A stretch of DNA of 64,000 nt, taken from positions 1 to 64,000 of the forward strand of contig NZ_LAVL01000032.1 in assembly GCF_001083785.1 (NCBI RefSeq), written 5' to 3'. Under the pieces are notes generated by a model that was given only the letters and a program-made list of their open reading frames with translations, was not told the DNA's origin and ran no database searches. The first letter of the stretch is position 1. Each line of letters opens with the position of its first letter. Both the position numbers and the translations under genes were made by a program. The DNA comes from Nonomuraea sp. SBT364. GTDB taxonomy: Bacteria > Actinomycetota > Actinomycetes > Streptosporangiales > Streptosporangiaceae. Positions 1 through 64,000 of the stretch are shown here, piece by piece.

Positions 1-149
1 TACAAGGAGAGGCCGTCAGACAAGTTCTACGCCGGTCCGGTGGGCTGGGAGTGGATATTAAGGGAGTGGCGGTGGGTGTGGTCGGACAGGGCGGTCGTTC
101 CGGTCGGTGACAAGCCCGGAAGGACCCCCCCCGCCGGCGCCGCCGGTCG

Positions 150-848
150 TCAGCCTGGCGGGTTACCCGCCGGTCCGCCACGCGGCGGACGGACGGTGCG
201 GAAGGAGGCGTCGACGAGGCCGGCGCGGTGGGCGACGACGGCGGCCTGGATGCGGTTGCGCAGGCCGAGCTTCTCCATGGCGGCCGCGATGTGGGTCTTG
301 ACGGTGGTGACGCCGACGTGCAGTTCCTCGGCGATCTCGGCGTTGGACAGGCCGGTGCCGACCAGGGCGAGCACCTCGATCTCGCGCTCGGTGAGGCCGC
401 GCGGGGCGGGGGCGGCGGCTTGTTCCTCGGCGTCGAGGAAGCGGTCGACGACGCGGCGCAGCACGGAGGGGGCCAGCAGCTGCTCGCCGGCGTGGGCGCG
501 GCGGACGGCGTCGACCATGCGCTCGGGCTCGTCGTCCTTGACGAGGAAGCCGACGGCGCCGGCGCGCAGGGCCGCGTACACGTTGGAGTCCTCGGCGAAC
601 GTGGTGAGGACGACGACACGGGTGGCCGGCCGGGCGGCGAGCACGCGGCGGATGGCCTCCAGGCCGTCGACGCGGGGCATACGCAGATCCATGAGGATGA
701 CGTCGGGCAGGAGGCGCTCGGCCAGGCGCACGGCCTCGGCGCCGTCGTCGGCCTCGCCGACCACCTCCATGTCGCTGTTGGCCTGCAGCAGCATCCGCAC
801 GCCGGCGCGGACGAGCACCTGGTCGTCGGCGATGAGGACGCGGATCAC
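150..848 (-). CDS. NarL/LuxR-type response regulator
   Basis: A 232-residue cytoplasmic transcription regulator. The N-terminal receiver domain (about residues 1-120) begins VIRVLIADDQ with the acidic pair, carries the phospho-acceptor in DVILMDLRMP and the lysine in FLVKDDEP. A GerE/LuxR helix-turn-helix follows at about residues 150-215 (LTEREIEVLALVGTGLSNAE, then VTTVKTHIAAAMEKLGLRNR). The GTG start is chosen because it overlaps the stop of the upstream histidine kinase by 4 bases (GTGA), so the two are translationally coupled and form a two-component pair. The inducing signal and target promoters cannot be read from the sequence. Confidence 0.95.
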   Translation of the reverse strand: MIRVLIADDQVLVRAGVRMLLQANSDMEVVGEADDGAEAVRLAERLLPDVILMDLRMPRVDGLEAIRRVLAARPATRVVVLTTFAEDSNVYAALRAGAVGFLVKDDEPERMVDAVRRAHAGEQLLAPSVLRRVVDRFLDAEEQAAAPAPRGLTEREIEVLALVGTGLSNAEIAEELHVGVTTVKTHIAAAMEKLGLRNRIQAAVVAHRAGLVDASFRTVRPPRGGPAGNPPG

Positions 849-2446
849 GCGATCCCCCTGGCGGCGGGCAGGTTGGCGGCCAGCACCCAGCCGCCGTCCT
901 CGTCGGGCCCGGCGGTGAGGGTGCCGCCGACGGTTCTGACGCGTTCGCGCATGCCCGCGAGGCCCCGCCCGGAGGAGGGCAGGCGCTCGATGCCGGTGGG
1001 CGGCCGGCCGTTGCGGATCTCGACGGCGAGGCTGTCGCCGGCGGATCGGACGGAGACGCGGACCTCGGTGCCGGGTCCGGCGTGTTTGAGCACGTTCGTG
1101 AGGCCTTCCTGGACGATGCGGGCCGCCGAGGTGCGGGCGACGAGCGAGGTGTGGTCGGTGCCGGGGTCGAGGTCGAGGTCGACGACGAGCCCGGCGGCGG
1201 ACATCCGCTCGGCCGCCTCGCGGACCACGTCGGCCGGGTCGGCGAGCAGGTCGGGCTGGCGGTCGGGGTCGCGCAGCAGGTCGATGAGGCCGCGCAGGTC
1301 CTCCAGCACCTGGTGGCCGGTCTCGCGGATGTCGGTGAGCGCGTCGGCCACCGGGCCGTCGGGGGCGGTGTAGCGGGCGGCGCTGGCCCGCAGCACCATG
1401 GCGCCGACGTGGTGGGCGACGATGTCGTGCACGTCGCGGGCGATGCGCTCGCGCTCGGCGAGCTGGTCGGCGCGGACCTGCGCCACGGTGAGCCGGGTCG
1501 ACTCCCGTACGCGGAGCCGTTCGGCCGCGGCGGCGGCCTGCTTGATGCCCAGGTAGCGGCCGATCGCGACGGGGGTGATCACCAGGGCGCAGAGCACGGC
1601 GGCGCGGAAGCCGGTGACCTCGGTGCCGGGGCCGACGACGGCGATGGCGGCCAGCAGGCAGGTGGCCAGGTAGGCGACGACGGTCCAGGTCCAGGAGGCC
1701 ACCCGCATCGCGAACACGCTCAGCGCGATGAGCGTCAGCACCAGGCAGCTGTTGACCACCTCGGGCAGGTAGGTGTCGGCGGCGACGAGGACGATGCCCT
1801 GGAGGAGGAAGACCAGCCCGGGTAGCCGGCGGGCGACGCCGAGCGCGAGCCCGGCCCCCACGGCGAACAGGCCGATGACCCAGGCGGGGTGGCCGCCGCT
1901 GTGCCAGCTCGTCCAGGTGCTGAGCACGGTCTGGGCGACGCCGCCGGCGGCCAGCAGCACGTCGGGGGTGATGTCGCGCTGTTCGAGCTCGCCGATCGAG
2001 CTGCGCAGGTAGCCGCCGACGATCACCGGGAAGATCGTGATGCCGGCGGCGTACATCCACGAGTTGGCGGTGAAGGCGACGCCGGGGTCGGCGAGGTTGA
2101 CGGCGGTGGCGACGCCGCTGGCCGCCATCGCGATGATCACCGATCGCCAGCCGGCGCTGTAGGCGGTGACGCCGACGGCGACGAGCAGCAGCACCTGGGC
2201 GGTGTTGGAGCTGAACGCCCCGGCCTGGTCGGTGCAGGCCAGCGCGGCCGACAGCCACAGCGCGGTGGGCAGCGGCCAGCGCCGCACGAACCCCATGGGC
2301 GCGCCGACCAGCAGCGCCAGGGGCCCGACCGTGTATGCGGGCGGCAGGTCGCCCATCCGCGCCTGGCCGGACATCAGCAGGTCGAGGCTGACTCCGGCCG
2401 CGGCGAGGAGCAGGTCGAGGGGCGCGCCGCGCCAACGCCAACTCAT
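845..2446 (-). CDS. NarL-family sensor histidine kinase, polytopic
   Basis: A 533-residue membrane sensor kinase. Residues 1 to about 310 hold many hydrophobic segments, possibly two sets of membrane helices, with no obvious extracellular sensor domain. The cytoplasmic part has a HisKA_3 dimerisation segment with the phospho-acceptor His in ERERIARDVHDIVAHHVG and an HATPase_c domain with the N box in IVQEGLTNVLKHAG and a G box in SSGRGLAGMRERV. The ATG at MSWRWRGAPLDLL is preferred to upstream starts because the residues before it are not family-like. It overlaps the response regulator by 4 bases, so the pair is one operon. The signal is unknown; the membrane-embedded input suggests envelope or lipid sensing (inference). 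Confidence 0.93.
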   Translation of the reverse strand: MSWRWRGAPLDLLLAAAGVSLDLLMSGQARMGDLPPAYTVGPLALLVGAPMGFVRRWPLPTALWLSAALACTDQAGAFSSNTAQVLLLVAVGVTAYSAGWRSVIIAMAASGVATAVNLADPGVAFTANSWMYAAGITIFPVIVGGYLRSSIGELEQRDITPDVLLAAGGVAQTVLSTWTSWHSGGHPAWVIGLFAVGAGLALGVARRLPGLVFLLQGIVLVAADTYLPEVVNSCLVLTLIALSVFAMRVASWTWTVVAYLATCLLAAIAVVGPGTEVTGFRAAVLCALVITPVAIGRYLGIKQAAAAAERLRVRESTRLTVAQVRADQLAERERIARDVHDIVAHHVGAMVLRASAARYTAPDGPVADALTDIRETGHQVLEDLRGLIDLLRDPDRQPDLLADPADVVREAAERMSAAGLVVDLDLDPGTDHTSLVARTSAARIVQEGLTNVLKHAGPGTEVRVSVRSAGDSLAVEIRNGRPPTGIERLPSSGRGLAGMRERVRTVGGTLTAGPDEDGGWVLAANLPAARGIA

Positions 2447-2574
2447 GAGGTCAAAGGTATCCACGCCGCACTCGTGGACAGTCCTCCCGGCGGAGGATGG
2501 CGCCTCCTCCAAGTGGCCGGATCCGCGGCCCGATGACGGACTCCCCTGTGCGATCTTCCCCGTACCGTCGGTGC

Positions 2575-3192
2575 ATGCCCAACGACAGCGCACTGTTCCT
2601 CGGTCAGTTCCTGCGTGCACCGGCGACCATCGGCGCGTTCGCGCCCAGCTCCCAGCGGCTGGCGGCGGCGGTCTGCGCGCCGGTGCCGGAGCGCGGCGAG
2701 CCGACCGTCGTCGAGCTGGGGCCGGGCACCGGCCCCTTCACGGCGGAGATCCAGCGCAGGCTCGCCGGCCGGGGTCACCACCTGGCCGTGGAGCTGAACG
2801 AGCCGATGGCCACGCTGCTGGCCGAGCGTTTCCCCGCGGTGGACGTGGTGAACGGCGACGCCGCCGAGCTGGCCGGCCTGCTGACGCAGCGGGGGCTGCG
2901 GCAGGCCGACGTGGTGGTGAGCGGGCTGCCGTGGGCGGCGTTCCCGACGGAGCTGCAGCTCGCGCTGCTGGGCGCGGTCACCGCGGCGATGAGCCCGGCG
3001 GGGGCGTTCACCACGTTCTCCTACATCCACGCGATCCCGCTGAGCTCGGCCCGCCGGTTCCGGTCGCTGCTGTCGGAGCGGTTCGAGGAGGTGGTGGCGG
3101 GACGCACGGTGTGGCGCAACGCTCCCCCGGCGTTCGTCTTCCACGCGCGCCGCCCTCGCCCGCCGGCAGAACTTCCTTCTACGATGATGTGA
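2575..3192 (+). CDS. SAM-dependent methyltransferase, phospholipid N-methyltransferase-like
   Basis: A 205-residue soluble protein with a Rossmann SAM-binding motif I, VVELGPGTGPFTAEI, followed by an acidic motif II region (LAVELNEPMATLL) and NGDAAEL. The N-terminus FLGQFLRAPATIGAFAPSS and the segment VVVSGLPWAAFP resemble the PmtA/rRNA adenine dimethylase-like group that methylates phospholipid head groups. The ATG at 2575 gives a family-like N-terminus. Its stop codon overlaps the start of the acyl-CoA dehydrogenase by one base (TGATG), so the two are co-translated. Methylation of phosphatidylethanolamine is the family expectation, not something the sequence proves. Confidence 0.8.
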   Translation: MPNDSALFLGQFLRAPATIGAFAPSSQRLAAAVCAPVPERGEPTVVELGPGTGPFTAEIQRRLAGRGHHLAVELNEPMATLLAERFPAVDVVNGDAAELAGLLTQRGLRQADVVVSGLPWAAFPTELQLALLGAVTAAMSPAGAFTTFSYIHAIPLSSARRFRSLLSERFEEVVAGRTVWRNAPPAFVFHARRPRPPAELPSTMM

Positions 3193-4373
3193 TGGACTTC
3201 ACCCTCCCCGACACCGCCCTGGACGTGCAGCGCGGCGTGGCCGCCATCTGCTCCCGCTACGACCTGGACTACTGGCAGCGCTGCGAGAGCGACAAGCGGT
3301 GGCCGCAGGAGGTGTGGGACGAGCTGGCCAAGGGCGGCTGGCTGGGGCTGGCGGTGCCGGAGCGGTTCGGCGGCGGCGGGCAGGGGCTCCTGGAGCTGGC
3401 CGTGGCGACCGAGACCATCGCGGCCTCGGGCGCGGCGGGCGGCTCGGCCTTCACGTACGTGCTCACGCCCGGGTTCGGGGCGCTGACGCTGAGCCGGCAC
3501 GGCAGCGCCGAGCAGCAGGCGGAGCTGCTGCCGGGCCTGGCGTCGGGCGAGGTGGAGACATGTTTCGCGCTGACCGAGCCGGACGCCGGCTCCAACGCGC
3601 TGGCGATCACGACGTCGGCCCGCCGCGACGGCGGCGACTACGTGATCAACGGGCAGAAGATCTGGATCACCGGCGTGCAGCGGGCCACCTGGATGCTGCT
3701 GGTCACCCGGACGATCCCGGCGGCCGAGGCGCGGCCGCGCAGCGCCGGGCTGACGGTGTTCCTGGTGAACGTGCCGGAGGCGGTCGCGGCGGGGCGGCTG
3801 ACCTACCGGCCGATCCCCAAGCTGGGGGCCAACACCACGCCGTCCAACATGGTCTTCCTCGACGACCTGCGGGTGCCCGCCTCGCGGGTGGTGGGGCGGG
3901 TGGACGAGGGCGCGGCCGTGCTGTGGGACATCCTCAACCCCGAACGCGTCCTGCTGGCCGCCTCCGCCCTGGGCGGGGCCGAGGTGGCCTTGCGCGTCGC
4001 GGTGGACTACGCGAAGGAGCGGGAGGTGTTCGGCCGGCCGATCGGCGCCAACCAGGCCATCGCCTTCCCGCTCGCCCAGGTCAAGGCGAAGATCGAGCTG
4101 GCCCGCCTGATGATCTACAAGGCCGCGTGGTCGTTCGACCGGCGGCTGCCGTGCGGCACCGAGGCCAACATCGCCAAGCTGACCGCCTCGCAGGCGGCGT
4201 GGGAGGCGGCCGACGCCGCGTTCCAGACGCACGGCGGGATGGCCTACTCGCTGGAGTATCCGGTGGCCAGGCTCCTCACCGACGCCCGGATCGGGAAGGT
4301 GGCACCTGTGACCGAGGAGCTCCTGCTCAACTACCTCGCGACTCAGGTGCTCGGCCTGCCCCGCGGGTTCTGA
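3192..4373 (+). CDS. Acyl-CoA dehydrogenase
   Basis: A 393-residue FAD-dependent acyl-CoA dehydrogenase of normal length for the family. The FAD/substrate signature is [20 protein letters not shown] followed by [11 protein letters not shown]; the C-terminal helical domain has [35 protein letters not shown] and the end motif [17 protein letters not shown]. The terminal segment reads [14 protein letters not shown], the form seen in members that lack the MCAD-type Glu at that site and place the base elsewhere. It should oxidise an acyl-CoA to the enoyl-CoA and pass electrons to ETF. The convergent enoyl-CoA hydratase gene downstream fits the next beta-oxidation step. Substrate chain length or branching is not readable. 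Confidence 0.93.
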
Positions 4374-4457
4374 CCCGCGGGCCGCTGCTTCGTCCCCCCA
4401 GGCGGCGTTCTCGGCCCCGGCGGACAGGCCCTGGGTCTGTCGCCCGCTGGCAGTCCG

Positions 4458-5267
4458 CTACCCGGAGGGCGGGGGTGAAACCACTGCTCCACCGAAGGAC
4501 GGGGGCCGCTTCTCGCGCAGCGCGCGGACGCCCTCCGCCACGTCGGGGCCGGTGAAGCCGAGGAACTCCATGGCCAGCGAGGCGTCGAAGGACGGCCCGG
4601 CCAGGCGCAGCCAGTTGTTGAGCGCGTACTTGGTGAGCCGGATGGCCTCCTGCGAGCCGGCGGCGAGCCGGACGGCGAGGCCGAGGGCCGTCTCGTGCAC
4701 CGCGTCGTCGTCGACGCAGAGGCTGACCAGGCCCATCCGCTCGGCCTGCTCGCCGGTGACGGGCTCGCACAGCAGCAGGTGGTACTTGGCCTTGGCCAGC
4801 CCGCACAGCAGCGGCCAGATGATGGCGGCGTGGTCGCCGGCGGCGACGCCGAGCCTGGTGTGGCCGTCGATGATGCGCGCGGTGCGGCCGGCGACGGACA
4901 CGTCGGCCAGCAGGGCGACGGCCAGCCCGGCGCCGACGGCGGGGCCCTGGACGGCGGAGACGATCGGCTTGGAGCAGTTGAGCACGTTGTAGACGATGTC
5001 GCGGGCCTCGGTGAACACGCGCAGCCTGGTGGCGTGGTCGCGGGTCATCTCCTCGATCATGGACAGGTCGCCGCCGGCCGAGAACGCCTCGCCCTCGCCG
5101 CGCACCACCACGGCCCGCACGGAGTCGTCGCGGTCGACGTCGCGCCAGATCTCGGCCAGCTCGCGGTGGCCGGTGAGGTCGACGGCGTTGAGCTTGCGGG
5201 GCTCGCTGATGGTGATCCGCAGCACCCCGTCGGCGGGGGTGTCGGTCTTGAGCCGCTCGTAGGTCAC
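4458..5267 (-). CDS. Enoyl-CoA hydratase/isomerase (crotonase) family protein
   Basis: A 269-residue crotonase-fold protein. The N-terminal CoA-binding half has [20 protein letters not shown] and the oxyanion-hole segment [16 protein letters not shown]; the second oxyanion segment is [20 protein letters not shown]. The region around the second usual catalytic Glu reads [16 protein letters not shown], so the standard hydratase acid/base pair is not clearly conserved and an isomerase or other crotonase reaction is possible. The GTG start overlaps the stop of the upstream alpha/beta hydrolase by 4 bases (GTGA), so both are in one operon read leftward. Confidence 0.88.
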
Positions 5268-6178
5268 AGGAACTCCCTCAGCCGCCCGGCCACGTAGTCG
5301 CGCGCCTCGGCGGCCTGGTCGAACAGGCGCGGCAGGCCGAAGAAGCCGTGCACCGCGCCGTCGAACCTCTTGACCTCGACCGGCACGCCCGCCTCGGCCA
5401 GCCGCCGGCCGTAGCGCTCCCCCTCGTCCCGCAGCACGTCGCAGCCGGCCGTGACCACGGTGGCGGGCGGCAGCCCTTCGGCCGAGGCCAGCCGCAGCGG
5501 GGACAGGCGCGGGTCGGCGCGGTCGGCGTCGCCCGCGTACTGCCGGACGTACCAGTCCATCTCGGCGGCGTCGAGGCCGTAGCCCTTGGCGAACTCGGTG
5601 TAGCTGGGGGTCTCCGGTGAGGCGTCGAGGACCGGGTAGACGAGCACCTGGTGGGCCAGCCGCAGCCCGGCGTCACGCGCCTGCCAGGCGGCCACGGCGG
5701 CCAGGTTGCCGCCCGCGCTGTCGCCGATCAGCGCCACGCTGCCGGTGCTCTGGTAGAAGGCGGGCCTGGCGAAGATGTCGCGCAGCACGGTCCAGGCGTC
5801 GTCGGCCGCCGCCGGGAACGGATGCTCGGGGGCGAGCCGGTAGTCGACCGAGACGACCACCGCGCCGGTGCGGATGGCCAGGTCGCGGCCGAGCGCGTCG
5901 TTGCGCTTGACGCTGCCGAACACCCAGCCGCCGCCGTGGAAGTAGACGAGCACGGGCAGCGGCTCGTCGCCCCGGTCGGCGCGGTAGATGCGGATCGGCA
6001 CCTCCCCGGCCGTCTCGTCGCGGACGAAGGGCAGCTGCGGCAGCGGCCCGCGATGCTCGGCGAACCCGTCGACGGCGCGCAGCTCCTGGATCTTCGCCAG
6101 GTCGAGCGTGGCCAGGTCGGTGTCGAGATCCGACGGATAGGCGGCGACGAACGCCCGCGCCTGGGGGTGCAGCGGCAT
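5264..6178 (-). CDS. Alpha/beta hydrolase, hormone-sensitive lipase (HSL) family
   Basis: A 304-residue serine esterase. The HSL-family oxyanion motif HGGG is in [12 protein letters not shown], the nucleophile elbow is [13 protein letters not shown], the acid lies in the segment [15 protein letters not shown], and the catalytic His is in GAVHGFFGL. No signal peptide is visible, so it should act in the cytoplasm on short-chain or cyclic carboxylic esters. The start [14 protein letters not shown] is family-like. It is followed by the crotonase gene with a 4-base overlap, which suggests a shared catabolic job (inference). Confidence 0.92.
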
Positions 6179-6188
6179 GATCCGAAGC

Positions 6189-6875
6189 CTAGCGGGCCGC
6201 CTCCACGAACGCATCGAACAGGCCGTTGTCGTCGCCGCGTTCCGGATGCCACTGCACACCCACGGCAAAGCGGTGCCCCTGCAGCTCGACGCCCTCGACG
6301 ATCTGGTCCTCGGCCCAGGCCACGGCCAGCAGCCCGGTGCCGAGGCGGCGCACCGACTGGGTGTGCGGGGCCACGACCTCCACGTGGTCGCCGACCGCCT
6401 TGCCGAGCTTGCTGGACACGCTGACCTGGATGCGGTGCCGGGCGCCGGGCTCGCCGTGGCGCTCGCTCTCCAGCATCTCCGGCAGCCACGGGATGAGGGT
6501 GCCGCCCTGGGCGACGTTCAGCACGTGCATGCCGCGGGCGATGGCCAGGACCGGCACGTCGGCCCGGACCGCCGCCCTGGCCAGGGCCAGCTCGAACCGG
6601 TCGCGCTGTGGCTGCGGGGCGGGCACCCGCTCGTCCTGCTCGTCGCCGTAGGCCGAGGCGGCGACCTCGACGCCGCCGGTCAGCACCACGCCGCGCAGCC
6701 CGCGTACGTAGTCGTCGATCGCGTGCGGGGCGAGCGGCGGCAGCACCACGGGCGCGCCGCCGGCCCGTTCGACCGCCTTGGCGTAGGCCGGTGGTGACAG
6801 CACGGCCTCCCGGACCCAGACATCCCAGCGGGCGGCTTCGAAGTAGGCGGTGATGCCTATCAGCGGTCGGGACAT
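6189..6875 (-). CDS. Class I glutamine amidotransferase-like protein (peptidase C26), catalytic Cys absent
   Basis: A 228-residue protein of the gamma-glutamyl-GABA hydrolase/PuuD type. The fold signatures are present: LIGITAYFE at the start, GVVLTGGVEVAASAYG, QGGTLIPWLPE, and the His-Glu dyad in VGVQWHPERGD. The nucleophile turn, normally of the form G-I-C-R-G, reads VLAIARGMHVLN, with a GCC (Ala) codon where Cys is expected. If that alignment is right the protein cannot form the thioester intermediate and may be a binding or regulatory relative. It starts 10 bp upstream of the alpha/beta hydrolase start on the same strand, so it is probably the first gene of that operon. Confidence 0.82.
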   Translation of the reverse strand: MSRPLIGITAYFEAARWDVWVREAVLSPPAYAKAVERAGGAPVVLPPLAPHAIDDYVRGLRGVVLTGGVEVAASAYGDEQDERVPAPQPQRDRFELALARAAVRADVPVLAIARGMHVLNVAQGGTLIPWLPEMLESERHGEPGARHRIQVSVSSKLGKAVGDHVEVVAPHTQSVRRLGTGLLAVAWAEDQIVEGVELQGHRFAVGVQWHPERGDDNGLFDAFVEAAR

Positions 6876-7266
6876 GCGATCTCCAGGGGGCGCTATCTCC
6901 AGGTGGCGTCGCCGGTCGCGGCAGCCACATGCCCATCATGACGCACACCATTTCGCCTATGTCGCTTCTCCCACAGATCTCCTCGCTCCTGCCCGTCTGA
7001 CGTTCTCCCGCTCCGGGGGGATCTGCCGCCGCACTTCGGAAGGGCGATACGAATAGAATTATTATTCACATTTAACGACCGAAATCCTTTTAGCGCCGAA
7101 TACAGCTAATAACCTGCCCGTCACGGATAGTTCAGATCCGCACCTCATTGGGGCGAATCGGTTGTGAGGTCCAGGAGGTGGTGTAACACTGGATTTCGAG
7201 CGATCGGACGTGCCGGGGTACTCCGGACGCTCGTCACCCGGAGCCGTCAGGGAGGTGGGACGACAC

Positions 7267-7287
7267 GACCGGAATGCGTTTCCGGTC
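7267..7287. promoter_or_regulatory. Candidate operator upstream of the flavohaemoglobin gene
   Basis: A perfect inverted repeat, GACCGGAA, 5-nt spacer, TTCCGGTC, ends 19 bp before the ATG. A TAGGAC hexamer at 7290-7295 is a plausible -10 box, so a protein bound here would overlap the promoter. The rest of 6876-7306 (about 430 bp) contains a locally AT-rich stretch around 7030-7110 but no gene I can support. Confidence 0.5.
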
Positions 7288-7306
7288 AATAGGACGGGTT
7301 GGGTAT

Positions 7307-8425
7307 ATGTCGTTGAATCCGCGCCTGGTCAAAGAGAGCTTCTCCATCATCGAACCGGTGGCCGGCAAGGCGGCCGCCTACTTCTACGGCCGCCTGTTCG
7401 CCGAGAACCCGCACTTGAGGGGCATGTTCCCGCCCTCGATGGACGTACAGCGGGACCGGCTCTTCCATGCGCTGACCCGCATCGTGTGGAGCCTGGACAG
7501 CCCGGACAGCATGGCGTCATATCTCGGACAACTGGGGAGGGATCATCGTAAGTACGGCGTCATCGCCGACCACTACACCGCCATCGGCTCGGCCCTGCTG
7601 GCCACCGTGCGGCGCTTCGCCGCCGACATCTGGACCAGCGAGATCGAGGCCGCCTGGGTGGCGGCGTACGAGGCGGCCGCCACGCTCATGATCGAGTCGG
7701 CCGAGGCCGACGCGGGCGTGTCACCCGCGTGGTGGCTGGCGGAGGTCGTCGACCACGAGCGCCGCCGCCCGGACATCGCGGTCGTCACGCTGCGGCCCAC
7801 GCAGCGCCTCCCGTTCACCGCCGGGCAGTACGTCAACGTGCAGACCGCGCGCTGGCCCCGGGTGTGGCGGACGTTCAGCATCGCCAACGCGCCGCGCGCC
7901 GACAACACCATCCGCCTGCACGTGCGCTCGGTCCCGGGCGGCTGGGTCTCGACCACGCTGACCAGGGACACCCGCATCGGCGACAGCGTCATGCTGGGGC
8001 CGCCGATGGGCACGCTGGCCGCGCCCGGGAACGACGCGCGTGACCTGCTGTTCGTCGCGGGCGGCACCGGCCTGGCGCCGCTGAAGGCGATCATCGAGCA
8101 GGTGATCGCCTCCGGCCGGCGCCCGAACATCCACCTGCTGTACGGCGCGCGGACCTCCCGCGAGCTGTACGACCTGCCCGACCTGATCAGGATGGAGGCG
8201 GCCTTCCCCTGGCTGCGGGTGCTGCCGGTGGTGTCGGACGAGCCGGGCTACGAGGGGATGCGCGGGCGGCTGCCCGAGGTGACGCAGCGCTTCCACTCCT
8301 GGGCCGAGCACGAGGTGTTCGTGTGCGGCCCGGCCGCCATGGTGAGCGAGACGGTCCGGCGGCTGCAGGGCGACGGCGTGCCGCTGTCGCGCATCCACCG
8401 CGACGTGGTGCACGGCGAGGGGTGA
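7307..8425 (+). CDS. Globin-FAD/NAD reductase fusion (flavohaemoglobin-type, nitric oxide dioxygenase-like)
   Basis: A 372-residue, two-part protein. Residues 1 to about 135 form a globin domain, with AAAYFYGRLFAENP (B-helix region with Tyr) and the proximal His in GRDHRKYGVIADHY. The rest is a ferredoxin-reductase module: FAD-binding site FTAGQYVNVQTA and RTFSIANAP, NAD-binding LLFVAGGTGLAPLKAI and the C-terminal VFVCGPAAMV. Known family members oxidise NO to nitrate using O2 and NAD(P)H. The ATG at 7307 starts the globin domain as expected. A perfect inverted repeat sits just upstream, so it is probably repressor- or activator-controlled. Its stop is 1 bp from the convergent XRE gene end. 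Confidence 0.92.
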   Translation: MSLNPRLVKESFSIIEPVAGKAAAYFYGRLFAENPHLRGMFPPSMDVQRDRLFHALTRIVWSLDSPDSMASYLGQLGRDHRKYGVIADHYTAIGSALLATVRRFAADIWTSEIEAAWVAAYEAAATLMIESAEADAGVSPAWWLAEVVDHERRRPDIAVVTLRPTQRLPFTAGQYVNVQTARWPRVWRTFSIANAPRADNTIRLHVRSVPGGWVSTTLTRDTRIGDSVMLGPPMGTLAAPGNDARDLLFVAGGTGLAPLKAIIEQVIASGRRPNIHLLYGARTSRELYDLPDLIRMEAAFPWLRVLPVVSDEPGYEGMRGRLPEVTQRFHSWAEHEVFVCGPAAMVSETVRRLQGDGVPLSRIHRDVVHGEG

Positions 8426-8426
8426 G

Positions 8427-9218
8427 TCACCGGAACGCGGCGGCGGTCTCCTCGTCGTTCGGCCAGAACGTCTCGATGGCCAGCTCGGAGACCGTCACGT
8501 CCACGGGCGTGCCGAACGTGGCGATCGTGGTGAACATCGACAGCACCCGGTCGCCGTCCCGGATCCGCAGCGGCATCAGGATGTCGGCGGGCCCCGGCGC
8601 GTGCATCACGTTGAGGTCCACGCCCGGGTAGGTGTAGGCGGCGAGCTCGTCGTGCAGTTCGGCGAGCCGCCCGCTGCCCGACACCTCCGCCTGCCTGCGC
8701 AGCCGGTGCAGCAGGTGGGCGCGGACCTCGGGCAGGTTGACGAGCCTGCCGCCCATCGCGTCGGGGTGCAGCGACAGCCGCATCACGTTGACCGGCTCGG
8801 CCAGCAGTTCCTCCGGCACCCCCGCCATGAACATCCCGGCCGCCGCGTTGGCCGCCACCAGGTCCCAGCCGGCGTCCACGACCAGCGCCGGGTACGGCTC
8901 GTGCCCGGCCAGGATCTTGTCCAGCGCCTGCCGTACCAGCTCCAGCTCCGGCGCGCGCACCTCGCGCTCCGGGAACACCGGCGCGAAACCGGCGGAGACC
9001 AGCAGCCGGTTGCGGTGCCGCAGCGGCACCTCCAGCTCCTCGGCCAGGCGCATGACCATCTCGCGGCTCGGCCGGGCGCGCCCGGTCTCCAGGAAGCTGA
9101 CGTGCCTGGAGGACACGTCCGCCTCGATCGCCAGGTCGAGCTGGCTCACGCGGCGCCGCTGACGCCACGAGCGCAACAAATCACCAAACGTCTCTTCTTG
9201 TACGGCAATAGCTCCCAT
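8427..9218 (-). CDS. XRE-family regulator with MmyB-like ligand-binding domain
   Basis: A 263-residue regulator. Residues about 8-70 are a Cro/C1 helix-turn-helix (LLRSWRQRRRVSQLDLAIEA then SRHVSFLETGRARPSREMVM). Residues about 100-260 match the MmyB-like ligand-binding domain: YPALVVDAGWDLVAAN and, further on, NVMRLSLHPD and the C-terminal FGTPVDVTVSELAIETFWPN. Members of this actinobacterial family often control an adjacent oxidoreductase and may bind fatty-acyl ligands. A TACGGT hexamer lies 7 nt upstream of the ATG, which suggests a leaderless mRNA. It ends 1 bp from the convergent flavohaemoglobin gene, which may or may not be its target. Confidence 0.92.
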   Translation of the reverse strand: MGAIAVQEETFGDLLRSWRQRRRVSQLDLAIEADVSSRHVSFLETGRARPSREMVMRLAEELEVPLRHRNRLLVSAGFAPVFPEREVRAPELELVRQALDKILAGHEPYPALVVDAGWDLVAANAAAGMFMAGVPEELLAEPVNVMRLSLHPDAMGGRLVNLPEVRAHLLHRLRRQAEVSGSGRLAELHDELAAYTYPGVDLNVMHAPGPADILMPLRIRDGDRVLSMFTTIATFGTPVDVTVSELAIETFWPNDEETAAAFR

Positions 9219-9361
9219 ATCAGGAACCGTAGTGGCTGGCGGGAAGTGTCTCGATTACCTCCTGGGTAACCGTGCGGCAAATCGCCCAGTCCTCGCCAGT
9301 GCCCGCCCATCGCCGGGAAGCGCGTGGCACGATGGCCGGAAGCGAACATGGGAGCGATGCC

Positions 9362-10441
9362 ATGACTGACGCAATGCTCGCGATCGGCACCCGTAAGGGC
9401 CTGTTCCTCGCCCGCTCCTCCGGCGGGAGCGCCTTCGAGGTCGAGCCGATCCAGTTCTCCACGGTCGCGGTGCACGCGGTGGCGATCGACACCCGCGGCA
9501 CGACCCCTCGCCTGCTCGCGGGCATCGAGTACGGCCACTTCGGCCCGTCGGTGCTCTACTCCGACGACCTCGGCAAGACCTGGCAGGAGGCCGACCGGCC
9601 GCCCATCGCCTTCCCCGAGAAGACGGAGGCGACGCTCACGAGGGTCTGGCAGCTGACCCCGTCCCCGTCGGAGCCCGGCGTGGTCTGGGCGGGCGCGGAG
9701 CCGGGCGCGCTGTTCCGGTCCGAGGACGGCGGCGTCACCTACAGCCTCGTCGAGGGCCTGTGGGAGCACCCGCACCGCCGGCACTGGCAGCCGGGCGGCG
9801 GCGGGCTGTGCCTGCACACGATCATCTGCCACCCGGCCGACCCGCGCGTGATGGCGGTGGCGGTCTCGGCCGCCGGCTTCTACCGCACCGCCGACGGCGG
9901 CCTGTCGTGGGAGGCGGCCAACCAGGGCATCCGCGCGCCCTTCCTGCCCGAGGGGCAGCAATACCCGGAGTTCGGCCAGTGCGTGCACAAGGTCGCCATG
10001 CACCCGTCCCGGCCCGGCCGCCTCTACCTGCAGCACCACTTCGGCGTCTACCGCAGCGACGACTTCGGCGGCACCTGGACCGACATCGGCTCGGCGCTCC
10101 CGTCGGACTTCGGCTTCCCGATCGTGACCCATCCCGCCGAGCCCGACAGCGTGTACGTGCTGCCGCTGCACGCCGACCTGGACCGGACACCGGTCGGCCA
10201 CCGCTACCGCCTCTACCGCAGCGACGACGCGGGAGGCGCCTGGCGGCCGCTGGAGCGGGGGCTGCCCGAGGGCCCGGTCTACGCGACCGTGCTGCGCGAC
10301 GCGATGACGTTCTCCGAGGCGGGGCTGTTCTTCGGCACCCGCGACGGGGAGGTGCACGGCTCGCGCGACGCCGGCGAGAGCTGGGAGCCGATCGCCCGGC
10401 ACCTGCCCGACGTGCTCACCGTGCGCGCGGCGGTGCTGTGA
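9362..10441 (+). CDS. BNR/sialidase-like beta-propeller repeat protein
   Basis: A 359-residue protein built from repeated Asp-box (BNR) units: YSDDLGKTWQE, RSEDGGVTYS, RTADGGLSWE, RSDDFGGTWTD, RSDDAGGAWRP and SRDAGESWEP. These define a beta-propeller of the sialidase/VPS10 type. No signal peptide is seen, and the catalytic residues of true sialidases are not obvious, so an intracellular role unrelated to sialic acid is likely. It starts at MTDAMLAIGTRKGLF, preceded by a GGGAGC ribosome-binding site. The next gene, 4 bp downstream, encodes a MoaD/ThiS-like protein, a recurrent pairing in actinobacteria whose function I do not know. Confidence 0.85.
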   Translation: MTDAMLAIGTRKGLFLARSSGGSAFEVEPIQFSTVAVHAVAIDTRGTTPRLLAGIEYGHFGPSVLYSDDLGKTWQEADRPPIAFPEKTEATLTRVWQLTPSPSEPGVVWAGAEPGALFRSEDGGVTYSLVEGLWEHPHRRHWQPGGGGLCLHTIICHPADPRVMAVAVSAAGFYRTADGGLSWEAANQGIRAPFLPEGQQYPEFGQCVHKVAMHPSRPGRLYLQHHFGVYRSDDFGGTWTDIGSALPSDFGFPIVTHPAEPDSVYVLPLHADLDRTPVGHRYRLYRSDDAGGAWRPLERGLPEGPVYATVLRDAMTFSEAGLFFGTRDGEVHGSRDAGESWEPIARHLPDVLTVRAAVL

Positions 10442-10444
10442 TCC

Positions 10445-10753
10445 ATGGCCAAGTCCGTGACCATGGTCGTGTTCGTGCTGCCCGCCTCGCTGCGGCGGTG
10501 GGTGAGCGGGCGAACCGAGGTGAAGGTGTTCGCGGTGGGCGCCGATCATGAGTCGCCGCCCACCCTGGGCTCGGCCCTCGACATGCTGCGCCGCACGCAT
10601 CCGCTGCTGGAGGAGCGGATCCGCGACGACTACGGGCGCATCCGCCGCCACATCAGCATGATCGTGTGCGGCGAGAACTCCCGCGGCCTCGGCGGCCTCG
10701 ACTGCGCGCTGCCGCCGGGCGCCGAGGTCTACGTGCTGCCGGCCCTGGCCTGA
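10445..10753 (+). CDS. MoaD/ThiS-like beta-grasp protein without C-terminal Gly-Gly
   Basis: A 102-residue protein resembling the MoaD/ThiS sulfur-carrier fold: VVFVLPASLRRWV at the N-terminus, a GSALDMLRRTHPLLEER helix, and a C-terminal strand GGLDCALPPGAEVYVLPALA. Canonical sulfur carriers end in Gly-Gly, which is activated as thiocarboxylate. Here the protein ends PALA, so it probably does not carry sulfur and may act as a binding partner. The gene lies 4 bp after the BNR protein and ends 4 bp before the convergent thyX end. Confidence 0.72.
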   Translation: MAKSVTMVVFVLPASLRRWVSGRTEVKVFAVGADHESPPTLGSALDMLRRTHPLLEERIRDDYGRIRRHISMIVCGENSRGLGGLDCALPPGAEVYVLPALA

Positions 10754-10757
10754 GCCG

Positions 10758-11468
10758 TCACGGGGCGACGCGGCCGTTGGCGACGAAGGCGGCGTGGGTC
10801 AGGGGCATGAGCTCCGCCCACACCGCCTCCATCCGCTCGGCCACCATCTCGATCTCACGCTGCGGGAACGACGGCACCCTGGCCTGCTCGTGCTGGGTGC
10901 GCAGCGACAGGAAGTGCATGAGCGAGCGGGCGTTGCAGGTCGCGTACATGGTGGAGAACAGGCCGACCGGCAGCACCGCGCGGGCGACCTCGCGGGCCAC
11001 GCCCGCCTCCAGCATCTCCTCGTAGGCGGCGTAGGACTGGCGGTAGGCGCTCTCCATCTGCTGCGTGACGAGCTTGTGCTGCTCCGGCGTGCCGTCGACG
11101 AACACGTAACGGCCCGGCTTGCCCTCCTGCACCAGCTTGCGCCCCTCGCCCGGCACGTAGAAGGACGGCTGCAGCTCGCGGTAGCGGCCGCTCTCCTCGT
11201 TGTAGGACCAGCCCACCCGGTGCCGCTGGAACTCCCGGAAGACGAAGATCGGCGCGCTGACGAAGAACGTCATGGAGTTGTGCTCGAACGGGCTGCCGTG
11301 CCGGTCGCGCATCAGGTAGTTGATCAGCCCCTTGGACCGCCCGGGGTCCTTCTCCAGCTCCGCCAGCGACTGCTCGCCGGCCGTGGACACGCGTGCCGCC
11401 CACAGCACGTCGGTGTCGGACGCACTGTGTTTGACCAGCTCCACCGTCACGTCGTCCAGAAACCGCAC
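10758..11468 (-). CDS. thyX: Flavin-dependent thymidylate synthase ThyX
   Basis: A 236-residue enzyme that makes dTMP from dUMP with methylene-tetrahydrofolate, NADPH and FAD. The ThyX signature is at residues 82-96 (RHRVGWSYNEESGRY), with PFEHNSMTFFVSAPIFVFRE before it and the C-terminal ARSLMHFLSLRTQHEQAR and REIEMVAERMEAVW. Length is normal for the family. It is the only thymidylate synthase visible in the window. The region between its start and the amidohydrolase end (11469-11732) holds no convincing gene. Confidence 0.97.
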   Translation of the reverse strand: MRFLDDVTVELVKHSASDTDVLWAARVSTAGEQSLAELEKDPGRSKGLINYLMRDRHGSPFEHNSMTFFVSAPIFVFREFQRHRVGWSYNEESGRYRELQPSFYVPGEGRKLVQEGKPGRYVFVDGTPEQHKLVTQQMESAYRQSYAAYEEMLEAGVAREVARAVLPVGLFSTMYATCNARSLMHFLSLRTQHEQARVPSFPQREIEMVAERMEAVWAELMPLTHAAFVANGRVAP

Positions 11469-11732
11469 TCGAGGATCCCCCTCCGTCTCGACACAGGCCG
11501 CCCGCCATCGTACGCCCGCCGCGCCCCGGTCAGCGGCGCGGCGGGCGGGTACGGCACACCGGTCAGCAGCGGCCCGCCGGCCGGTGGCGGGTGACCAGGT
11601 CGGTGTCGGCGGCCCGTGCCTTCGTGGGCCGCCCGCACGATGCCCGCGGTGGCGTCGCCGTCCGCGCTCCGCAGCCAGACCAGGTACCGGGACGTCGGGA
11701 CGGGCATCGCCGCGGGGCCGTGGCGGGACGGG

Positions 11733-12878
11733 TCAGAGGCGGTAGACGCGGCGGGCGTTGCCGGAGCCGATCATGCAGGCGATCCTGGCCGCGTCGGCGG
11801 CGCTCCATTCGCCGTCGTCGAGGCGGGCCTTGAGGGCACGGCCGAGACCGAGGCGGAAGTAGAGCGCCCCGAGCAGGCACGTCTCGGCCACCCCCCGGCA
11901 GCCCGACCCGTACAGGATCTTGTGGAAGGGGGCGAGCTCCAGCAGTTCGGCGATGACGGCGCCGGAGCCGGAGCCGGTACGGGCGAGCGCGGGGCCGCAG
12001 TCGACGTACACGTGCGGGAAGACGTGCGCGAGGTGGGCGGCCTGCCGCTGGTACGGGTAGCAGTTGAGCAGGATGACCGGCACCCCGATCGGCTGCAGCG
12101 CGCGGATGAAGCCGGTGAGCGCGGCCGGGTCGGCGCCGCGCAGGGCGACGGCGGCGTCGCCGGCGCCGGTGTGGAACTGCATCGGCAGGCCGCGTTCGCG
12201 GGCCACGTCGGCGGCGGTCCAGAGCAGGTGGCGCAGCAGCACCGGCTCCGACAGCCGCTGTTTGGGGTCGGACAGCCGGCGGTTGGCGGCGGCGATGACC
12301 GAGCCGCGGCTCGGCCTGGACGCCTCGAAGCCGAGGCCGAGCCGTGCGGCGGCGGCGGTCTTGAGCCCGACGGCCCGGGTGGCCCGGGCGGCGAGTTCGT
12401 CGCCGAGGCTGTCGAGGTAGTCGAGGGCGATGTTCGCGGTCTCGGCGACGTCCTGCTCGATCTGCTCCAGGCGGACGATCTCGTCGGCGGCGGCCGCGCC
12501 GGCGCGGCCCATCTCGCCGGCCGACAGCAGGTCGAGGCTTTCCACGCCGCTGTCGACGAGGAAGGCCACGATCCCGGCGGCGCGCAGCAGCAGCCGGTTG
12601 ACCTCGTCGGGCCCGAGCTCGGCCCGGCGGGCCAGGTAGAGCGCGGGGGCGGCGTGCGGCTCCAGCCCGAGCACCGGGGCGCACCAGCGGCGGATGGCCG
12701 CGCCGGCCGGGGTGTCGAAGTGGGTGGTGCCGGGCGGCGCGGGGCTGGTGTCGTCGTTGATCAGCAGCTCGAACTGCGCCCTGGACAGCTCGTCGCGGCG
12801 CACCCCGTGGCAGGCGTGGTCGACGAGCGGGGCGAGCAGGGCCTCACGCACCGTGTCGGGCAGGTCTACGGGGAGCAT
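11733..12878 (-). CDS. Amidohydrolase-family protein (TIM-barrel, FluG-like)
   Basis: A 381-residue predicted metal-dependent hydrolase. Visible metal-site elements are an early His in LVDHACHGV, a central QFHTGAGDAAVAL, the segment ILLNCYPYQRQAAHLA, VYVDCGPAL and the late KILYGSGCRGVAE, which together resemble the amidohydrolase_2 group and the N-terminal half of FluG-like proteins. No glutamine-synthetase half is attached. The start MLPVDLPDTVREALL is chosen over an upstream one on family grounds. It lies 59 bp downstream of trpEG on the same strand and may be co-transcribed. The substrate is unknown. Confidence 0.75.
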   Translation of the reverse strand: MLPVDLPDTVREALLAPLVDHACHGVRRDELSRAQFELLINDDTSPAPPGTTHFDTPAGAAIRRWCAPVLGLEPHAAPALYLARRAELGPDEVNRLLLRAAGIVAFLVDSGVESLDLLSAGEMGRAGAAAADEIVRLEQIEQDVAETANIALDYLDSLGDELAARATRAVGLKTAAAARLGLGFEASRPSRGSVIAAANRRLSDPKQRLSEPVLLRHLLWTAADVARERGLPMQFHTGAGDAAVALRGADPAALTGFIRALQPIGVPVILLNCYPYQRQAAHLAHVFPHVYVDCGPALARTGSGSGAVIAELLELAPFHKILYGSGCRGVAETCLLGALYFRLGLGRALKARLDDGEWSAADAARIACMIGSGNARRVYRL

Positions 12879-12937
12879 GCGGGGAACTCTAGGGGCTCTC
12901 CGCACACCCCCGCGGACGTTTTACCGACGAAGGGGCC

Positions 12938-15064
12938 TCACCTGCGGGAAAGCCGCAGCACGTTGGCGATGACCTTCGCGCCGGCGCCTCCTTCGGCGGT
13001 CAGGATGGACTCGGGGTGGAACTGGACGGCGAAGCGGCGGTTGGCGGTGTCCTCCATCGCCATGACGTTGCCGTCGGGCGTGACGGCGGTGGCCTCGAAG
13101 CCGACGACGCCGGGCACCTTGGCGTGCAGCGAGTGGTAGCGGGCCGCGGTGAACTCCTCCGGCAGCCCGTCGAGCAGCGCGCTGCCGCCGAGCCGGGAGA
13201 CGCGGCCGCGCTTGCCGTGCTCGGGGTGGTCGAGCAGTTCCAGCGAGCCGCCGGCCTGCTCGACCATGGCCTGCAGGCCGAGGCAGACGCCGAAGACCGG
13301 CAGGCCGCGCGCGTAGATCTCCTCGATCAGCGCCGACATGCCGAAGTCGGAGGGCCAGCCGGGGCCGGGTGAGAGCACGACGAGGTCGGGCCCGATCTCG
13401 TCGATCATGGACGTGGGGAAGCCGTGGCGCAGGGTCACGACGTCGGCGCCGTCCTGCCGGAAGTAGTCGGCCAGGGTGTTGACGAAGGAGTCCTCGTGGT
13501 CGACGAGCAGCACCTTCATGCCCAGGCCGGGCTGCGGCCTGGGCTCGGCGACCGGCTCCGCGCCGGGCTGGTTGACGGCGGCGAGCGCGCCGAGCAGGGC
13601 GCTGGCCTTGAGCTCGGTCTCGCGCTCCTCGGCCTCGGGGTCGGAGTCGAACAGCAGTGTGGCGCCCGCCCTGACGATGGCGACGCCGTCCTTGATCTGT
13701 GCGGTGCGCAGGGTGAGGCCGGTGTTCATGGAGCCGTCGAAGCCGATGAAGCCGATCGCGCCGCCGTACCAGCGGCGGGTGGTGGCCTCGTGGTCCTCGA
13801 TGAACTGCATGGCCCAGGTCTTGGGCGCGCCGGTGACGGTGACGGCCCACATGTGGGTGAGGAAGGCGTCGAGCGCGTCGAACTCGGGGCGCAGCCTGCC
13901 CTCGATGTGGTCGACGGTGTGGATCAGGCGGGAGTAGAGCTCGATCTGGCGGCGGCCGATGACGTTGACGCTGCCGGGGACGCAGATGCGCGACTTGTCG
14001 TTGCGGTCCACGTCGGTGCACATGGTCAGCTCGGACTCCTCCTTGACGCTGGACAGGAGGGTGCGGATCGCCTCGGCGTCCTCGACCGGGTTGCGGCCGC
14101 GGGCGATGGTGCCGGAGATGGGGCAGGTCTCGACGCGGTCGCCGGTGACGCGCACGTACATCTCGGGTGAGGCGCCGACGAGGTGCTCGCCCTCGCCGAG
14201 GCTGATGATGAACTCGTACGGCGCCGGGTTGCTCTTGCGCAGGCCCCGGTAGAAGGCGGCGGGGTCGGCGCAGGTGGCGTGGAAGATCTGGCCGGGCACG
14301 ACCTCGAAGAGGTCGCCGCGCTTGAAACGTTCCTTGGCGGCGGCGACGACCTTGGCGTACTCGCCCCTGACCGGGTCGGCGGGCACCTCGGCCGGGGTGA
14401 CGGGCGGGGTGGAGTCGCCGGTGCGCTCCAGGCCGCGGGTGGTGGCGCCGTCGACGGTGAACTCGTAGCGCAGCTCCCGGCAGGTCTCGCGCTGCCGGTC
14501 GATGACGACGAGCCGGTCGGGCAGGTGCAGGACGAGGTCGCGCTGGTCGTCGGGGCGGACGAGCTGCTGCCTGATGGGCTCGAACTGGAAGGCCAGGTCG
14601 TAGCCGAAGGAGCCGTAGAGGCCGAGGTGCGGGTCGTCGCCCTTGAAGGCGGCGATGACCTCGCGGATGGCGGTGAAGACGGTCGGACGGCGGCTGCGCA
14701 TCTCCTCGGGGAGCAGGTCCTCCGATTCGGGGACGTACACCTGGACGAGGTCGGGCGTGGGCTCCTCGACCGGCTTGCCGGCGGCGAGCAGGCAGGAGGC
14801 GACGGCGGGCAGCACGACCCGGCCGCGCGCGTTGAGCGCCCTGGCCGAGATGACGCGGCCCCTGGCGACGAGCTCCAGGCACGGGTCGACGTAGCCGAAG
14901 GCCCATCGGCTGTAGCGGCCCGGGTAGTCCATGCCCGAGGAGAAGGCGCCGCCGCGCCGCTCGCCCAGGGCCGTCACGATCTCCTCGAGCGCGTCTTCCG
15001 ACACCTCGCGCACCTCGCGCTCGACGCCGACGCCCCCGGCGGTGGTATATCCGCTCGTCTCCAC
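12938..15064 (-). CDS. trpEG: Fused anthranilate synthase TrpE-TrpG
   Basis: A 708-residue two-domain enzyme that converts chorismate plus glutamine to anthranilate, the first step of tryptophan synthesis. The N-terminal chorismate-binding half shows LFEVVPGQIFHATC, CPISGTIARGRNP, CTDVDRNDKSRICVPGS and VTGAPKTWAMQFIE. The C-terminal glutaminase half (from about residue 510) has VLLVDHEDSFVNTLADYF, the catalytic Cys in GVCLGLQAMVEQ and the His-Glu pair in VQFHPES. The GTG start is preceded by AAAGGGG. A leader peptide with two adjacent Trp codons and a terminator hairpin lie upstream, so expression is probably controlled by attenuation. The same fused architecture occurs in PhzE; the trp leader favours primary metabolism. 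Confidence 0.95.
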   Translation of the reverse strand: METSGYTTAGGVGVEREVREVSEDALEEIVTALGERRGGAFSSGMDYPGRYSRWAFGYVDPCLELVARGRVISARALNARGRVVLPAVASCLLAAGKPVEEPTPDLVQVYVPESEDLLPEEMRSRRPTVFTAIREVIAAFKGDDPHLGLYGSFGYDLAFQFEPIRQQLVRPDDQRDLVLHLPDRLVVIDRQRETCRELRYEFTVDGATTRGLERTGDSTPPVTPAEVPADPVRGEYAKVVAAAKERFKRGDLFEVVPGQIFHATCADPAAFYRGLRKSNPAPYEFIISLGEGEHLVGASPEMYVRVTGDRVETCPISGTIARGRNPVEDAEAIRTLLSSVKEESELTMCTDVDRNDKSRICVPGSVNVIGRRQIELYSRLIHTVDHIEGRLRPEFDALDAFLTHMWAVTVTGAPKTWAMQFIEDHEATTRRWYGGAIGFIGFDGSMNTGLTLRTAQIKDGVAIVRAGATLLFDSDPEAEERETELKASALLGALAAVNQPGAEPVAEPRPQPGLGMKVLLVDHEDSFVNTLADYFRQDGADVVTLRHGFPTSMIDEIGPDLVVLSPGPGWPSDFGMSALIEEIYARGLPVFGVCLGLQAMVEQAGGSLELLDHPEHGKRGRVSRLGGSALLDGLPEEFTAARYHSLHAKVPGVVGFEATAVTPDGNVMAMEDTANRRFAVQFHPESILTAEGGAGAKVIANVLRLSRR

Positions 15065-15110
15065 TGCTGCCCCTTTGAAAGTCACAAGCCCCGGGGGCGG
15101 ACACGACAAA

Positions 15111-15130
15111 GGCCGCCAACCGGGGCGGCC
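15111..15130 (-). terminator. trp attenuator hairpin
   Basis: On the minus strand GGCCGCC and GGCGGCC form a perfect 7-bp G/C stem around a 6-nt loop, followed by TTTG. It lies about 30 nt after the stop of the 13-codon leader peptide and about 45 nt before the trpEG start, the position expected for a transcription attenuator. Confidence 0.8.
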
Positions 15131-15160
15131 GTCCGTTTGAGTATGCGAATCCCGCGCCGC

Positions 15161-15202
15161 CTAGGAGCGGCGCCACCACTGAAGCCGGGCGCGATTTCGC
15201 AT
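15161..15202 (-). CDS. trpL: trp leader peptide (attenuation)
   Basis: A 13-codon reading frame, MRNRARLQWWRRS, with two consecutive TGG codons near its end and a TAG stop. A GGAG sequence lies 12 nt before the ATG. Ribosome stalling on the Trp codons when charged tRNA-Trp is scarce would decide whether the attenuator hairpin at 15111-15130 forms. Trp-rich leaders of this type are known before trpE genes of streptomycetes; here the arrangement is read directly from the sequence. Confidence 0.85.
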   Translation of the reverse strand: MRNRARLQWWRRS

Positions 15203-15259
15203 GGGCACAGGCTACTCCGTCCTATCAAGATCGCGCAATGCGACACGCCTTGCATTTAC

Positions 15260-15280
15260 AATACAGTGTTGTACTGTATT
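15260..15280. promoter_or_regulatory. Palindromic TetR-type operator overlapping the P450 promoter
   Basis: A perfect inverted repeat, AATACAGT, 5-nt spacer, ACTGTATT, ends 3 bp before the ATG of the P450 gene. A TTGCAT (15250-15255) and TACTGT (15272-15277) pair with a 16-nt spacer is a plausible promoter whose start would fall at the ATG, giving a leaderless message. The operator covers the -10 box. The TetR encoded by the second gene of the operon is the obvious candidate repressor. The site is also close to the divergent trp leader. Confidence 0.75.
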
Positions 15281-15283
15281 GGA

Positions 15284-16459
15284 ATGATCGGCTCGCTGCC
15301 CACCACCCGGCCCAACCCGTTCGACCCGCCCGAGGCGCTGGCCGAGATCCGCGCCGGGGAGCCCGTCACCCGGCTGGGCTATCCCGACGGCCACGAGGGC
15401 TGGCTCGTCACCGGCCACGCGCAGGCGCGCGCCGTGCTGGCCGACCCGCGCTTCAGCTCACGGTCCGAGCTGCGCCACTCCCCCGTCGCCGGTCCCGCCG
15501 CCGGCGGCACGCCGCAGGCGGCCCCGCCCGGCATGTTCACCTCCATGGACCCGCCCGGCCACACCCGCTACCGCCACCTGCTCACCGGCCAGTTCACCGT
15601 ACGCCGCATGCGGCAGCTCACCGGCCGGATCGAGGAGATCGCGACCGGCCTCCTGGACGCGATGGAGGCCGGCGGCACGGACGCGGAGCTGGTGGAGGCG
15701 TTCGCCCGGCCGCTGCCCGCGCTGGTGATCTGCGAACTGCTCGGCGTGCCCGACGACGGCCGCGACCGCTTCCAGGAGCGGGCGCGGGCGCTGTCCGGCC
15801 TGGAGGTGTCGCGGGAGGAGCAGATCGCCGCCTACCTGGCGCTGCGCGAGGTGATGCGCGAGCTGGTGGCGGCCAAGCGCGCGGCGCCGGCCGACGACCT
15901 GCTGAGCGGCCTGATGGCGAGCGACCTGACCGACGACGAGCTGGCCGGCATCGGCTTCACGCTGCTCGGCGCCGGGCTCGACACCACCACCAACCAGCTG
16001 GCGCTCGGCGCGTTCGCGCTGCTGTCCAGTCCCGGCAGGGCGCGGGCACTGAGCGAAAGCGAGAGCGCGGGCGAGGTCGTCGAGGAGCTGCTGCGCTACC
16101 TGAGCGTCATCCCGTTCCTGCTGCGGGTCGCGCTGGAGGACGTCGACCTGGACGGCCACCCGATCAAGGCCGGGGAGACGGTGACAGTGTCGATCCAGGC
16201 CGCCAACCGCGACCCGGACCGCTTCGCCGATCCCGACCTGCTGGACCTGAGCCGTCCCTCGGGCGGGCACCTGGCGTTCGGCCACGGCATCCACCAGTGC
16301 CTGGGCCAGCAGCTGGCCCGGGTCGAGCTGCTGGCGGGGCTGCCGGCGCTGTTCGGCCGCTTCCCCGGGCTGCGCCTGGCGGTGCCGCCGCGCGAGGTGC
16401 CGCTGCGCACCGACATGCTCATCTACGGCGTGCACGGCCTCCCGGTGACCTGGGCGTGA
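15284..16459 (+). CDS. Cytochrome P450
   Basis: A 391-residue soluble bacterial P450. The I-helix oxygen-activation motif is LLGAGLDTTTNQLALGA, the K-helix ExxR is in VVEELLRYLS, and the haem-ligand loop is FGHGIHQCLGQQLARVEL with Cys339. Length and motifs match CYP105/CYP107-like hydroxylases fed by ferredoxin; no ferredoxin gene is adjacent. The ATG at 15284 has no ribosome-binding site and sits 3 bp after a palindromic operator, consistent with leaderless translation. Its stop overlaps the TetR start by 4 bases. Substrate unknown. Confidence 0.95.
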   Translation: MIGSLPTTRPNPFDPPEALAEIRAGEPVTRLGYPDGHEGWLVTGHAQARAVLADPRFSSRSELRHSPVAGPAAGGTPQAAPPGMFTSMDPPGHTRYRHLLTGQFTVRRMRQLTGRIEEIATGLLDAMEAGGTDAELVEAFARPLPALVICELLGVPDDGRDRFQERARALSGLEVSREEQIAAYLALREVMRELVAAKRAAPADDLLSGLMASDLTDDELAGIGFTLLGAGLDTTTNQLALGAFALLSSPGRARALSESESAGEVVEELLRYLSVIPFLLRVALEDVDLDGHPIKAGETVTVSIQAANRDPDRFADPDLLDLSRPSGGHLAFGHGIHQCLGQQLARVELLAGLPALFGRFPGLRLAVPPREVPLRTDMLIYGVHGLPVTWA

Positions 16460-17040
16460 GCGGCGTCCAGCGGCCGGCCGGGCGGCCACGCAGCCAGGAG
16501 GCCGACGCCGCCATCCTCGCCGCCGCGCTCGACCTGCTCATCGAGCGCGGCGCGGGCGAGACCAGCATCGAGCGGGTGGCGCAGCGGGCCGGCGTCACCC
16601 GCGCCACCGTCTACCGCCGCTTCCCCGGCAAGACCGACCTGCTGGTCCGGGCGGTCGCGGTGGCGCACCACGACGAGGAGCCGCCGCCCGCCTGGCGGGA
16701 CGTCGGCCACATGCTGACCGACTGGGCGGCCTACCTGTCCGTGCCGCGCCACCGGCGCCTGCTGCGCCGCCTGTACGGGTCCGTGGACGACTATCCGGAG
16801 CTGCTGTCGGCCTACCTGGCGGCCAACGGGGGCCTGCGGGCCTCGGCGGTGCGCGACACGCTGCGGCGGGCGGCCGAGGCCGGCCGGCTTCCGGCGGAAC
16901 GCGACCTGACGGCCGTCCAGCAGCTGCTCAACGGGGCGATCCTGCACCATCTGGGATTCCACCCCGACGGCGGCGATCCCACCGCGATGAAGGCGTACCT
17001 GGTCACCATGCTTGAACAGGTGGGATACCGGGCCACCTGA
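16456..17040 (+). CDS. TetR-family regulator, probable autorepressor of the P450 operon
   Basis: A 194-residue TetR protein. The helix-turn-helix is at about residues 15-65: AAILAAALDLLIERGAGETS, then VAQRAGVTRATVYRRFPGKT. The C-terminal ligand domain begins near HMLTDWAAYLSVP and is not assignable to a ligand. The GTG start overlaps the P450 stop (GTGA), so both genes are co-transcribed. A perfect 8+8 bp palindrome just before the P450 start is the likely binding site, giving autoregulation of both genes. Confidence 0.92.
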   Translation: MSGVQRPAGRPRSQEADAAILAAALDLLIERGAGETSIERVAQRAGVTRATVYRRFPGKTDLLVRAVAVAHHDEEPPPAWRDVGHMLTDWAAYLSVPRHRRLLRRLYGSVDDYPELLSAYLAANGGLRASAVRDTLRRAAEAGRLPAERDLTAVQQLLNGAILHHLGFHPDGGDPTAMKAYLVTMLEQVGYRAT

Positions 17041-17073
17041 CAGGAGCGCCGGAAGGATCTAGGTTGGGCAGTC

Positions 17074-18510
17074 ATGGAGCGGCCCTTGGCGTGGCGGTCG
17101 GTCACGACGATCGCGGTCCTGCTGTCCGGCGTTCTGCTGGCGGTCAGCGGCGGCTACGGATACCACCGTGACGAGCTGTACTTCCGCGTACTGTCACAAC
17201 ACCCCGACTGGGGGTACGTGGACCAGCCGCCGCTGACGCCGATGCTGGCGCGGCTGGCGATCGCGGTGTTCGGCGACACGCTGACCGCGATCCGGGTGCC
17301 GCCCGCGCTGTCGATGGCGCTGCTGGTGGTGCTGGTGGCGCTGATCGCCCGCGAGCTCGGCGGCCGGGGCACGGCGCAGGCGCTCGCCGCGCTGGGCACC
17401 GCGGGCGGCGCGTTCACGCTGATCGCCGGGCACGTGATGCTGACGCTCAGCTTCGACCTGCCGCTGTGGGCCGGAGCCCTGCTGTTCATCCTGCGGGCGC
17501 TGCGGCGCGAGGAGCCCCGCTGGTGGCTCGCGGCGGGCGCGGTGATCGGGGTGGCCAGCTACAACAAGCACCTGATCGTGCTGCTCGTGCTGGGCCTGGC
17601 CGCCGGGCTGCTCACGGCCGGGCCGCGCCGGGTGCTGGCGAGCCCGTGGCTGTGGGCGGGCGCGCTGGTCGCGGCCGCGGTGGCGGCGCCGAACCTGGCC
17701 TACCAGATCACCAACGGGTGGCCGCAGCTGGAGATGGCGGCGGCGCTCAGCGAGAACAAGGGCGCCGAGATGCGGGCACTGTTCGTGCCCATGCAGGTCG
17801 TGCTGTTCGGGCCGGTGGTCGCGGTGATGGCCGGCTACGGCTTCGTGCGGCTGTGGCGCGACCGGCGGGTGCGGGCGCTGGCCGTCGCCTACCCGGTCGC
17901 GGCCGCGCTGACGCTGATCAGCGGCGGCCGGTTCGACTACGCGGCCGGGCTGATCCTGCTGCTGTTCGCGGCGGGCTGCGTGTCCGCCGAGGAGGCCGGG
18001 CGGCGGCGGGACGCGTGGGTGTCGCTGGGCGTCAACACCGCCGGCTGCGCGCTGTTCGGGCTGCCGCTGATCCCGCTGACGGTCCTGGCCGCCACGCCGG
18101 TGCCGGCGGTCAACGAGGTGACCCGTGAGTCCGTCGGCTGGCCCGAGCTGAACGCCACCGTCACCGGCGTCCTCGCCACCCTCACGCCGGACGAGCGCGC
18201 CCGCGCGGTGGTGATCGCCGGCAACTACGGCGAGCACGGCTCGCTCGCGCGGGCGGGCGTCCCGCGCGTCTACGCGGGCCACAACCAGCTCTGGGAGTAC
18301 GGGCCGCCGCCCGAGAGCGGGGACGTGGCGATCCTCATGAACATCGGCAGGCGCCTGCGTGACGGGCAATTCTCGCAGTGCGAGGAGAAGGGGCGCGTCG
18401 GCAACGCGGCCGGGATCGAGAACGAGGAGCTGGGCATGCGGGTCTGGCTGTGCCGCGGCCTGGAGCAGCCATGGAGCGCCACCTGGCCTAGATGGCGACA
18501 TTTCAGCTGA
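17074..18510 (+). CDS. Polytopic glycosyltransferase, GT39/ArnT-like
   Basis: A 478-residue membrane protein. After a first transmembrane segment it has YHRDELYFRVLSQHPDWGYV followed by DQPPLTPML, the typical first-loop acidic motif of polyprenyl-phosphate-dependent sugar transferases (GT39/PMT_2). About ten hydrophobic segments follow (for example LSMALLVVLVALIARELG, WLWAGALVAAAVAAPNLA). The C-terminal extramembrane part (about residue 350 on) lies after the last helix. It should transfer a sugar from a lipid carrier on the outer face of the membrane; sugar and acceptor are unknown. It is preceded by an unrelated TetR gene and followed by a 128-bp AT-rich region. Confidence 0.88.
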   Translation: MERPLAWRSVTTIAVLLSGVLLAVSGGYGYHRDELYFRVLSQHPDWGYVDQPPLTPMLARLAIAVFGDTLTAIRVPPALSMALLVVLVALIARELGGRGTAQALAALGTAGGAFTLIAGHVMLTLSFDLPLWAGALLFILRALRREEPRWWLAAGAVIGVASYNKHLIVLLVLGLAAGLLTAGPRRVLASPWLWAGALVAAAVAAPNLAYQITNGWPQLEMAAALSENKGAEMRALFVPMQVVLFGPVVAVMAGYGFVRLWRDRRVRALAVAYPVAAALTLISGGRFDYAAGLILLLFAAGCVSAEEAGRRRDAWVSLGVNTAGCALFGLPLIPLTVLAATPVPAVNEVTRESVGWPELNATVTGVLATLTPDERARAVVIAGNYGEHGSLARAGVPRVYAGHNQLWEYGPPPESGDVAILMNIGRRLRDGQFSQCEEKGRVGNAAGIENEELGMRVWLCRGLEQPWSATWPRWRHFS

Positions 18511-18638
18511 CCAGATTACATTTCATAACTTGTCAATTTTTGTTGGAGGATGCCCCTTGCATTCCCAACACGATCTCTTCACTCTTCTCCACAGAGGCGT
18601 AAAGATCACCTCTGCACCATCGCGGTGAAGGAGAGCTT

Positions 18639-21600
18639 GTGCCGAGCACCCCCCGTTGGCGTGCGCTCCTGGTGGGAGCAATCGCATCCTTGAGTCTCGT
18701 CGTCCCGCAGGGCGTGGCCCAGGCCGCGCCCGATCCGGGCAAGATCAACCAGTCCGTCCAGGCCCAGCTGGACGGCGACGGCAAGGCCACCTTCTGGGTA
18801 CGGATGAAGGGCGAGGCCGACCTCAGCGGCGCGCGCCGGGCCACCGCCAAGGAGGTCAAGGCCGAACGCGTCTACGAGGCCAAGACCGCGCGGGCCAAGA
18901 CCTCGCAGGCGGCCCTGCGCAAGCTGCTGGAATCCAACGACGCCGACTACACCCCGTTCTGGATCGTCAACGCGGTCAAGGTGACGGCCGGTCCGAAGCT
19001 GGCGGCCGAGATCGCCAAGCTCCCCGAGGTGGACCGGATCGACCCGATCCGCACCGTGGCGCTGCCCAAGCCGGTGCCCGGCAAGGCCGAGGTCAAGGTC
19101 AACGCCGTCGAGTGGAACGTCGACCGGGTCGGCGCCCCGCGCGTGTGGAGCGAGCTGGGCAACCGCGGTGAGGGCATCGTGGTGGCCAACATCGACAGCG
19201 GCGTCCAGTTCGACCACCCGGAACTGGCCGCGGCCTACCGGGGCAGCAGCCCGGACGGCTCGGTGCGGCACGACTACAACTGGTTCGACCCGGGACAGGT
19301 CTGCCCGAGCGCGGCCCCGTGCGACAACAACGGGCACGGCACTCACGTGATGGGCACGATGGTGGGCGCCGACGGCATCGGCGTCGCCCCGGCCGCCCGC
19401 TGGATCGCGGCCAAGGGCTGCGAGACCAACTCCTGCACCGACGCCTCCCTGCTGGCCGCCGGCCAGTGGGTGCTCGCGCCGACGGACCTGAACGGCGAGA
19501 ACCCGCGCCCGGACCTGGCCCCGGACATCGTCAACAACTCCTGGGGCGGCGACGGCTTCGACCCCTGGTACAAGCCGACGGTAGAGGCCTGGGTCGCGGC
19601 CGGCATCTTCCCCATGTTCGCCAACGGCAACGAGGGCCCGGCCTGCGACACCAGCGGCTCCCCCGGCCAGTACCGGGTCAGCTACAGCGCGGGCGGCTTC
19701 GACGTCAACAACGCGCTGTACGCGCGCTCCAGCAAGGGTGAGGGCGAGGACGGCGAGATCAAGCCGAACATCGCCGCCCCCGCGGTGAACGTGCGCTCGT
19801 CGGTGCCCGGCGGCTCCTACGACTCCTACACGGGCACGTCGATGGCCTCGCCGCACGTGGCGGCCACGGTGGCGCTCATCTGGTCGGCGGCGCCGCGCCT
19901 GCAGGGCGACGTCGACGCCACCCGGCCGCTGCTGGACAGCACCGCGATCGACGTGGACGACACCAGCTGCGGCGGCACGGCGACCGACAACAACATCTGG
20001 GGCGAGGGCCGGCTCGACGCCTACGCCGCCGTCCAGGCCGCGCCGCAGGAGAGCCTCGGCGGGCTGACGGGCACGGTCACCTCCGGCGGCGCGCCGGTGG
20101 CCGGGGTCACGGTGACCATCGAGGGACCGACCGCGCGCAGCGCCGTGACCGGCCCGGACGGCACGTACGCCGCCGTCCGGCTGCTGCCGGGCGAGTACCG
20201 GGTGCAGGCGGAGAGGTTCGGCTACGACACCGCCACGGCGGCGGTGACGGTGGCCGGCGACGCGACCGCCACGGCGGACGTGACCCTGGTCAGGCAGCCC
20301 ACCGGCGTGGTGTCGGGCACCGTGAGCACGGCCGGGACGGCCGAGCCCGGCGCCCGCGTGACGGCCAGGGGCACGCCGCTCAGCGCGGTCGCCGACGCCT
20401 CGGGCCGCTACGAGCTGGCGCTGCCGCACGGCGACCACGAGCTCGACGTCACCCCGGCCTCGCGGTGCGCCAGCCCCGCGTCCGTGCCCGTCACGGTGGC
20501 CGGGGACCTGACCAAGGACATCGAGCTGCCGCTGCGCAGCGACGGGTTCGGCTACACCTGCCGCAGCGCCCCGGCGCCGTACGTGGCGGGCACCGACAAG
20601 CTCGCGCTCACCGGCGACGACGAGGCCGCCCAGGTGACGCTGCCGTTCCCGGTCCCGTTCTACGGCACCGGCCAGAGCCGGGCGTGGATCGCGACCAACG
20701 GCTTCGCCACCTTCGCGGCCGACCGGGTCGTGGCGGCGGGCAACAGCCGGCTGCCCGCGACGGCCACCCCGAACAACGCCGTCTACCCGTTCTGGGATGA
20801 CTTCGTGGTCGACGCCCAGAGCGGCGTCTACACCGGCGTCACCGGGACGGCGCCGCACCGCGCGTTCGTGATCGAGTGGCGCAACGTGCGGTTCTACGCC
20901 GACGCCACGCAGCGGGTGTCGTTCTCGGCCCTGCTCGGCGAGGACGGCACGATGAGCTACCGCTACAAGGACATCGAGAGCGCCAGGGACCAGGGCTCGG
21001 CCGGCACCGTCGGCATCGAGAACGCGGCCGGGAACGACGCGCTGCAGTACCTGTACGAGGAGCCGGCGCTGGCCACCGGGCAGGGCCTGACGTTCAGCGC
21101 GAGCCGCCACGGCCTGGTGACGGGCGTGGTCACCGACGCCAACGACGGCGACCCGCTGCCGGGCGCGACCGTCAAGGTGGGGGACGTGGCGACGTTCACC
21201 ACCGGCGCGGACGGCTCCTTCTACGGCCAGCTCCTGGCGGGCGACTACGAGGTCGTCGTCTCCAAGGAGCACTACGGCACCTTCACCCAGGCGGTCACCG
21301 TCGCCCCGGCCACGGTGACGAAGGTGGACACGGCGCTGGTGACCGGCCGGGTGGCCGCCTCGACGGCCGAGGTCACCGTGGTCATGCCGGCGGACGCCTC
21401 CAGGACGAAGACGCTGGAGCTGACGAACCTGGGCTCGCCGACGCCGTACACGGTCACCACCGATCCGGCGGACGGCTGGCTCGGCGTCACGCCCGTGTCC
21501 GGCGACCTGGCCAAGGGGCAGAAGGCGACGCTGGAGGTGACGGTGTCGAGCGCGGGCGTGACGGCCGGCACGACCCGCGCCGGGAAGCTGGTCATCAAGT

Positions 21601-22142
21601 CCGCCAGCGGCCGGCAGCCGGTCATCGAGGTCGCGGTGACGGTCGTGGTGCCCAAGCATCAGGTGGCCGTCGACGTGGGCGCGAGCCGCTCGTCCACCGA
21701 CGCCGCCGGCGACGCCTGGACGCCCGACGCCCGCTACCGCCAGGGCGGGCACGGGTACGTGGGCAGCGGCACCCGCGAGCGCGACACCCGCAGGAGCATC
21801 GACGGCACCGAGGACCAGGCGCTGTTCCGGACGGCCCGTGAGGGCATGCTGGAGTACCGCTTCGACAACGTGCCGGCCGGGGTCTACACGGTCGAGCTGG
21901 ACTTCGCCGAGATCCGCAACATGGACATGGGCCGGCGGGTGTTCGACGTGCTCGTCGAGGGCCAGCTCGCCATCCCGGCGCTCGACCTGGCCCTGGAGGC
22001 GGGCACGTACACGGCGGTCAGCAGGCAGTACACGGTGCGCGTCACCGACGGCCAGCTGAACGTGCGCTTCGCCGCCCGGCAGGGGCCGACGATCGTGAAC
22101 GCCATCCGCGTCTCCGAACGCCCCGACAAGACGTCGCCGTGA
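18639..22142 (+). CDS. Secreted subtilisin-like serine protease (bacillopeptidase F-like) with malectin-type C-terminus
   Basis: A 1167-residue exoprotein. A signal peptide (about residues 1-30, cut after VAQAA) is followed by a propeptide of roughly 110 residues. The S8 catalytic domain has Asp186 in VANIDSGVQFDHPEL, His233 in NNGHGTHVMGTMVG, the oxyanion Asn in FANGNEGP and Ser401 in YTGTSMASPHVAA. Then come carboxypeptidase-regulatory-like beta repeats (LTGTVTSGGAPVAGVTV, VSGTVSTAGTAEPGARV, VTGVVTDANDGDPLPGATV) and a final malectin/CBM-like domain (VAVDVGASRSSTDAAGDAWT to TIVNAIRVSE). GTG start with GGAGAG 5 nt upstream. The add-on domains suggest binding to glycans or the cell surface. 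A strong hairpin terminator follows. Confidence 0.93.
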   Translation: MPSTPRWRALLVGAIASLSLVVPQGVAQAAPDPGKINQSVQAQLDGDGKATFWVRMKGEADLSGARRATAKEVKAERVYEAKTARAKTSQAALRKLLESNDADYTPFWIVNAVKVTAGPKLAAEIAKLPEVDRIDPIRTVALPKPVPGKAEVKVNAVEWNVDRVGAPRVWSELGNRGEGIVVANIDSGVQFDHPELAAAYRGSSPDGSVRHDYNWFDPGQVCPSAAPCDNNGHGTHVMGTMVGADGIGVAPAARWIAAKGCETNSCTDASLLAAGQWVLAPTDLNGENPRPDLAPDIVNNSWGGDGFDPWYKPTVEAWVAAGIFPMFANGNEGPACDTSGSPGQYRVSYSAGGFDVNNALYARSSKGEGEDGEIKPNIAAPAVNVRSSVPGGSYDSYTGTSMASPHVAATVALIWSAAPRLQGDVDATRPLLDSTAIDVDDTSCGGTATDNNIWGEGRLDAYAAVQAAPQESLGGLTGTVTSGGAPVAGVTVTIEGPTARSAVTGPDGTYAAVRLLPGEYRVQAERFGYDTATAAVTVAGDATATADVTLVRQPTGVVSGTVSTAGTAEPGARVTARGTPLSAVADASGRYELALPHGDHELDVTPASRCASPASVPVTVAGDLTKDIELPLRSDGFGYTCRSAPAPYVAGTDKLALTGDDEAAQVTLPFPVPFYGTGQSRAWIATNGFATFAADRVVAAGNSRLPATATPNNAVYPFWDDFVVDAQSGVYTGVTGTAPHRAFVIEWRNVRFYADATQRVSFSALLGEDGTMSYRYKDIESARDQGSAGTVGIENAAGNDALQYLYEEPALATGQGLTFSASRHGLVTGVVTDANDGDPLPGATVKVGDVATFTTGADGSFYGQLLAGDYEVVVSKEHYGTFTQAVTVAPATVTKVDTALVTGRVAASTAEVTVVMPADASRTKTLELTNLGSPTPYTVTTDPADGWLGVTPVSGDLAKGQKATLEVTVSSAGVTAGTTRAGKLVIKSASGRQPVIEVAVTVVVPKHQVAVDVGASRSSTDAAGDAWTPDARYRQGGHGYVGSGTRERDTRRSIDGTEDQALFRTAREGMLEYRFDNVPAGVYTVELDFAEIRNMDMGRRVFDVLVEGQLAIPALDLALEAGTYTAVSRQYTVRVTDGQLNVRFAARQGPTIVNAIRVSERPDKTSP

Positions 22143-22157
22143 TCACCCCGTGATCAC
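22139..22157. repeat. Tandem GTGATCAC palindromes, 11 bp apart
   Basis: Two copies of the 8-bp palindrome GTGATCAC begin at 22139 and 22150, one helical turn apart; the second extends to a 12-bp palindrome, CCGTGATCACGG. The first copy contains the protease stop codon. They may be a regulator site for the CocE-type gene downstream or simply help termination. Confidence 0.4.
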
Positions 22158-22180
22158 GGGTTGACGCGATCGTGAACGCG

Positions 22181-22215
22181 GATGCCGCCCTGGCTGTCAC
22201 AGCCGGGGCGGCATC
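22181..22215 (+). terminator. Rho-independent-type hairpin after the protease gene
   Basis: GATGCCGCCC pairs with GGGCGGCATC and an inner GGCTG pairs with CAGCC around a TCA loop, giving a long stem with one mismatch. It is followed by TGTTA, not a long U tract, as is common in GC-rich actinomycetes. It separates the protease from the CocE-type gene. Confidence 0.75.
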
Positions 22216-22230
22216 TGTTACTGGTGACAT

Positions 22231-23832
22231 ATGCGACGTGTCCGGATCTATCGTGACCTTCCTGTGGAGATGCCCGACGGCGTGGTACTGCTCGCCGACC
22301 GGTACGAGGCCGCCGGGGGCGGTCCCGCGCCGGTGATCCTCGTCCGCTCCCCCTACGGCAGGCGCGGCGTGTTCGGGTTCGTGTACGGGCGCGGCTTCGC
22401 CCGCAACGGCTTCCACGTGGTGATCCAGAGCTGCCGGGGCGGTTTCGGCTCCGGCGGGCTGCTCGACCCGCTCGGCGACGAGCGCGACGACGGCCTGGCG
22501 ACGCTCGCCTGGCTGCGCGAGCAGCCGTGGTACGGCGGGTCGCTGGCCATGTTCGGCCCCTCCTACCTGGGCTACACGCAGTGGGCGGTGGCGGCCGAGG
22601 CCGGGCCCGAGCTGAAGGCGATGGCCACGCAGATCACCGCCTCCCAGTTCCGCGACGCCGCCTACGTCGGCGGGGCGTTCGCGCTGGAGTCGGCGCTGAG
22701 CTGGACGACGCTGACCGACGCGATGTCGCGCCGGTTCGGCGGCGCGGCCGCCCCGCTGACCGCTCCCCGCACGACCCGGCGGGCGGTGCTGTCGGCGCTG
22801 TCGGGGCGGCCGGTGTCCGAGCTCGACCTGGCCTCGGCGGGCCGCCCGCTGCGCTTCTACCGGGATCTGCTGGCCCACCACGCCGACCCCGCCGTGCCGT
22901 ACTGGAACAAGCGCGACTTCTCCCCCAGGGTGGGTGAGGTGGAGGCGGCGGTCACCATGCTCGGCGGGTGGTACGACGTCTTCCTGCCGTGGCAGCTCAA
23001 GGACTACCTGGCGCTGCGGGCGGCGGGGCGGCGGCCGCAGCTGACGATCGGGCCGTGGTGGCACGTGGACGCGCGGCACGGGCGGGTCGCGATGGCCGAG
23101 TCGCTGGCCTGGTTCCGGGCGCACCTGCTCGGCGACCCGTCGGGGCTGCGCGAGCAGCCGGTGCGGCTGTACGTGACGGGGGCCGGGGAGTGGCGCGACT
23201 ACCCCGACTGGCCGGTGCCGGGGACGCGGCAGGTCCGGTGGCATCTGCGCGAGGGTGCCCGGCTCGACCGGGAGCCGCCGCGCGAGGACGGGACGGACCG
23301 CTTCCGCTACCACCCCGACCATCCGACGCCGGTGATCGGCGGGCCGGTGCTGCTGGCCGACTCCCGGCCGCGTGACCAGCGTCGCCTGGAGGCCCGGCGC
23401 GACGTGCTCGTCTACTCCTCGGCCGCGCTGGAGTCGGACGTCGAGGCGATCGGGCCGGTCGGCGCCGAGCTGTTCGTCCGCTCCAGCACGCCGTACGTGG
23501 ACGTGGTCGTGCGGGTGTGCGACGTGCACCCGGGCGGCCGGTCGATGAACGTGTGCGAGGGCGTGCGCCGGCTGGGCCCGGACCTGCCCGATATGGTGGG
23601 TGACGTGCGGAGGGTGCTGGTGGATCTGTGGCCGGTCGGCCACCGGTTCCGGCGCGGGCACCGGATCCGGGTGCACGTGGCCGCGGGCGCCTATCCGACG
23701 ATCGCCCGCAATCCCGGCACCGGCCGGCCGCTCGGCGAGGGCGGGCCGATGGTGGCCGCCGACGTGGAGGTGTCCCGCTCCCCGGAGCATCCGTCGGCCG
23801 TGATCCTGCCGCTGTGCGCGCCGCGCGGCTGA
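22231..23832 (+). CDS. CocE/NonD-family hydrolase (S15 X-Pro peptidase superfamily)
   Basis: A 533-residue alpha/beta hydrolase. The N-terminal catalytic core starts with DLPVEMPDGVVLLADRYEA; the nucleophile is in SLAMFGPSYLGYTQWAVA, the Asp in MLGGWYDVFLPWQLKDY and the His in IGPWWHVDARHG. The C-terminal third is the jelly-roll domain (AALESDVEAIGPVGAELFV, RFRRGHRIRVHVAAGAYP). Family members cleave acyl or ester bonds (cocaine esterase, glutaryl-acylase, X-Pro dipeptidyl peptidase); which substrate applies here is unknown. The WYL regulator gene overlaps its 3' end. Confidence 0.92.
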   Translation: MRRVRIYRDLPVEMPDGVVLLADRYEAAGGGPAPVILVRSPYGRRGVFGFVYGRGFARNGFHVVIQSCRGGFGSGGLLDPLGDERDDGLATLAWLREQPWYGGSLAMFGPSYLGYTQWAVAAEAGPELKAMATQITASQFRDAAYVGGAFALESALSWTTLTDAMSRRFGGAAAPLTAPRTTRRAVLSALSGRPVSELDLASAGRPLRFYRDLLAHHADPAVPYWNKRDFSPRVGEVEAAVTMLGGWYDVFLPWQLKDYLALRAAGRRPQLTIGPWWHVDARHGRVAMAESLAWFRAHLLGDPSGLREQPVRLYVTGAGEWRDYPDWPVPGTRQVRWHLREGARLDREPPREDGTDRFRYHPDHPTPVIGGPVLLADSRPRDQRRLEARRDVLVYSSAALESDVEAIGPVGAELFVRSSTPYVDVVVRVCDVHPGGRSMNVCEGVRRLGPDLPDMVGDVRRVLVDLWPVGHRFRRGHRIRVHVAAGAYPTIARNPGTGRPLGEGGPMVAADVEVSRSPEHPSAVILPLCAPRG

Positions 23833-24755
23833 TGTCGCTGGTCCTGCTGCTGCAGGGCCGGGGCGGGATGACGGCGGCCGAGCTGGCCCGCGAGCTGGAG
23901 GTGTCGGAGCGGACCGTGCACCGCGACGTGCTGGCGCTGTCGGAGGCGGGCATCCCCGTCTACGCCGACCGGGGGCGCGGCGGCGGCTATCGGCTGCTGG
24001 AGGGCTACCGCACCCGGCTGACCGGGCTGGACCGGGCGGAGGCCGAGGCGCTGTTCCTGTCGGGGGTGCCCGCCGCGCTGCGCGAGATGGGGCTGCAGGA
24101 GGTGGCCGCGACGGCCCGGCTGAAGGCCGCCGCCGCGCTCGCGCCCGGCCTGCGCGACGCCCCCGCCACGGCCGCGCAGCGCTTCCATCTGGACGCGCCG
24201 GGCTGGTTCGCCCCCGGCGACCCGCCGCCGGCCGCGCTCGCGCCGCTGGCCAGGGCCGTGTGGAACGACTGCACGGTGACCGCGTCGTACCGGGACCGGG
24301 TGCGCGAGCTGGAGCCGTACGGGCTGGTGCTGAAGGGCGGCTCCTGGTATCTGGCCGCGCGCTCGCGCGGGCGCTTCCTCGTCTACCGGGTGGACCGGTT
24401 CGGCGCGGTCGAGCAGGGCGGCGGCGGGTTCGACCGGGACCCGGGCTTCGACCTGGCCGCGTTCTGGGCCGGGCAGTCCGCCGAGTTCACCCGCTCGCTG
24501 CTGCGCGAGGAGGTCACGCTGCGGCTGAGCCCGCGCGGCGTGCGGCTGCTGCGGCACGTCGCCGACCCGGCCGCGCTCCCCGGCGCGCTCGCCTCGCTGC
24601 GGCCCGACGGCACGGTGCGGCTGGCCGTCGAGTCGGTGGAGGTGGCCTACTCACAGGTGCTGCGCTTCGGCCCGGAGGCCGAGGTGCTGGGCCCGCCGGA
24701 GCTGCGCGCGCTGGTCGCGGAGGCGGCGGCCCGGACCGCGGCCCTCTACCGGTAG
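23814..24755 (+). CDS. YafY-type transcription regulator (HTH plus WYL domain)
   Basis: A 313-residue regulator. The N-terminal HTH_11 domain reads LVLLLQGRGGMTAAELAREL, then VSERTVHRDVLALSEAG and the wing GRGGGYRLLEGYRT. The middle WYL domain has VTASYRDRVRELEPYGLVLK and GSWYLAARSRGRFLVYRVDR, with a C-terminal WCX-like extension. I prefer the GTG at 23814 (MRAARLMSLVLLLQ) because related proteins begin that way, although the ATG at 23832, which overlaps the CocE stop as TGATG, is also possible. It is translationally coupled to the hydrolase gene and may control it. It overlaps the convergent SDR 3' end by 10 bp. Confidence 0.88.
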   Translation: MRAARLMSLVLLLQGRGGMTAAELARELEVSERTVHRDVLALSEAGIPVYADRGRGGGYRLLEGYRTRLTGLDRAEAEALFLSGVPAALREMGLQEVAATARLKAAAALAPGLRDAPATAAQRFHLDAPGWFAPGDPPPAALAPLARAVWNDCTVTASYRDRVRELEPYGLVLKGGSWYLAARSRGRFLVYRVDRFGAVEQGGGGFDRDPGFDLAAFWAGQSAEFTRSLLREEVTLRLSPRGVRLLRHVADPAALPGALASLRPDGTVRLAVESVEVAYSQVLRFGPEAEVLGPPELRALVAEAAARTAALYR

Positions 24756-25678
24756 TCCCCGGGTGACGCCTGCTTGCCGCCCTCCAGCACCTCGGTGATG
24801 TAGCGCCACACCTGCGGCCTGCTGCCGTCGGCGTCGGTGAACCCGTACGCCAGCGCGAGCTCCTCACTGGAGACGCTCCTGCCGGACCAGCGGCTCCGGC
24901 CGGGGTCGGTGGCGAGCGCGGCGACCGCCCGGCCCGCGTACGCCGGCGTCTCCGACACCCCGAACGCGGGATCGCCGGCGACGGCGTCGCGCCAGGTCTC
25001 CTCGGTGACGCCGAAGTTGTCCAGCATGGCCTCCGAGCGCAGGAAGCCCGGGGTGAGCGCCACCGCCGTGCCGCCGTGCTCGCGCAGCTCCCGGGCCTGC
25101 GCGTACGCCAGCCGGTTGACGGCCGTCTTGGCCAGGTCGTAGAAGATCGAATCGCGGTAGCGGGTGGCGTTGAAGTCCCAGGTGCCGTCGGTGACCTCCA
25201 CGACCAGGCCGCCCGGGTGGCGGATCAGCAGCGGCAGCAGGTGGTGGCTGGTGATGAGGTGGGTGTCGATCGCCAGCCGGAGCAGGCGCAGGCCCTTGTC
25301 CAGGTCGTGCTCCCAGACCGGGGTGCGCCACTGCCACAGCGCGTCGGCGCCCCAGATGTCGTTGACCAGCACGTCCAGCCGGCCGTGCTCGTCGCCGATC
25401 CGCCCGGCCAGCGCCTCGACCTGGGCCGGGTCCAGATGGTCAACCCGGACGGGGATGCCGGTGCCGCCGGCGGCGGTCACCCGCCCGGCGGTCTCCTCGA
25501 TGGTCTCGGGACGGTTCATCTCCGAGCGCCGCTCGCGGGTCGACCTGCCGGTGCAGTAGACGGTCGCGCCGGCGGCGCCCAGCTCCACCGCGATTCCCCG
25601 TCCCGTGCCGCGGGTCGCGCCCGCCACCAGAGCAATCATGGGGTCAGCCTGCCCGGGAAAGAGGACATCCTGTGTCAT
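24746..25678 (-). CDS. Short-chain dehydrogenase/reductase
   Basis: A 310-residue Rossmann-fold oxidoreductase. The cofactor motif is ALVAGATRGTGRGIAVELG, the second nucleotide motif LDVLVNDIWGAD, and the active site YDLAKTAVNRLAYA (Tyr-x3-Lys). Arg at the start of the VYCTGRSTRERRSEM segment favours NADP. The usual catalytic Ser position is not the standard form here (VEVTDGTWDFNATRYRDSI). The ATG at 25678 has GGGGA 7 nt upstream; a second in-frame ATG (MIALVAG) lies 13 codons later and would also give a complete fold. Substrate unknown. Confidence 0.9.
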   Translation of the reverse strand: MTQDVLFPGQADPMIALVAGATRGTGRGIAVELGAAGATVYCTGRSTRERRSEMNRPETIEETAGRVTAAGGTGIPVRVDHLDPAQVEALAGRIGDEHGRLDVLVNDIWGADALWQWRTPVWEHDLDKGLRLLRLAIDTHLITSHHLLPLLIRHPGGLVVEVTDGTWDFNATRYRDSIFYDLAKTAVNRLAYAQARELREHGGTAVALTPGFLRSEAMLDNFGVTEETWRDAVAGDPAFGVSETPAYAGRAVAALATDPGRSRWSGRSVSSEELALAYGFTDADGSRPQVWRYITEVLEGGKQASPGDYR

Positions 25679-25796
25679 GTTTTCCCCGTTCGGCGCGGGG
25701 AGACGACCATTCGCCGATCGGTGACCTGACCGGATTTACGGGCGTCGTTAATGTGCCGGGCAGAGCTGCTTCTCCTCACTGTCATAGGAGATCGCC

Positions 25797-26009
25797 GTGC
25801 CCGATGAGAAGAGTGACCGCAGCCCCTGGAACTGGCTGCTGCTCGTCCCCATCGTCATCCCCCTGCTCCCCTTCCTGTTCAACGCCGACGAGCCCCGGCT
25901 GTTCGGGTTCCCGCTGTTCTACTGGCTGCAGATGGCCTTCATCCTGCTCGGCGTGGGCACCACCACGCTCGTCTACCAGATGACCAAGCGCGGCAGGAGG
26001 CGGCCGTGA
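25797..26009 (+). CDS. DUF3311 small membrane protein, symporter partner (copy 1)
   Basis: A 70-residue protein with two transmembrane segments (WNWLLLVPIVIPLLPFLF and LFYWLQMAFILLGVGTTTLV) joined by a short loop NADEPRLFGFP, and a basic tail. This matches the DUF3311 family, which is regularly encoded just before sodium:solute symporters and may be a small subunit or assembly factor. GTG start with AGGAG 6 nt upstream. The next gene starts within its stop codon (GTGA). A close paralogue is at 27748-27957. Confidence 0.88.
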   Translation: MPDEKSDRSPWNWLLLVPIVIPLLPFLFNADEPRLFGFPLFYWLQMAFILLGVGTTTLVYQMTKRGRRRP

Positions 26010-27616
26010 GCGGGCATGTGACCGAGATCGTCGTCTTCACCGTGCTGTTCCTGCTGGTGAGCGGCATGGGCTTCGTCGCGGCGCGATGGCGGCGGCCGGC
26101 CGACCTGGCCAGCCTGGACGAGTGGGAGCTCGGCGGGCGCAACTTCGGCGCGTGGATCACCTGGTTCCTGGTGGGCGGCGACCTCTACACCGCGTACACG
26201 TTCGTGGCCGTGCCGGCGCTGCTGTTCGGCGCGGGCGCCGCCGGGTTCTTCGCGGTGCCGTACACCGTGATCGTCTACCCGCTGGTGTTCCTGGTGATGA
26301 TCCGGCTGTGGTCGGTGTCGCACGTGCACGGGCTGGTCACGCCGGCCGACTTCGTGCGGGTGCGGTTCGGCTCGCCGACGCTGGCGCTGCTGGTGGCGAT
26401 CACCGGCATCGTGGCCACGATGCCGTACATCGCGCTGCAGCTCGTCGGCATCGAGGCGGTGCTGAAGACGATGGGCATCGCGGGCGGCGGCTTCCTCAGC
26501 GACCTGCCGCTGATCATCGCCTTCGTCATCCTGGCGGCCTACACCTACCAGTCGGGGCTGCGGGCGCCGGCGCTGATCGCGTTCGTCAAGGACGTGCTCA
26601 TCTACGTGGTGATCATGGTGGCGATCATCTACATCCCGGCCCGGCTCGGCGGCTGGGACGTCATCTTCGGGCGGGCCGCGGAGAAGTTCGCCGCCACGCC
26701 GGCCCCGAACGACGGGGTCCTGCTCAACGCCAACAACCAGCTCCAGTACGTCACGCTGGCCCTGGGCTCGGCGCTGGCGCTGTTCCTCTACCCGCACAGC
26801 GTCACCGGCGTGCTCGCCTCGCGCAACCGCGACGTGATCAAGCGGAACATGTCCGCGCTGCCCGCCTACAGCCTGCTGCTCGCGCTCATCGCGCTGCTCG
26901 GCTACATGGCGATCGCGGCCGGGGTCAGACCGATCGGCACCGACGGCAACACGGTCGTGCCGGTGCTGTTCGACCAGATGTTCCCCGACTGGTTCGCGGG
27001 CGTCGCGTTCGCGGCGGTCGGCATCGGGGCGCTGGTGCCCGCCGCGATCATGTCGATCGCCGCGGCGAACCTGTTCACCCGCAACATCTACCGCGAGTAC
27101 CTGAACAAGAACGCCACCGACGCCCAGGAGGCGAACGTCAGCAAGGTGACCTCGCTCGTGGTGAAGGTCGGCGCGGTGCTGTTCATCCTGGGCATCGATC
27201 CGCAGTTCTCCATCGACCTGCAGCTCATCGGCGGCGTCATCATCCTGCAGACGCTGCCGTCGGTGGCGATCGGGCTGTTCACCCGCTGGTTCCACCGGGG
27301 CGGGCTGATCGCGGGGTGGATCGCCGGCATGGGCACCGGGATGGTGCTGCTCTACAACATCTCCAACCCGGTGACCGACCACGAGCACTTCGGCGGCTCG
27401 GCGTTCCAGCTGGCCAAGCTGGGGCTGGACACGAAGATGACCGTCTACGCGGGGTTCCTGGCGCTGATCGTGAACCTGGTGGTGTCGGTGCTCGGGACGC
27501 TGGTGGCGCGGGCGATGCGGGCGCCGGACGGCGTGGACGGCACCAAACCGGGCCATTACACGGCCGACGAGGGCGACCCACGGGTCAAGGATCTTGACCT
27601 TTCCGGCTCCACATGA
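26006..27616 (+). CDS. Sodium:solute symporter, MctP/monocarboxylate-type (copy 1)
   Basis: A 536-residue integral membrane transporter of the SSS family with about 13 hydrophobic segments. Conserved elements include WELGGRNFGAWITWFLVGGD near the N-terminus, the GLVTPADFVRVRFGS loop, and FAAVGIGALVPAAIMSIAAA followed by NLFTRNIYREYLNKNATDAQ (the SSS signature region with Ser/Thr of the sodium site). It likely imports a small carboxylate with Na+; the substrate is inferred from family resemblance only. It is coupled to the DUF3311 gene by a GTGA overlap. An entire second DUF3311-symporter pair follows 131 bp later. Confidence 0.92.
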   Translation: MSGHVTEIVVFTVLFLLVSGMGFVAARWRRPADLASLDEWELGGRNFGAWITWFLVGGDLYTAYTFVAVPALLFGAGAAGFFAVPYTVIVYPLVFLVMIRLWSVSHVHGLVTPADFVRVRFGSPTLALLVAITGIVATMPYIALQLVGIEAVLKTMGIAGGGFLSDLPLIIAFVILAAYTYQSGLRAPALIAFVKDVLIYVVIMVAIIYIPARLGGWDVIFGRAAEKFAATPAPNDGVLLNANNQLQYVTLALGSALALFLYPHSVTGVLASRNRDVIKRNMSALPAYSLLLALIALLGYMAIAAGVRPIGTDGNTVVPVLFDQMFPDWFAGVAFAAVGIGALVPAAIMSIAAANLFTRNIYREYLNKNATDAQEANVSKVTSLVVKVGAVLFILGIDPQFSIDLQLIGGVIILQTLPSVAIGLFTRWFHRGGLIAGWIAGMGTGMVLLYNISNPVTDHEHFGGSAFQLAKLGLDTKMTVYAGFLALIVNLVVSVLGTLVARAMRAPDGVDGTKPGHYTADEGDPRVKDLDLSGST

Positions 27617-27693
27617 CATTTTAGGCTAAATCGTAATAAAGGTGACGTTGGGGTTAATATCCCCGCACGGTTAGTCTCCTGCCACTGACCGCG

Positions 27694-27723
27694 AGTCAGG
27701 GGGCCGGTTCGGCGCCCCTGGCT
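27694..27723 (+). promoter_or_regulatory. Stem-loop in the leader of the second DUF3311-symporter pair
   Basis: CAGGGG/CCCCTG form an outer stem and GCC/GGC an inner stem, with one bulged G. It lies 25 bp before the second DUF3311 start. It could end read-through from the first symporter or shape the 5' leader of the second pair. No U tract follows. Confidence 0.45.
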
Positions 27724-27747
27724 CCTTATGTGGACGCGGAGACACCG

Positions 27748-27957
27748 ATGACCACCCCCCGAGACACCGGGCGGCGCACCGATCGCAGCCCATGGAACTG
27801 GCTGCTGTTCGTGCCGATCGTGCTGCCCCTGCTGACGTTCCTGTTCAACTCGGACGAGCCCCGCCTGCTGGGCTTCCCGGTGTTCTACTGGCTGCAGATC
27901 GCCTTCATCGCCGTCGGCGTCGGCTGCACCACGCTCGTGTACCGGATGACGAAGTGA
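27748..27957 (+). CDS. DUF3311 small membrane protein (copy 2)
   Basis: A 69-residue paralogue of the protein at 25797-26009, with the same core (RSPWNWLLFVPIVLPLL and FYWLQIAFIAVGVGCTTLV, loop NSDEPRLLGFP) but a different N-terminus and no basic tail. The ATG at 27748 has GGAGA 5 nt upstream; an in-frame GTG 6 codons earlier is less likely. It overlaps the second symporter start by 4 bases (GTGA). Confidence 0.87.
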   Translation: MTTPRDTGRRTDRSPWNWLLFVPIVLPLLTFLFNSDEPRLLGFPVFYWLQIAFIAVGVGCTTLVYRMTK

Positions 27958-29564
27958 GCGCGCACACGACCGAGCTGGTCGTCTTCACGCTGCTGTTCCT
28001 GCTGGTGAGCGGCATGGGCTTCGTCGCCGCCCGGTGGCGGCGGCCCGACAACATCGAGTCGCTCAACGAGTGGGGGCTGGGCGGGCGCAACTTCGGCACC
28101 TGGATCACCTGGTTCCTGGTGGGCGGCGACCTCTACACCGCCTACACGTTCGTGGCCGTGCCGGCGCTGATGTTCAGCGCCGGCGCGCTCGGCTTCTACG
28201 CGCTGCCGTACACCGTGATCATCTATCCGCTGGTGTTCCTGGTGCTGGCGCGGATGTGGTCGGTGTCGCACGTGCACGGGTTCGTCACGCCGGCCGACTT
28301 CGTCCGGGCCCGGTTCGGCTCGCCGACGCTGGCGCTGCTCATCGCGATCACCGGCCTGGTGGCGACGATGCCGTACATCGCGCTGCAGCTCGTCGGCATC
28401 GAGGCGGTGCTCAAGACGATGGGCATCACCGGGCACCTGCCGATCATCATCGCCTTCGCCATCCTGGCGGCCTACACCTACCAGTCGGGGCTGCGGGCGC
28501 CGGCGCTGATCGCGTTCGTCAAGGACACGCTGATCTACGTGGTGATCCTGGCGGCCGTGATCTACATCCCGGCCAAGCTGGGCGGCTGGGGCTCGATCTT
28601 CGACGCCGCCCAGGCCAAGTTCGCGGCCTCGCCCAACCCCGCCGACGGGATCACGCTGAACGCCTCCAACCAGCTTCAGTACATCACGCTGGCCTTCGGG
28701 TCGGCGCTGGCGCTGTTCCTGTACCCGCACAGCCTCACCGGGGTGCTGGCGTCCAAGAACCGGGGCGTGATCAAGCGCAACATGTCGGCGCTGCCCGCCT
28801 ACAGCTTCCTGCTCGGGCTGATCGCGCTGCTCGGGTTCATGGCCATCGCGGCCGGGACCAAGCCGGTCGTGGGGGCCAACGGGAAGGCCGACACGAACAC
28901 GATCGTGCCGGCGCTGTTCGACCAGATGTTCCCCGACTGGTTCGCGGGCGTCGCCTACGCCGCGATCGGCATCGGCGCGCTGGTGCCCGCCGCGATCATG
29001 TCGATCGCCGCGGCGAACCTGTTCACCCGCAACATCTACCGCGAGTACCTGAACAAGAACGCCACCGACGCCCAGGAGGCCAAGGTCTCCAAGCTGGTGT
29101 CGCTGGTGGTCAAGGTGGGCGCGGTGCTCTGCATCCTGATGCTCGACCCGCAGTTCTCCATCGACCTGCAGCTCATCGGCGGCGTCATCATCCTGCAGAC
29201 GCTGCCGTCGGTGGCGCTGGGGCTGTACACGCGGTGGTTCCACAAGGGCGGGCTGATCGCCGGGTGGGCGTTCGGGCTCGGCGCCGGCATGTGGATGCTG
29301 TACCTGATCCCGAACCCGGCCAGCGGCAAGGCGCACTTCGGCGGGTCGGCGTTCTCGCTGGGCAACTTCGGGTTCGACACGAAGATGACGATCTACGCGG
29401 GCTTCCTGGCGCTGGCGGTGAACCTGATCGTGGCGGTCCTGGGGACGTACCTGTTCCGGGCGCTGAAGGTGGCCGACGGCAAGGACGCGACCTCCCGGGA
29501 CGACTACTTCGCCGACGAGGGCGACCCGAAGGTCAAGCCGATGGACCTGACGGGGACGCACTGA
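27954..29564 (+). CDS. Sodium:solute symporter, MctP/monocarboxylate-type (copy 2)
   Basis: A 536-residue SSS transporter closely similar to copy 1 along its length, including WGLGGRNFGTWITWFLVGGD and the stretch from AIGIGALVPAAIMSIAAA to EYLNKNATDAQE. Differences cluster in the loop after the fifth helix (copy 1 has a GGGFLSDLP insert) and in the tail. The pattern indicates tandem duplication of the two-gene unit followed by divergence, perhaps to different carboxylates. A strong 11-bp hairpin follows the stop. Confidence 0.92.
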   Translation: MSAHTTELVVFTLLFLLVSGMGFVAARWRRPDNIESLNEWGLGGRNFGTWITWFLVGGDLYTAYTFVAVPALMFSAGALGFYALPYTVIIYPLVFLVLARMWSVSHVHGFVTPADFVRARFGSPTLALLIAITGLVATMPYIALQLVGIEAVLKTMGITGHLPIIIAFAILAAYTYQSGLRAPALIAFVKDTLIYVVILAAVIYIPAKLGGWGSIFDAAQAKFAASPNPADGITLNASNQLQYITLAFGSALALFLYPHSLTGVLASKNRGVIKRNMSALPAYSFLLGLIALLGFMAIAAGTKPVVGANGKADTNTIVPALFDQMFPDWFAGVAYAAIGIGALVPAAIMSIAAANLFTRNIYREYLNKNATDAQEAKVSKLVSLVVKVGAVLCILMLDPQFSIDLQLIGGVIILQTLPSVALGLYTRWFHKGGLIAGWAFGLGAGMWMLYLIPNPASGKAHFGGSAFSLGNFGFDTKMTIYAGFLALAVNLIVAVLGTYLFRALKVADGKDATSRDDYFADEGDPKVKPMDLTGTH

Positions 29565-29569
29565 CCCCC

Positions 29570-29597
29570 GGCCCGCCTCCTCACCCGGAGGCGGGCC
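29570..29597. terminator. Bidirectional terminator between symporter 2 and the DUF6285-like gene
   Basis: GGCCCGCCTCC and GGAGGCGGGCC form a perfect 11-bp stem with a 6-nt loop. It starts 5 bp after the symporter stop and its minus-strand side includes the last codons of the convergent gene, so one hairpin can serve both. Confidence 0.75.
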
Positions 29598-29955
29598 TCT
29601 CGTCCCCTGCCAGGTATGCGGGGTTGGCGACCTCCAGCTTGGCCCGCACGGCCCTGGTCAGCAGGTCCGTGAGCCGGTCGTCGCCGTCGAAGCGGCCCTC
29701 GCGGATCGCCCGGGCCAGCTCGGCGTCGTCCGCCACGCCGAGCCCGGCCAGCCGGGCGGCGTGCTCCCCGGCCTGGGCGGGGCCGAGCCGCAGCTCCCGC
29801 TCGACCATGGCCAGCACGTTGACCGCGACGCGGGCGTGGAAGCGCGTGCGGCCGTCGACGGCGGGCAGCACGTCGGCGGCGAGGAAGTCGCGCACCGCCG
29901 CGACCAGCTCGGCGGCCGAGGGAGCGTCGTGCGGCGCGCGCTCATCACCTGTCAT
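29581..29955 (-). CDS. DUF6285-like protein linked to acyl-CoA dehydrogenase/phosphotransferase genes
   Basis: A 124-residue mainly helical protein: SAAELVAAVRDFLAADVLPA, VDGRTRFHARVAVNVLAMVE, then a region rich in Ala/Leu ending DRLTDLLTRAVRAKLEVANP. This resembles the DUF6285 family, whose genes sit beside acyl-CoA dehydrogenase and APH-type phosphotransferase genes. Here it diverges from exactly those two genes. The start MTGDERAPHD is chosen because upstream residues are not family-like. Function unknown; a partner of the split ACAD10/11-like system is inferred from context. Confidence 0.7.
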   Translation of the reverse strand: MTGDERAPHDAPSAAELVAAVRDFLAADVLPAVDGRTRFHARVAVNVLAMVERELRLGPAQAGEHAARLAGLGVADDAELARAIREGRFDGDDRLTDLLTRAVRAKLEVANPAYLAGDERPASG

Positions 29956-30017
29956 GAGTCGTATTCTTCCCGAACCGAACCGTTGACCGCGCAATCTTTT
30001 TCGGCTGGGATCGGGCC

Positions 30018-31211
30018 ATGAGCTTCGCCGTCCCCGACAGCGTCCGGCCGGTCCGCGACGCCGTCCACGCGTTCATGACCGAGCGGGTCGAGCCGTCGGA
30101 GCGGGTGCTGCACGAAGGCGGGGAGGCCGCCGCGGCGACCCTGCGCGAGCTGCGCGAGGAGGCCAAGAAGGAGGGCCTGTGGGCGCTCGGGCATCCGCGC
30201 GAGCTGGGCGGCGGCGGGCTGCCGTTCCTCGACTACGTGTACGTGAACGAGGTGCAGGGGCGCAGCGAGTTCGGGCAGCTCGTCCTGGGCACGTTCACCC
30301 TCCAGGACTCGCTGATGCTGCACGAGCACGCCTCCGCCGAGCAGCGGGAGCGCTATCTGATGCCGCTGGTGCGCGGCGACATCTCGCCCAGCTTCGCGAT
30401 GACCGAGCCGGACGTGTCCAGCAGCGATCCCACCCAGATCATGACCACCGCGGCGCTCGACGGGGACGAGTGGGTGATCAACGGGCACAAGTGGTTCACC
30501 ACGGGCGCCTCGCAGGCCGCGTACACGACGGTGATGTGCCGCACCGAGGGCGGCCAGGCGCCGCCGCACCTGGCCTTCTCGATGATCCTGGTGCCGACCG
30601 GGACGCCCGGCTACAACATCGTCCGCGAGACGCCGGTGCTCGGGCTCGGCGGGGCGCACTGCGAGGTGCGCTACGAGGACGTGCGGGTGCCGGCCGGGAA
30701 CCTGCTCGGCGCCAGGGGGCAGGGGTTCGTGATCGCGCAGCGGCGGCTGGGGCCGGGGCGGATCTTCCACTGCATGCGGTGGCTGGGACAGGCGCAGCGG
30801 GCGTTCGACCTGATGTGCCGGCGGCTGCACGAGCGGACCGCGTTCAGCGAGCCACTGGCCAAGAAGCAGCTCATGCGGGAGCACGTGTTCGACTCCTACG
30901 CCGAGATCCAGGCCGCCCGGCTGCTCACCCTGCACGCGGCGGAGGCGGTGGACTCGGGCGGCGACGCGCGGGTGGAGATCGGCGCGATCAAGGTGGTGGG
31001 CGCCCGGATGCTGCACAACGTGATCGACCGGGCGATCCAGGTGTACGGCGCGGCGGGGCTCACCCCGGACACGCCGCTCGACCGGATGTACCGGCACGCG
31101 CGCGCCGGGCGGATCTACGACGGGCCCGACGAGGTGCACATCGACTCGGTGGGGCGACGGGTGCTCGGGGTGTACGCGGCGGGCGGCAACTGGGAGTTCG
31201 GACTGCGATGA
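30018..31211 (+). CDS. Acyl-CoA dehydrogenase, ACAD10/11-like
   Basis: A 397-residue dehydrogenase. FAD/substrate motifs are PSFAMTEPDVSSSDPTQIMT and WVINGHKWFTTGAS; the C-terminal part has GAHCEVRYEDVRVPAGNLLG, RRLGPGRIFHCMRWLGQAQR and QVYGAAGLTPDTPLDRMYRH followed by ARAGRIYDGPDEVH. The last segment places an Asp (YDGPDEVH) where MCAD-type enzymes have the catalytic Glu of the YEGT motif, as in ACAD10/11. Those enzymes act on 4-hydroxyacyl-CoA after phosphorylation by a fused APH kinase domain. Here the kinase is the next gene, overlapping by 4 bases (ATGA). Confidence 0.92.
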   Translation: MSFAVPDSVRPVRDAVHAFMTERVEPSERVLHEGGEAAAATLRELREEAKKEGLWALGHPRELGGGGLPFLDYVYVNEVQGRSEFGQLVLGTFTLQDSLMLHEHASAEQRERYLMPLVRGDISPSFAMTEPDVSSSDPTQIMTTAALDGDEWVINGHKWFTTGASQAAYTTVMCRTEGGQAPPHLAFSMILVPTGTPGYNIVRETPVLGLGGAHCEVRYEDVRVPAGNLLGARGQGFVIAQRRLGPGRIFHCMRWLGQAQRAFDLMCRRLHERTAFSEPLAKKQLMREHVFDSYAEIQAARLLTLHAAEAVDSGGDARVEIGAIKVVGARMLHNVIDRAIQVYGAAGLTPDTPLDRMYRHARAGRIYDGPDEVHIDSVGRRVLGVYAAGGNWEFGLR

Positions 31212-32152
31212 CCGATCCGGACGCGATCGTGCGGGAGGTGTTCGGCGCTGCAGCGCGCGTGGCGTCCCGGGCCAGGCTGTCCGGCGGGGCGTCCCGCGAG
31301 ACGTGGTCCCTGGACGTGATCGACGCCGCCGACCGGCGGCACGAGCTGGTCCTGCGCCTGGGGGGCACGGGTGACGCCCTGGCCGATCAGATCGGTGGCC
31401 GGGCAGGCGGCGGACCGGCCGGTGAGGCGGCGCTGCTGCGGGACGCCCGCCGGGCCGGGGTGCCGGTGCCCGGGGTGGTGGCCGCCACGGACACGTACCT
31501 GATCATGACGCGCGTCGAGGGTGAGACGATCCCGAGGCGGATCCTGCGCGACGACCTCTACCGGGAGGCCCGGCCCAGGCTGGCGGCGCAGTGCGGGCAG
31601 GCGCTGGCCGCCATCCACCGGATGCCCGTCCCCGCCGGGGCCGTGGCCGATCCGCTGCGCCGGTGGCGGGACGTGCTTGACCTCACCGGGCAGCCGCATC
31701 CCGTGTTCGAGCTCGCCTTCCGGCGGCTGGCAGGCACCCGCCCGGCCGCCACCGGGCGCGTCCTGGTGCACGGCGACTTCCGCAACGGCAACCTGATCGT
31801 CGGCCCGGAGGGCGTGCGGGCGGTGCTCGACTGGGAGCTCGCCCACGCCGGCGACCCCCTGGAGGACCTCGGCTGGCTGTGCGTCAAGGCGTGGCGGTTC
31901 GGCGCGGCGCCGCCCGTGGGCGGGTTCGGCCACTACGACGACCTGGTCGGCGCGTACGAGAAGGCGGGCGGCCACCCCGTCGACCGGGACGCGCTGCGCT
32001 GGTGGGAGACGTTCGGGGTGCTGAAGTGGGGCGTCATCTGCGTGATGCAGGCGATGCGGCACCTGCGCGGCGGGGAGCGGTCGGTGGAACTGGCGGCGAT
32101 CGGCCGGCGGGTGTGCGAGAACGAGTGGGATCTGCTGGACATGCTGGACTGA
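31208..32152 (+). CDS. APH-family phosphotransferase (ACAD10/11-type acyl-CoA kinase candidate)
   Basis: A 314-residue kinase-like protein. N-lobe: LSGGASRETWSLDVI and ELVLRLGG; hinge TYLIMTRVEGETIPRR; catalytic loop LVHGDFRNGNLIVGP and the metal-binding Asp in VLDWELAHAGDPLEDLGWLC. These are the aminoglycoside-phosphotransferase signature residues. Human ACAD10/11 carry this domain fused to the dehydrogenase and phosphorylate 4-hydroxyacyl-CoA. The separate, translationally coupled gene suggests the same two-step chemistry here (inference from context). Confidence 0.88.
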   Translation: MTDPDAIVREVFGAAARVASRARLSGGASRETWSLDVIDAADRRHELVLRLGGTGDALADQIGGRAGGGPAGEAALLRDARRAGVPVPGVVAATDTYLIMTRVEGETIPRRILRDDLYREARPRLAAQCGQALAAIHRMPVPAGAVADPLRRWRDVLDLTGQPHPVFELAFRRLAGTRPAATGRVLVHGDFRNGNLIVGPEGVRAVLDWELAHAGDPLEDLGWLCVKAWRFGAAPPVGGFGHYDDLVGAYEKAGGHPVDRDALRWWETFGVLKWGVICVMQAMRHLRGGERSVELAAIGRRVCENEWDLLDMLD

Positions 32153-32183
32153 CATCGGCGCGATGCTCGTTTAGCGTCGGATC

Positions 32184-32870
32184 ATGACGATCAGGCCCAA
32201 CAGCGGCACCGGCACCGGACCCATCACCCCCGACGGCTCCTCCGTGAACTTCTACCGGCTGGTGCCGGCCCGCGGCGAGCCCGAGATCGTCGCCGGGGTG
32301 GTGCCGCCCGGCGGCTCGATCCTGGACCTGGGCGCGGGCATCGGCCGGATCGCGCACCCGCTGATCGAGCTCGGCTACGAGGTGGTCGCGGTGGACGAGT
32401 CGGCCGAGATGCTGGCGCACGTGCGCGGCGCGCCCACCGTGCGCTCCCGCATCCAGGGGCTGGACCTGGGGCGGCGCTTCGACGGCGTGCTGCTGGCCTC
32501 CCAGCTCGTGCACACCGCGGACGAGGAGGGGCGGCAGGGCCTGCTGGAGACGTGCGCGCGGCACGTCGCGCCGGACGGGTCGGTGGTGATCCAGTGGACG
32601 CCGCCGGAGCGGCACGACGCCTGGGAGGTGGGCCGGGGCCGGACCGACGGCGGCCTCCGGCTGGAGCTGGCCGCCCTGGAACGGGTCGCGCCCGGGGTGT
32701 TCGACGCGACCATGCGCTACTCGCACGAGGGGAACGTGTGGACGCAGTCGTTCACCTCGCGGCGGCTGAGCGACGAGGACCTGGCCGAGGCGCTGGCGGA
32801 CGCCGGGCTGCGGCTCGACAGGTTCCTCACCGAGGACCGGACCTGGCTGAGGGCCGCTCCGGGCGGCTGA
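32184..32870 (+). CDS. Class I SAM-dependent methyltransferase
   Basis: A 228-residue methyltransferase. SAM motif I is GSILDLGAGIGRIAHPLI, motif II EVVAVDESAEMLAHV, and RFDGVLLASQLVHTADEEGR is the post-motif region. The C-terminal half (VFDATMRYSHEGNVWTQSF) has no feature that gives the substrate. It lies 31 bp after the APH gene and 25 bp before the flavin reductase gene on the same strand, so it may belong to the same transcript. Confidence 0.87.
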   Translation: MTIRPNSGTGTGPITPDGSSVNFYRLVPARGEPEIVAGVVPPGGSILDLGAGIGRIAHPLIELGYEVVAVDESAEMLAHVRGAPTVRSRIQGLDLGRRFDGVLLASQLVHTADEEGRQGLLETCARHVAPDGSVVIQWTPPERHDAWEVGRGRTDGGLRLELAALERVAPGVFDATMRYSHEGNVWTQSFTSRRLSDEDLAEALADAGLRLDRFLTEDRTWLRAAPGG

Positions 32871-32895
32871 CACACTGGGTCGTCAGGAGGTGGTC

Positions 32896-34299
32896 ATGTC
32901 CGAGGAGTACGACGTCATCGTGATCGGCGCCGGTCCGGCCGGCGAGAACGTGGCGGACCGGGCCGTGCGCGGGGGGCTGTCGGCGGCGATCGTGGAGGAC
33001 CGGCTGGCGGGCGGTGAGTGTTCCTACTGGGCCTGCATCCCCAGCAAGGCGCTGCTGCGGCCGGTGGAGCTGGCGGCCGACGTCGGGCGGGTGCCCGGCC
33101 TGTCGCTGGGGCCGATCGACGCGGCCGCGGTGCTGGCCCGGCGCGACGAGGCGGTGTCGCGCTACGACGACTCCGGCCAGGTCGGCTGGATCGAGGGGCT
33201 GCCGGCCGCGTACGTGCGCGGGCGCGGCCGGCTCGACGGCCCGAAGCGGGTGCGGGTCGCCATGCCCGGCGGGGCGGAGCGGGTGCTGACCGCGCGGCAC
33301 GCCGTCGTGCTGGCCACCGGCACGACGGCGTCGGTGCCGCCGGTGCCCGGCCTGCGTGAGGCGCGGCCGTGGACCAGCCACGAGGTGACCGCGGCCACGT
33401 CCGTGCCGGAGCGGCTGGTCGTCATCGGCGGCGGCGTGGTGGCGTGCGAGATGGCCCAGGCCATGCACGGCCTCGGCGCCCGGCGGACGACCGTGCTCGT
33501 GCGCGGCGGCGGGCTGCTGGAGCGGATGGAGCCGTTCGCGGGCGAGCTGCTGGCCGAGTCGTTCGCCGCGGCCGGCATCGACGTGCGCACCGGCACCGAG
33601 ACGGTGCGGGTCGAGCGGCCGGAGCCGGATGGGCCGGTGACGGTGCACCTGCCGGAGGGGCCGCCGCTGGAGGCCGACGAGCTGCTCGTCGCGACCGGCC
33701 GCCGGGCCGCCACCGAGGGGCTGGGACTGGACAGCGTGGGGCTGCCCGGCGGGCCGGTCGAGGTGGACGACAGCCTGCGGGTGCCGGGCACGGACTGGCT
33801 GTACGCGGTCGGCGACGTCAACGGGCGCAACCTGCTCACCCACATGGGGAAATACCAGGCCAGGGTGTGTGGTGACGTGATCGCCGCCCGCGCCGGGGGG
33901 TCGCCCGACGACCTGCCCGCGCTGCGGGCGAGCGCCGACGGCTTCGGGGCGCCGCAGGTGGTGTTCACCGACCCGCAGATCTGCGCCGTCGGCCGGACCG
34001 AGGCCGCCGCCCGGCGCGACGGCTTCCGGGTGCGGGTGGTGGAGTACGACCTGGCGTCGGTCTCGGGCGCCTACCTGCTGGGAGAGGGATACCGGGGGCG
34101 GGCCAAGGCGGTCGTGGACGAGGACCGGCGGGTGCTGCTCGGCCTCACGTTCGCCGGGCCGGGCACGGCCGAACTGCTGCACGCGGCGACGATCGCGGTC
34201 ACCGCCGAGGTGCCGCTGGAGCGGCTCTGGCACGCGGTGCCGGCTTTCCCCACGGTGAGCGAGGTCTGGCTGCGGCTCCTGGAGGCGTACGGCCTCTGA
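32896..34299 (+). CDS. FAD-dependent pyridine nucleotide-disulfide oxidoreductase
   Basis: A 467-residue flavoprotein of the lipoamide dehydrogenase/mercuric reductase family. FAD motif VIVIGAGPAGENVA at the N-terminus, redox-active Cys42 and Cys47 in GGECSYWACIPSK, NAD motif LVVIGGGVVACEMAQAM and the second FAD motif LYAVGDVNGRNLLTHMGKYQ. The C-terminal segment that carries the catalytic His in lipoamide dehydrogenases (AHPT) reads VPAFPTVSE, with Phe in that place, more like mercuric reductases or soluble transhydrogenases. So it is probably not the E3 subunit. ATG start with AGGAGG 5 nt upstream. Confidence 0.9.
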   Translation: MSEEYDVIVIGAGPAGENVADRAVRGGLSAAIVEDRLAGGECSYWACIPSKALLRPVELAADVGRVPGLSLGPIDAAAVLARRDEAVSRYDDSGQVGWIEGLPAAYVRGRGRLDGPKRVRVAMPGGAERVLTARHAVVLATGTTASVPPVPGLREARPWTSHEVTAATSVPERLVVIGGGVVACEMAQAMHGLGARRTTVLVRGGGLLERMEPFAGELLAESFAAAGIDVRTGTETVRVERPEPDGPVTVHLPEGPPLEADELLVATGRRAATEGLGLDSVGLPGGPVEVDDSLRVPGTDWLYAVGDVNGRNLLTHMGKYQARVCGDVIAARAGGSPDDLPALRASADGFGAPQVVFTDPQICAVGRTEAAARRDGFRVRVVEYDLASVSGAYLLGEGYRGRAKAVVDEDRRVLLGLTFAGPGTAELLHAATIAVTAEVPLERLWHAVPAFPTVSEVWLRLLEAYGL

Positions 34300-34310
34300 A
34301 GTCCTGCGAT

Positions 34311-34351
34311 TGCCGGTAATTGCTGGTAATTACTGGAACTGTTGGTACAGT
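34311..34351 (+). promoter_or_regulatory. 10-bp-period repeats and candidate leaderless promoter of the split-Dna2 operon
   Basis: Four imperfect 10-bp units begin at 34311, 34321, 34331 and 34341 (TGCCGGTAAT, TGCTGGTAAT, TACTGGAACT, GTTGGTACAG). The last runs into TACAGT (34346-34351), a -10-like box 6 nt before the ATG at 34358. A start there would give a leaderless mRNA. The helical phasing suggests a cooperative binding site. Confidence 0.5.
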
Positions 34352-34357
34352 CGCGCC

Positions 34358-35158
34358 ATGAGTGACCGGCTGGACGATCTCGAAAGGCGGATCGACGAGC
34401 TCCGGGCCGGTGTCCGTACGGCGATGCGCGGCCGGGACACGGCCTCGGCCCGCACCCTGCGCGCCGAGCTCCGCACCGCGGAGCGCGCCTGGGACGCGCT
34501 GGTCAGCACCCCCGGTGAGCCCGCGAAGGCGGCCTCGCCGGGGCGCGGCGACGGGCTGCGGCTGGTCACCGTGCGCGAGCAGGTGCACCAGGCGCTGGCG
34601 CTGCTGGACGCGCCCGCGCAGGCGCGGCTGATCGTCGCCGTGAGCCAGGCGTTCTTCGCCGGCACCCTGCGCAGTGCCCAGCTCACCAGCCTGCGCCGCG
34701 ACGAGGAGCGCTCGTTCCGGTCCTCGCCGTACGGCAGGCCGTACTACCTGTGCGCGGCCCTGACCGACCGCCTCTCCCCCGCGCGCGCCCTGCTCACGCT
34801 CAGCACCTGGCCGGTGGAGCGCCGGGTCGTCGGGCCGCTCAGCCCGCGCGTCGACTTCCTGACCGGCGCCGTCCGGGTCGCCGGGCGCCTGGAGGAGCTC
34901 GGCGAGCCGCCGCCGGAGGCCGAACGGCTGCTGGCCAGGATGGCGCGCAACATCCCGGGCGCCGGCGGCGACGGGCTGGGCCCGCCCGACCCGGCGCGGG
35001 TGGCCGGGGCGGCCCGGCGGGAGCTGGCGGTGCACGCGGCGCGCGACGCGCGGGACCGGCAGGAGCTGGCCGGTCGCGCGACATCCCAGCTCGGTGACGT
35101 GGCAAGACTGTTCGGCGCCGCTACGCTGAACACCGTCGCAAGATCAGGAGACCGATGA
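34358..35158 (+). CDS. Unknown coiled-coil protein, first gene of the split-Dna2-like operon
   Basis: I do not recognise a family. The 266-residue protein starts with a charged helix likely to form a coiled coil (RLDDLERRIDELRAGVRT, then ARTLRAELRTAERAWDALVS). A middle domain has LRLVTVREQVHQALALLDAP, RLIVAVSQAFFAGTLRSAQL and DEERSFRSSPYGRPYYLCAA, which could be winged-helix-like, and a segment STWPVERRVVGPLSPRVDFL. The C-terminus is helical and Arg/Ala-rich. No catalytic motif or membrane segment is visible. The next gene starts in its stop codon (ATGA), and the two after that are linked the same way, so it should work with the nuclease and helicase, perhaps as a DNA-binding or scaffold subunit. 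Confidence 0.8.
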   Translation: MSDRLDDLERRIDELRAGVRTAMRGRDTASARTLRAELRTAERAWDALVSTPGEPAKAASPGRGDGLRLVTVREQVHQALALLDAPAQARLIVAVSQAFFAGTLRSAQLTSLRRDEERSFRSSPYGRPYYLCAALTDRLSPARALLTLSTWPVERRVVGPLSPRVDFLTGAVRVAGRLEELGEPPPEAERLLARMARNIPGAGGDGLGPPDPARVAGAARRELAVHAARDARDRQELAGRATSQLGDVARLFGAATLNTVARSGDR

Positions 35159-36252
35159 ACCGGCTTGACGCGTTGCGCGGCACGACGCCGCCGAAGCCGC
35201 ATGACGCCCGGGCGATCGCCGCGCTGGCGGCCAACCCCGGCTGCGCCCGCCGGGCGCTGATGGACGGCGCCGGGATCGACAAGGGCGCCGCCGCGCGCCA
35301 CCTGGGCTTCCCCGCGCCGTTCGGGCAGTCGCCGTTCGCGATCACGCGCGGCAACGCGTTCGAGGCGCTGGTGAAGGCCGACGGGTGCGCCGAGCTGCTG
35401 CGGATGCTGCGCGAGCTGCTCGGCCTGCCGATCGCCGAGGTCGCCTACCACGACGTGGAGAACGTCGGCGCGCACCTGCGTCACACCCACACCCGCGCGC
35501 TCATCGACCGCGCGGTCCGGGACGAGGACGCGGGCACCGTCTACGACCATCCGCTGTTCACGCTGGAGATCGCCGGGCACACCGCCTATCTGGAGCCGGA
35601 CGTGGTGGCGTTCCAGCTCGGCGGCCGCTTCCACATCGTGGAGATCAAGTCGTTCGCGGTGATCGACGGGCAGGCCGACCCGGCGGCGGCAGCGGCGGCG
35701 GCCCGGCAGGCGGCCGTCTACGTGCTGGCGCTGCGCGGGCAGCTGGAGGAGCTGGGGCACGACCCGCTGCGCGTCTCGCACGAGGTGGTGCTGGTCTGCC
35801 CCGAGAACTTCGCCAACCGGCCCGTCGCGACGCTGGTCGACGTGCGCAGGCAGCTCGCCGTGCTGCGCCGCCAGCTCGCCCGCATGACGGGCCTCGACCG
35901 GCTGCTCGACGCGCTGCCCGAGGGGCTCACGTTCGACCTGATGCCGGACGCCGACGGGCTGCCGTCCCGGCCGGTGGCCGAGCTGGCCGACGCGGTGCGC
36001 GGGGCGGCGGCCCGTTACGCGCCCGACTGCCTGTCCACCTGCGACCTGTGCTTCTTCTGCCGTGACGAGGCCCGCCAGGAGGGCGCCTCCGACCTGCTGG
36101 GCCGGCACGTCCGCGACGAGCTGGGCGGCGTCGCCTCCGTCGGCGAGGCGCTGGCCCTGGCCGACGGCGTGCGCGCCCCGGCCGACGGCCAGGAGGAGAT
36201 CGCCCGCCTGCTGCGCGGCGCCGAACGGCTGCGCAGGGAGTGCCTGACGTGA
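35155..36252 (+). CDS. Cas4/RecB-like PD-(D/E)XK nuclease with Fe-S cluster cysteines
   Basis: A 365-residue predicted nuclease. The PD-(D/E)XK core is Asp149 in YLEPDVVAFQL, Glu163-x-Lys165 in HIVEIKSFAVIDG, and the RecB-type Gln185/Tyr189 in AARQAAVYVLALRG. Cys30 near the N-terminus (NPGCARRALMD) and Cys292, 296, 299 and 302 near the C-terminus (CLSTCDLCFFC) match the split Fe-S cluster layout of Cas4, AddB and Dna2, in which the cluster staples the nuclease fold. It should be a DNA exo- or endonuclease on single strands. Both neighbouring genes overlap by 4 bases. No cas1, cas2 or repeat array is present, so it is not a CRISPR Cas4. Confidence 0.85.
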   Translation: MNRLDALRGTTPPKPHDARAIAALAANPGCARRALMDGAGIDKGAAARHLGFPAPFGQSPFAITRGNAFEALVKADGCAELLRMLRELLGLPIAEVAYHDVENVGAHLRHTHTRALIDRAVRDEDAGTVYDHPLFTLEIAGHTAYLEPDVVAFQLGGRFHIVEIKSFAVIDGQADPAAAAAAARQAAVYVLALRGQLEELGHDPLRVSHEVVLVCPENFANRPVATLVDVRRQLAVLRRQLARMTGLDRLLDALPEGLTFDLMPDADGLPSRPVAELADAVRGAAARYAPDCLSTCDLCFFCRDEARQEGASDLLGRHVRDELGGVASVGEALALADGVRAPADGQEEIARLLRGAERLRRECLT

Positions 36253-37676
36253 GCCTGCTCACCTCGCTGGCCCGGCTGCGGGCCGTGGAAGCGGGCCGGG
36301 CGCAGCCGATCGCGACCGTGCGCCACTGTCACCTGTCCGAGCGGCCGATGGTGTTCATCCCGCTGAAGCTGTCCGGGGAGGCGGCCGCGCCGCTGGCCGC
36401 CATGCTCGGCACCGACCGCGACGCGCCCCGGCTGCTGGTGGTGACCCAGCCGCGCAACCGCGACCTGCGCTTCGCCTGGGCGGCCGAGCTGGCCGGGGAG
36501 CTGGTGCCGTACATCGGCAGCTTCGCGGGCAGCACCGAGACGGTGGAGCGCAGGAACGCCGACCCGTACGAGCGGGCGCTGGACGCGCCGCAGCTGCTGC
36601 TGCCGAACCGGGCGGGCGTGGCGTTCACCCGGCTGCTGGGCCGCTCCACCCGCTTCCGCCGCACCGACGGCCCGTACCCGGTGCCGCAGGGGGTGCCGCT
36701 GCTGGGCCGCTGGCTGACGTACTTCGCCGAGCGGGCCGCCCACCCGGGCTCGTCGCTGACCATGGCCGCGACGGACGAGCTGGGCCGGCACTGGGCGAGC
36801 GGGCAGAGCGCGCTGGAGGACGCGAACCTGGCGGCGCTGGTCGCCTGGATCACCACCGGGCCGGCCGACGACGCCGAGGACCCGCTGATCTGGCCGCCCG
36901 CCGGCCCGGCGACCGATCCCGGGTTCGACGCCGAGGTGCTGGCGCCGGCGATGGAGAGCGAGTCCGCCGAGCGCATCACCGAGGCGCTGCGCACCCAGCT
37001 CGCCCCCACCTGGCGGCTCATGTGGCAGGCGGTCGACCTGCTGCGCGCGCTGGAGCCGGGCGCGTCCGTCGCCCAGCGGTGGGAGCAGGACCGGGCCTCG
37101 TTCAGCGGCATGGCCGCGCAGATCGGTGAGGGCGCGCCGCCGCAGGCCCGGCGTGACGGCGCGGTGGCCGCCGCCGCCCGCCTGGCCCGCATGGAACGCG
37201 CCCAGGCCGCCTACGACGTGCAGCGCGCCTACGACGACCCGCTCGTCATGGCCGAATACCGGCTGACCGGCGAGGCGTTCGCGGGCGAGGTCGTCGAGAC
37301 CGTCCCGGACAACACCGAGGGCGAGGGCCGCTCGCGCAAGCTGCGCCCGCTCGTGGTGGTCAAGACCGACGATCCGGTACGGATCCCGCCCGGCACGGCG
37401 CTGGGCACGCCGCAGCGGCGCGGGCAGGGCGCGGAGCTCGTGTCGGCGGACGGCGGCCAGGTCACCCTCAAGATCACCAAGGGCATGGGCCGGGGCAGGA
37501 CGCCCACGCCGGGCGCGGTCCCGGAGACCGGCGAGCGGGTCTGCTACACCTCGCTCACCGACGACTTCCAGGGCGCGCCGGCGCTGCCGGAGGCCGAGGC
37601 CACGCCGTGGACGCACGGCGGGCCGCCGCCGGCCTACGTGCCCGCCGACGAGGACGCCCGGGAGGAATGGTCGTGA
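36249..37676 (+). CDS. Unknown protein with possible beta-barrel end, third gene of the split-Dna2-like operon
   Basis: I do not recognise a family for the 475-residue protein. The first 130 residues look alpha/beta (ARLRAVEAGRAQPIATVRHC, PMVFIPLKLSGEAAAPLA, RLLVVTQPRNRDLRFAW). The middle (about 230-330) is helical, and the last 150 residues are strand-rich: RKLRPLVVVKTDDPVRIPPG, GQGAELVSADGGQVTLKITK and GERVCYTSL. That end resembles the beta-barrel that precedes the helicase core in Dna2/Upf1-type enzymes, but this is a low-level impression. Gene order nuclease, this protein, helicase equals domain order in Dna2. GTG start in a GTGA overlap with the nuclease stop. Confidence 0.75.
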   Translation: MSLLTSLARLRAVEAGRAQPIATVRHCHLSERPMVFIPLKLSGEAAAPLAAMLGTDRDAPRLLVVTQPRNRDLRFAWAAELAGELVPYIGSFAGSTETVERRNADPYERALDAPQLLLPNRAGVAFTRLLGRSTRFRRTDGPYPVPQGVPLLGRWLTYFAERAAHPGSSLTMAATDELGRHWASGQSALEDANLAALVAWITTGPADDAEDPLIWPPAGPATDPGFDAEVLAPAMESESAERITEALRTQLAPTWRLMWQAVDLLRALEPGASVAQRWEQDRASFSGMAAQIGEGAPPQARRDGAVAAAARLARMERAQAAYDVQRAYDDPLVMAEYRLTGEAFAGEVVETVPDNTEGEGRSRKLRPLVVVKTDDPVRIPPGTALGTPQRRGQGAELVSADGGQVTLKITKGMGRGRTPTPGAVPETGERVCYTSLTDDFQGAPALPEAEATPWTHGGPPPAYVPADEDAREEWS

Positions 37677-38965
37677 CCGAACCCACGCCCGAGCAGGTCA
37701 TCAGGGCCGTGCTCGACGACCTGCCGCGCCACCGGGGCGTGGTGGTCGACTCGCCGCCGGGCGCGGGCAAGTCCACGCTGGTCGTCCGGGCCGCCGCGCA
37801 CCTCGCCGCGACCGGCGAGCCGCTGATGATCGTCGCGCAGACCAACGAGCAGGTCGACGACCTGGTGACGCGCCTGTGCGACAAGCATCCGGACCTGACC
37901 GTCGGCAGGCTGTCGGCCGGCGGCTACGTGGCCCCGGCGCGGCTGCTGGACCTGCCCGGCGTCACCGTCGGCACCCGCGTCCAGGACCTCGGCGACCCGG
38001 ACATCGTCATCGCGACCGCCGACAAGTGGGCGTGGATCGCGGGCCGGACGTGGCCGTGGGCGATCGTCGACGAGGCCTACCAGATGCGCTCGGACAAGCT
38101 GCTGCGCATCGCCGGGCTGTTCGAGCGGGCGCTGTTCGTGGGCGATCCGGGGCAGCTCGACCCGTTCTCGATCGTCGACGGCGACCGGTGGTCCGGGCTG
38201 TCGTGGGACCCGCTGCAGAGCGCGGTGTCGGTGCTGCTGCGGCACAACCCGGACCTGCCGGTGCACCGGCTGCCGGTGTCGTGGCGGCTGCCCGCGTCGG
38301 CGGCGCCGGTGGTGTCGCGGGCGTTCTACCCGTTCACCGGGTTCCGCTCGGGCACCGGGCCGGGCGAGCGGCGGCTGGAGCTGGCCACCGGCGGCATGGG
38401 CACCGTGCACGACCGGGCGCTGGAGGAGGCCGCCCACTCCGGGTGGGCGCTGCTGGAGCTGCCGAACCGGCACACCGTGCGCACCGACGGCGAGGCTGTC
38501 GAGGCGGTGGCGCTGCTGGCCGCGCGGCTGCTGCAGCGCGGCGCGGTCGCGGGCTCGGAGCAGGGCGAGCGGCCGGTGACGGCGGACCGGATCGCCGTCG
38601 GCGCGGCGCACCGCGACCAGGTGGCGGCGATCCGCGCGGCCGGGCTGCCGCCGGAGATCACCGTCGACACCGCCAACCGGCTGCAGGGCCGCGAGTACGA
38701 CGTGACGATCGTGCTGCACCCGCTGTCGGGGCGGCGCGACGCCACCGCGTTCCATCTGGAGTCGGGGCGGCTGTGCGTGCTGGCGTCACGGCACCGGCAC
38801 GCCTGCGTGGTCGTGGCCAGGGCGGGCATCGCCGAGCTGCTCGACGCCCATCCGTCGGCCGAGCCGGTGCGGCTGGGCGCGCCGGTGAAGTTCCCCGACG
38901 GCTGGGAGGCCAACCAGGCGGTGCTCGACCACCTGGCCGGGCACCGGGTCCAGACCGGATCCTGA
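37673..38965 (+). CDS. Compact SF1B (Upf1/Dna2-like) DNA helicase
   Basis: A 430-residue helicase with only the core. Motif I VVVDSPPGAGKSTLVV (Lys33), Ia MIVAQTNEQVDDLVTRL, II WAIVDEAYQM (Asp133, Glu134; DEAxQ form of Upf1-like enzymes), III ALFVGDPGQLDPF, IV LPVSWRLPASAAPVVS, V VDTANRLQGREYDVTIVL and VI CVLASRHRHACVVVAR. It lacks the N-terminal nuclease and barrel domains of Dna2, which may be supplied by the two genes before it. The GTG at 37673 has GGAGG 7 nt upstream and overlaps the previous stop (GTGA); an in-frame ATG two codons earlier sits too close to that site. A 9-bp tandem repeat begins at its stop codon. Confidence 0.87.
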   Translation: MTEPTPEQVIRAVLDDLPRHRGVVVDSPPGAGKSTLVVRAAAHLAATGEPLMIVAQTNEQVDDLVTRLCDKHPDLTVGRLSAGGYVAPARLLDLPGVTVGTRVQDLGDPDIVIATADKWAWIAGRTWPWAIVDEAYQMRSDKLLRIAGLFERALFVGDPGQLDPFSIVDGDRWSGLSWDPLQSAVSVLLRHNPDLPVHRLPVSWRLPASAAPVVSRAFYPFTGFRSGTGPGERRLELATGGMGTVHDRALEEAAHSGWALLELPNRHTVRTDGEAVEAVALLAARLLQRGAVAGSEQGERPVTADRIAVGAAHRDQVAAIRAAGLPPEITVDTANRLQGREYDVTIVLHPLSGRRDATAFHLESGRLCVLASRHRHACVVVARAGIAELLDAHPSAEPVRLGAPVKFPDGWEANQAVLDHLAGHRVQTGS

Positions 38966-38996
38966 CCTGCCTGACCTGCCTGACCTGCCTGACCTG
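38961..38996. repeat. 9-bp tandem repeat, four perfect copies
   Basis: CCTGACCTG is repeated four times without a mismatch. The first copy contains the helicase stop codon and the array ends 1 bp before the convergent GNAT stop. It may be a slippage-prone minisatellite. Confidence 0.9.
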
Positions 38997-38997
38997 C

Positions 38998-39927
38998 TCA
39001 GACTTGGCGCCGCCACACGTCGATGACCATGACGGGGCGCATGCCGGCCGACTCGTACAGGCCCAGGGCGGGCGTGGTGTTGTTGGAGTCGACGTGCAGG
39101 ATCGTGCCCTTGCGGCCTCGGGCGGCGTCGGCGGCGAAGGCGTGGCGCAGCAGGAACCTGCCCAGGCCGCGTCCCCGGAAGGCGGGCAGCACCGCGAGCG
39201 TGGCGACGTAGCCGCAGCCCTCGTCGGCGGCGAACTGGTCGTTGCCGATGCACACCGCGGCCGGCTCGCCGTCGACGCTGACGAGCGTGAGCTGGCTCCA
39301 GTCGGTGGCGTTGTGCGCCTGGCGGCGCTCGTACCAGTGGTCGTAGCCGGAGGGGGTGAAGCCGAAGTGGTCGGCGAAGCCCTCCTGGTGGACGCGGTGC
39401 GCCCGGCGGCGGACGTCGTCGCTCTCCCCCGTCTCCAGCGTGAGGCCGGCCGGCACGGGCGGCGGCTCGACGGGGCCGTCGAAGTCGGCGCGCATCCGGT
39501 AGAAGCTGGTGCCGGGCTCGAAGCCGTAGCTCCGGACGAGTGCCCGCTGGGCCTCGTCGGTGCGGTAGACGCCGACGTCGGCGGAGGCCGAGGCGTGGCC
39601 GCGCGCGCGGCCCAGCTCCGCGGCGCGGCCGAGCACCAGCGGCCACAGCCGCTCCGCCAGCCCCGTCACGCCGGGGCGGACGATCACCTCGACGTCGACC
39701 ACGTCGCCGTCGCCGGAGGCGCACGCCCACGCCCAGCCGTCCGGCCGGCCGTCGGCGCCGCGCGCCAGCCAGCCGTCCGCGCCGAGGTCGAAGGCAGGCT
39801 CGGCCAGCTCGCCCAGGACGTCGTCGAGCGTCACGTCGGGCACGCCGAGCACCGCGACGTCGCGCGCGACGATGAGCTCGTGGATCGCGGCGGCGTCCTC
39901 GCGACGCGGCCGGCTGAGGGTGTGCAT
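38998..39927 (-). CDS. GNAT acetyltransferase, two-domain
   Basis: A 309-residue protein with two GNAT-type halves. The C-terminal half has the acetyl-CoA-binding motif A, GYVATLAVLPAFRGRGLGRF followed by LLRHAFAADAA, and a TPALGLYESAGM end motif. The N-terminal half (LSRPRREDAAAIHELIVARD, ... YGFEPGTSFYRMRADFDGP) is a degenerate GNAT fold, as in MshD-type proteins. The mycothiol function is not implied. The start MHTLSRPRRED is preferred over an upstream ATG five codons earlier. Acceptor unknown. Confidence 0.88.
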   Translation of the reverse strand: MHTLSRPRREDAAAIHELIVARDVAVLGVPDVTLDDVLGELAEPAFDLGADGWLARGADGRPDGWAWACASGDGDVVDVEVIVRPGVTGLAERLWPLVLGRAAELGRARGHASASADVGVYRTDEAQRALVRSYGFEPGTSFYRMRADFDGPVEPPPVPAGLTLETGESDDVRRRAHRVHQEGFADHFGFTPSGYDHWYERRQAHNATDWSQLTLVSVDGEPAAVCIGNDQFAADEGCGYVATLAVLPAFRGRGLGRFLLRHAFAADAARGRKGTILHVDSNNTTPALGLYESAGMRPVMVIDVWRRQV

Positions 39928-39993
39928 GCCGCGATTCTTCACAAGTAGCCTGCCGCCCGCCTCTCATTTTCCGGCCGGGGCTACTCTGAGAGC

Positions 39994-40311
39994 GTGCCCG
40001 GTAAGACACCTCTGACCGTGGACGTCGTCTCGCGTGACGCGACGACGACCCGAGTCGCGCTCAGCGGCGACCTCGACTACGACAGCGCCCCGGAGCTGGC
40101 CGAGCTGTCGGACGGCGACTGGCGGCGGCTCGACCTGGACCTGTCGGGGGTGACGTTCGTCGACTCGTCGGGGCTGGCCGCGCTGGTGCGCCTCTGGCAG
40201 CGGGCCGGCGACGCCGGGGCCGAGCTGCGTCTGGTCGCGGTGACGCCTTATCTGCGCGGGCTGCTCCGGATGACGGCGCTCGACCGGCTGTTCGGGCTGC
40301 CGCCCGGCTGA
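39994..40311 (+). CDS. STAS-domain anti-sigma factor antagonist
   Basis: A 105-residue STAS protein. It has TRVALSGDLDYDSAPELAE and the phosphorylation-site segment LSGVTFVDSSGLAALVRLWQ, with the Ser that is phosphorylated by RsbW-type kinases in known pairs, and the end MTALDRLFGLPP. It should bind an anti-sigma kinase to release a sigma factor. An RsbW-like ATPase is encoded 0.75 kb downstream (41062-41493), separated by a TetR gene, and may be its partner. GTG start. Confidence 0.92.
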   Translation: MPGKTPLTVDVVSRDATTTRVALSGDLDYDSAPELAELSDGDWRRLDLDLSGVTFVDSSGLAALVRLWQRAGDAGAELRLVAVTPYLRGLLRMTALDRLFGLPPG

Positions 40312-40323
40312 GCGGATCTTCCT

Positions 40324-40356
40324 TACTTGCCGACCGGCTAGTAGCACTCGTAGACT
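40324..40356 (+). promoter_or_regulatory. Promoter with overlapping palindromic TetR operator
   Basis: A 20-bp imperfect palindrome (40324-40343) has arms TACTtGCCG and CGGCtAGTA, 16 of 20 bases symmetric. A TTGCCG -35 (40328-40333) and TAGACT -10 (40351-40356) are separated by 17 nt, so the operator covers the -35. The TetR gene 40 bp downstream is the likely regulator and target. Confidence 0.7.
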
Positions 40357-40395
40357 GGGACTCCAACACCCCCGGACAGTCAAGACAGGTGCGTT

Positions 40396-40947
40396 TTGCG
40401 GGAAGACACCCGGTCCCGGATCCAGGAGATCGCGCTCGGCCTCTTCATCGAGCAGGGCTACGAGGCGACCTCGCTGCGGGAGATCGCCGAGCGGCTCGGC
40501 GTCACCAAGGCCGCGCTCTACTACCACTTCAAGACCAAGGACGACATCGTCGCCAGCCTGGCCGGCCTGCGGGTGGCCGAGCTGGAAGAGCTGCTGGAGT
40601 GGGCCAGGGCGCAGCCGAAGACTCCCGGGATGCGGCGCGAGCTGGTGCTGCGTTACGCCGAGCGGCTGCGGCACCCGCGCTACCTGGAGGTGGCCCGCTT
40701 CCTGGAGCGCAACCAGACCGCGCTGCGCGACCACCCGAAGATCCTGCGGCTGCGCGAGGTGCTGCTGGAGATGGTCTCGGCGATGAGCGAGCCGGGCACC
40801 CCGGCGGTCACCCGGGTCAGCCGTTCGATGGCGCTGTTCACGCTGCACGCGCCGAAGTGGATCCGGCACGACGAGACCATCACCGAGGAGGAGGCGGCCG
40901 CGGCCTCGCTGGAGGTGGCCCTCCGGCTCCTGGAGCCGGCCGACTGA
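40396..40947 (+). CDS. TetR-family regulator, probably autoregulated
   Basis: A 183-residue TetR protein with the HTH in RIQEIALGLFIEQGYEATSL and IAERLGVTKAALYYHFKTKD. The C-terminal domain is of the type with AERLRHPRYLEVARFLERNQ. A TTG start at 40396 gives the shortest complete family N-terminus (MREDTRSRIQEIAL); AGGTG lies 5 nt upstream. A palindrome overlapping the promoter lies 53-72 bp upstream. The ligand and other targets are unknown. Confidence 0.9.
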   Translation: MREDTRSRIQEIALGLFIEQGYEATSLREIAERLGVTKAALYYHFKTKDDIVASLAGLRVAELEELLEWARAQPKTPGMRRELVLRYAERLRHPRYLEVARFLERNQTALRDHPKILRLREVLLEMVSAMSEPGTPAVTRVSRSMALFTLHAPKWIRHDETITEEEAAAASLEVALRLLEPAD

Positions 40948-41061
40948 GAGCCGGTTTTCCGCCGCCCGAGCAGGGCGGGACCGGCTGTGCCCGGCCCGTC
41001 CCGGATTTGGCCGCCGGATCTTGGGCAGGGGGCTTGCAGGGTCGAGACGGGAGGAGACGCC

Positions 41062-41493
41062 GTGGAGGCGACGATAGCGCTCCGGCTGCCGAGGGACGCG
41101 GCGAGTGTCCCACTGATCAGGCGGTTGTTCGACGGCACGCTACGGTCTCTGGGCGTCGAACCGCAGATTCGCGACGACATCGAGCTCATGCTCTCCGAGG
41201 CGTGCTCCAACGTGATCAGGCACGCCGAGCCCAGCGACGAGTACATGGTCAGCGCGGGCGTCCACGACGACCTGTGCGTGATCCGGGTGGTCGACACCGG
41301 TGACGGCTTCGACCCGGAGGCCGTCAAGCCCTCATCGCCGGGCGCGGAGCACGGGCGCGGCCTGCAGATCATGCGGGCGCTGGCCGACGACGTGCGCTTC
41401 ATCAACAAGCCGGAGGAAGGCGCCGTGGTGTGCCTGGAGAAGAGGCTGCGCTACAGCCCGGGTGCCGCGGGGCCGCACTTCATGGCGTCATGA
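41062..41493 (+). CDS. RsbW-like anti-sigma factor / serine kinase (HATPase_c)
   Basis: A 143-residue GHKL ATPase. N box in DIELMLSEACSNVIRHAEPS, G1 box VVDTGDGFDPEAV and G2 box GAEHGRGLQIMRALADDV. This matches single-domain RsbW/SpoIIAB-type proteins that bind a sigma factor and phosphorylate a STAS antagonist. The GTG at 41062 has GGAGGA upstream; an earlier in-frame start lacks support. No sigma factor gene is adjacent. Its 3' end overlaps the end of a small antiparallel membrane-protein gene by 6 bp. Confidence 0.9.
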   Translation: MEATIALRLPRDAASVPLIRRLFDGTLRSLGVEPQIRDDIELMLSEACSNVIRHAEPSDEYMVSAGVHDDLCVIRVVDTGDGFDPEAVKPSSPGAEHGRGLQIMRALADDVRFINKPEEGAVVCLEKRLRYSPGAAGPHFMAS

Positions 41494-41622
41494 CTCCCTG
41501 GCCGTCAGGCTCGCCAGCAGCGCGAGCCAGATGAGCACGACCACCGAGATGAGGACCACGGCCAGGAACGACAGGGAGAAGGCGATCACCAGCGAGGCGA
41601 TCGCGCTGAGCAGTGCCCACAT
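41488..41622 (-). CDS. Small single-span membrane protein (44 aa)
   Basis: A 44-residue reading frame, starting MWALLSAIASLVIAFSLSFL and continuing through a run of Val/Leu/Ile to a short polar end, TARES. It would span the membrane once or twice. GC-rich third positions support coding. No clear ribosome-binding site is visible before the ATG. It overlaps the last 6 bp of the RsbW-like gene on the other strand. Function unknown. Confidence 0.5.
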   Translation of the reverse strand: MWALLSAIASLVIAFSLSFLAVVLISVVVLIWLALLASLTARES

Positions 41623-41676
41623 CTGGAAACAATTGCCCGAATAACATCCTTTGATGCAGTTTCAGCCCGGTCAGTT

Positions 41677-41702
41677 GGGCGTTATAGGACGATATTTCGC
41701 CC
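41677..41702 (-). terminator. Hairpin just after the ppx stop
   Basis: On the minus strand GGGCG-AA-ATA and TAT-AA-CGCCC pair with two central mismatches, starting directly after the TAA of ppx. No U tract follows, so strength is uncertain. Confidence 0.45.
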
Positions 41703-42650
41703 TTACCTGGTGGCGTCGAGACGGCCGGGCAGCAGGTCGAGCCGGCGCAGTATGACGCCCTCGCGCAGCGCCCACGGGCACACCTCCAGCCGCTTCACCT
41801 CGAACAGGTCCATGACCGCGTCGGCCACGACCGCACCGGCCGCGAGCTGCTCGGCCCGCCCTTCCGACACCCCGGACAGCGCCGCCCGCTCGGCCGAGCC
41901 CATCGTGGTCAGCTTGACCGCCCAGTCGGCCATGTCCTGGCGCGTCAGCGAGCGCGGCACGTACACGCCATCGCTGCTGGGGGCGGCGCCCGCGATCCTG
42001 GCGAGCTGCTTGAACGTCTTGGAGGTGGCGACCGCGCGGTTGGGCTCGCCGAAGCGGACGACGTCGCCGACGGTGCGGGCCACCTCGGCGCGCACGTGCC
42101 GGCGCAGGCCCCGCAGCTCCTCGGCGTCCGGCGGGTCGGCGCGCAGCCGGTCGCGGGTCAGCCGCCCGGCGCCGAGCGGCAGCGACACCGCGACGTCGGG
42201 CTCCTCGTCGACGCCGCAGGCGATCTCCAGCGAGCCGCCGCCGATGTCGAAGGCCAGCAGCCTCCCCGACGACCAGCCGAACCAGCGCCGCACGGCCAGG
42301 AACGTCAGCCTGGCCTCGTCGCTGCCGGACAGCACCTCGATGTGCACCCCGCAGCGCTCGTCGATCGCGGCCAGCACCTGCTCGCCGTTGGCCGCCTCGC
42401 GCACGGCGGAGGTGGCGAAGGCGACCAGGTCCTCGACGCCCTTGTCCTCGGCCAGGCGGACGGCCTCCCCGACGAACGCGCCGAGCCGCTCGACACCCTC
42501 TTGGGACAGGTGGTTGCGCTCGTCGAGGTGCTCGGTCAGGCGCAGCTCCTCCTTGTGGGAGAAGGCGGGGATCGGCCGGGCGCCGCGGTGGGCGTCGACG
42601 ACGAGAAGGTGGACGGTGTTCGAGCCGATGTCCAGCACGCCGAGTCGCAT
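41703..42650 (-). CDS. ppx: Exopolyphosphatase/guanosine pentaphosphatase (Ppx/GppA)
   Basis: A 315-residue ASKHA-fold phosphatase. The N-terminal phosphate loop is [18 protein letters not shown], followed by [20 protein letters not shown] and [14 protein letters not shown]; the second phosphate loop is [16 protein letters not shown]. The short form without HD domain is typical of actinobacterial Ppx. It releases phosphate from polyphosphate chains or pppGpp. The ATG is directly preceded by 11-bp repeats with GTTC cores that resemble PHO boxes, which would tie it to phosphate starvation control. Confidence 0.95.
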
Positions 42651-42700
42651 GGCAGGAACGCTACAGGAACGCTACGGGAACGCTGCACGGACGCTACAGG
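42651..42700 (-). promoter_or_regulatory. 11-bp direct repeats resembling a PHO box upstream of ppx
   Basis: On the minus strand the units GTCCGTGCAGC, GTTCCCGTAGC, GTTCCTGTAGC and a final partial GTTCCTGCC follow one another with an 11-bp period and end at the ppx ATG. Streptomycete PhoP sites are 11-bp direct repeats with a GTTCACC core; here the A is replaced by C. The 5' end overlaps the upstream P450 stop codon. Confidence 0.5.
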
Positions 42701-43983
42701 TCCGCCCGGCGCACGGCGAAGCGGAGCCCGACGTGGTCGAGCGAGGCCGGCAGCGGGCCTTCCAGCCGCACCGAGGCGGCCACCTCCCGCTCCCGCAGGA
42801 ACGCTCCCAGCAGGCCCGCGGCGGTGAACAGCACCAGGTCCCGGCCGGGGCACCGGGCGAACCCGGCGCTGAACGGCACCCCGGTGCGCGCGTCGCCGCC
42901 CGCCCAGGCGCCCGCGCCGTCCAGGGGCTCGCCGTCGGCCCAGGCGTCGTCGCCGGTCCACAGTTCGGGCCGGTAGTGGTCGCCGGCCTCGGCGCGGTTC
43001 ACGTACGGGCTGTAGATCACCACGGCGCTGCCCCCGGGGACGCCCCAGCCGGTGGGGCCGGTGGTGTCGCGCAGGATGGCGAGGGTGGTGGGCCAGAGCC
43101 GCACCGACTCCAGGACCGCCGCCCGCAGCCGCCCGGCGTCCGGCGGGCCCGGCCTCGGCGGGGCGGGGTGGGTGGCGAGCAGCGCGAGGGCCCGGTAGGC
43201 GGCGATGGCGGCGGCGTCGAAGGCGAACAGCCAGTGCGGGACCTGCCCTTCGGGGCACACGTCGGCACCGGCCGGGGTGGCGGCCAGGGCGGCGGCGAGG
43301 CTGCCGGGCTCGGCCCGCGCCAGGTGCCGTGCCAGCCTGCGCCGGAAGGCGGCGTACACGTCGGTGCGGCGGCCGCGCAGGGAGGACCAGTTGGCGTCGC
43401 CGCGCAGCCGGTCGAGCATCCGGGTGAGGGTCACGTCGTCGCGGGCGCCGTCGCCGAGCACGACCCGCCGGGCCAGCCGCCAGAACGCGGCGTGGAACGC
43501 CTTCCAGGTGAGCACGCCGTCGTACGGCAGCGTGGCCGCCTCCTCCTCGGCGGCCCGGGTGAAGGGGCGCGGGTCGGAGCGGAGCACGCGCTCGTTGAAG
43601 TCGTGGCGCCGCTCGCGCAGCTCCGGTTCGGGCGTGATGAGCACGCCGTCCGGCTGGAAGTGGCCGAGCGCGCCGCGTTTCTCCCGGCTGGCCGGGGTGA
43701 GCGAGCGGTCGTGGAGCACCCGGCGGACGTCGGCGGCGGACAGCACCAGCACCACCCAGCCCCGCAGCGGCACCCGTACGAGCAGCGGGCCGTCGCCGTG
43801 CCGGGCGCGCAGCCGCGCGAGCAGCCGGACGGCGCGGTCGTCGGCGCCGGTGAGCGCGGCGAGCCGCACCATGAGCGGGCGGCGCACGATGACGCCCTGC
43901 GCGACCGTCGGCGCCGCGAGCGTCAGGCCCAGCCGCAGGGTCTCGGCGGCGCTCGCGCGGGGCAGCCGCGTGATCGTGTGCAT
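42694..43983 (-). CDS. Cytochrome P450, atypical
   Basis: A 429-residue P450. The ExxR motif is in AVLESVRLWPTT and the haem loop is VPFSAGFARCPGRDLVLF with Cys378. The I-helix reads HWLFAFDAAAIAAYRALALL, with Ala in place of the usual conserved Thr for oxygen activation, so the mechanism may differ from standard monooxygenation. The N-terminus is long before the first recognisable strand. The start MHTITRLPR is chosen because the preceding codons run into the divergent FGE promoter region. It lies just upstream of ppx on the same strand, and its stop lies in the ppx repeats. Confidence 0.87.
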   Translation of the reverse strand: MHTITRLPRASAAETLRLGLTLAAPTVAQGVIVRRPLMVRLAALTGADDRAVRLLARLRARHGDGPLLVRVPLRGWVVLVLSAADVRRVLHDRSLTPASREKRGALGHFQPDGVLITPEPELRERRHDFNERVLRSDPRPFTRAAEEEAATLPYDGVLTWKAFHAAFWRLARRVVLGDGARDDVTLTRMLDRLRGDANWSSLRGRRTDVYAAFRRRLARHLARAEPGSLAAALAATPAGADVCPEGQVPHWLFAFDAAAIAAYRALALLATHPAPPRPGPPDAGRLRAAVLESVRLWPTTLAILRDTTGPTGWGVPGGSAVVIYSPYVNRAEAGDHYRPELWTGDDAWADGEPLDGAGAWAGGDARTGVPFSAGFARCPGRDLVLFTAAGLLGAFLREREVAASVRLEGPLPASLDHVGLRFAVRRADL

Positions 43984-44036
43984 GGTGGGGCGACTACCCT
44001 TCCAAGAGGCCACGACACACGTGAAGGGGGGCCGTG

Positions 44037-44969
44037 ATGAGCGCGTGCTGCGGTCCGAGCCGTGAAGGGGCCGGGGAAACTGTGATGCCGGTGATGCCGG
44101 TGGCGCCGCACGAGGTGCTGACCGTGCCGGTGCGGCGGGAGCCGCCGCGCGGGATGGTGCGGATCCCCGGCGGCGAGTTCTGGATGGGCGGCGACGACGC
44201 CGACGGCCGCCCCGAGGACGGCGAGGGCCCGGTGCGCCGGGTGCGGGTGGAGCCGTTCCTCATCGACCCGGCGTGCGTGACGAACGCGCAGTTCGCCACG
44301 TTCGTCAAGGAGACCGGCTACGTGACCGAGGCCGAGCGGATCGGCTGGTCGTTCGTGTTCCGTCAGTTCGCCGGCCGGGGTGTCCTGGACGCGAGCGTGC
44401 CGGGGGCGCCGTGGTGGGCCGGCGTGGAGGGCGCGAGCTGGCGCTCGCCCGAGGGGCCGGGCTCCTCGGTGGGCCACCGGCAGAACCACCCGGTCGTGCA
44501 CGTGTCGTGGCACGACGCGAGCGCGTACGCGGCCTGGGCGGGCAAGCGGCTGCCGACCGAGGCCGAGTGGGAGCGGGCCGCGCGCGGCGGCCTGGAGCGG
44601 GCTCGCTACCCGTGGGGCGACGAGCTGGCGCCGAAGGGGCGGCAGCGGTGCAACATCTGGCAGGGCGCCTTCCCGTCGGCGCCGAGCAAGGGCACGATGC
44701 CGGTCAAGTCGTTCCAGCCGAACGGCTACGGCCTCTACAACGTGTCGGGCAACGTGTGGGAGTGGACCGCCGACTGGTGGGGCGTGGAGTGGGAGCCGTA
44801 CGCCGACAACCCCACGGGGCCGGCGGAAGGCGGGTCGAAGGTGATCAGGGGCGGCTCGTACATGTGCCACGACTCCTACTGCAACCGTTACCGGGTGGCG
44901 GCGCGCACCGCCAACACCCCTGACTCCGCCACCGGGCACACGGGTTTCCGCTGTGCGGCCATAGTCTGA
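44037..44969 (+). CDS. Formylglycine-generating enzyme (sulfatase-activating, SUMF1-type)
   Basis: A 310-residue FGE that oxidises the Cys of a CxPxR motif in type I sulfatases to formylglycine. The fold is clear: MVRIPGGEFWMGGDDADGRP, VTNAQFATFVKETGYVTEAE, VVHVSWHDASAYAAWAGKRL and PTEAEWERAARGGLE. The copper-binding active pair is Cys277 and Cys282 in GSYMCHDSYCNRYRVAAR, which separates true FGEs from FGE-like proteins. The N-terminus MSACCGPSREGAG is typical of actinobacterial members. ATG at 44037, with a run of G 7 nt upstream. No sulfatase gene is in the window. The MurG-like gene starts 4 bp after its stop. Confidence 0.95.
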   Translation: MSACCGPSREGAGETVMPVMPVAPHEVLTVPVRREPPRGMVRIPGGEFWMGGDDADGRPEDGEGPVRRVRVEPFLIDPACVTNAQFATFVKETGYVTEAERIGWSFVFRQFAGRGVLDASVPGAPWWAGVEGASWRSPEGPGSSVGHRQNHPVVHVSWHDASAYAAWAGKRLPTEAEWERAARGGLERARYPWGDELAPKGRQRCNIWQGAFPSAPSKGTMPVKSFQPNGYGLYNVSGNVWEWTADWWGVEWEPYADNPTGPAEGGSKVIRGGSYMCHDSYCNRYRVAARTANTPDSATGHTGFRCAAIV

Positions 44970-44973
44970 TCGC

Positions 44974-46107
44974 ATGTCCCGAACCCTGCGACTGCTGATC
45001 ACCGGCGGCGGCACCGGCGGTCACACCTATCCCGCTCTGACGACCCTGACGGCGTTGCGGCGTCATCAGGTCCCGCACGACGTGCTCTGGGTGGGCACCG
45101 CCGGCGGGCTGGAGGCCCGCATCACGACCGAGCACGGCATCCCGTTCAAGGCGATCACCACGGGCAAGCTGCGCCGCAGGCCCAATCTGCGTGAGCTCGG
45201 CACCAACATCGCCGACGTGTTCCGCATCCCGGTGGGCGTGTTCCAGGCGATCGGGCACGCCGCCCGCTACCTGCCCGACGTGGTGCTGTCGACCGGGGGC
45301 TACGTGGCGGTGCCGATCGGGGTGGCGGCCAAGCTGATCCGCCGGCCGCTGGTCATGCACGAGCAGACCACGGTGGTGGGGCTGGCCAACCGCATCCTGT
45401 CCAGGCTGGCGACCCGGATCGCGCTGTCGCACGAGTCGTCGCTGGAGCACCTGCCGGCCTCGGCGCGGGCCAAGGCGGTCGTGACGGGCAACCCGGTCCG
45501 GCCGGAGCTGCTGCAGGGCAACCGGGCGGCGGCCTACGACCTGTTCGGGCTGACGTTCGAGGTCCCGCTGATCTACGTGACGGGCGGGGCGCAGGGCAGC
45601 AAGCAGATCAACACGCTGATCGCCGAGCTGCTGCCCCGGCTGCTGCCGCACGCCCAGGTGGTGCATCAGTGCGGGCCGGCCTGGATCGAGCAGATGCGGG
45701 CGGTGGAGCTGCCGCCGGGGCTGGCCGACCGTTACCATCCGGTCCCGTACGTGGGCGCCGAGCTGCCCGACCTGTACGCGGCGGCCGACGTGGTGATCGC
45801 GCGCAGCGGCGCCGGCACGGTGTCGGAGCTGACCGCGATCGGCAAGCCGTCGCTGCTGATCCCGCTCATCCCGACCGGCGGCGACGAGCAGCGCAAGAAC
45901 GCCGCCTACCTGGTCTCCTCGGGGGCCGGGCGGGCGCTGCTGGAGCCGAGGCCGACGGCCGACGACCTGTTCGGCGAGCTGATGCCGCTGCTGACCGACC
46001 CGGAGCTGCGGGCGGCGATGGCCGGGGCGGCCCGCAAGCTGGGCCGCGTCGACGCCGCCGACGTCCTGGCCGACCTGCTGCTGCGCACGGCCCAGGGCGT
46101 CGGCTAG
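44974..46107 (+). CDS. MurG-like GT28 glycosyltransferase, outside the dcw cluster
   Basis: A 377-residue homologue of the lipid II GlcNAc transferase. N-terminal glycine-rich motif [57 protein letters not shown], then C-terminal [12 protein letters not shown] and [20 protein letters not shown] followed by [10 protein letters not shown], the UDP-GlcNAc-binding region. Known MurG adds GlcNAc to lipid I. No division or wall genes surround this copy, so it is probably a paralogue that glycosylates another lipid-linked acceptor. It starts 4 bp after the FGE stop and may share its transcript. Confidence 0.85.
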
Positions 46108-46121
46108 GTCGCCCGCGCCGG

Positions 46122-46997
46122 TCAGGGCTCCAGATGGCGGAAGGCTTCGTGGGCGGAGCTGAGGCTGCGCCGCAGCGCCTGTTCGAGCTGGTCGGCGTCG
46201 CGGCTCAGCCGCTCGATCTCCGGCACGGCGAAACCGTCGGCGCCGGACTCGGCCACCAGTTCCTCATACTGGTGCAGCCGCCCGCGCAGTTCCTCGATCT
46301 GGTGGTGGGCGCGGAAGGCGCGCTCGGCCTCGGCGACGTTGGCGGCGTAACGTTCCAGCGCCTCGACCCGGGCCACGACGGCGTCCTCGCTGCTGTCGAG
46401 CGCCCGGGCCAGCGGCTCGGCCACGGCTGCGACCTCGGGGGTGACGGCGCCGGTCACGGTCCTGCGGTGCTTGGTGCGCAGCGCCGACAGCTTGGCCAGC
46501 AGCCGGGCGATCTCCCATTCCTGGGCGGGCAGCATCACCGAGTTGCGCACGTCGTCGAGCAGGCCCTCCATGTTGACGGCCGACCCGGTCACCGCCTTGA
46601 TCGCCTTCTGGGCGCGGACCAGCAGCCGGCGTGAGGCCTCGTCGAGGTCGTCGGCCAGCACGTAGCGGCCTTCGTACCAGCGCAGTTGCTCGTAGATCTC
46701 ACGGTCGACGACCGTCTCGTCGTCCTCGTCGGCGAGGTCGGTGCGGATGAAGGCGGCCACCAGGACGGGGATGCCGATGAAGATGAGCAGCAGCCCGATG
46801 CCCCCGCGCATCACGCCCAGGCCCATGAGGACGGCCCCGGCGGCGACCACGGCGATGATCATGCCCACGGCGGGGCGCTTGGCGGTGGGCGGCGGCGGTG
46901 GGACCCAGCCACGCCGCATCTTGATCAGAACCTTCCCGCTGTCTCTGATCAGTTGCGCGTCTTCCGGCGGTACCCCCGGATCCACCACCACTTCCAC
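46122..46997 (-). CDS. Unrecognised membrane/coiled-coil protein, paralogue 1 of 3
   Basis: I do not recognise a family. The 291-residue protein begins [20 protein letters not shown], then a basic region [11 protein letters not shown], two membrane segments ([36 protein letters not shown]), and a long helical domain with [40 protein letters not shown] and [20 protein letters not shown], ending [12 protein letters not shown]. The layout resembles a cytosolic coiled-coil domain anchored by a helical hairpin. It shares this order with the two genes upstream. A TAGGAT -10 box lies 8 nt before the GTG start, which suggests a leaderless message. Confidence 0.8.
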
Positions 46998-47067
46998 AAA
47001 TCGGGATCCTAGGGGAATTCCTCAATGACGGCTTCATTCTCGCGATCGTTATCGGTAATTACGCATT

Positions 47068-47976
47068 TCACTCGCGTAAATGCCGGAATGCCTCATACGC
47101 GGATGTGACGCTGTCCCGCAGGGCCTGTTCCAGGCGGCCGGCGTCCTCGGTGAGGCGGCTCAGCTCGGGCACGGCCGAGTCGTCCGCCCCCGACTCGGCC
47201 AGCAGTTCCTCGTAGCTGGACAGCCGGGCGCCGAGCCGTTCGATCTGGTCGCGGGCGCGGAAGGCGCGCTCGGCCTCGGCGACATGGCCGGCGTAACGTT
47301 CCAGCGCCTCGACGCGGGCGAGCACGGCGGCCTCGCTGCTGTCGAGGGCGTGGCCGAGCGGCTCGGCGACGGCGGCCACCTCGGGGGTGATCCCCTCGGC
47401 CACCACCTCCCGGTGCTCCGAGCGCAGCTCCGACAGCTTGGCCAGCAGGCGGGCGATCCCCCACTCCTGGGCCGGCAGCATCACCGCGTTGCGCACGTCG
47501 TCGAGCAGCCCTCCGGCGTTGACGCGCGAGTCCATGACGGCGTCGACGGCCGCCTGGGCGCGGGTCATCAGGGCGCGGGCGGCCTCGTCGAGGTCCTCGC
47601 GCAGCACGTACCGGCCGGCGTAGCGGCGGGCGCTGTCGTACACCTGCCGCTCGACCTCGTGCCGCCGCTCCACCTCGGCGTCCGGGCGGGGCTTGGCCAG
47701 CACGCCGACGACCAGCAGCGCGGCCAGCGTCATGACCGCCACGAACGGGGTGTAGCGGCCGGCGTGGAAGAACCACAGCCCGGCGGCGACGGCCAGCAGC
47801 GCCGAGACGGTCGCCATCACCCTGGCCGCCAGGCCGAGCGCGGGCGGGCGGCGGCGGTGCGCGGGGGCCCAGCCGGCGCGGACACGCAGGAGCAGCTTGC
47901 GGTTGTCGCGGAACAGGTCGGCGGTCTCGGCCGGAACAGTGGGCTCGACTATCACCTTCGCAGGACGACCGGGCAC
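47068..47976 (-). CDS. Unrecognised membrane/coiled-coil protein, paralogue 2 of 3
   Basis: A 302-residue paralogue with the same order: KVIVEPTVPAETADLFRDNR, LRVRAGWAPAHRRRPP, two membrane segments (VMATVSALLAVAAGLWFF, FVAVMTLAALLVVGVLA), then [40 protein letters not shown] and [20 protein letters not shown], ending TSAYEAFRHLRE. GTG start; TAGGAT lies 7 nt upstream, so it also looks leaderless and has its own promoter. No catalytic residue is recognisable. Confidence 0.8.
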   Translation of the reverse strand: MPGRPAKVIVEPTVPAETADLFRDNRKLLLRVRAGWAPAHRRRPPALGLAARVMATVSALLAVAAGLWFFHAGRYTPFVAVMTLAALLVVGVLAKPRPDAEVERRHEVERQVYDSARRYAGRYVLREDLDEAARALMTRAQAAVDAVMDSRVNAGGLLDDVRNAVMLPAQEWGIARLLAKLSELRSEHREVVAEGITPEVAAVAEPLGHALDSSEAAVLARVEALERYAGHVAEAERAFRARDQIERLGARLSSYEELLAESGADDSAVPELSRLTEDAGRLEQALRDSVTSAYEAFRHLRE

Positions 47977-48009
47977 ATTATGGATCCTATGTGGCGCTCT
48001 GTCCCGGCG

Positions 48010-48912
48010 TCAGCTCTCCAGGTAGCGGAACGCCTCGTGCGCGGAGGTGACGCTGCGCCGCAGCGCCCGCTCCACGTCCTCGGCGTCCTCGGCCAGCCGC
48101 TCGATCTCGGGCACGGCCAGCGCGTCGGCGCCGGACTCGGCCAGCAGCTCCTCGTAGCGCGGCAGCCGGGCGCGCAGCTCCTCGATCTGCCCCCGGGCGT
48201 GATAGGCGCGCTCGGCGTCGGCGACGTAACCGGCGTAACGTTCCAGCGCCTCGACGCGGGCCAGCATGGCCGCCTCGCTGCCGGCCAGGGCGTTCTCCAG
48301 GGGGCGCACCACGGCGGCGACCTCCGGGGCGACACCCCGTTCCAGTAACGCGCGGTGCTCGGCGCGCAGCGCCGACAGCTTGGCCAGCAGGCGGGCCAGC
48401 TCCCACTCCTGCTCGGGCAGGATCACCGCGTTGCGCGCGTCGTCGAGCAGCCCCTCGGCGTTGACGTGGGAGCGCAGCACGGTGCCGATGGCCCGCTGCG
48501 CCCGGGCCAGCACCCGCGCCGCGTCCTCGTCGAAGTCGCCGGGCAGCAGGTAGCGGCCCGCGTACCAGCGCGCCTGCTCGTACACGGCTCGCTCGTGCGG
48601 CCGGTCGTCCTCGGGCACCTCGCTGATGCCGGCGATCTTGACAAGGACGATCACCACGAACATCGCCAGCACCACGAACCCCAGTGCCGCCAGCGAGGTG
48701 TCCAGCAGCACGGCCATGACGGCGACGACCAGCGGGGTGGCGGCCAGCAGCACGACGCTCGACGGCCCGCGCCGCCGCTCCGGCGGCACGGCGGGCGGCG
48801 GCACCCAGCCCGACCTGATCCTGGACAGGAGCGCGCTGCTGGCCCGCAGCATCCCGGCGACTTCCGGTGGCACGGTGGGATCGACCACCACACCCACGCC
48901 CTGTCTCGGCAC
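48010..48912 (-). CDS. Unrecognised membrane/coiled-coil protein, paralogue 3 of 3
   Basis: A 300-residue paralogue: GVVVDPTVPPEVAGMLRASS, SRIRSGWVPPPA, two membrane segments (SSVVLLAATPLVVAVMAVLL, AALGFVVLAMFVVIVLV), [40 protein letters not shown] and [20 protein letters not shown], ending TSAHEAFRYLES. In contrast to the other two, the GTG start has a GGAGG site 7 nt upstream. Conservation of the EW-AR-LAKLS and ALERYA blocks across all three indicates shared function, perhaps as hetero-oligomers. Confidence 0.8.
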   Translation of the reverse strand: MPRQGVGVVVDPTVPPEVAGMLRASSALLSRIRSGWVPPPAVPPERRRGPSSVVLLAATPLVVAVMAVLLDTSLAALGFVVLAMFVVIVLVKIAGISEVPEDDRPHERAVYEQARWYAGRYLLPGDFDEDAARVLARAQRAIGTVLRSHVNAEGLLDDARNAVILPEQEWELARLLAKLSALRAEHRALLERGVAPEVAAVVRPLENALAGSEAAMLARVEALERYAGYVADAERAYHARGQIEELRARLPRYEELLAESGADALAVPEIERLAEDAEDVERALRRSVTSAHEAFRYLES

Positions 48913-48989
48913 CCTGGCGCCTCCAACACTCGCAATGCCCGAATTTTACGTAACATTCCGCCGAAACGCAGCCTCGGGTTGGCGCGGGC

Positions 48990-49637
48990 TCACTGACGGC
49001 CGGGGCGGACCAGTCCCGTCTCGTAGCCGAGCACGACGAGTTGCGCCCTGTCGTGCACGCCGAGCTTGGCCATCATCCGGTTCACGTGCGTCTTGACCGT
49101 GGCCGGGCTCATGAACAGCTCCCCGGCGAGCTGCGCGTTCGTCAGGCCCCGGGCCACACCCGTCAGGACCTCGCGCTCGCGGGAGGTGAGCGGGGCGAGC
49201 CTGGCGGGGCTGAGGTCCGGCGGGCGGGCGGTGAACTCCTCGATGAGCCGCCGCGTGACGCCCGGCGACAGCAGCGCGTCGCCGCGCGCGGCCACGCGCA
49301 CGGCGTGCCGGATCTCGGCGGGCTCGGCGTCCTTGACGAGGAAGCCGCTCGCCCCGGAGCGGAGCGCCTCGTAGACGTACTCGTCGAGGTCGAAGGTGGT
49401 GACCACGACGACGCGGGTGCGGGTGGCGACGATCTCGCGGGTGGCCGCCAGGCCGTCGAGGCCCGGCATGCGGATGTCCATGAGCACCACGTCGGGGTCC
49501 AGGCGGGCGGCCTGCCGCACCGCGTCGCGTCCGTCGGCGGCCTCGCCGACTACGGACAGGTCGTCCTCGGGGTCGATCAGCGCGCGCAGGCCGGCGCGGA
49601 CGAGCGGCTGGTCGTCGGCGAGCAGTACGGTGATCAC
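48990..49637 (-). CDS. NarL/LuxR-type response regulator
   Basis: A 215-residue regulator: receiver domain MITVLLADDQPLVRAGLRAL, phospho-acceptor in DVVLMDIRMPG, VVVVTTFDLDEYVYEAL and FLVKDAEPAE; LuxR helix-turn-helix LTSREREVLTGVARGLTNAQ then SPATVKTHVNRMMAKLGVHD. GTG start in a GTGA overlap with the upstream kinase gene, which is itself coupled to a membrane glycosyltransferase gene. The three form one operon. Confidence 0.94.
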   Translation of the reverse strand: MITVLLADDQPLVRAGLRALIDPEDDLSVVGEAADGRDAVRQAARLDPDVVLMDIRMPGLDGLAATREIVATRTRVVVVTTFDLDEYVYEALRSGASGFLVKDAEPAEIRHAVRVAARGDALLSPGVTRRLIEEFTARPPDLSPARLAPLTSREREVLTGVARGLTNAQLAGELFMSPATVKTHVNRMMAKLGVHDRAQLVVLGYETGLVRPGRQ

Positions 49638-50842
49638 GCGGGCAGCCAGGCGTCGACCCGGAACCCGCCGGCCGGGCGATCACCGGCGCTCAGCCGCCCC
49701 CCGGCCGCCCCCCCCCGCTCGGCCATGCCGACGAGCCCGTGCCCCGGCGCGCGCCCCGGTGTGTGGCCCTGTGCCTGCCCCCGTGCCTGACCCTGTGCCT
49801 GACCCTGTGCCTGACCCTGTGCGCGCCCGTGGGGGGCACGGCTGCCGGTGCCGTCGTCGTCCACCCGGACGGTGACCGCGTCCGGGCCGTAGGTGAGCGT
49901 CACGGCGGCGGAGGTGGCGGCGGCGTGCCGCAGCGTGTTGGTCAGCGCCTCCTGGACGATCCGGTAGACGGCCAGGTCGACGACGGGCGGCAGGTCCCGG
50001 CGCTCCCCGGCGACCTCCAGGGTGACGGGCAGCCCGGCGCTCCCGGTGAGCGCCGCGAGCTGCGCCGTCCCGGGCAGCGGCTGCCGTTCTCCCCCGGAGG
50101 CGGGCGGCCCGGGTTCCGCGGCGGCGGGGCGCAGGACGCCGAGGACGGTCTTCATCTCGGTCAGGGCCTGGCGGCTGGAGGCGCGGATGACCCGCAGGGC
50201 GGCCGCGGCCTCCGGCGGGCCGCCGGTCCGCGCGACCGCCTCGGCGGCGACGGCGGCGTGCAACGCGATCACCGACACCGTGTGCGAGGTGACGTCGTGC
50301 AGCTCCCTGGCCACCCGCAGCCGCTCCTCCTGGGCGCGCCGCAGCGCCTCCTCCTCGCGGGTGCGCTCGGCGTCGGCGGCGCGCCGCTCCACCTCGGCGG
50401 TGTGGTCGCGCCGGGCCCGCGACACCTCGGCGGGCTGGGCGACGACGAGGACGAGCAGCGCCCAGATGACGGCCCCGACGGCCCGGTCGAGTGAGGGATG
50501 GACGGCCACGCCCGCCGCCGGCAGCGCGGCCAGGAACGCGGCCCCGGCCCAGCCGGCGACGCGGTGACCGGCGCAGATCGCGGCGAACACGGCGATCAGC
50601 GCGGGCGCGCACCAGAACGCGTAGGCGTATCCCTGCACGAAGCAGAGCGCCGCCGCCCCGGCGCAGGCGACGAGCGCCGCCACGGGGGCGCGCGGCAGCC
50701 AGGCCAGCCCGAGCGTGGCGACGGCCAGCAGCACCCAGCCGGCCAGGTCGAGCGGCCGGGCGTCCGGCTGGTTGCCCGCGGCCAGGACGGTCGAGTAGAA
50801 CACCACCACCGCCATGCCGCAGATCAGGGCGACCGTCTTCAT
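49634..50842 (-). CDS. NarL-family sensor histidine kinase with Gln-Ala-Gly repeat insert
   Basis: A 402-residue membrane kinase. Residues 1-150 hold about five hydrophobic segments. The phospho-acceptor His is in LRVARELHDVTSHTVSVIAL (HisKA_3), and the N box is in RIVQEALTNTLRHAAATSA. Between VRVDDDGTGSRAPHG and the G box HGLVGMAERGG the ATP lid carries a low-complexity run of Gly-Gln-Ala-Gln units encoded by a 12-bp tandem repeat (about 49767-49822). This lengthens the ATP lid without removing motifs. Its start overlaps the glycosyltransferase stop (ATGA), so sensing of the same envelope process is plausible. Confidence 0.92.
   Translation of the reverse strand: MKTVALICGMAVVVFYSTVLAAGNQPDARPLDLAGWVLLAVATLGLAWLPRAPVAALVACAGAAALCFVQGYAYAFWCAPALIAVFAAICAGHRVAGWAGAAFLAALPAAGVAVHPSLDRAVGAVIWALLVLVVAQPAEVSRARRDHTAEVERRAADAERTREEEALRRAQEERLRVARELHDVTSHTVSVIALHAAVAAEAVARTGGPPEAAAALRVIRASSRQALTEMKTVLGVLRPAAAEPGPPASGGERQPLPGTAQLAALTGSAGLPVTLEVAGERRDLPPVVDLAVYRIVQEALTNTLRHAAATSAAVTLTYGPDAVTVRVDDDGTGSRAPHGRAQGQAQGQAQGQARGQAQGHTPGRAPGHGLVGMAERGGAAGGRLSAGDRPAGGFRVDAWLPA
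49767..49822. repeat. 12-bp tandem repeat inside the histidine kinase ATP lid
   Basis: Four to five copies of a unit close to CCTGTGCCTGAC, in frame, encode repeated Gln-Ala-Gln-Gly. The last units are perfect, the first ones vary. Because the period is a multiple of 3, copy-number change would lengthen or shorten the lid without frameshift. Confidence 0.85.
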
Positions 50843-52224
50843 ACGGGCACGGTAACGCGTTCCCGATCGGCGGGGCGATGCTCCCGGCGCGGTATCCCGT
50901 GTACGGCGAGCGCGGCAGCCACGGCGGCCAGGGGGATGGCGGGCAGCACGTACCGGTGGTCGAAGTCCAGCGCGGCGACCGGCGCGACGAGCAGGAACAC
51001 GGCGAACGCCAGCGGCAGCAGCGCCGCCGGCCGGCGGCCTGCCGACTCTGCCGCCCGCCGGCGGCCTGCCGACCCCGCCGCCCCGGCCAGCAGCATCACG
51101 CCGAAGAGGGTGCCGTGCAGGAACCACGGGTACGGGTAGGCGGCCAGGATCGACGCGAACGGCTCCACCGAGCGCATGCCGCGGATGTCGCGGTCGTACT
51201 CCGCGCGCACCTTGTCCACCAGCGGGCCGGCGGGCAGGGTCCAGGTGCCGTACGGGAAGCGTGAGGTGGGCGTCATGCGGTCGGGGTGCGGCACGGGCTC
51301 CCAGGTGAAGGCGAGGGCGGTGTCCGCGGCGACCTCGGCCAGGTAGTCGAGCGGCTGGTCGGCGATGGCGCGCAGCGCGAAGGACCGGGCCAGGTCGTTG
51401 TGCGCGAACCTGCCGCCGGGCAGCCGGTTGAGCGAGGCCTGGGGCGCCCACACGTACTCGGAGGCGGCGTCCAGGACGGTGCCGTTGGGGCAGAGCCGGG
51501 CCTGTTCGGGCGGCGGCTCGATGACGGAGCAGTCGGCGAACGTCATGGTCCGCGCCCAGAGCGCGACGCCGTCGGACACGCTGAGCGCGAGGCGCCCGTG
51601 GTGCTGGGCGTACCAGCCGGCGTAGCCGAGCAGCGGCAGCGCGCCCGCCAGGGCGAGCGCGACGACGCCCCGCCACGGGACGCGCCGCAGCAGCAGCCAC
51701 AGGACGGCCAGGCCGATCAGCGGCGCGGCGGCGGTGCGGGTCAGCCCGGCCAGCGCGAGCAGCAGCCCGGCGGCCGCGGCGGCCCACCAGGTGACCTCCT
51801 CGCGCCACAGGAGCACGCAGAGCGCGGCCACGACGAGGGCGATGACCTGCAGGTCGGACAGGATGGCGTGCTCCAGCCTGACGAACGACGGGTCGAACAG
51901 CACGGGCAGCGCGGCGAGCGTCGCCCCCCAGCCGGGCAGCCCGCGCCGGCGCAGCAGGGCGTAGATCATGACGGCGACGCCGAGCCCGATCGCGTGCTGC
52001 GCCCCGGCGATCAGCCGCACGCTGCCGAAGGGCCGCATCAGCCACAGGAACCAGGAGTAGCCGGCGGGGTGGAAGGCGGCCCCGGGCCGCATGTGCACGG
52101 CCGTGTCCAGGTACGTGAAGGAGTCGTACCAGTACACCATCGCGGTGTCGTACCCCAGCATGACCAGCACGCGCAGCGCCGCGGCGAGCACGAGGACGAC
52201 GGCGAACAGGCGGTGCGCGGCCAT
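50839..52224 (-). CDS. Polytopic glycosyltransferase-like membrane protein (GT39/PMT-like)
   Basis: A 461-residue membrane protein with about ten hydrophobic segments. The first loop has MVYWYDSFTYLDTAVHMRPG and AAFHPAGYSWFLWLMRPFGS, which resembles the acidic first-loop motif of polyprenyl-phosphate-dependent sugar transferases. The LEHAILSDLQVIALVVAALC segment fits the second loop of such enzymes. The C-terminus holds a duplicated AESAGRRPAA-type repeat. Its stop overlaps the kinase start (ATGA). Sugar and acceptor unknown; acting in cell-envelope glycosylation is an inference. Confidence 0.8.
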   Translation of the reverse strand: MAAHRLFAVVLVLAAALRVLVMLGYDTAMVYWYDSFTYLDTAVHMRPGAAFHPAGYSWFLWLMRPFGSVRLIAGAQHAIGLGVAVMIYALLRRRGLPGWGATLAALPVLFDPSFVRLEHAILSDLQVIALVVAALCVLLWREEVTWWAAAAAGLLLALAGLTRTAAAPLIGLAVLWLLLRRVPWRGVVALALAGALPLLGYAGWYAQHHGRLALSVSDGVALWARTMTFADCSVIEPPPEQARLCPNGTVLDAASEYVWAPQASLNRLPGGRFAHNDLARSFALRAIADQPLDYLAEVAADTALAFTWEPVPHPDRMTPTSRFPYGTWTLPAGPLVDKVRAEYDRDIRGMRSVEPFASILAAYPYPWFLHGTLFGVMLLAGAAGSAGRRRAAESAGRRPAALLPLAFAVFLLVAPVAALDFDHRYVLPAIPLAAVAAALAVHGIPRREHRPADRERVTVPV

Positions 52225-52289
52225 GGACGGCTCCCCCGGACGGGCCGGGGCGGATCCCGGCCGGAGGGGACGCAGTCCAGCGCCCGGCC

Positions 52290-52331
52290 CATAACCCGGG
52301 CGTCACCTCGAATGGTTACGCCCGCGTTATG
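52290..52331. promoter_or_regulatory. 14-bp inverted repeat between divergent operons
   Basis: CATAACCCGGGCGT (52290-52303) and ACGCCCGCGTTATG (52318-52331) match as inverted arms at 13 of 14 positions with a 14-nt spacer. It lies in the 150-bp gap between the glycosyltransferase-HK-RR operon and the OmpR-type RR/HK pair, so either regulator could bind it. Confidence 0.6.
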
Positions 52332-52374
52332 CCCCTAAAGTCACACTGTTCGTCACTTAAGGATCTATGGGGGC

Positions 52375-53034
52375 ATGGTGCGTGTCTTGATCGCCGAGGA
52401 CGAGCGGATGCTCGCCGACTCGATCGCGGAGGGCCTGCGGGACGAGGCGCTCGCCGTGGACGTCGCCTACGACGGGGAGGCGGCGCTGGAGCGCCTGGGC
52501 GTCCACGACTACGACGTGCTGATCCTGGACCGGGACCTGCCGGGCAGGCACGGCGACGAGGTGTGCTCGGCCGTGGTGGAGCGCGGCTGGCTGGTCCGGG
52601 TGCTCATGCTGACGGCCGCCTCCGACGTGCGCTCCAGGGTTGCGGGGCTGTCGCTGGGGGCCGACGACTACCTGCCGAAGCCGTTCGCGTTCGAGGAACT
52701 GCTGGCGCGGGTGCACGCGCTGGGGCGCCGGGCCAGGCGGGCCGATCCGCCGATGCTGGAGCGGGCCGGGGTGCGGCTGGACTGGGCGCACCGGCAGGTG
52801 TTCCGCGAGGGCCGGTACGTGCCGCTGGCGCGCAAGGAGTTCGGCGTGCTGGCCGAGCTGCTGCGCGCGCGGGGGGCCGTGGTGTCGGCGGAGGAGCTGC
52901 TGGAGAAGGTGTGGGACGAGCACATCGACCCGTTCACCAACACCGTGCGGACCACGATGATGAAGCTGCGCAAGAAGCTCGGCCAGCCGCAGGTCATCGA
53001 GACCGTGCCGGGAGCGGGGTATCGCATCCCATGA
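52375..53034 (+). CDS. OmpR/PhoB-type response regulator
   Basis: A 219-residue regulator. Receiver domain: VRVLIAEDERMLADSIAEGL, phospho-acceptor in DVLILDRDLPGRHGDEV and Lys in LGADDYLPKPFAFEELLARV. The C-terminal winged helix has EGRYVPLARKEFGVLAELL, VVSAEELLEKVWDEH and MKLRKKLGQPQVIETVPGAG then YRIP. ATG start. The downstream kinase overlaps it by 4 bases (ATGA), so they are a cognate pair. A 14-bp inverted repeat upstream may be its own site. Confidence 0.95.
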   Translation: MVRVLIAEDERMLADSIAEGLRDEALAVDVAYDGEAALERLGVHDYDVLILDRDLPGRHGDEVCSAVVERGWLVRVLMLTAASDVRSRVAGLSLGADDYLPKPFAFEELLARVHALGRRARRADPPMLERAGVRLDWAHRQVFREGRYVPLARKEFGVLAELLRARGAVVSAEELLEKVWDEHIDPFTNTVRTTMMKLRKKLGQPQVIETVPGAGYRIP

Positions 53035-54173
53035 GCGTCCGCATCCGTTTCGCCCTGGCCTGCGCCGGGGTGTTCCTCGTGGCGGGCGGGCTCGTGCTGG
53101 CGGGCGTGTACGTCGTGGTGCAGCGGAGCCTCGGCTACCGGTCCGGCCTCATCACCCCGGCCTACGTCGAGACCGACGCCGGGGCGGCCGGCCGCTACAC
53201 CCCCGTCTACGAGTTCACCCGGGACCGGGTCATGCACGTCCGCGCCGTCTACGAGCGCGACACGCTGGCCAACGTGCGCACCGTCGGCGCGCTCGTCCTG
53301 CTGGCCGGCACGGGCGTGGCGGCCGCGCTCGGCTGGCGGGCCGCCGGCTGGGCGCTGCGCCCGGTCAGGCACGCCACCGAGACCGCCCGGCGGGTCGCGC
53401 AGAGCCACGACCTGACCGAGCGCATCGGCTGGCAGGGGCCGCGCGACGAGGTCGGGGAGCTGACCGACATCTTCGACACCATGCTCGGCCGCCTGGCCCG
53501 CTCCTTCGACGGGCAGCGCCGCTTCGTCGCCAACGCCTCGCACGAGCTGCGCACGCCGCTGACGATCAACCGGACGCTGGTGGACGTGGCGGTGCGTCGG
53601 CCGGACGCGACCGACGACGTCAAACGGCTCGGCGAGTCGCTGCTGCTGGTCAACACCCGGCACGAGCGGCTCATCGACGGCCTGCTGGCGCTGACCGAGG
53701 GCGAGCAGGCGGTGCTGGACCGGCGGCCGTTCGACCTGACGGACGTGGCCGAGCACGTGCTCGACCAGGCGGCCGCCGAGGCGCTGGAGCGGGAGGTGAC
53801 GATCCACCGGCTGCTCGACGCGGCGCCGACCGCGGGCGAGGCGGTGCTGGTGGAGCGGCTGGTGCAGAACCTGGTGGAGAACGCGATCCGGCACAACCAC
53901 CCCAAGGGCGAGGTGTGGGTGACGACACGGCAGCGGGCCGAGCGGGTGGAGCTGGTCGTGGCCAACACCGGGCTGCAGGTGCCGCCGTACGAGATCGAGA
54001 CGATCTTCGAGCCGTTCCGGCGGCTGCACGGCGACCGGCTGCGCTCCGAGCGGGGCAGCGGGCTGGGCCTGTCGATCGTCCGGGTGATCGCCGAGGCGCA
54101 CGGCGGCACGGTCGTCGCCCGGCCCCGCGAGGAGGGCGGGCTGACCATCACGGTCGAGCTGCCGGTCGCCTAG
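53031..54173 (+). CDS. HisKA-type sensor histidine kinase
   Basis: A 380-residue membrane kinase with two transmembrane segments (near residues 10-32 and 85-107) enclosing a short extracytoplasmic loop of about 50 residues. A HAMP linker (RAAGWALRPVRHATETARRV) precedes the HisKA segment with the phospho-acceptor His in FVANASHELRTPLTINRTLV. HATPase_c has LVQNLVENAIRHNHPKGEVW, ETIFEPFRRLHGDRL and GLGLSIVRVIAEAHGGTV. Paired with the response regulator through a 4-base overlap. Its stop codon overlaps that of the convergent NACHT gene (shared CTAG). Confidence 0.95.
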   Translation: MSVRIRFALACAGVFLVAGGLVLAGVYVVVQRSLGYRSGLITPAYVETDAGAAGRYTPVYEFTRDRVMHVRAVYERDTLANVRTVGALVLLAGTGVAAALGWRAAGWALRPVRHATETARRVAQSHDLTERIGWQGPRDEVGELTDIFDTMLGRLARSFDGQRRFVANASHELRTPLTINRTLVDVAVRRPDATDDVKRLGESLLLVNTRHERLIDGLLALTEGEQAVLDRRPFDLTDVAEHVLDQAAAEALEREVTIHRLLDAAPTAGEAVLVERLVQNLVENAIRHNHPKGEVWVTTRQRAERVELVVANTGLQVPPYEIETIFEPFRRLHGDRLRSERGSGLGLSIVRVIAEAHGGTVVARPREEGGLTITVELPVA

Positions 54174-57100
54174 GGGCTGTGGATCTTGCGGAGCACGTCC
54201 TCCGGGATGCCCGCCTGGACGAGACTCTCCCAGCTCTCGAACCGCTCGGCGATCATCGACTCGACGAGCGGGCGGAGCAGGGCGTGCTCGGCGCCGCCGT
54301 GCAGCAGCTCGCTGAGGATGCGGCCGCGCTCGGCGAACGGCAGCGTGCCGCCGTCCAGCGTGACCGCGTGCGCGATCAGGCCGAGTAACCGGCCGCCGCC
54401 GGAGATGTTCGCGGCGGTGACGGCGCCGATCGCGTCCAGGTAGAGGGCGACGCGCTCCCCCGGGTCCGCCGGGCCGCCGGTCAGCAGCTCCTGCACCAGG
54501 TGGGTGGCGCTGACCACCTGACCCGACGGCCGCAGCACGAGCGGCAGGTCGGCGTCGTCGGCCAGCAGGTCGGCCAGCAGGTCGGTGTCGAGGCTGAGCA
54601 GGTAGGGGCGCTCGGCGAAGGCCCGGGTGCGGTGCCGCAGCACGGCGGCCCGCTGCCGCATCCGGTGGTCGAACCACCAGCTCAGTCCCTCAGCCGCGGG
54701 CGGCTCGGCCAGGGCGGCCAGCAGCACGTCGCGCTCGCCGCCCGCCGACACCCGCTGCGCGGGCAGCGCGGCCAGCAGGCCGCTCCAGCCGTCCTCGCCG
54801 AGCTGGCTGCGCCACAGATGCGCGTACGACGTCCACCGGGCCAGGTGGTCGCCGTCGCCCAGCAGGTCCGACACGCGGACCGGCTCCCCCGCGGCGGCCG
54901 TGTGCAACAGCGTGAGGTTGGCCGAGTAGGCGGCCAGCCGCCGCGTGACGGGATGGCGCACGGGCTCGAAGGCGGTGAAGGAGCGCCGGCGCCGATCGTG
55001 CAGCGACTCGCGCAGCAGCGCGGCGAGCAGGCCGGCCGCGCGGGCGCGGACGTCGGCGGGCAGCGCGGTCATCAGCTCGACCGCGAAGCCGATCGCCGGC
55101 CCGCGCTCGGCCAGGCAGGAGAACGAGGCGACGGCGTAGAGCAGGTCGTCGTCGATGTCCTGGGCGGGGGCGGCGGCCAGCTCGCTCTCCATCAGGTCGT
55201 GCCGCCGCACCAGCTCGCGCACCGCGTACACGGCCAGCCAGCCGACGAGGAACTCGCCGAACGTGGCGTGCAGGAACTCGTAGCGCGGCACCCGGTCGCC
55301 GGGCTCGGTGCGGTGCACGAAGAAGAAGCGCCGCGTGGCCCGGCGGGCCCAGTTGACGGTGCCTCCGGCGTCGCGGCGCGCCTGCCCGCACACCGCCGCC
55401 AGGTCGGCGTCCAGCGCCGCCTCCGCCGCCACCGGCCGCCCGCGCGCGAACATCGACAGCGCCACCACGCCGAGCTGCACCAGCTCCCGGTCGACCAGGG
55501 CGCGCTGGCGGGCCGGGGGCAGCCCGCCGGCCGCCGCGTCCTTGGCCACCTCGCGCTGGGCGAAGTCGCGGATGAGCGACTCGTACAGCTGGGCGCGGCC
55601 GATGCCGGTGCCGTCCGGCCGCACCGGGTCGCCGGTGGCGTCGTGCATCGCGAGCAGCAGCAGGAGCAGCGGCTGGGTGGCGAGCTCGCCGTGGGCGAGC
55701 GCCGCGTCGGCGGCCAGCGGCACCCGGTCGTGCCGGGCCAGCAGCGCCCGGTTGGTCTGGTCCCAGATGTCCAGCCAGCGCCGCACCTGGTCCTCCTCGA
55801 ACGGCTGGAGCTGCAGCGCCAGCACGCCCTCGGGGAACCTGACCTGGCCGGCGAGCACGGTGCGGCCGGTCACGATCACCGCGACGGGCCGGCCCACCCG
55901 GTACTGCCCGGCCTGGAACTCCTGGATCTGCTCCAGGTAGTCGTGGCGGCTGGAGATCAGCTCGTCGAACCCGTCGAGCATGACGACCGGCAGCGCCCCG
56001 CCGGCCGCGTCGACCAGTTCCTCGAAGCGCACCTCCTCGCCGAGCACGTTGCGCAGGCCCTGGTCGATCTGGGAGATGACGGTGGACTCGGCGACGACGT
56101 GGCGCAGCTCGACCCTGATCGGCAGGAACTCCGACCCGGCCAGCCGGGCGGCGAGCACCTCGGCCAGCTTGGTCTTGCCCGCGCCCGGCTCGCCGAGCAC
56201 GACCAGGGGCGCCTGGGTGGCGCCGAGCGAGGTGAGGTGGCCGACCAGGAACGCCTCGGCGTCCGGCAGCCGGCGGCGGTCGTTCCACCAGCTGCGCGTT
56301 GCGGGCGTGGCCTCGCGGGTCATCTCCGCGACCCGGCAGCGGGGGCTGATGTAGCCCTCGCCGAGCAGCGGCAGCGTGACGTCCTCGGGGGCGGTGCCGC
56401 CCGCCATGAGCGGCTGGTCCAGGGCGGTGGCGGCGAGCCGCACCAGGTGGATCATCGGCCGGTCGCCCACCCGCGGCGGGGCCAGCTCGGCCAGCAGCCG
56501 CGCCACCCGCGACAGGCCCGCGCCGAGCGGCGGCGTCGCGGTGACCAGGCTCCACATGCCGAACTCGGGGTTGTCCCGGCTGAGCAGCCGGAAGTCCTCG
56601 TCGTAGATGCGCAGCGCCTGCGCGGCGGGGCCGTCGGCGAGCAGGATCGGCAGCCGGGTGCGGTCGCCCGCCGGGAGCTTCTCCCACACGGGCAGTCCGC
56701 GCGCGTAGGCGGTGAAGGCGTCGGACATCCGCCGGTAGACGTGCTGGACGGCCTGCCGGGTCTCCTCGTACGGGCGGTGCGGCTCGGGCATCGGCAGCCT
56801 GGTCAGCAGCAGGCTCTCCACCAGGGCCGCGAACCGCTCGGCGGGCCCGCTGCCGGGGTGGCCGGAGTGGTCGAGCGACTCCAGCCCGATCGGCAGCCGC
56901 GCCTCGCCCAGCGCCTCGAAGTACGCCGACACCACGATCACCGCGTGCGCCGCGGCCAGCCGCTGGGTCCGGTCGAACCGGTGACCGCCGCGGCCGCTCA
57001 TCCGGCGGACCACGTCCTCGGTGTAGCGGACCACGTCGGCGCGCAGGTCGAGCAGGCCCATCGGCAGCCGCGCTCCGCCGGCCAGCGCCCAGCCGGTCAG

Positions 57101-57196
57101 CGACACGGTCGAGGCGAGGTCGACGAGCTTGACGAGCCGGCCCTGCTCGCAGCCGAGAATCTTCAGGGCGTCGGCGTAGCTGAGGATGTCCGTCAT
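54170..57196 (-). CDS. NACHT-domain STAND NTPase
   Basis: A 1008-residue protein. An N-terminal helical domain (residues 1 to about 310, starting LSYADALKILGCEQGRLVKL) resembles those annotated on actinobacterial NACHT proteins. The NACHT core has Walker A VVLGEPGAGKTKLAE (Lys341), Walker B LPVVMLDGFDELISS (Asp408, Asp411, Glu412), TQPLLLLLLAMHDA and the winged-helix motif YEFLHATFGEFLVGWLAVYA. The C-terminal 350 residues are helical without recognisable repeats. Bacterial NACHT proteins include anti-phage defence ATPases; no effector domain is recognised and no partner gene is coupled. GGAGA lies 6 nt before the ATG. It follows prpE on the same strand after 64 bp. Confidence 0.88.
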   Translation of the reverse strand: MTDILSYADALKILGCEQGRLVKLVDLASTVSLTGWALAGGARLPMGLLDLRADVVRYTEDVVRRMSGRGGHRFDRTQRLAAAHAVIVVSAYFEALGEARLPIGLESLDHSGHPGSGPAERFAALVESLLLTRLPMPEPHRPYEETRQAVQHVYRRMSDAFTAYARGLPVWEKLPAGDRTRLPILLADGPAAQALRIYDEDFRLLSRDNPEFGMWSLVTATPPLGAGLSRVARLLAELAPPRVGDRPMIHLVRLAATALDQPLMAGGTAPEDVTLPLLGEGYISPRCRVAEMTREATPATRSWWNDRRRLPDAEAFLVGHLTSLGATQAPLVVLGEPGAGKTKLAEVLAARLAGSEFLPIRVELRHVVAESTVISQIDQGLRNVLGEEVRFEELVDAAGGALPVVMLDGFDELISSRHDYLEQIQEFQAGQYRVGRPVAVIVTGRTVLAGQVRFPEGVLALQLQPFEEDQVRRWLDIWDQTNRALLARHDRVPLAADAALAHGELATQPLLLLLLAMHDATGDPVRPDGTGIGRAQLYESLIRDFAQREVAKDAAAGGLPPARQRALVDRELVQLGVVALSMFARGRPVAAEAALDADLAAVCGQARRDAGGTVNWARRATRRFFFVHRTEPGDRVPRYEFLHATFGEFLVGWLAVYAVRELVRRHDLMESELAAAPAQDIDDDLLYAVASFSCLAERGPAIGFAVELMTALPADVRARAAGLLAALLRESLHDRRRRSFTAFEPVRHPVTRRLAAYSANLTLLHTAAAGEPVRVSDLLGDGDHLARWTSYAHLWRSQLGEDGWSGLLAALPAQRVSAGGERDVLLAALAEPPAAEGLSWWFDHRMRQRAAVLRHRTRAFAERPYLLSLDTDLLADLLADDADLPLVLRPSGQVVSATHLVQELLTGGPADPGERVALYLDAIGAVTAANISGGGRLLGLIAHAVTLDGGTLPFAERGRILSELLHGGAEHALLRPLVESMIAERFESWESLVQAGIPEDVLRKIHSP

Positions 57197-57242
57197 GCGC
57201 GTCTCCGAAGAGCGTGAGAAGTCCTATCATGACGCTTTTCGT

Positions 57243-57260
57243 GGTGATTTATTGGGAAAA

Positions 57261-57265
<5 letters not shown>
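57243..57265 (-). repeat. 8-bp inverted repeat between prpE and the NACHT gene
   Basis: GGTGATTT and AAATCACC form a perfect 8-bp stem around a 7-nt loop; one arm contains the prpE stop. It may be a terminator for prpE or an operator for the NACHT gene, whose possible TAGGAC -10 box lies about 15 nt further downstream. Confidence 0.5.
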
Positions 57266-59126
<1,861 letters not shown>

Positions 59127-59225
59127 TTCCCGATCAGACCAGGCGGTTCCCGGCTGTGCAAGCCCTTCGGCGCCGAGGGCCGGAGAGATCGAGAACAAGG
59201 GCGCCCGTCCCCTTCCCTCCCGCCG

Positions 59226-59269
59226 CCGCGGGCCGCCGGGCGGCCTGCCGCGGGCCGCCGGGCGGCCTG
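59226..59269. repeat. 22-bp tandem duplication with a dispersed GC-rich core
   Basis: Two perfect, adjacent 22-bp copies, each containing CCGGGCGGCCTGCCG-like sequence that can fold on itself. Related cores occur at 51031-51045 and 51057-51073 (inside the glycosyltransferase gene) and at 60673-60686. The array lies in the gap before the first nucleotidyltransferase gene. Confidence 0.7.
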
Positions 59270-59295
59270 CCGCCGGGGGCTGGCATGGTGGCCGG

Positions 59296-59934
59296 GTGAA
59301 CGATGACCTGATTCTCTCCGTCGTGACGGGCTCGCGGGCGTACGGGCTGGAGACCGCCGCGTCCGACACCGACCGGCGGGGCGTGTTCGTGGCGCCGACG
59401 GCCGAGTTCTGGCGGCTGGACAAACCGGCGACGCACCGCGACGGGCCGCTGCCCGAGCAGTTCTCGTGGGAGGTGGAGCGGTTCTGCCGGCTGGCGCTGG
59501 ACGCGAACCCGACGGTGCTGGAGTGCCTGTGGTCGCCGATCGTCGAGGTGGCCACCCCCGAGGGGCGGCGGCTGCGCGAACTGCGGGGCGCGTTCGTGTC
59601 GCGGCGCGCCCACGAGACGTTCGCCGGCTACGCCGACGCCCAGTTCCGCCGCCTGGACCCGGCGGCGCCGAAGTGGAAGCAGGCGATGCACATGATCCGG
59701 CTGCTGATCAGCGGCCTGCACCTGATGCGGCACGGCGAACCGCTGGTCGAGGTGGGCGCCCACCGGGACCGGCTGCTGGCGGTCCGGCGCGGCGAGCTGC
59801 CGTGGGAGCGGGTGACCGCCTGGCGTGCCGAACTGGCCGCCGAGCTGGCCGTCACGGAGTCCGTACTGCCCGGGAAGCCGGACCGGGCGGCGGTGGAGGC
59901 GTTTCTGATGGACGTGCGGAAGGAGCACCTGTGA
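59296..59934 (+). CDS. RlaP/YcgL-type nucleotidyltransferase, first of a coupled pair
   Basis: A 212-residue DNA polymerase beta-superfamily nucleotidyltransferase. The signature is LSVVTGSRAYGLETAASDTD with RRG following (GSxxYG-x-SDxDxxG). The C-terminal helical half has WKQAMHMIRLLISGLHLMRH. Family members include RlaP and predicted RNA-end-modifying enzymes. GTG start; the next gene overlaps its stop (GTGA) and encodes a related enzyme, so the two should act together. Substrate unknown. Confidence 0.85.
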   Translation: MNDDLILSVVTGSRAYGLETAASDTDRRGVFVAPTAEFWRLDKPATHRDGPLPEQFSWEVERFCRLALDANPTVLECLWSPIVEVATPEGRRLRELRGAFVSRRAHETFAGYADAQFRRLDPAAPKWKQAMHMIRLLISGLHLMRHGEPLVEVGAHRDRLLAVRRGELPWERVTAWRAELAAELAVTESVLPGKPDRAAVEAFLMDVRKEHL

Positions 59935-60665
59935 AGCTGCCCGGCTGGCTGGCGGAGATCCCCGGCGAGCAGCCGCACCCGCTGACGTTCGCGACGGTGA
60001 GCGGCGCGCACCTGTACGGGTTCCCCTCGGCCGACTCCGACGTGGACCTGCGCGGCGCGCACGTGCTGCCCGTCGAGGAGGTCGTGGGCCTGACCACCGG
60101 GCCCGAGACGCTCGACCGGATGTGGACGCGCGACGGCGTCGAGGTGGACCTGGTGACGCACGACCTGGCCAAGTTCTGCCGGCTGCTGCTGGGGCGCAAC
60201 GGCTACGTCCTGGAGCAGTTGCTGTCGCCGCTGGTCGTGGTGTCGTCGCCGGTGCACGAGGAACTCGCCGCGCTCGCGCCCGGCTGTGTGACGCGGCACC
60301 ACGCGCACCACTACCTGGGGTTCGCGCGGACGCAGTGGCGGCTGTTCGGGAAGACCGGTGAGCTGAAGCCGCTGCTCTACACGTTCCGGGTGCTCGCCAC
60401 CGGGCTCCACCTCATGCGGACCGGCGTCCTGGAGGCGGACCTGACCAGGCTGTACGCGTACGTGCCCGGCTACCTGCCGGACCTGGTCGCCGCCAAGCGG
60501 GAGGCCGAGCACGGCGCCGCGCCGCGGGTCCCCTCGGCGGAGGCGGACGTGGCGCGGCTGACGGCGGAGCTGGAGGAGGCCGCGACGGCCACGCGACTCC
60601 CCGAGGCCGCGACCGCCCACCGCGCCCTGCACGACCTGGTGGTACGCACCCGCCTGTCCCGCTGA
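59931..60665 (+). CDS. RlaP/YcgL-type nucleotidyltransferase, second of a coupled pair
   Basis: A 244-residue relative of the preceding gene product. The signature is LTFATVSGAHLYGFPSADSD followed by VDLRGAHV, with Gly-Ala instead of Gly-Ser. Helical region LYTFRVLATGLHLMRTG. The metal-binding Asp pair (SDVDLRG) is intact in both proteins, so both may be active. GTG start with AGGAG 7 nt upstream in a GTGA overlap. Followed by a 180-bp intergenic region without a gene. Confidence 0.85.
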   Translation: MKLPGWLAEIPGEQPHPLTFATVSGAHLYGFPSADSDVDLRGAHVLPVEEVVGLTTGPETLDRMWTRDGVEVDLVTHDLAKFCRLLLGRNGYVLEQLLSPLVVVSSPVHEELAALAPGCVTRHHAHHYLGFARTQWRLFGKTGELKPLLYTFRVLATGLHLMRTGVLEADLTRLYAYVPGYLPDLVAAKREAEHGAAPRVPSAEADVARLTAELEEAATATRLPEAATAHRALHDLVVRTRLSR

Positions 60666-60846
60666 ACCGGCGCCCGGCGGCCTGCCCCGTGGGGCGTCCG
60701 GTGATGGGGTGGGTCGCGGGAGGTGTTCGCGCGGGTCAGTCCCCCCGGACACGGCCGCGAACGCCAACCGCCTCCCACCGGCGAGCACGCGAGGGGAGGC
60801 CGCGCGCCTTCGCCAAGCCGATCCGCCGTGGGCTCGCCCGCGAAGG

Positions 60847-61620
60847 TCAAGCGGTGAGCCTGCCGAGAAGCAGCTCCGCGTCCTGCTCGGTGACGGTGAT
60901 GCCGATCCAGTCACGGAGCCCGTCGGCGAGCTCCCGGGCGGTGGCGGCGCCGAGGTCCCCGGCGCGTACGCGGGCGTGGCCGTCCGGGGAGGCGATCGTC
61001 CGCTGGGCGAGCACGTGGCTGACGAACGGCGAGCGCGGATGGGTGGCCACGTAGTGGTTGGCCATCTCGAAGTCGGCCGGGTAGTGCGGCTCGTCCTCGC
61101 GGAAGGCGTACAGCTCGGCGGAGCCCGCGTGCAGCACCCAGAAGCCGTCGTCGAGGCTCAGCCGCCACCGCCACTCCCCCAGCTCGGCGTGCGCGCCGTC
61201 GGCGAACGGGAGCGGCTCCACCAGCCCGTCGCCGCCGAACCCGGCGTCGGCGAGCCAGCGGGCCCCGCCCGCCCCGACGGTCAGGACGGCGTGCGAGCGG
61301 GGCAGGTGCGGGCGGCCGAGCCGGATCCTGGCCAGGTGGCGCGTCACGGCGAAGCCGAGCCGTTCGAGCGCGGCGGCGAGCAGCAGGTTGTGCTCATGGC
61401 AGTAGCCGCCGCGCCGCCCCCCGACGAGCTTGTCCTGGACGGACTTCAGGTCGATGGGGACGCCTTTGCCGAGTACGGCGTCGAGGTTCTCGAACGGGAT
61501 GGCGGTCACGTGCGCGCGGTGCACCGCCCGAAGCGTCTCCGGGGTGGCGTCGCGGGGGCCGTCGTGGCCGATCCGGGTGAGGTACGCCTCGAGGTCGAGG
61601 TGGTCGATGTCCCAGTTCAT
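60847..61620 (-). CDS. nat: Arylamine N-acetyltransferase
   Basis: A 257-residue enzyme that transfers acetyl from acetyl-CoA to arylamines or hydrazides. The Cys-His-Asp triad is visible: Cys in GGRRGGYCHEHNLLLAAAL, His in RSHAVLTVGA and Asp in RWLADAGFGGDG. N-terminus LDLEAYLTRIGHDGP is typical. Length is normal. In actinomycetes related enzymes also close amide bonds in ansamycin biosynthesis, but no such cluster is present here. It is co-directional with the GNAT gene 36 bp upstream. Confidence 0.95.
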   Translation of the reverse strand: MNWDIDHLDLEAYLTRIGHDGPRDATPETLRAVHRAHVTAIPFENLDAVLGKGVPIDLKSVQDKLVGGRRGGYCHEHNLLLAAALERLGFAVTRHLARIRLGRPHLPRSHAVLTVGAGGARWLADAGFGGDGLVEPLPFADGAHAELGEWRWRLSLDDGFWVLHAGSAELYAFREDEPHYPADFEMANHYVATHPRSPFVSHVLAQRTIASPDGHARVRAGDLGAATARELADGLRDWIGITVTEQDAELLLGRLTA

Positions 61621-61656
61621 GCGGTCAAGGGTGCCGGTCGTGGCGATGGCCGCGCA

Positions 61657-62589
61657 TCACACGTCCGCGGGGGCCGCCGACAGGACGAGCCGCACGGCGA
61701 ACAGCTCGTAGCCGGCCCGTTCGAACGTCCTGGCCATGGGGACGTTGCCGGCGTCGGTGTCGGCGGCGATCCGCCCGGCGCCGCGCGCGGCGTGCGAGCG
61801 GGTGATCTCGGCCAGCAGGTCGGCGGCGTAGCCGTGCCCCCGGTGGGCGGGCAGGACGCCGAGGTAGCCGACGACGGGCCCCGCCTGGTTGGCCGACGGC
61901 AGCGCGAACCCGGCCAGCTCCCCGTCCGGCGTGTACGCCAGCCGCCACCAGGACCGCTCCCCCGGCATCTGCAGGTAGGCGTCGAGGTCCTCGCGGGCGA
62001 CGGCCGCGGCGTCCTTGACGAGCAGCGACTGGCGGGTGTGGTGGTCGAGGCTGCCCTCGACGACCAGCCGGAACGCCTCGGCGAACGCCTCGTCGTCCGG
62101 CTCCTCGCGGAACTCCAGCCGGCCCGACGGCCCGGGCACCGGCACGCCGGGCTTCCACGCGTAGCGGAGGCGTTCGAGCTCGTCGGTCAGCCCGGCGCGG
62201 CCACCGGCCTCCCACCGCCAGCCGAGTGCGGCGGTGACGGCCGGGTAGTCGCGCCACCCGGCCGGCACGAACACGTGGTAGGCGGGCTTGGCGCCGAACG
62301 CCTCGTGGGCGCGGCTCAGCAGTTCGCCGGCCAGCGCGACCCGGTCGGGCACGGACGGGTGCACCCAGACGCAGTCGAGCGCTTCCGGCCCGCCGGTGGG
62401 GAATCCCCACCACACGGCGCGGGCCAGGATCTCGCCGTCACGCTCGGCCACCCAGATGCGGTCATACCGGTAGTGTCCATCAGCGAGGAAGGCCCGCAGC
62501 CGGTCCGGGTCGGCCCAGCTCACGGGCTCGTCGACGACGCACGCGAGCAGGCGGCCGAGATCGCCCTCGGTGGTGGAGCGGAAGAGCAT
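61657..62589 (-). CDS. GNAT acetyltransferase, double-domain
   Basis: A 310-residue GNAT protein. The C-terminal domain has the acetyl-CoA motif VVGYLGVLPAHRGHGYAADL and GNVPMARTFERAGYELFAVR; the N-terminal domain is a degenerate GNAT (MLFRSTTEGDLGRLLACVVD, RIWVAERDGEILARAVWWGF). Acceptor unknown. It is read leftward, away from the helical protein gene that starts 36 bp away, so the two share a short divergent control region. Confidence 0.87.
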   Translation of the reverse strand: MLFRSTTEGDLGRLLACVVDEPVSWADPDRLRAFLADGHYRYDRIWVAERDGEILARAVWWGFPTGGPEALDCVWVHPSVPDRVALAGELLSRAHEAFGAKPAYHVFVPAGWRDYPAVTAALGWRWEAGGRAGLTDELERLRYAWKPGVPVPGPSGRLEFREEPDDEAFAEAFRLVVEGSLDHHTRQSLLVKDAAAVAREDLDAYLQMPGERSWWRLAYTPDGELAGFALPSANQAGPVVGYLGVLPAHRGHGYAADLLAEITRSHAARGAGRIAADTDAGNVPMARTFERAGYELFAVRLVLSAAPADV

Positions 62590-62624
62590 GGATGATCCCC
62601 CAGAAGATCGGACAGGATGGGTCG

Positions 62625-63527
62625 ATGGCCTCCTACGATGACACGCTGCCGCTCCAGCCGCGCATCCGGCTGCCGTCCGACGGGGAGCTGGCCGCCGCCG
62701 TGCCCGGCGCCCCGGGCGGCGGCGACCCCGGGGAGGTGCTGCGCGCGTGGGCGCTGACCTGCCGCGACCTGCTCGGCGGCGAGGAGGGGCTGCTGCTGGA
62801 CCTGGTGCGCCGGTTCCTGGCGCGCGAGCCCGCCGGTGAGCCGCCCGCCGCGCTCGCCCGGCTCGGCCTGGTACGGGGGTCCGCGCCGTACGAGCTGACG
62901 CCGCTCGGCCTGTGGACCGGCAGGCAGCTGATCGCGGAGGTGACCGGGCAGGAGGTGCCGGTCATGGGGTCGCTGGCCGGGCGGGACGCCGCCGCGCTGC
63001 TGCACGGCCTGCGCTCCTACCCGGAGCCGGAGCGTGAGGAGGAGCTGGCCGGCTGGCTGAAGGGCCGCGACCGGGCGGCCGCCGCGGCGGAGCTCGCCGC
63101 CGTGGCCGGCGAGGTGAGCCCGCTGGCCCGGGCCGTCGGGATCGAGCTGCTCGCCACCCGGTTCGGCGAGGACGGCCGCCGGGCCCTGGAGACACTGCTG
63201 GCCGAGCCCAGGACGGGCGCGGTGGTCGCGGCCAGGCTGGGCCGCGAGGACCGGCGGCCGGACTCGGGCGAGCTCGCCTGGGTGCTGGTGGACATGGCGG
63301 CGGCGCTGCTGGAGTTCGGCGGCGAGGCGGACGAGGTCGTCGAGTCGGTGGCGCTCGGCCTGGACCCGGAGGAGCAGGCGGGCACCGTCGCGCTGCTGGC
63401 CCTGGCCGACCACCCCGGTGCGGAGGCGGTGCTGCGGGTGTTCATCGACCACCATCCGGACGGCCGGGTGTCGGCCGCGGCCCGCAAGGCGCTGCGCCGC
63501 CTGCACGGGCTGGCCGAGCGCCGGTAG
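62625..63527 (+). CDS. Unrecognised helical protein
   Basis: I do not recognise a family for the 300-residue protein. The N-terminal half has a winged-helix-like stretch (VLRAWALTCRDLLGGEEGLL, PPAALARLGLVRGSAPYELT then PLGLWTGRQLIAEV). The C-terminal half is a series of Ala/Leu-rich helices (ALLHGLRSYPEPEREEELAG, VGIELLATRFGEDGRRALE) that could be HEAT-like repeats, ending VSAAARKALRRLHGLAERR. ATG at 62625 with AGGA 8 nt upstream; an in-frame ATG at 62592 is an alternative. Confidence 0.7.
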   Translation: MASYDDTLPLQPRIRLPSDGELAAAVPGAPGGGDPGEVLRAWALTCRDLLGGEEGLLLDLVRRFLAREPAGEPPAALARLGLVRGSAPYELTPLGLWTGRQLIAEVTGQEVPVMGSLAGRDAAALLHGLRSYPEPEREEELAGWLKGRDRAAAAAELAAVAGEVSPLARAVGIELLATRFGEDGRRALETLLAEPRTGAVVAARLGREDRRPDSGELAWVLVDMAAALLEFGGEADEVVESVALGLDPEEQAGTVALLALADHPGAEAVLRVFIDHHPDGRVSAAARKALRRLHGLAERR

Positions 63528-63538
63528 GGTTGTCCGGG

Positions 63539-64000
63539 ATGACGAAACACACGATCTCCGCACCGACCGGCACGATTCTCGGCGACTCCTACGCGTGCGA
63601 CTGCGGCGTGCCGCTCGCCGGGCGGATGGCCGCCGAGTTGCACGCCGCCGAGAACCAGCTGTGCACGGCCTGCCTCGGCTCGGCCCAGGAGGAGCTGGCG
63701 CCGGGCCTGACGCACGGCTGCCCGTCGTGCGCCGGCACGGGCGGCCGCCGCGAGCAGATGACCTGGCAGCTGGCCCACGCCGAGGCCGAGGAGCGCATCA
63801 CGATCACGATGGTGCGGGGCGTGGTGTCGGGGTTCGACGGGCCGTTCCGCCTGTCGGACATCGCCGACACGATCCGCGACGGGCTCCGGCTTCCCGCCGG
63901 GCGGCTCCCGGTGGGGCCGCGCGTGCGCGACCTGCTGCTGGAGATGCAGATGGCCGGTGAGATCACCATGCTGTCGGCGCCGGACGAGCTGCTCGACGGC
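63539..64000 (+). CDS. Cys-rich (possible zinc-binding) protein, cut by the window end
   Basis: An open frame of 154 codons without stop, so the gene continues past the window. The N-terminal part has three Cys pairs: YACDCGVPLAG, LCTACLGSA and HGCPSCAGTGGRR, which could bind one or two zinc ions. A helical part follows (WQLAHAEAEERITITMVRGV, RVRDLLLEMQMAGEI). No family recognised. It starts 11 bp after the helical protein gene and is probably co-transcribed. Confidence 0.65.
   Translation, partial: MTKHTISAPTGTILGDSYACDCGVPLAGRMAAELHAAENQLCTACLGSAQEELAPGLTHGCPSCAGTGGRREQMTWQLAHAEAEERITITMVRGVVSGFDGPFRLSDIADTIRDGLRLPAGRLPVGPRVRDLLLEMQMAGEITMLSAPDELLDG

What the first reader, a model, noticed from the sequence alone, without database searches (positions are those of the whole stretch)
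34358..38965. Four-gene overlapping operon encoding a split Dna2-like nuclease-helicase
Seen: four genes joined by ATGA, GTGA and GTGA overlaps. Gene 2 has D149, E163-x-K165, Q185/Y189 and Cys30 plus Cys292/296/299/302, the Cas4/Dna2 Fe-S nuclease layout. Gene 4 has all SF1B Upf1/Dna2-type motifs but only the core. Gene 3 ends in a strand-rich segment that could be the beta-barrel between them. Gene order equals domain order in Dna2. Gene 1 is an unknown coiled-coil protein. Known: Cas4-like nuclease plus SF1 helicase combinations act in end resection, Okazaki processing and several defence systems. Inference: a multi-subunit resection or anti-phage machine not described under any name I know.
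Basis: partly seen in the sequence, partly recalled or inferred. Interest (0 to 1): 0.85.

Follow-up and report, generated by a model that had tools for sequence, protein, structure and literature searches.

The report
Split Dna2-like nuclease-helicase operon in actinomycetes
Four overlapping genes found throughout the large soil actinomycetes encode, in separate pieces, a DNA-cutting and DNA-unwinding machine resembling eukaryotic Dna2, and in mobile copies the set sits beside DNA-break sensors (SbcCD) and anti-plasmid systems (Wadjet), which suggests an undescribed machine for processing broken DNA.

Summary
The four genes and their overlaps are real. Genes 2-3-4 (usually with gene 1) keep that order in 133 of 142 actinomycete loci. 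Gene 2 is a Cas4/AddB/Dna2-type Fe-S nuclease: cysteines C30, C292, C296 and C302 are invariant, C299 is not. Gene 4 is an Upf1/Dna2-like SF1B helicase core. The domain order equals that of a known, uncharacterised one-chain protein, TM0106/TIGR03491. Nineteen loci lost nuclease catalytic residues but kept the cysteines. New context: in 21 loci the operon adjoins an SbcC-SbcD pair, and 14 of these also carry Wadjet parts (types I, II or III). The window's own copy has housekeeping neighbours and its genome has no detected JetD. A 17-bp repeat upstream of gene 1 occurs once in the 10-Mb genome. Most likely: a multi-subunit DNA-end resection machine, with mobile copies recruited to anti-plasmid islands. 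No function has been tested.

The parts
34323..34339 (+). Conserved direct repeat CTGGTAATTACTGGAAC upstream of gene 1; probable dedicated operator
   Evidence: Only match of CTGGNAANTNCTGGNAC in the 10-Mb genome, reversed-pattern control 1; all 40 matches of the looser pattern in 2.75 Mb of homologous loci lie upstream of gene 2 on its strand, 36 of them 600-1100 bases ahead
34346..34351 (+). -10-like hexamer TACAGT, 6 bases before the ATG of gene 1 (possible leaderless transcript)
   Evidence: Read from sequence; a TAnnnT is common at this place in relatives
34358..35158 (+). Gene 1: 266-aa protein of no known family, conserved central RRDEERS...ARPYYLCAAL block
   Evidence: called in 94 of 142 loci
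35155..36252 (+). Gene 2: Cas4/AddB/Dna2-type PD-(D/E)XK Fe-S nuclease
35242..35244 (+). Cys30 codon, first Fe-S ligand
   Evidence: Invariant in 138 of 138 readable rows
35599..35649 (+). Nuclease active site D149 and E163-x-K165
   Evidence: D 133, E 130, K 140 of 142
36028..36060 (+). Fe-S ligands Cys292, Cys296, Cys302 (C-x3-C-x5-C)
   Evidence: 142 of 142 each
36249..37676 (+). Gene 3: two-domain linker subunit, 475 aa
   Evidence: model pLDDT 90.4, pTM 0.88
36339..37091 (+). Gene 3 residues 31-281: fold like the 3'-5' exonuclease domain of family-B DNA polymerases; Exo I acidic residues absent, probably inactive
   Evidence: VIA-align Z about 9.0-9.4, rmsd 3.3-3.8 over about 180 residues; P38/L39 conserved where Exo I acids would be, by position
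37149..37562 (+). Gene 3 residues 301-438: stalk helix plus 1B-type beta-barrel
   Evidence: IGHMBP2 4b3g Z 9.1, rmsd 2.2 over 86; Dna2 5eaw 460-567 Z 7.6, rmsd 2.4 over 95; also Sen1, Setx
37673..38965 (+). Gene 4: SF1B Upf1/Dna2-like helicase core, 430 aa
37748..37780 (+). Gene 4 motif I (Walker A, DSPPGAGKSTL)
   Evidence: K33 133 of 133 readable
38069..38080 (+). Gene 4 motif II (Walker B, DEAY)
   Evidence: D133 and E134 135 of 135

Best explanation
The operon encodes a multi-subunit Dna2-like DNA-end resection machine. Gene 4 is the motor, expected to move 5' to 3' on single-stranded DNA (inferred from the SF1B Upf1-like subfamily). Gene 3 supplies the stalk and 1B barrel that the motor lacks, plus a probably inactive exonuclease-like domain acting as scaffold or DNA grip. 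Gene 2 is an Fe-S nuclease through which, by analogy with Dna2, the strand is threaded and cut. Gene 1 is an accessory or regulatory subunit of unknown fold. Shown: domain identities by sequence and model, conserved linkage, conserved catalytic and Fe-S residues, linkage of some copies to SbcCD and Wadjet. Inferred: assembly into one complex, polarity, substrate. In most species it is a chromosomal, apparently vertically inherited function; mobile copies have been drawn into islands where, I propose, Wadjet linearises circular plasmids, SbcCD (Mre11-Rad50) senses or opens the ends, and this machine resects them.
For: Gene 2 fold: best VIA matches are Cas4 (7mi4 Z 9.8), EXO5, MGME1, AddAB; Dna2 5eax Z 6.0; one homologue hits Pfam PDDEXK_1, E 0.0014; cysteines invariant. 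Gene 3: IGHMBP2, Setx, Dna2 and Sen1 barrels with stalk; the Dna2 structure paper places a barrel held by a two-helix stalk between nuclease and helicase (PMC4716839). Gene 4: profile match to DNA2 and SMUBP-2, and to the helicase part of fused TIGR03491 proteins, hhalign 99.7%, E 5e-26. Fused Pfam order nuclease - RNase_H_2 - helicase. Order kept in 133 of 142 loci; where gene 4 is not adjacent (four Micromonospora-type genomes) a full-length copy lies elsewhere in the genome. 34 of 36 genomes of the genus, 141 of 150 Streptomyces. SbcC-SbcD beside 21 loci, Wadjet parts in 14 of those and in none of the other 121; at least 5 and 4 changes on the tree. Wadjet cleaves circular, not linear, DNA (PMC10586767).
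Against: No biochemical or genetic test. Foldseek gave no PDB hit at E <= 0.001 for either model, and VIA Z scores of 6 to 10 are middling. Genes 2 and 3 have no significant profile match to the fused protein (hhalign probability 7.7% and 0.6%); only colinearity supports them. 19 of 142 loci lost nuclease catalytic residues. The window's copy is not near SbcCD or Wadjet and its genome has no JetD_C hit. SbcCD-Wadjet coupling on the tree has too few independent pairs to test. No complex was modelled. Gene 1 is unexplained.
Confidence: 0.66

Rival explanations
1. Purely housekeeping DNA repair. The split complex stands in for the fused TM0106/TIGR03491 protein found in other actinobacteria, and its presence beside SbcCD and Wadjet is only shared repair genes and island hitch-hiking.
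For: Near-universal in Nonomuraea and Streptomyces; housekeeping neighbours in the window; no JetD in own genome; fused protein over cut-off in 2 of 48 genomes with the split gene 2 and 97 of 249 without, Fisher p 2.4e-7, phylogeny not controlled.
Against: Immediate adjacency to SbcCD in two arrangements and to three Wadjet types, with copies on plasmids, is more regular than loose hitch-hiking. This rival overlaps with the best explanation and differs only for the mobile copies.
Confidence: 0.4
2. An RNA-directed machine: Upf1/IGHMBP2/Sen1-like helicase and an RNase-H-like fold acting on RNA or R-loops.
For: Gene 4 and the gene 3 barrel resemble IGHMBP2, Upf1, Sen1 and Setx as much as Dna2.
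Against: The Cas4/AddB/Dna2-type Fe-S nuclease partner acts on DNA in known relatives; SbcCD and Wadjet neighbours act on DNA; the exonuclease-like domain lacks its catalytic acids.
Confidence: 0.1
3. A DNA-translocating or DNA-binding clamp whose nuclease is not central; cutting is secondary or lost.
For: 19 of 142 loci lost D149, E163 or K165, at least 4 changes on the tree, while Fe-S cysteines were kept.
Against: 123 of 142 loci keep the site; at least two of the altered genomes (G001, G007) also carry an intact-type copy.
Confidence: 0.15

Closest known systems
TM0106 family RecB-like putative nuclease (TIGR03491), fused form
   Same: Order RecB/Cas4-like nuclease with C-terminal cysteines, RNase_H_2 (exonuclease-like) domain, a region before the helicase, AAA_11/AAA_12 helicase
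   Different: One chain of 1105-1270 aa in the 20 actinobacterial examples read; here three chains plus gene 1. Only the helicase is significantly similar by profile. Genes 1-4 hit no TIGR03491 model.
Eukaryotic Dna2
   Same: Fe-S PD-(D/E)XK nuclease, stalk-held beta-barrel, SF1B helicase in that order
   Different: Dna2 is one chain, with an N-terminal OB domain and no exonuclease-like domain between nuclease and barrel
IGHMBP2/Upf1/Sen1 helicases
   Same: Stalk, 1B barrel and helicase core
   Different: One chain, no nuclease subunit
AddAB, AdnAB, RecBCD
   Same: Multi-subunit helicase-nucleases; AddB has the same Fe-S nuclease type
   Different: Motors there are UvrD-like (SF1A, own knowledge, except RecD); here Upf1/Dna2-type
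Cas4-like nuclease plus helicase operons (UvrD-Cas4, COG1205-Cas4; PMC5704561)
   Same: Cas4-like nuclease linked to a helicase, some in defence contexts
   Different: UvrD or SF2 helicases, no gene 3 described; the word Actinobacteria does not occur in that text
Wadjet (JetABCD) and SbcCD
   Same: Neighbours of mobile copies
   Different: Not homologous to genes 1-4

Membership tests
Dna2 | Fe-S PD-(D/E)XK nuclease with four cysteines | tested here: met
   Gene 2: (sequence and predicted fold; the cluster itself not shown)
Dna2 | Stalk plus beta-barrel between nuclease and helicase | tested here: met
   Gene 3 residues 301-438 vs IGHMBP2 and Dna2, Z 7.6-9.5
Dna2 | SF1B Upf1-like helicase core | tested here: met
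Dna2 | All in one polypeptide | tested here: not met
   Three ORFs, separate in the loci surveyed; hence 'Dna2-like', not a Dna2
Dna2 | Helicase and nuclease activity on single-stranded DNA | not testable with these tools
   No biochemistry
TM0106/TIGR03491 | Match above the NCBIfam cut-off | tested here: not met
   No TIGR03491 hit for genes 1-4; no hit in own genome
TM0106/TIGR03491 | Nuclease - RNase_H_2 - helicase order | tested here: inconclusive
   Order of genes 2, 3N, 3C, 4 equals the Pfam order of the fused protein, but gene 3N is matched by fold to polymerase exonuclease domains, not to RNase_H_2 directly
Cas4/PF12705 nucleases | Pfam PDDEXK_1 match | tested here: inconclusive
   1 of 45 homologues, E 0.0014; none for P0002
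AddAB/RecBCD/AdnAB | UvrD-type SF1A motor | tested here: not met
   Gene 4 passes AAA_11/AAA_12/AAA_30/AAA_19 cut-offs; UvrD_C_2 only E 0.12
Known anti-phage systems (PADLOC) | PADLOC model match for genes 1-4 | tested here: not met
   Only partial helicase-domain hits of gene 4 to larger proteins such as MkoA
Family-B polymerase / DnaQ-like exonuclease (gene 3 N-terminus) | Exo I acidic residues | tested here: not met
   P38 and L39 conserved at the corresponding strand; position judged from the fold range, not from a residue-level superposition

The most novel reading that the evidence does not exclude
SbcCD, the split Dna2-like complex and Wadjet form one composite anti-plasmid or anti-phage system: Wadjet cuts circular foreign DNA, and Rad50-Mre11 plus a bacterial Dna2 equivalent then resect and destroy the linear product, a prokaryotic counterpart of the eukaryotic MRX-Dna2 pairing.
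Probability: 0.33. Interest if true: 0.88.

Novelty: new variant of a known kind. Interest (0 to 1): 0.72.

Why it matters
A Dna2-like machine divided into separable subunits would let nuclease, barrel and motor be studied and mutated independently. It is present in almost every Streptomyces species sampled, yet genes 1-3 have no family name in the libraries searched. The SbcCD and Wadjet linkage makes a specific question testable: what happens to plasmids after Wadjet linearises them. The one paper in the held library with both Wadjet and SbcD mentions Wadjet only in its reference list; most subscription journals are not held.

Tried and rejected
Direct family searches of genes 1-3 (Pfam, NCBIfam, PADLOC, PHROGs) gave nothing usable. 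Profile searches of genes 2 and 3 against PDB sequences gave only short spurious hits or none: the gene 2 hits to designed proteins cover about 30 residues and were rejected. Phage records and viral contigs: no relative of gene 2. hhalign of genes 2 and 3 against the fused protein was too weak to claim sequence homology. A PafBC-type damage promoter was looked for upstream and not found. Foldseek alone did not identify gene 3; its top rows are generic beta-barrels and reductases. A first HMM set was contaminated by out-of-frame high-GC ORFs; it was rebuilt with one hit per locus and genes were called by GC3, so some gene 1 absences may be calling errors. The independent-pairs test of SbcCD against Wadjet lacked power. 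The first Wadjet tally (8 loci, 3 changes) was replaced by 14 loci, 4 changes.
Full report
Observation. The four ORFs and their overlaps are as described. The window lies in a 10-Mb genome whose closest named relatives are Nonomuraea. None of genes 1-3 hits a curated family; gene 4 hits AAA_11, AAA_30, AAA_19 and AAA_12 above their cut-offs.

Conservation. Gene 2 is in 34 of 36 genomes of the genus including its own and 48 of 297 of the class sample; gene 3 in 110 of 200 of the order sample, 141 of 150 Streptomyces and 11 of 296 of the phylum sample. In 142 loci, 93 read g1-g2-g3-g4 and 40 read g2-g3-g4. Streptomyces chromosomal copies are a large set without a detected gene 1. In four Micromonospora-type genomes gene 4 is not next to gene 3, but a full-length gene 4 exists in each; in G307 it lies about 37 kb away on the same contig. 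Four-base stop-start overlaps recur, consistent with translational coupling.

Gene 2. C30, C292, C296 and C302 are invariant and C299 is not: one distant cysteine plus C-x3-C-x5-C, close to the Dna2/AddB/Cas4 layout. The AlphaFold2 model (pLDDT 88.5, pTM 0.82) has the PD-(D/E)XK core, with best VIA matches to Cas4, EXO5, MGME1 and AddAB, and Dna2 lower. In 19 loci D149, E163 or K165 is replaced while the cysteines are kept. At least two of these genomes also carry another, intact-type copy (G001, G007). Any model must explain this.

Gene 3. The model is confident (pLDDT 90.4, pTM 0.88). Residues 301-438 match the stalk and barrel of IGHMBP2, Setx, Dna2 and Sen1. Residues 31-281 match the 3'-5' exonuclease domain of family-B polymerases at Z about 9, rmsd about 3.5 over 180 residues. 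The strand that would carry the Exo I acids reads (V/I)-P-L instead, so catalysis is unlikely; this is a positional judgement. E190 is invariant and D191 nearly so. Z scores of this size are moderate, and the domain was not modelled alone.

Gene 4. All SF1B motifs are present; the profile finds SMUBP-2, DNA2 and Upf1 in the PDB.

Relation to a fused protein. Profile-profile comparison places gene 4 on columns 779-1156 of a 20-sequence alignment of fused TIGR03491 proteins (99.7%, E 5e-26). The gene 3 barrel falls weakly on 644-721 and the gene 2 cysteine region on 165-305, in the right order. Pfam shows RNase_H_2 and helicase domains in two fused proteins scanned and PDDEXK_1 in one of them. 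In the same class sample fused (over cut-off) and split forms rarely coexist: 2 of 48 against 97 of 249. Phylogeny was not controlled, so this describes the distribution and does not prove replacement.

Neighbourhoods. Two Streptomyces plasmids carry g1-g4 immediately before Wadjet JetABCD, with SbcC and SbcD genes on the other side (in L069 the SbcCD part looks fragmentary in the annotation). Across 142 loci an SbcC-SbcD pair adjoins the operon in 21, either divergent upstream or codirectional downstream (Pfam check of L166 and L206). Fourteen of these also have Wadjet components within the fetched flank; none of the other 121 does. PADLOC confirms JetA1/B1/C1 (L211), JetA2/B2 (L102), JetA2/B2/C2 (L203) and JetA3 (L200). 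The remaining assignments rest on PLSDB annotation or on phmmer to these; L095 (E 2e-11) and L184 (JetD and JetC only) are the weakest. On a quick tree the SbcCD link changes at least 5 times, Wadjet 4 and Wadjet type 7. The loci are not a random sample. The window's own neighbours are metabolic and regulatory genes; its genome has two SbcD_C hits on other contigs and no JetD_C hit.

Regulation. A direct repeat CTGGNAANTNCTGGNAC ends 18 bases before the gene 1 ATG and is followed by a -10-like TACAGT. It occurs once in the genome. The looser pattern gives 40 matches in 2.75 Mb of homologous loci, all on the operon strand: 36 lie 600-1100 bases before gene 2 and four slightly further out (1182-1215), three of them ahead of a longer gene 1 call (L077, L137, L176) and one (L163) where no gene 1 was called. 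Plasmid-borne copies have it too. This suggests a dedicated regulator, possibly operon-encoded.

Mechanism. From the known Dna2 structure (PMC4716839) and Wadjet work (PMC10586767), I infer a threaded strand: motor gene 4, barrel and scaffold gene 3, Fe-S nuclease gene 2. Assembly, polarity and substrate are inferred. The composite Wadjet-SbcCD-Dna2-like model applies to mobile copies only and is a hypothesis.

Noticed in passing
window 34323-34351 and upstream of gene 1 in L069, L070, L133-L145 and others: Widely conserved CTGG direct repeat (10-11 bp period) plus -10-like hexamer, unique in the 10-Mb genome; possible leaderless promoter with an operator of its own.
   Followed up: partly
L071 (Rhodococcus pBD2) 6152-10137; L072 (pROB01) 5089-10191: Plasmid operons VWA/DUF2201 - small ORF - 400-aa protein weakly like gene 3 (E 0.005 and 7e-4) - gene 4-like helicase (E about 1e-50), with an AAA ATPase gene in front in pROB01; no gene 2. 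Suggests a wider set of gene 3-gene 4 pairs.
   Followed up: partly
L073, L078, L079, L082, L084-L087, L097, L098, L112-L114, L157, L167, L172, L178, L182, L188: Gene 2 copies with nuclease catalytic residues replaced but all four Fe-S cysteines kept.
   Followed up: partly
L095 13410-15650: An SF2 DEAD/ResIII helicase with HA domains directly follows gene 4 in an SbcCD-linked operon.
   Followed up: no
window 38963-38997: Short tandem repeat of CTGACCTGC units at and just after the end of gene 4.
   Followed up: no
Micromonospora-type genomes G307, G399, G487 (from L207), G488 (from L208): Gene 4 is separated from genes 2-3 but still present elsewhere in the genome.
   Followed up: yes
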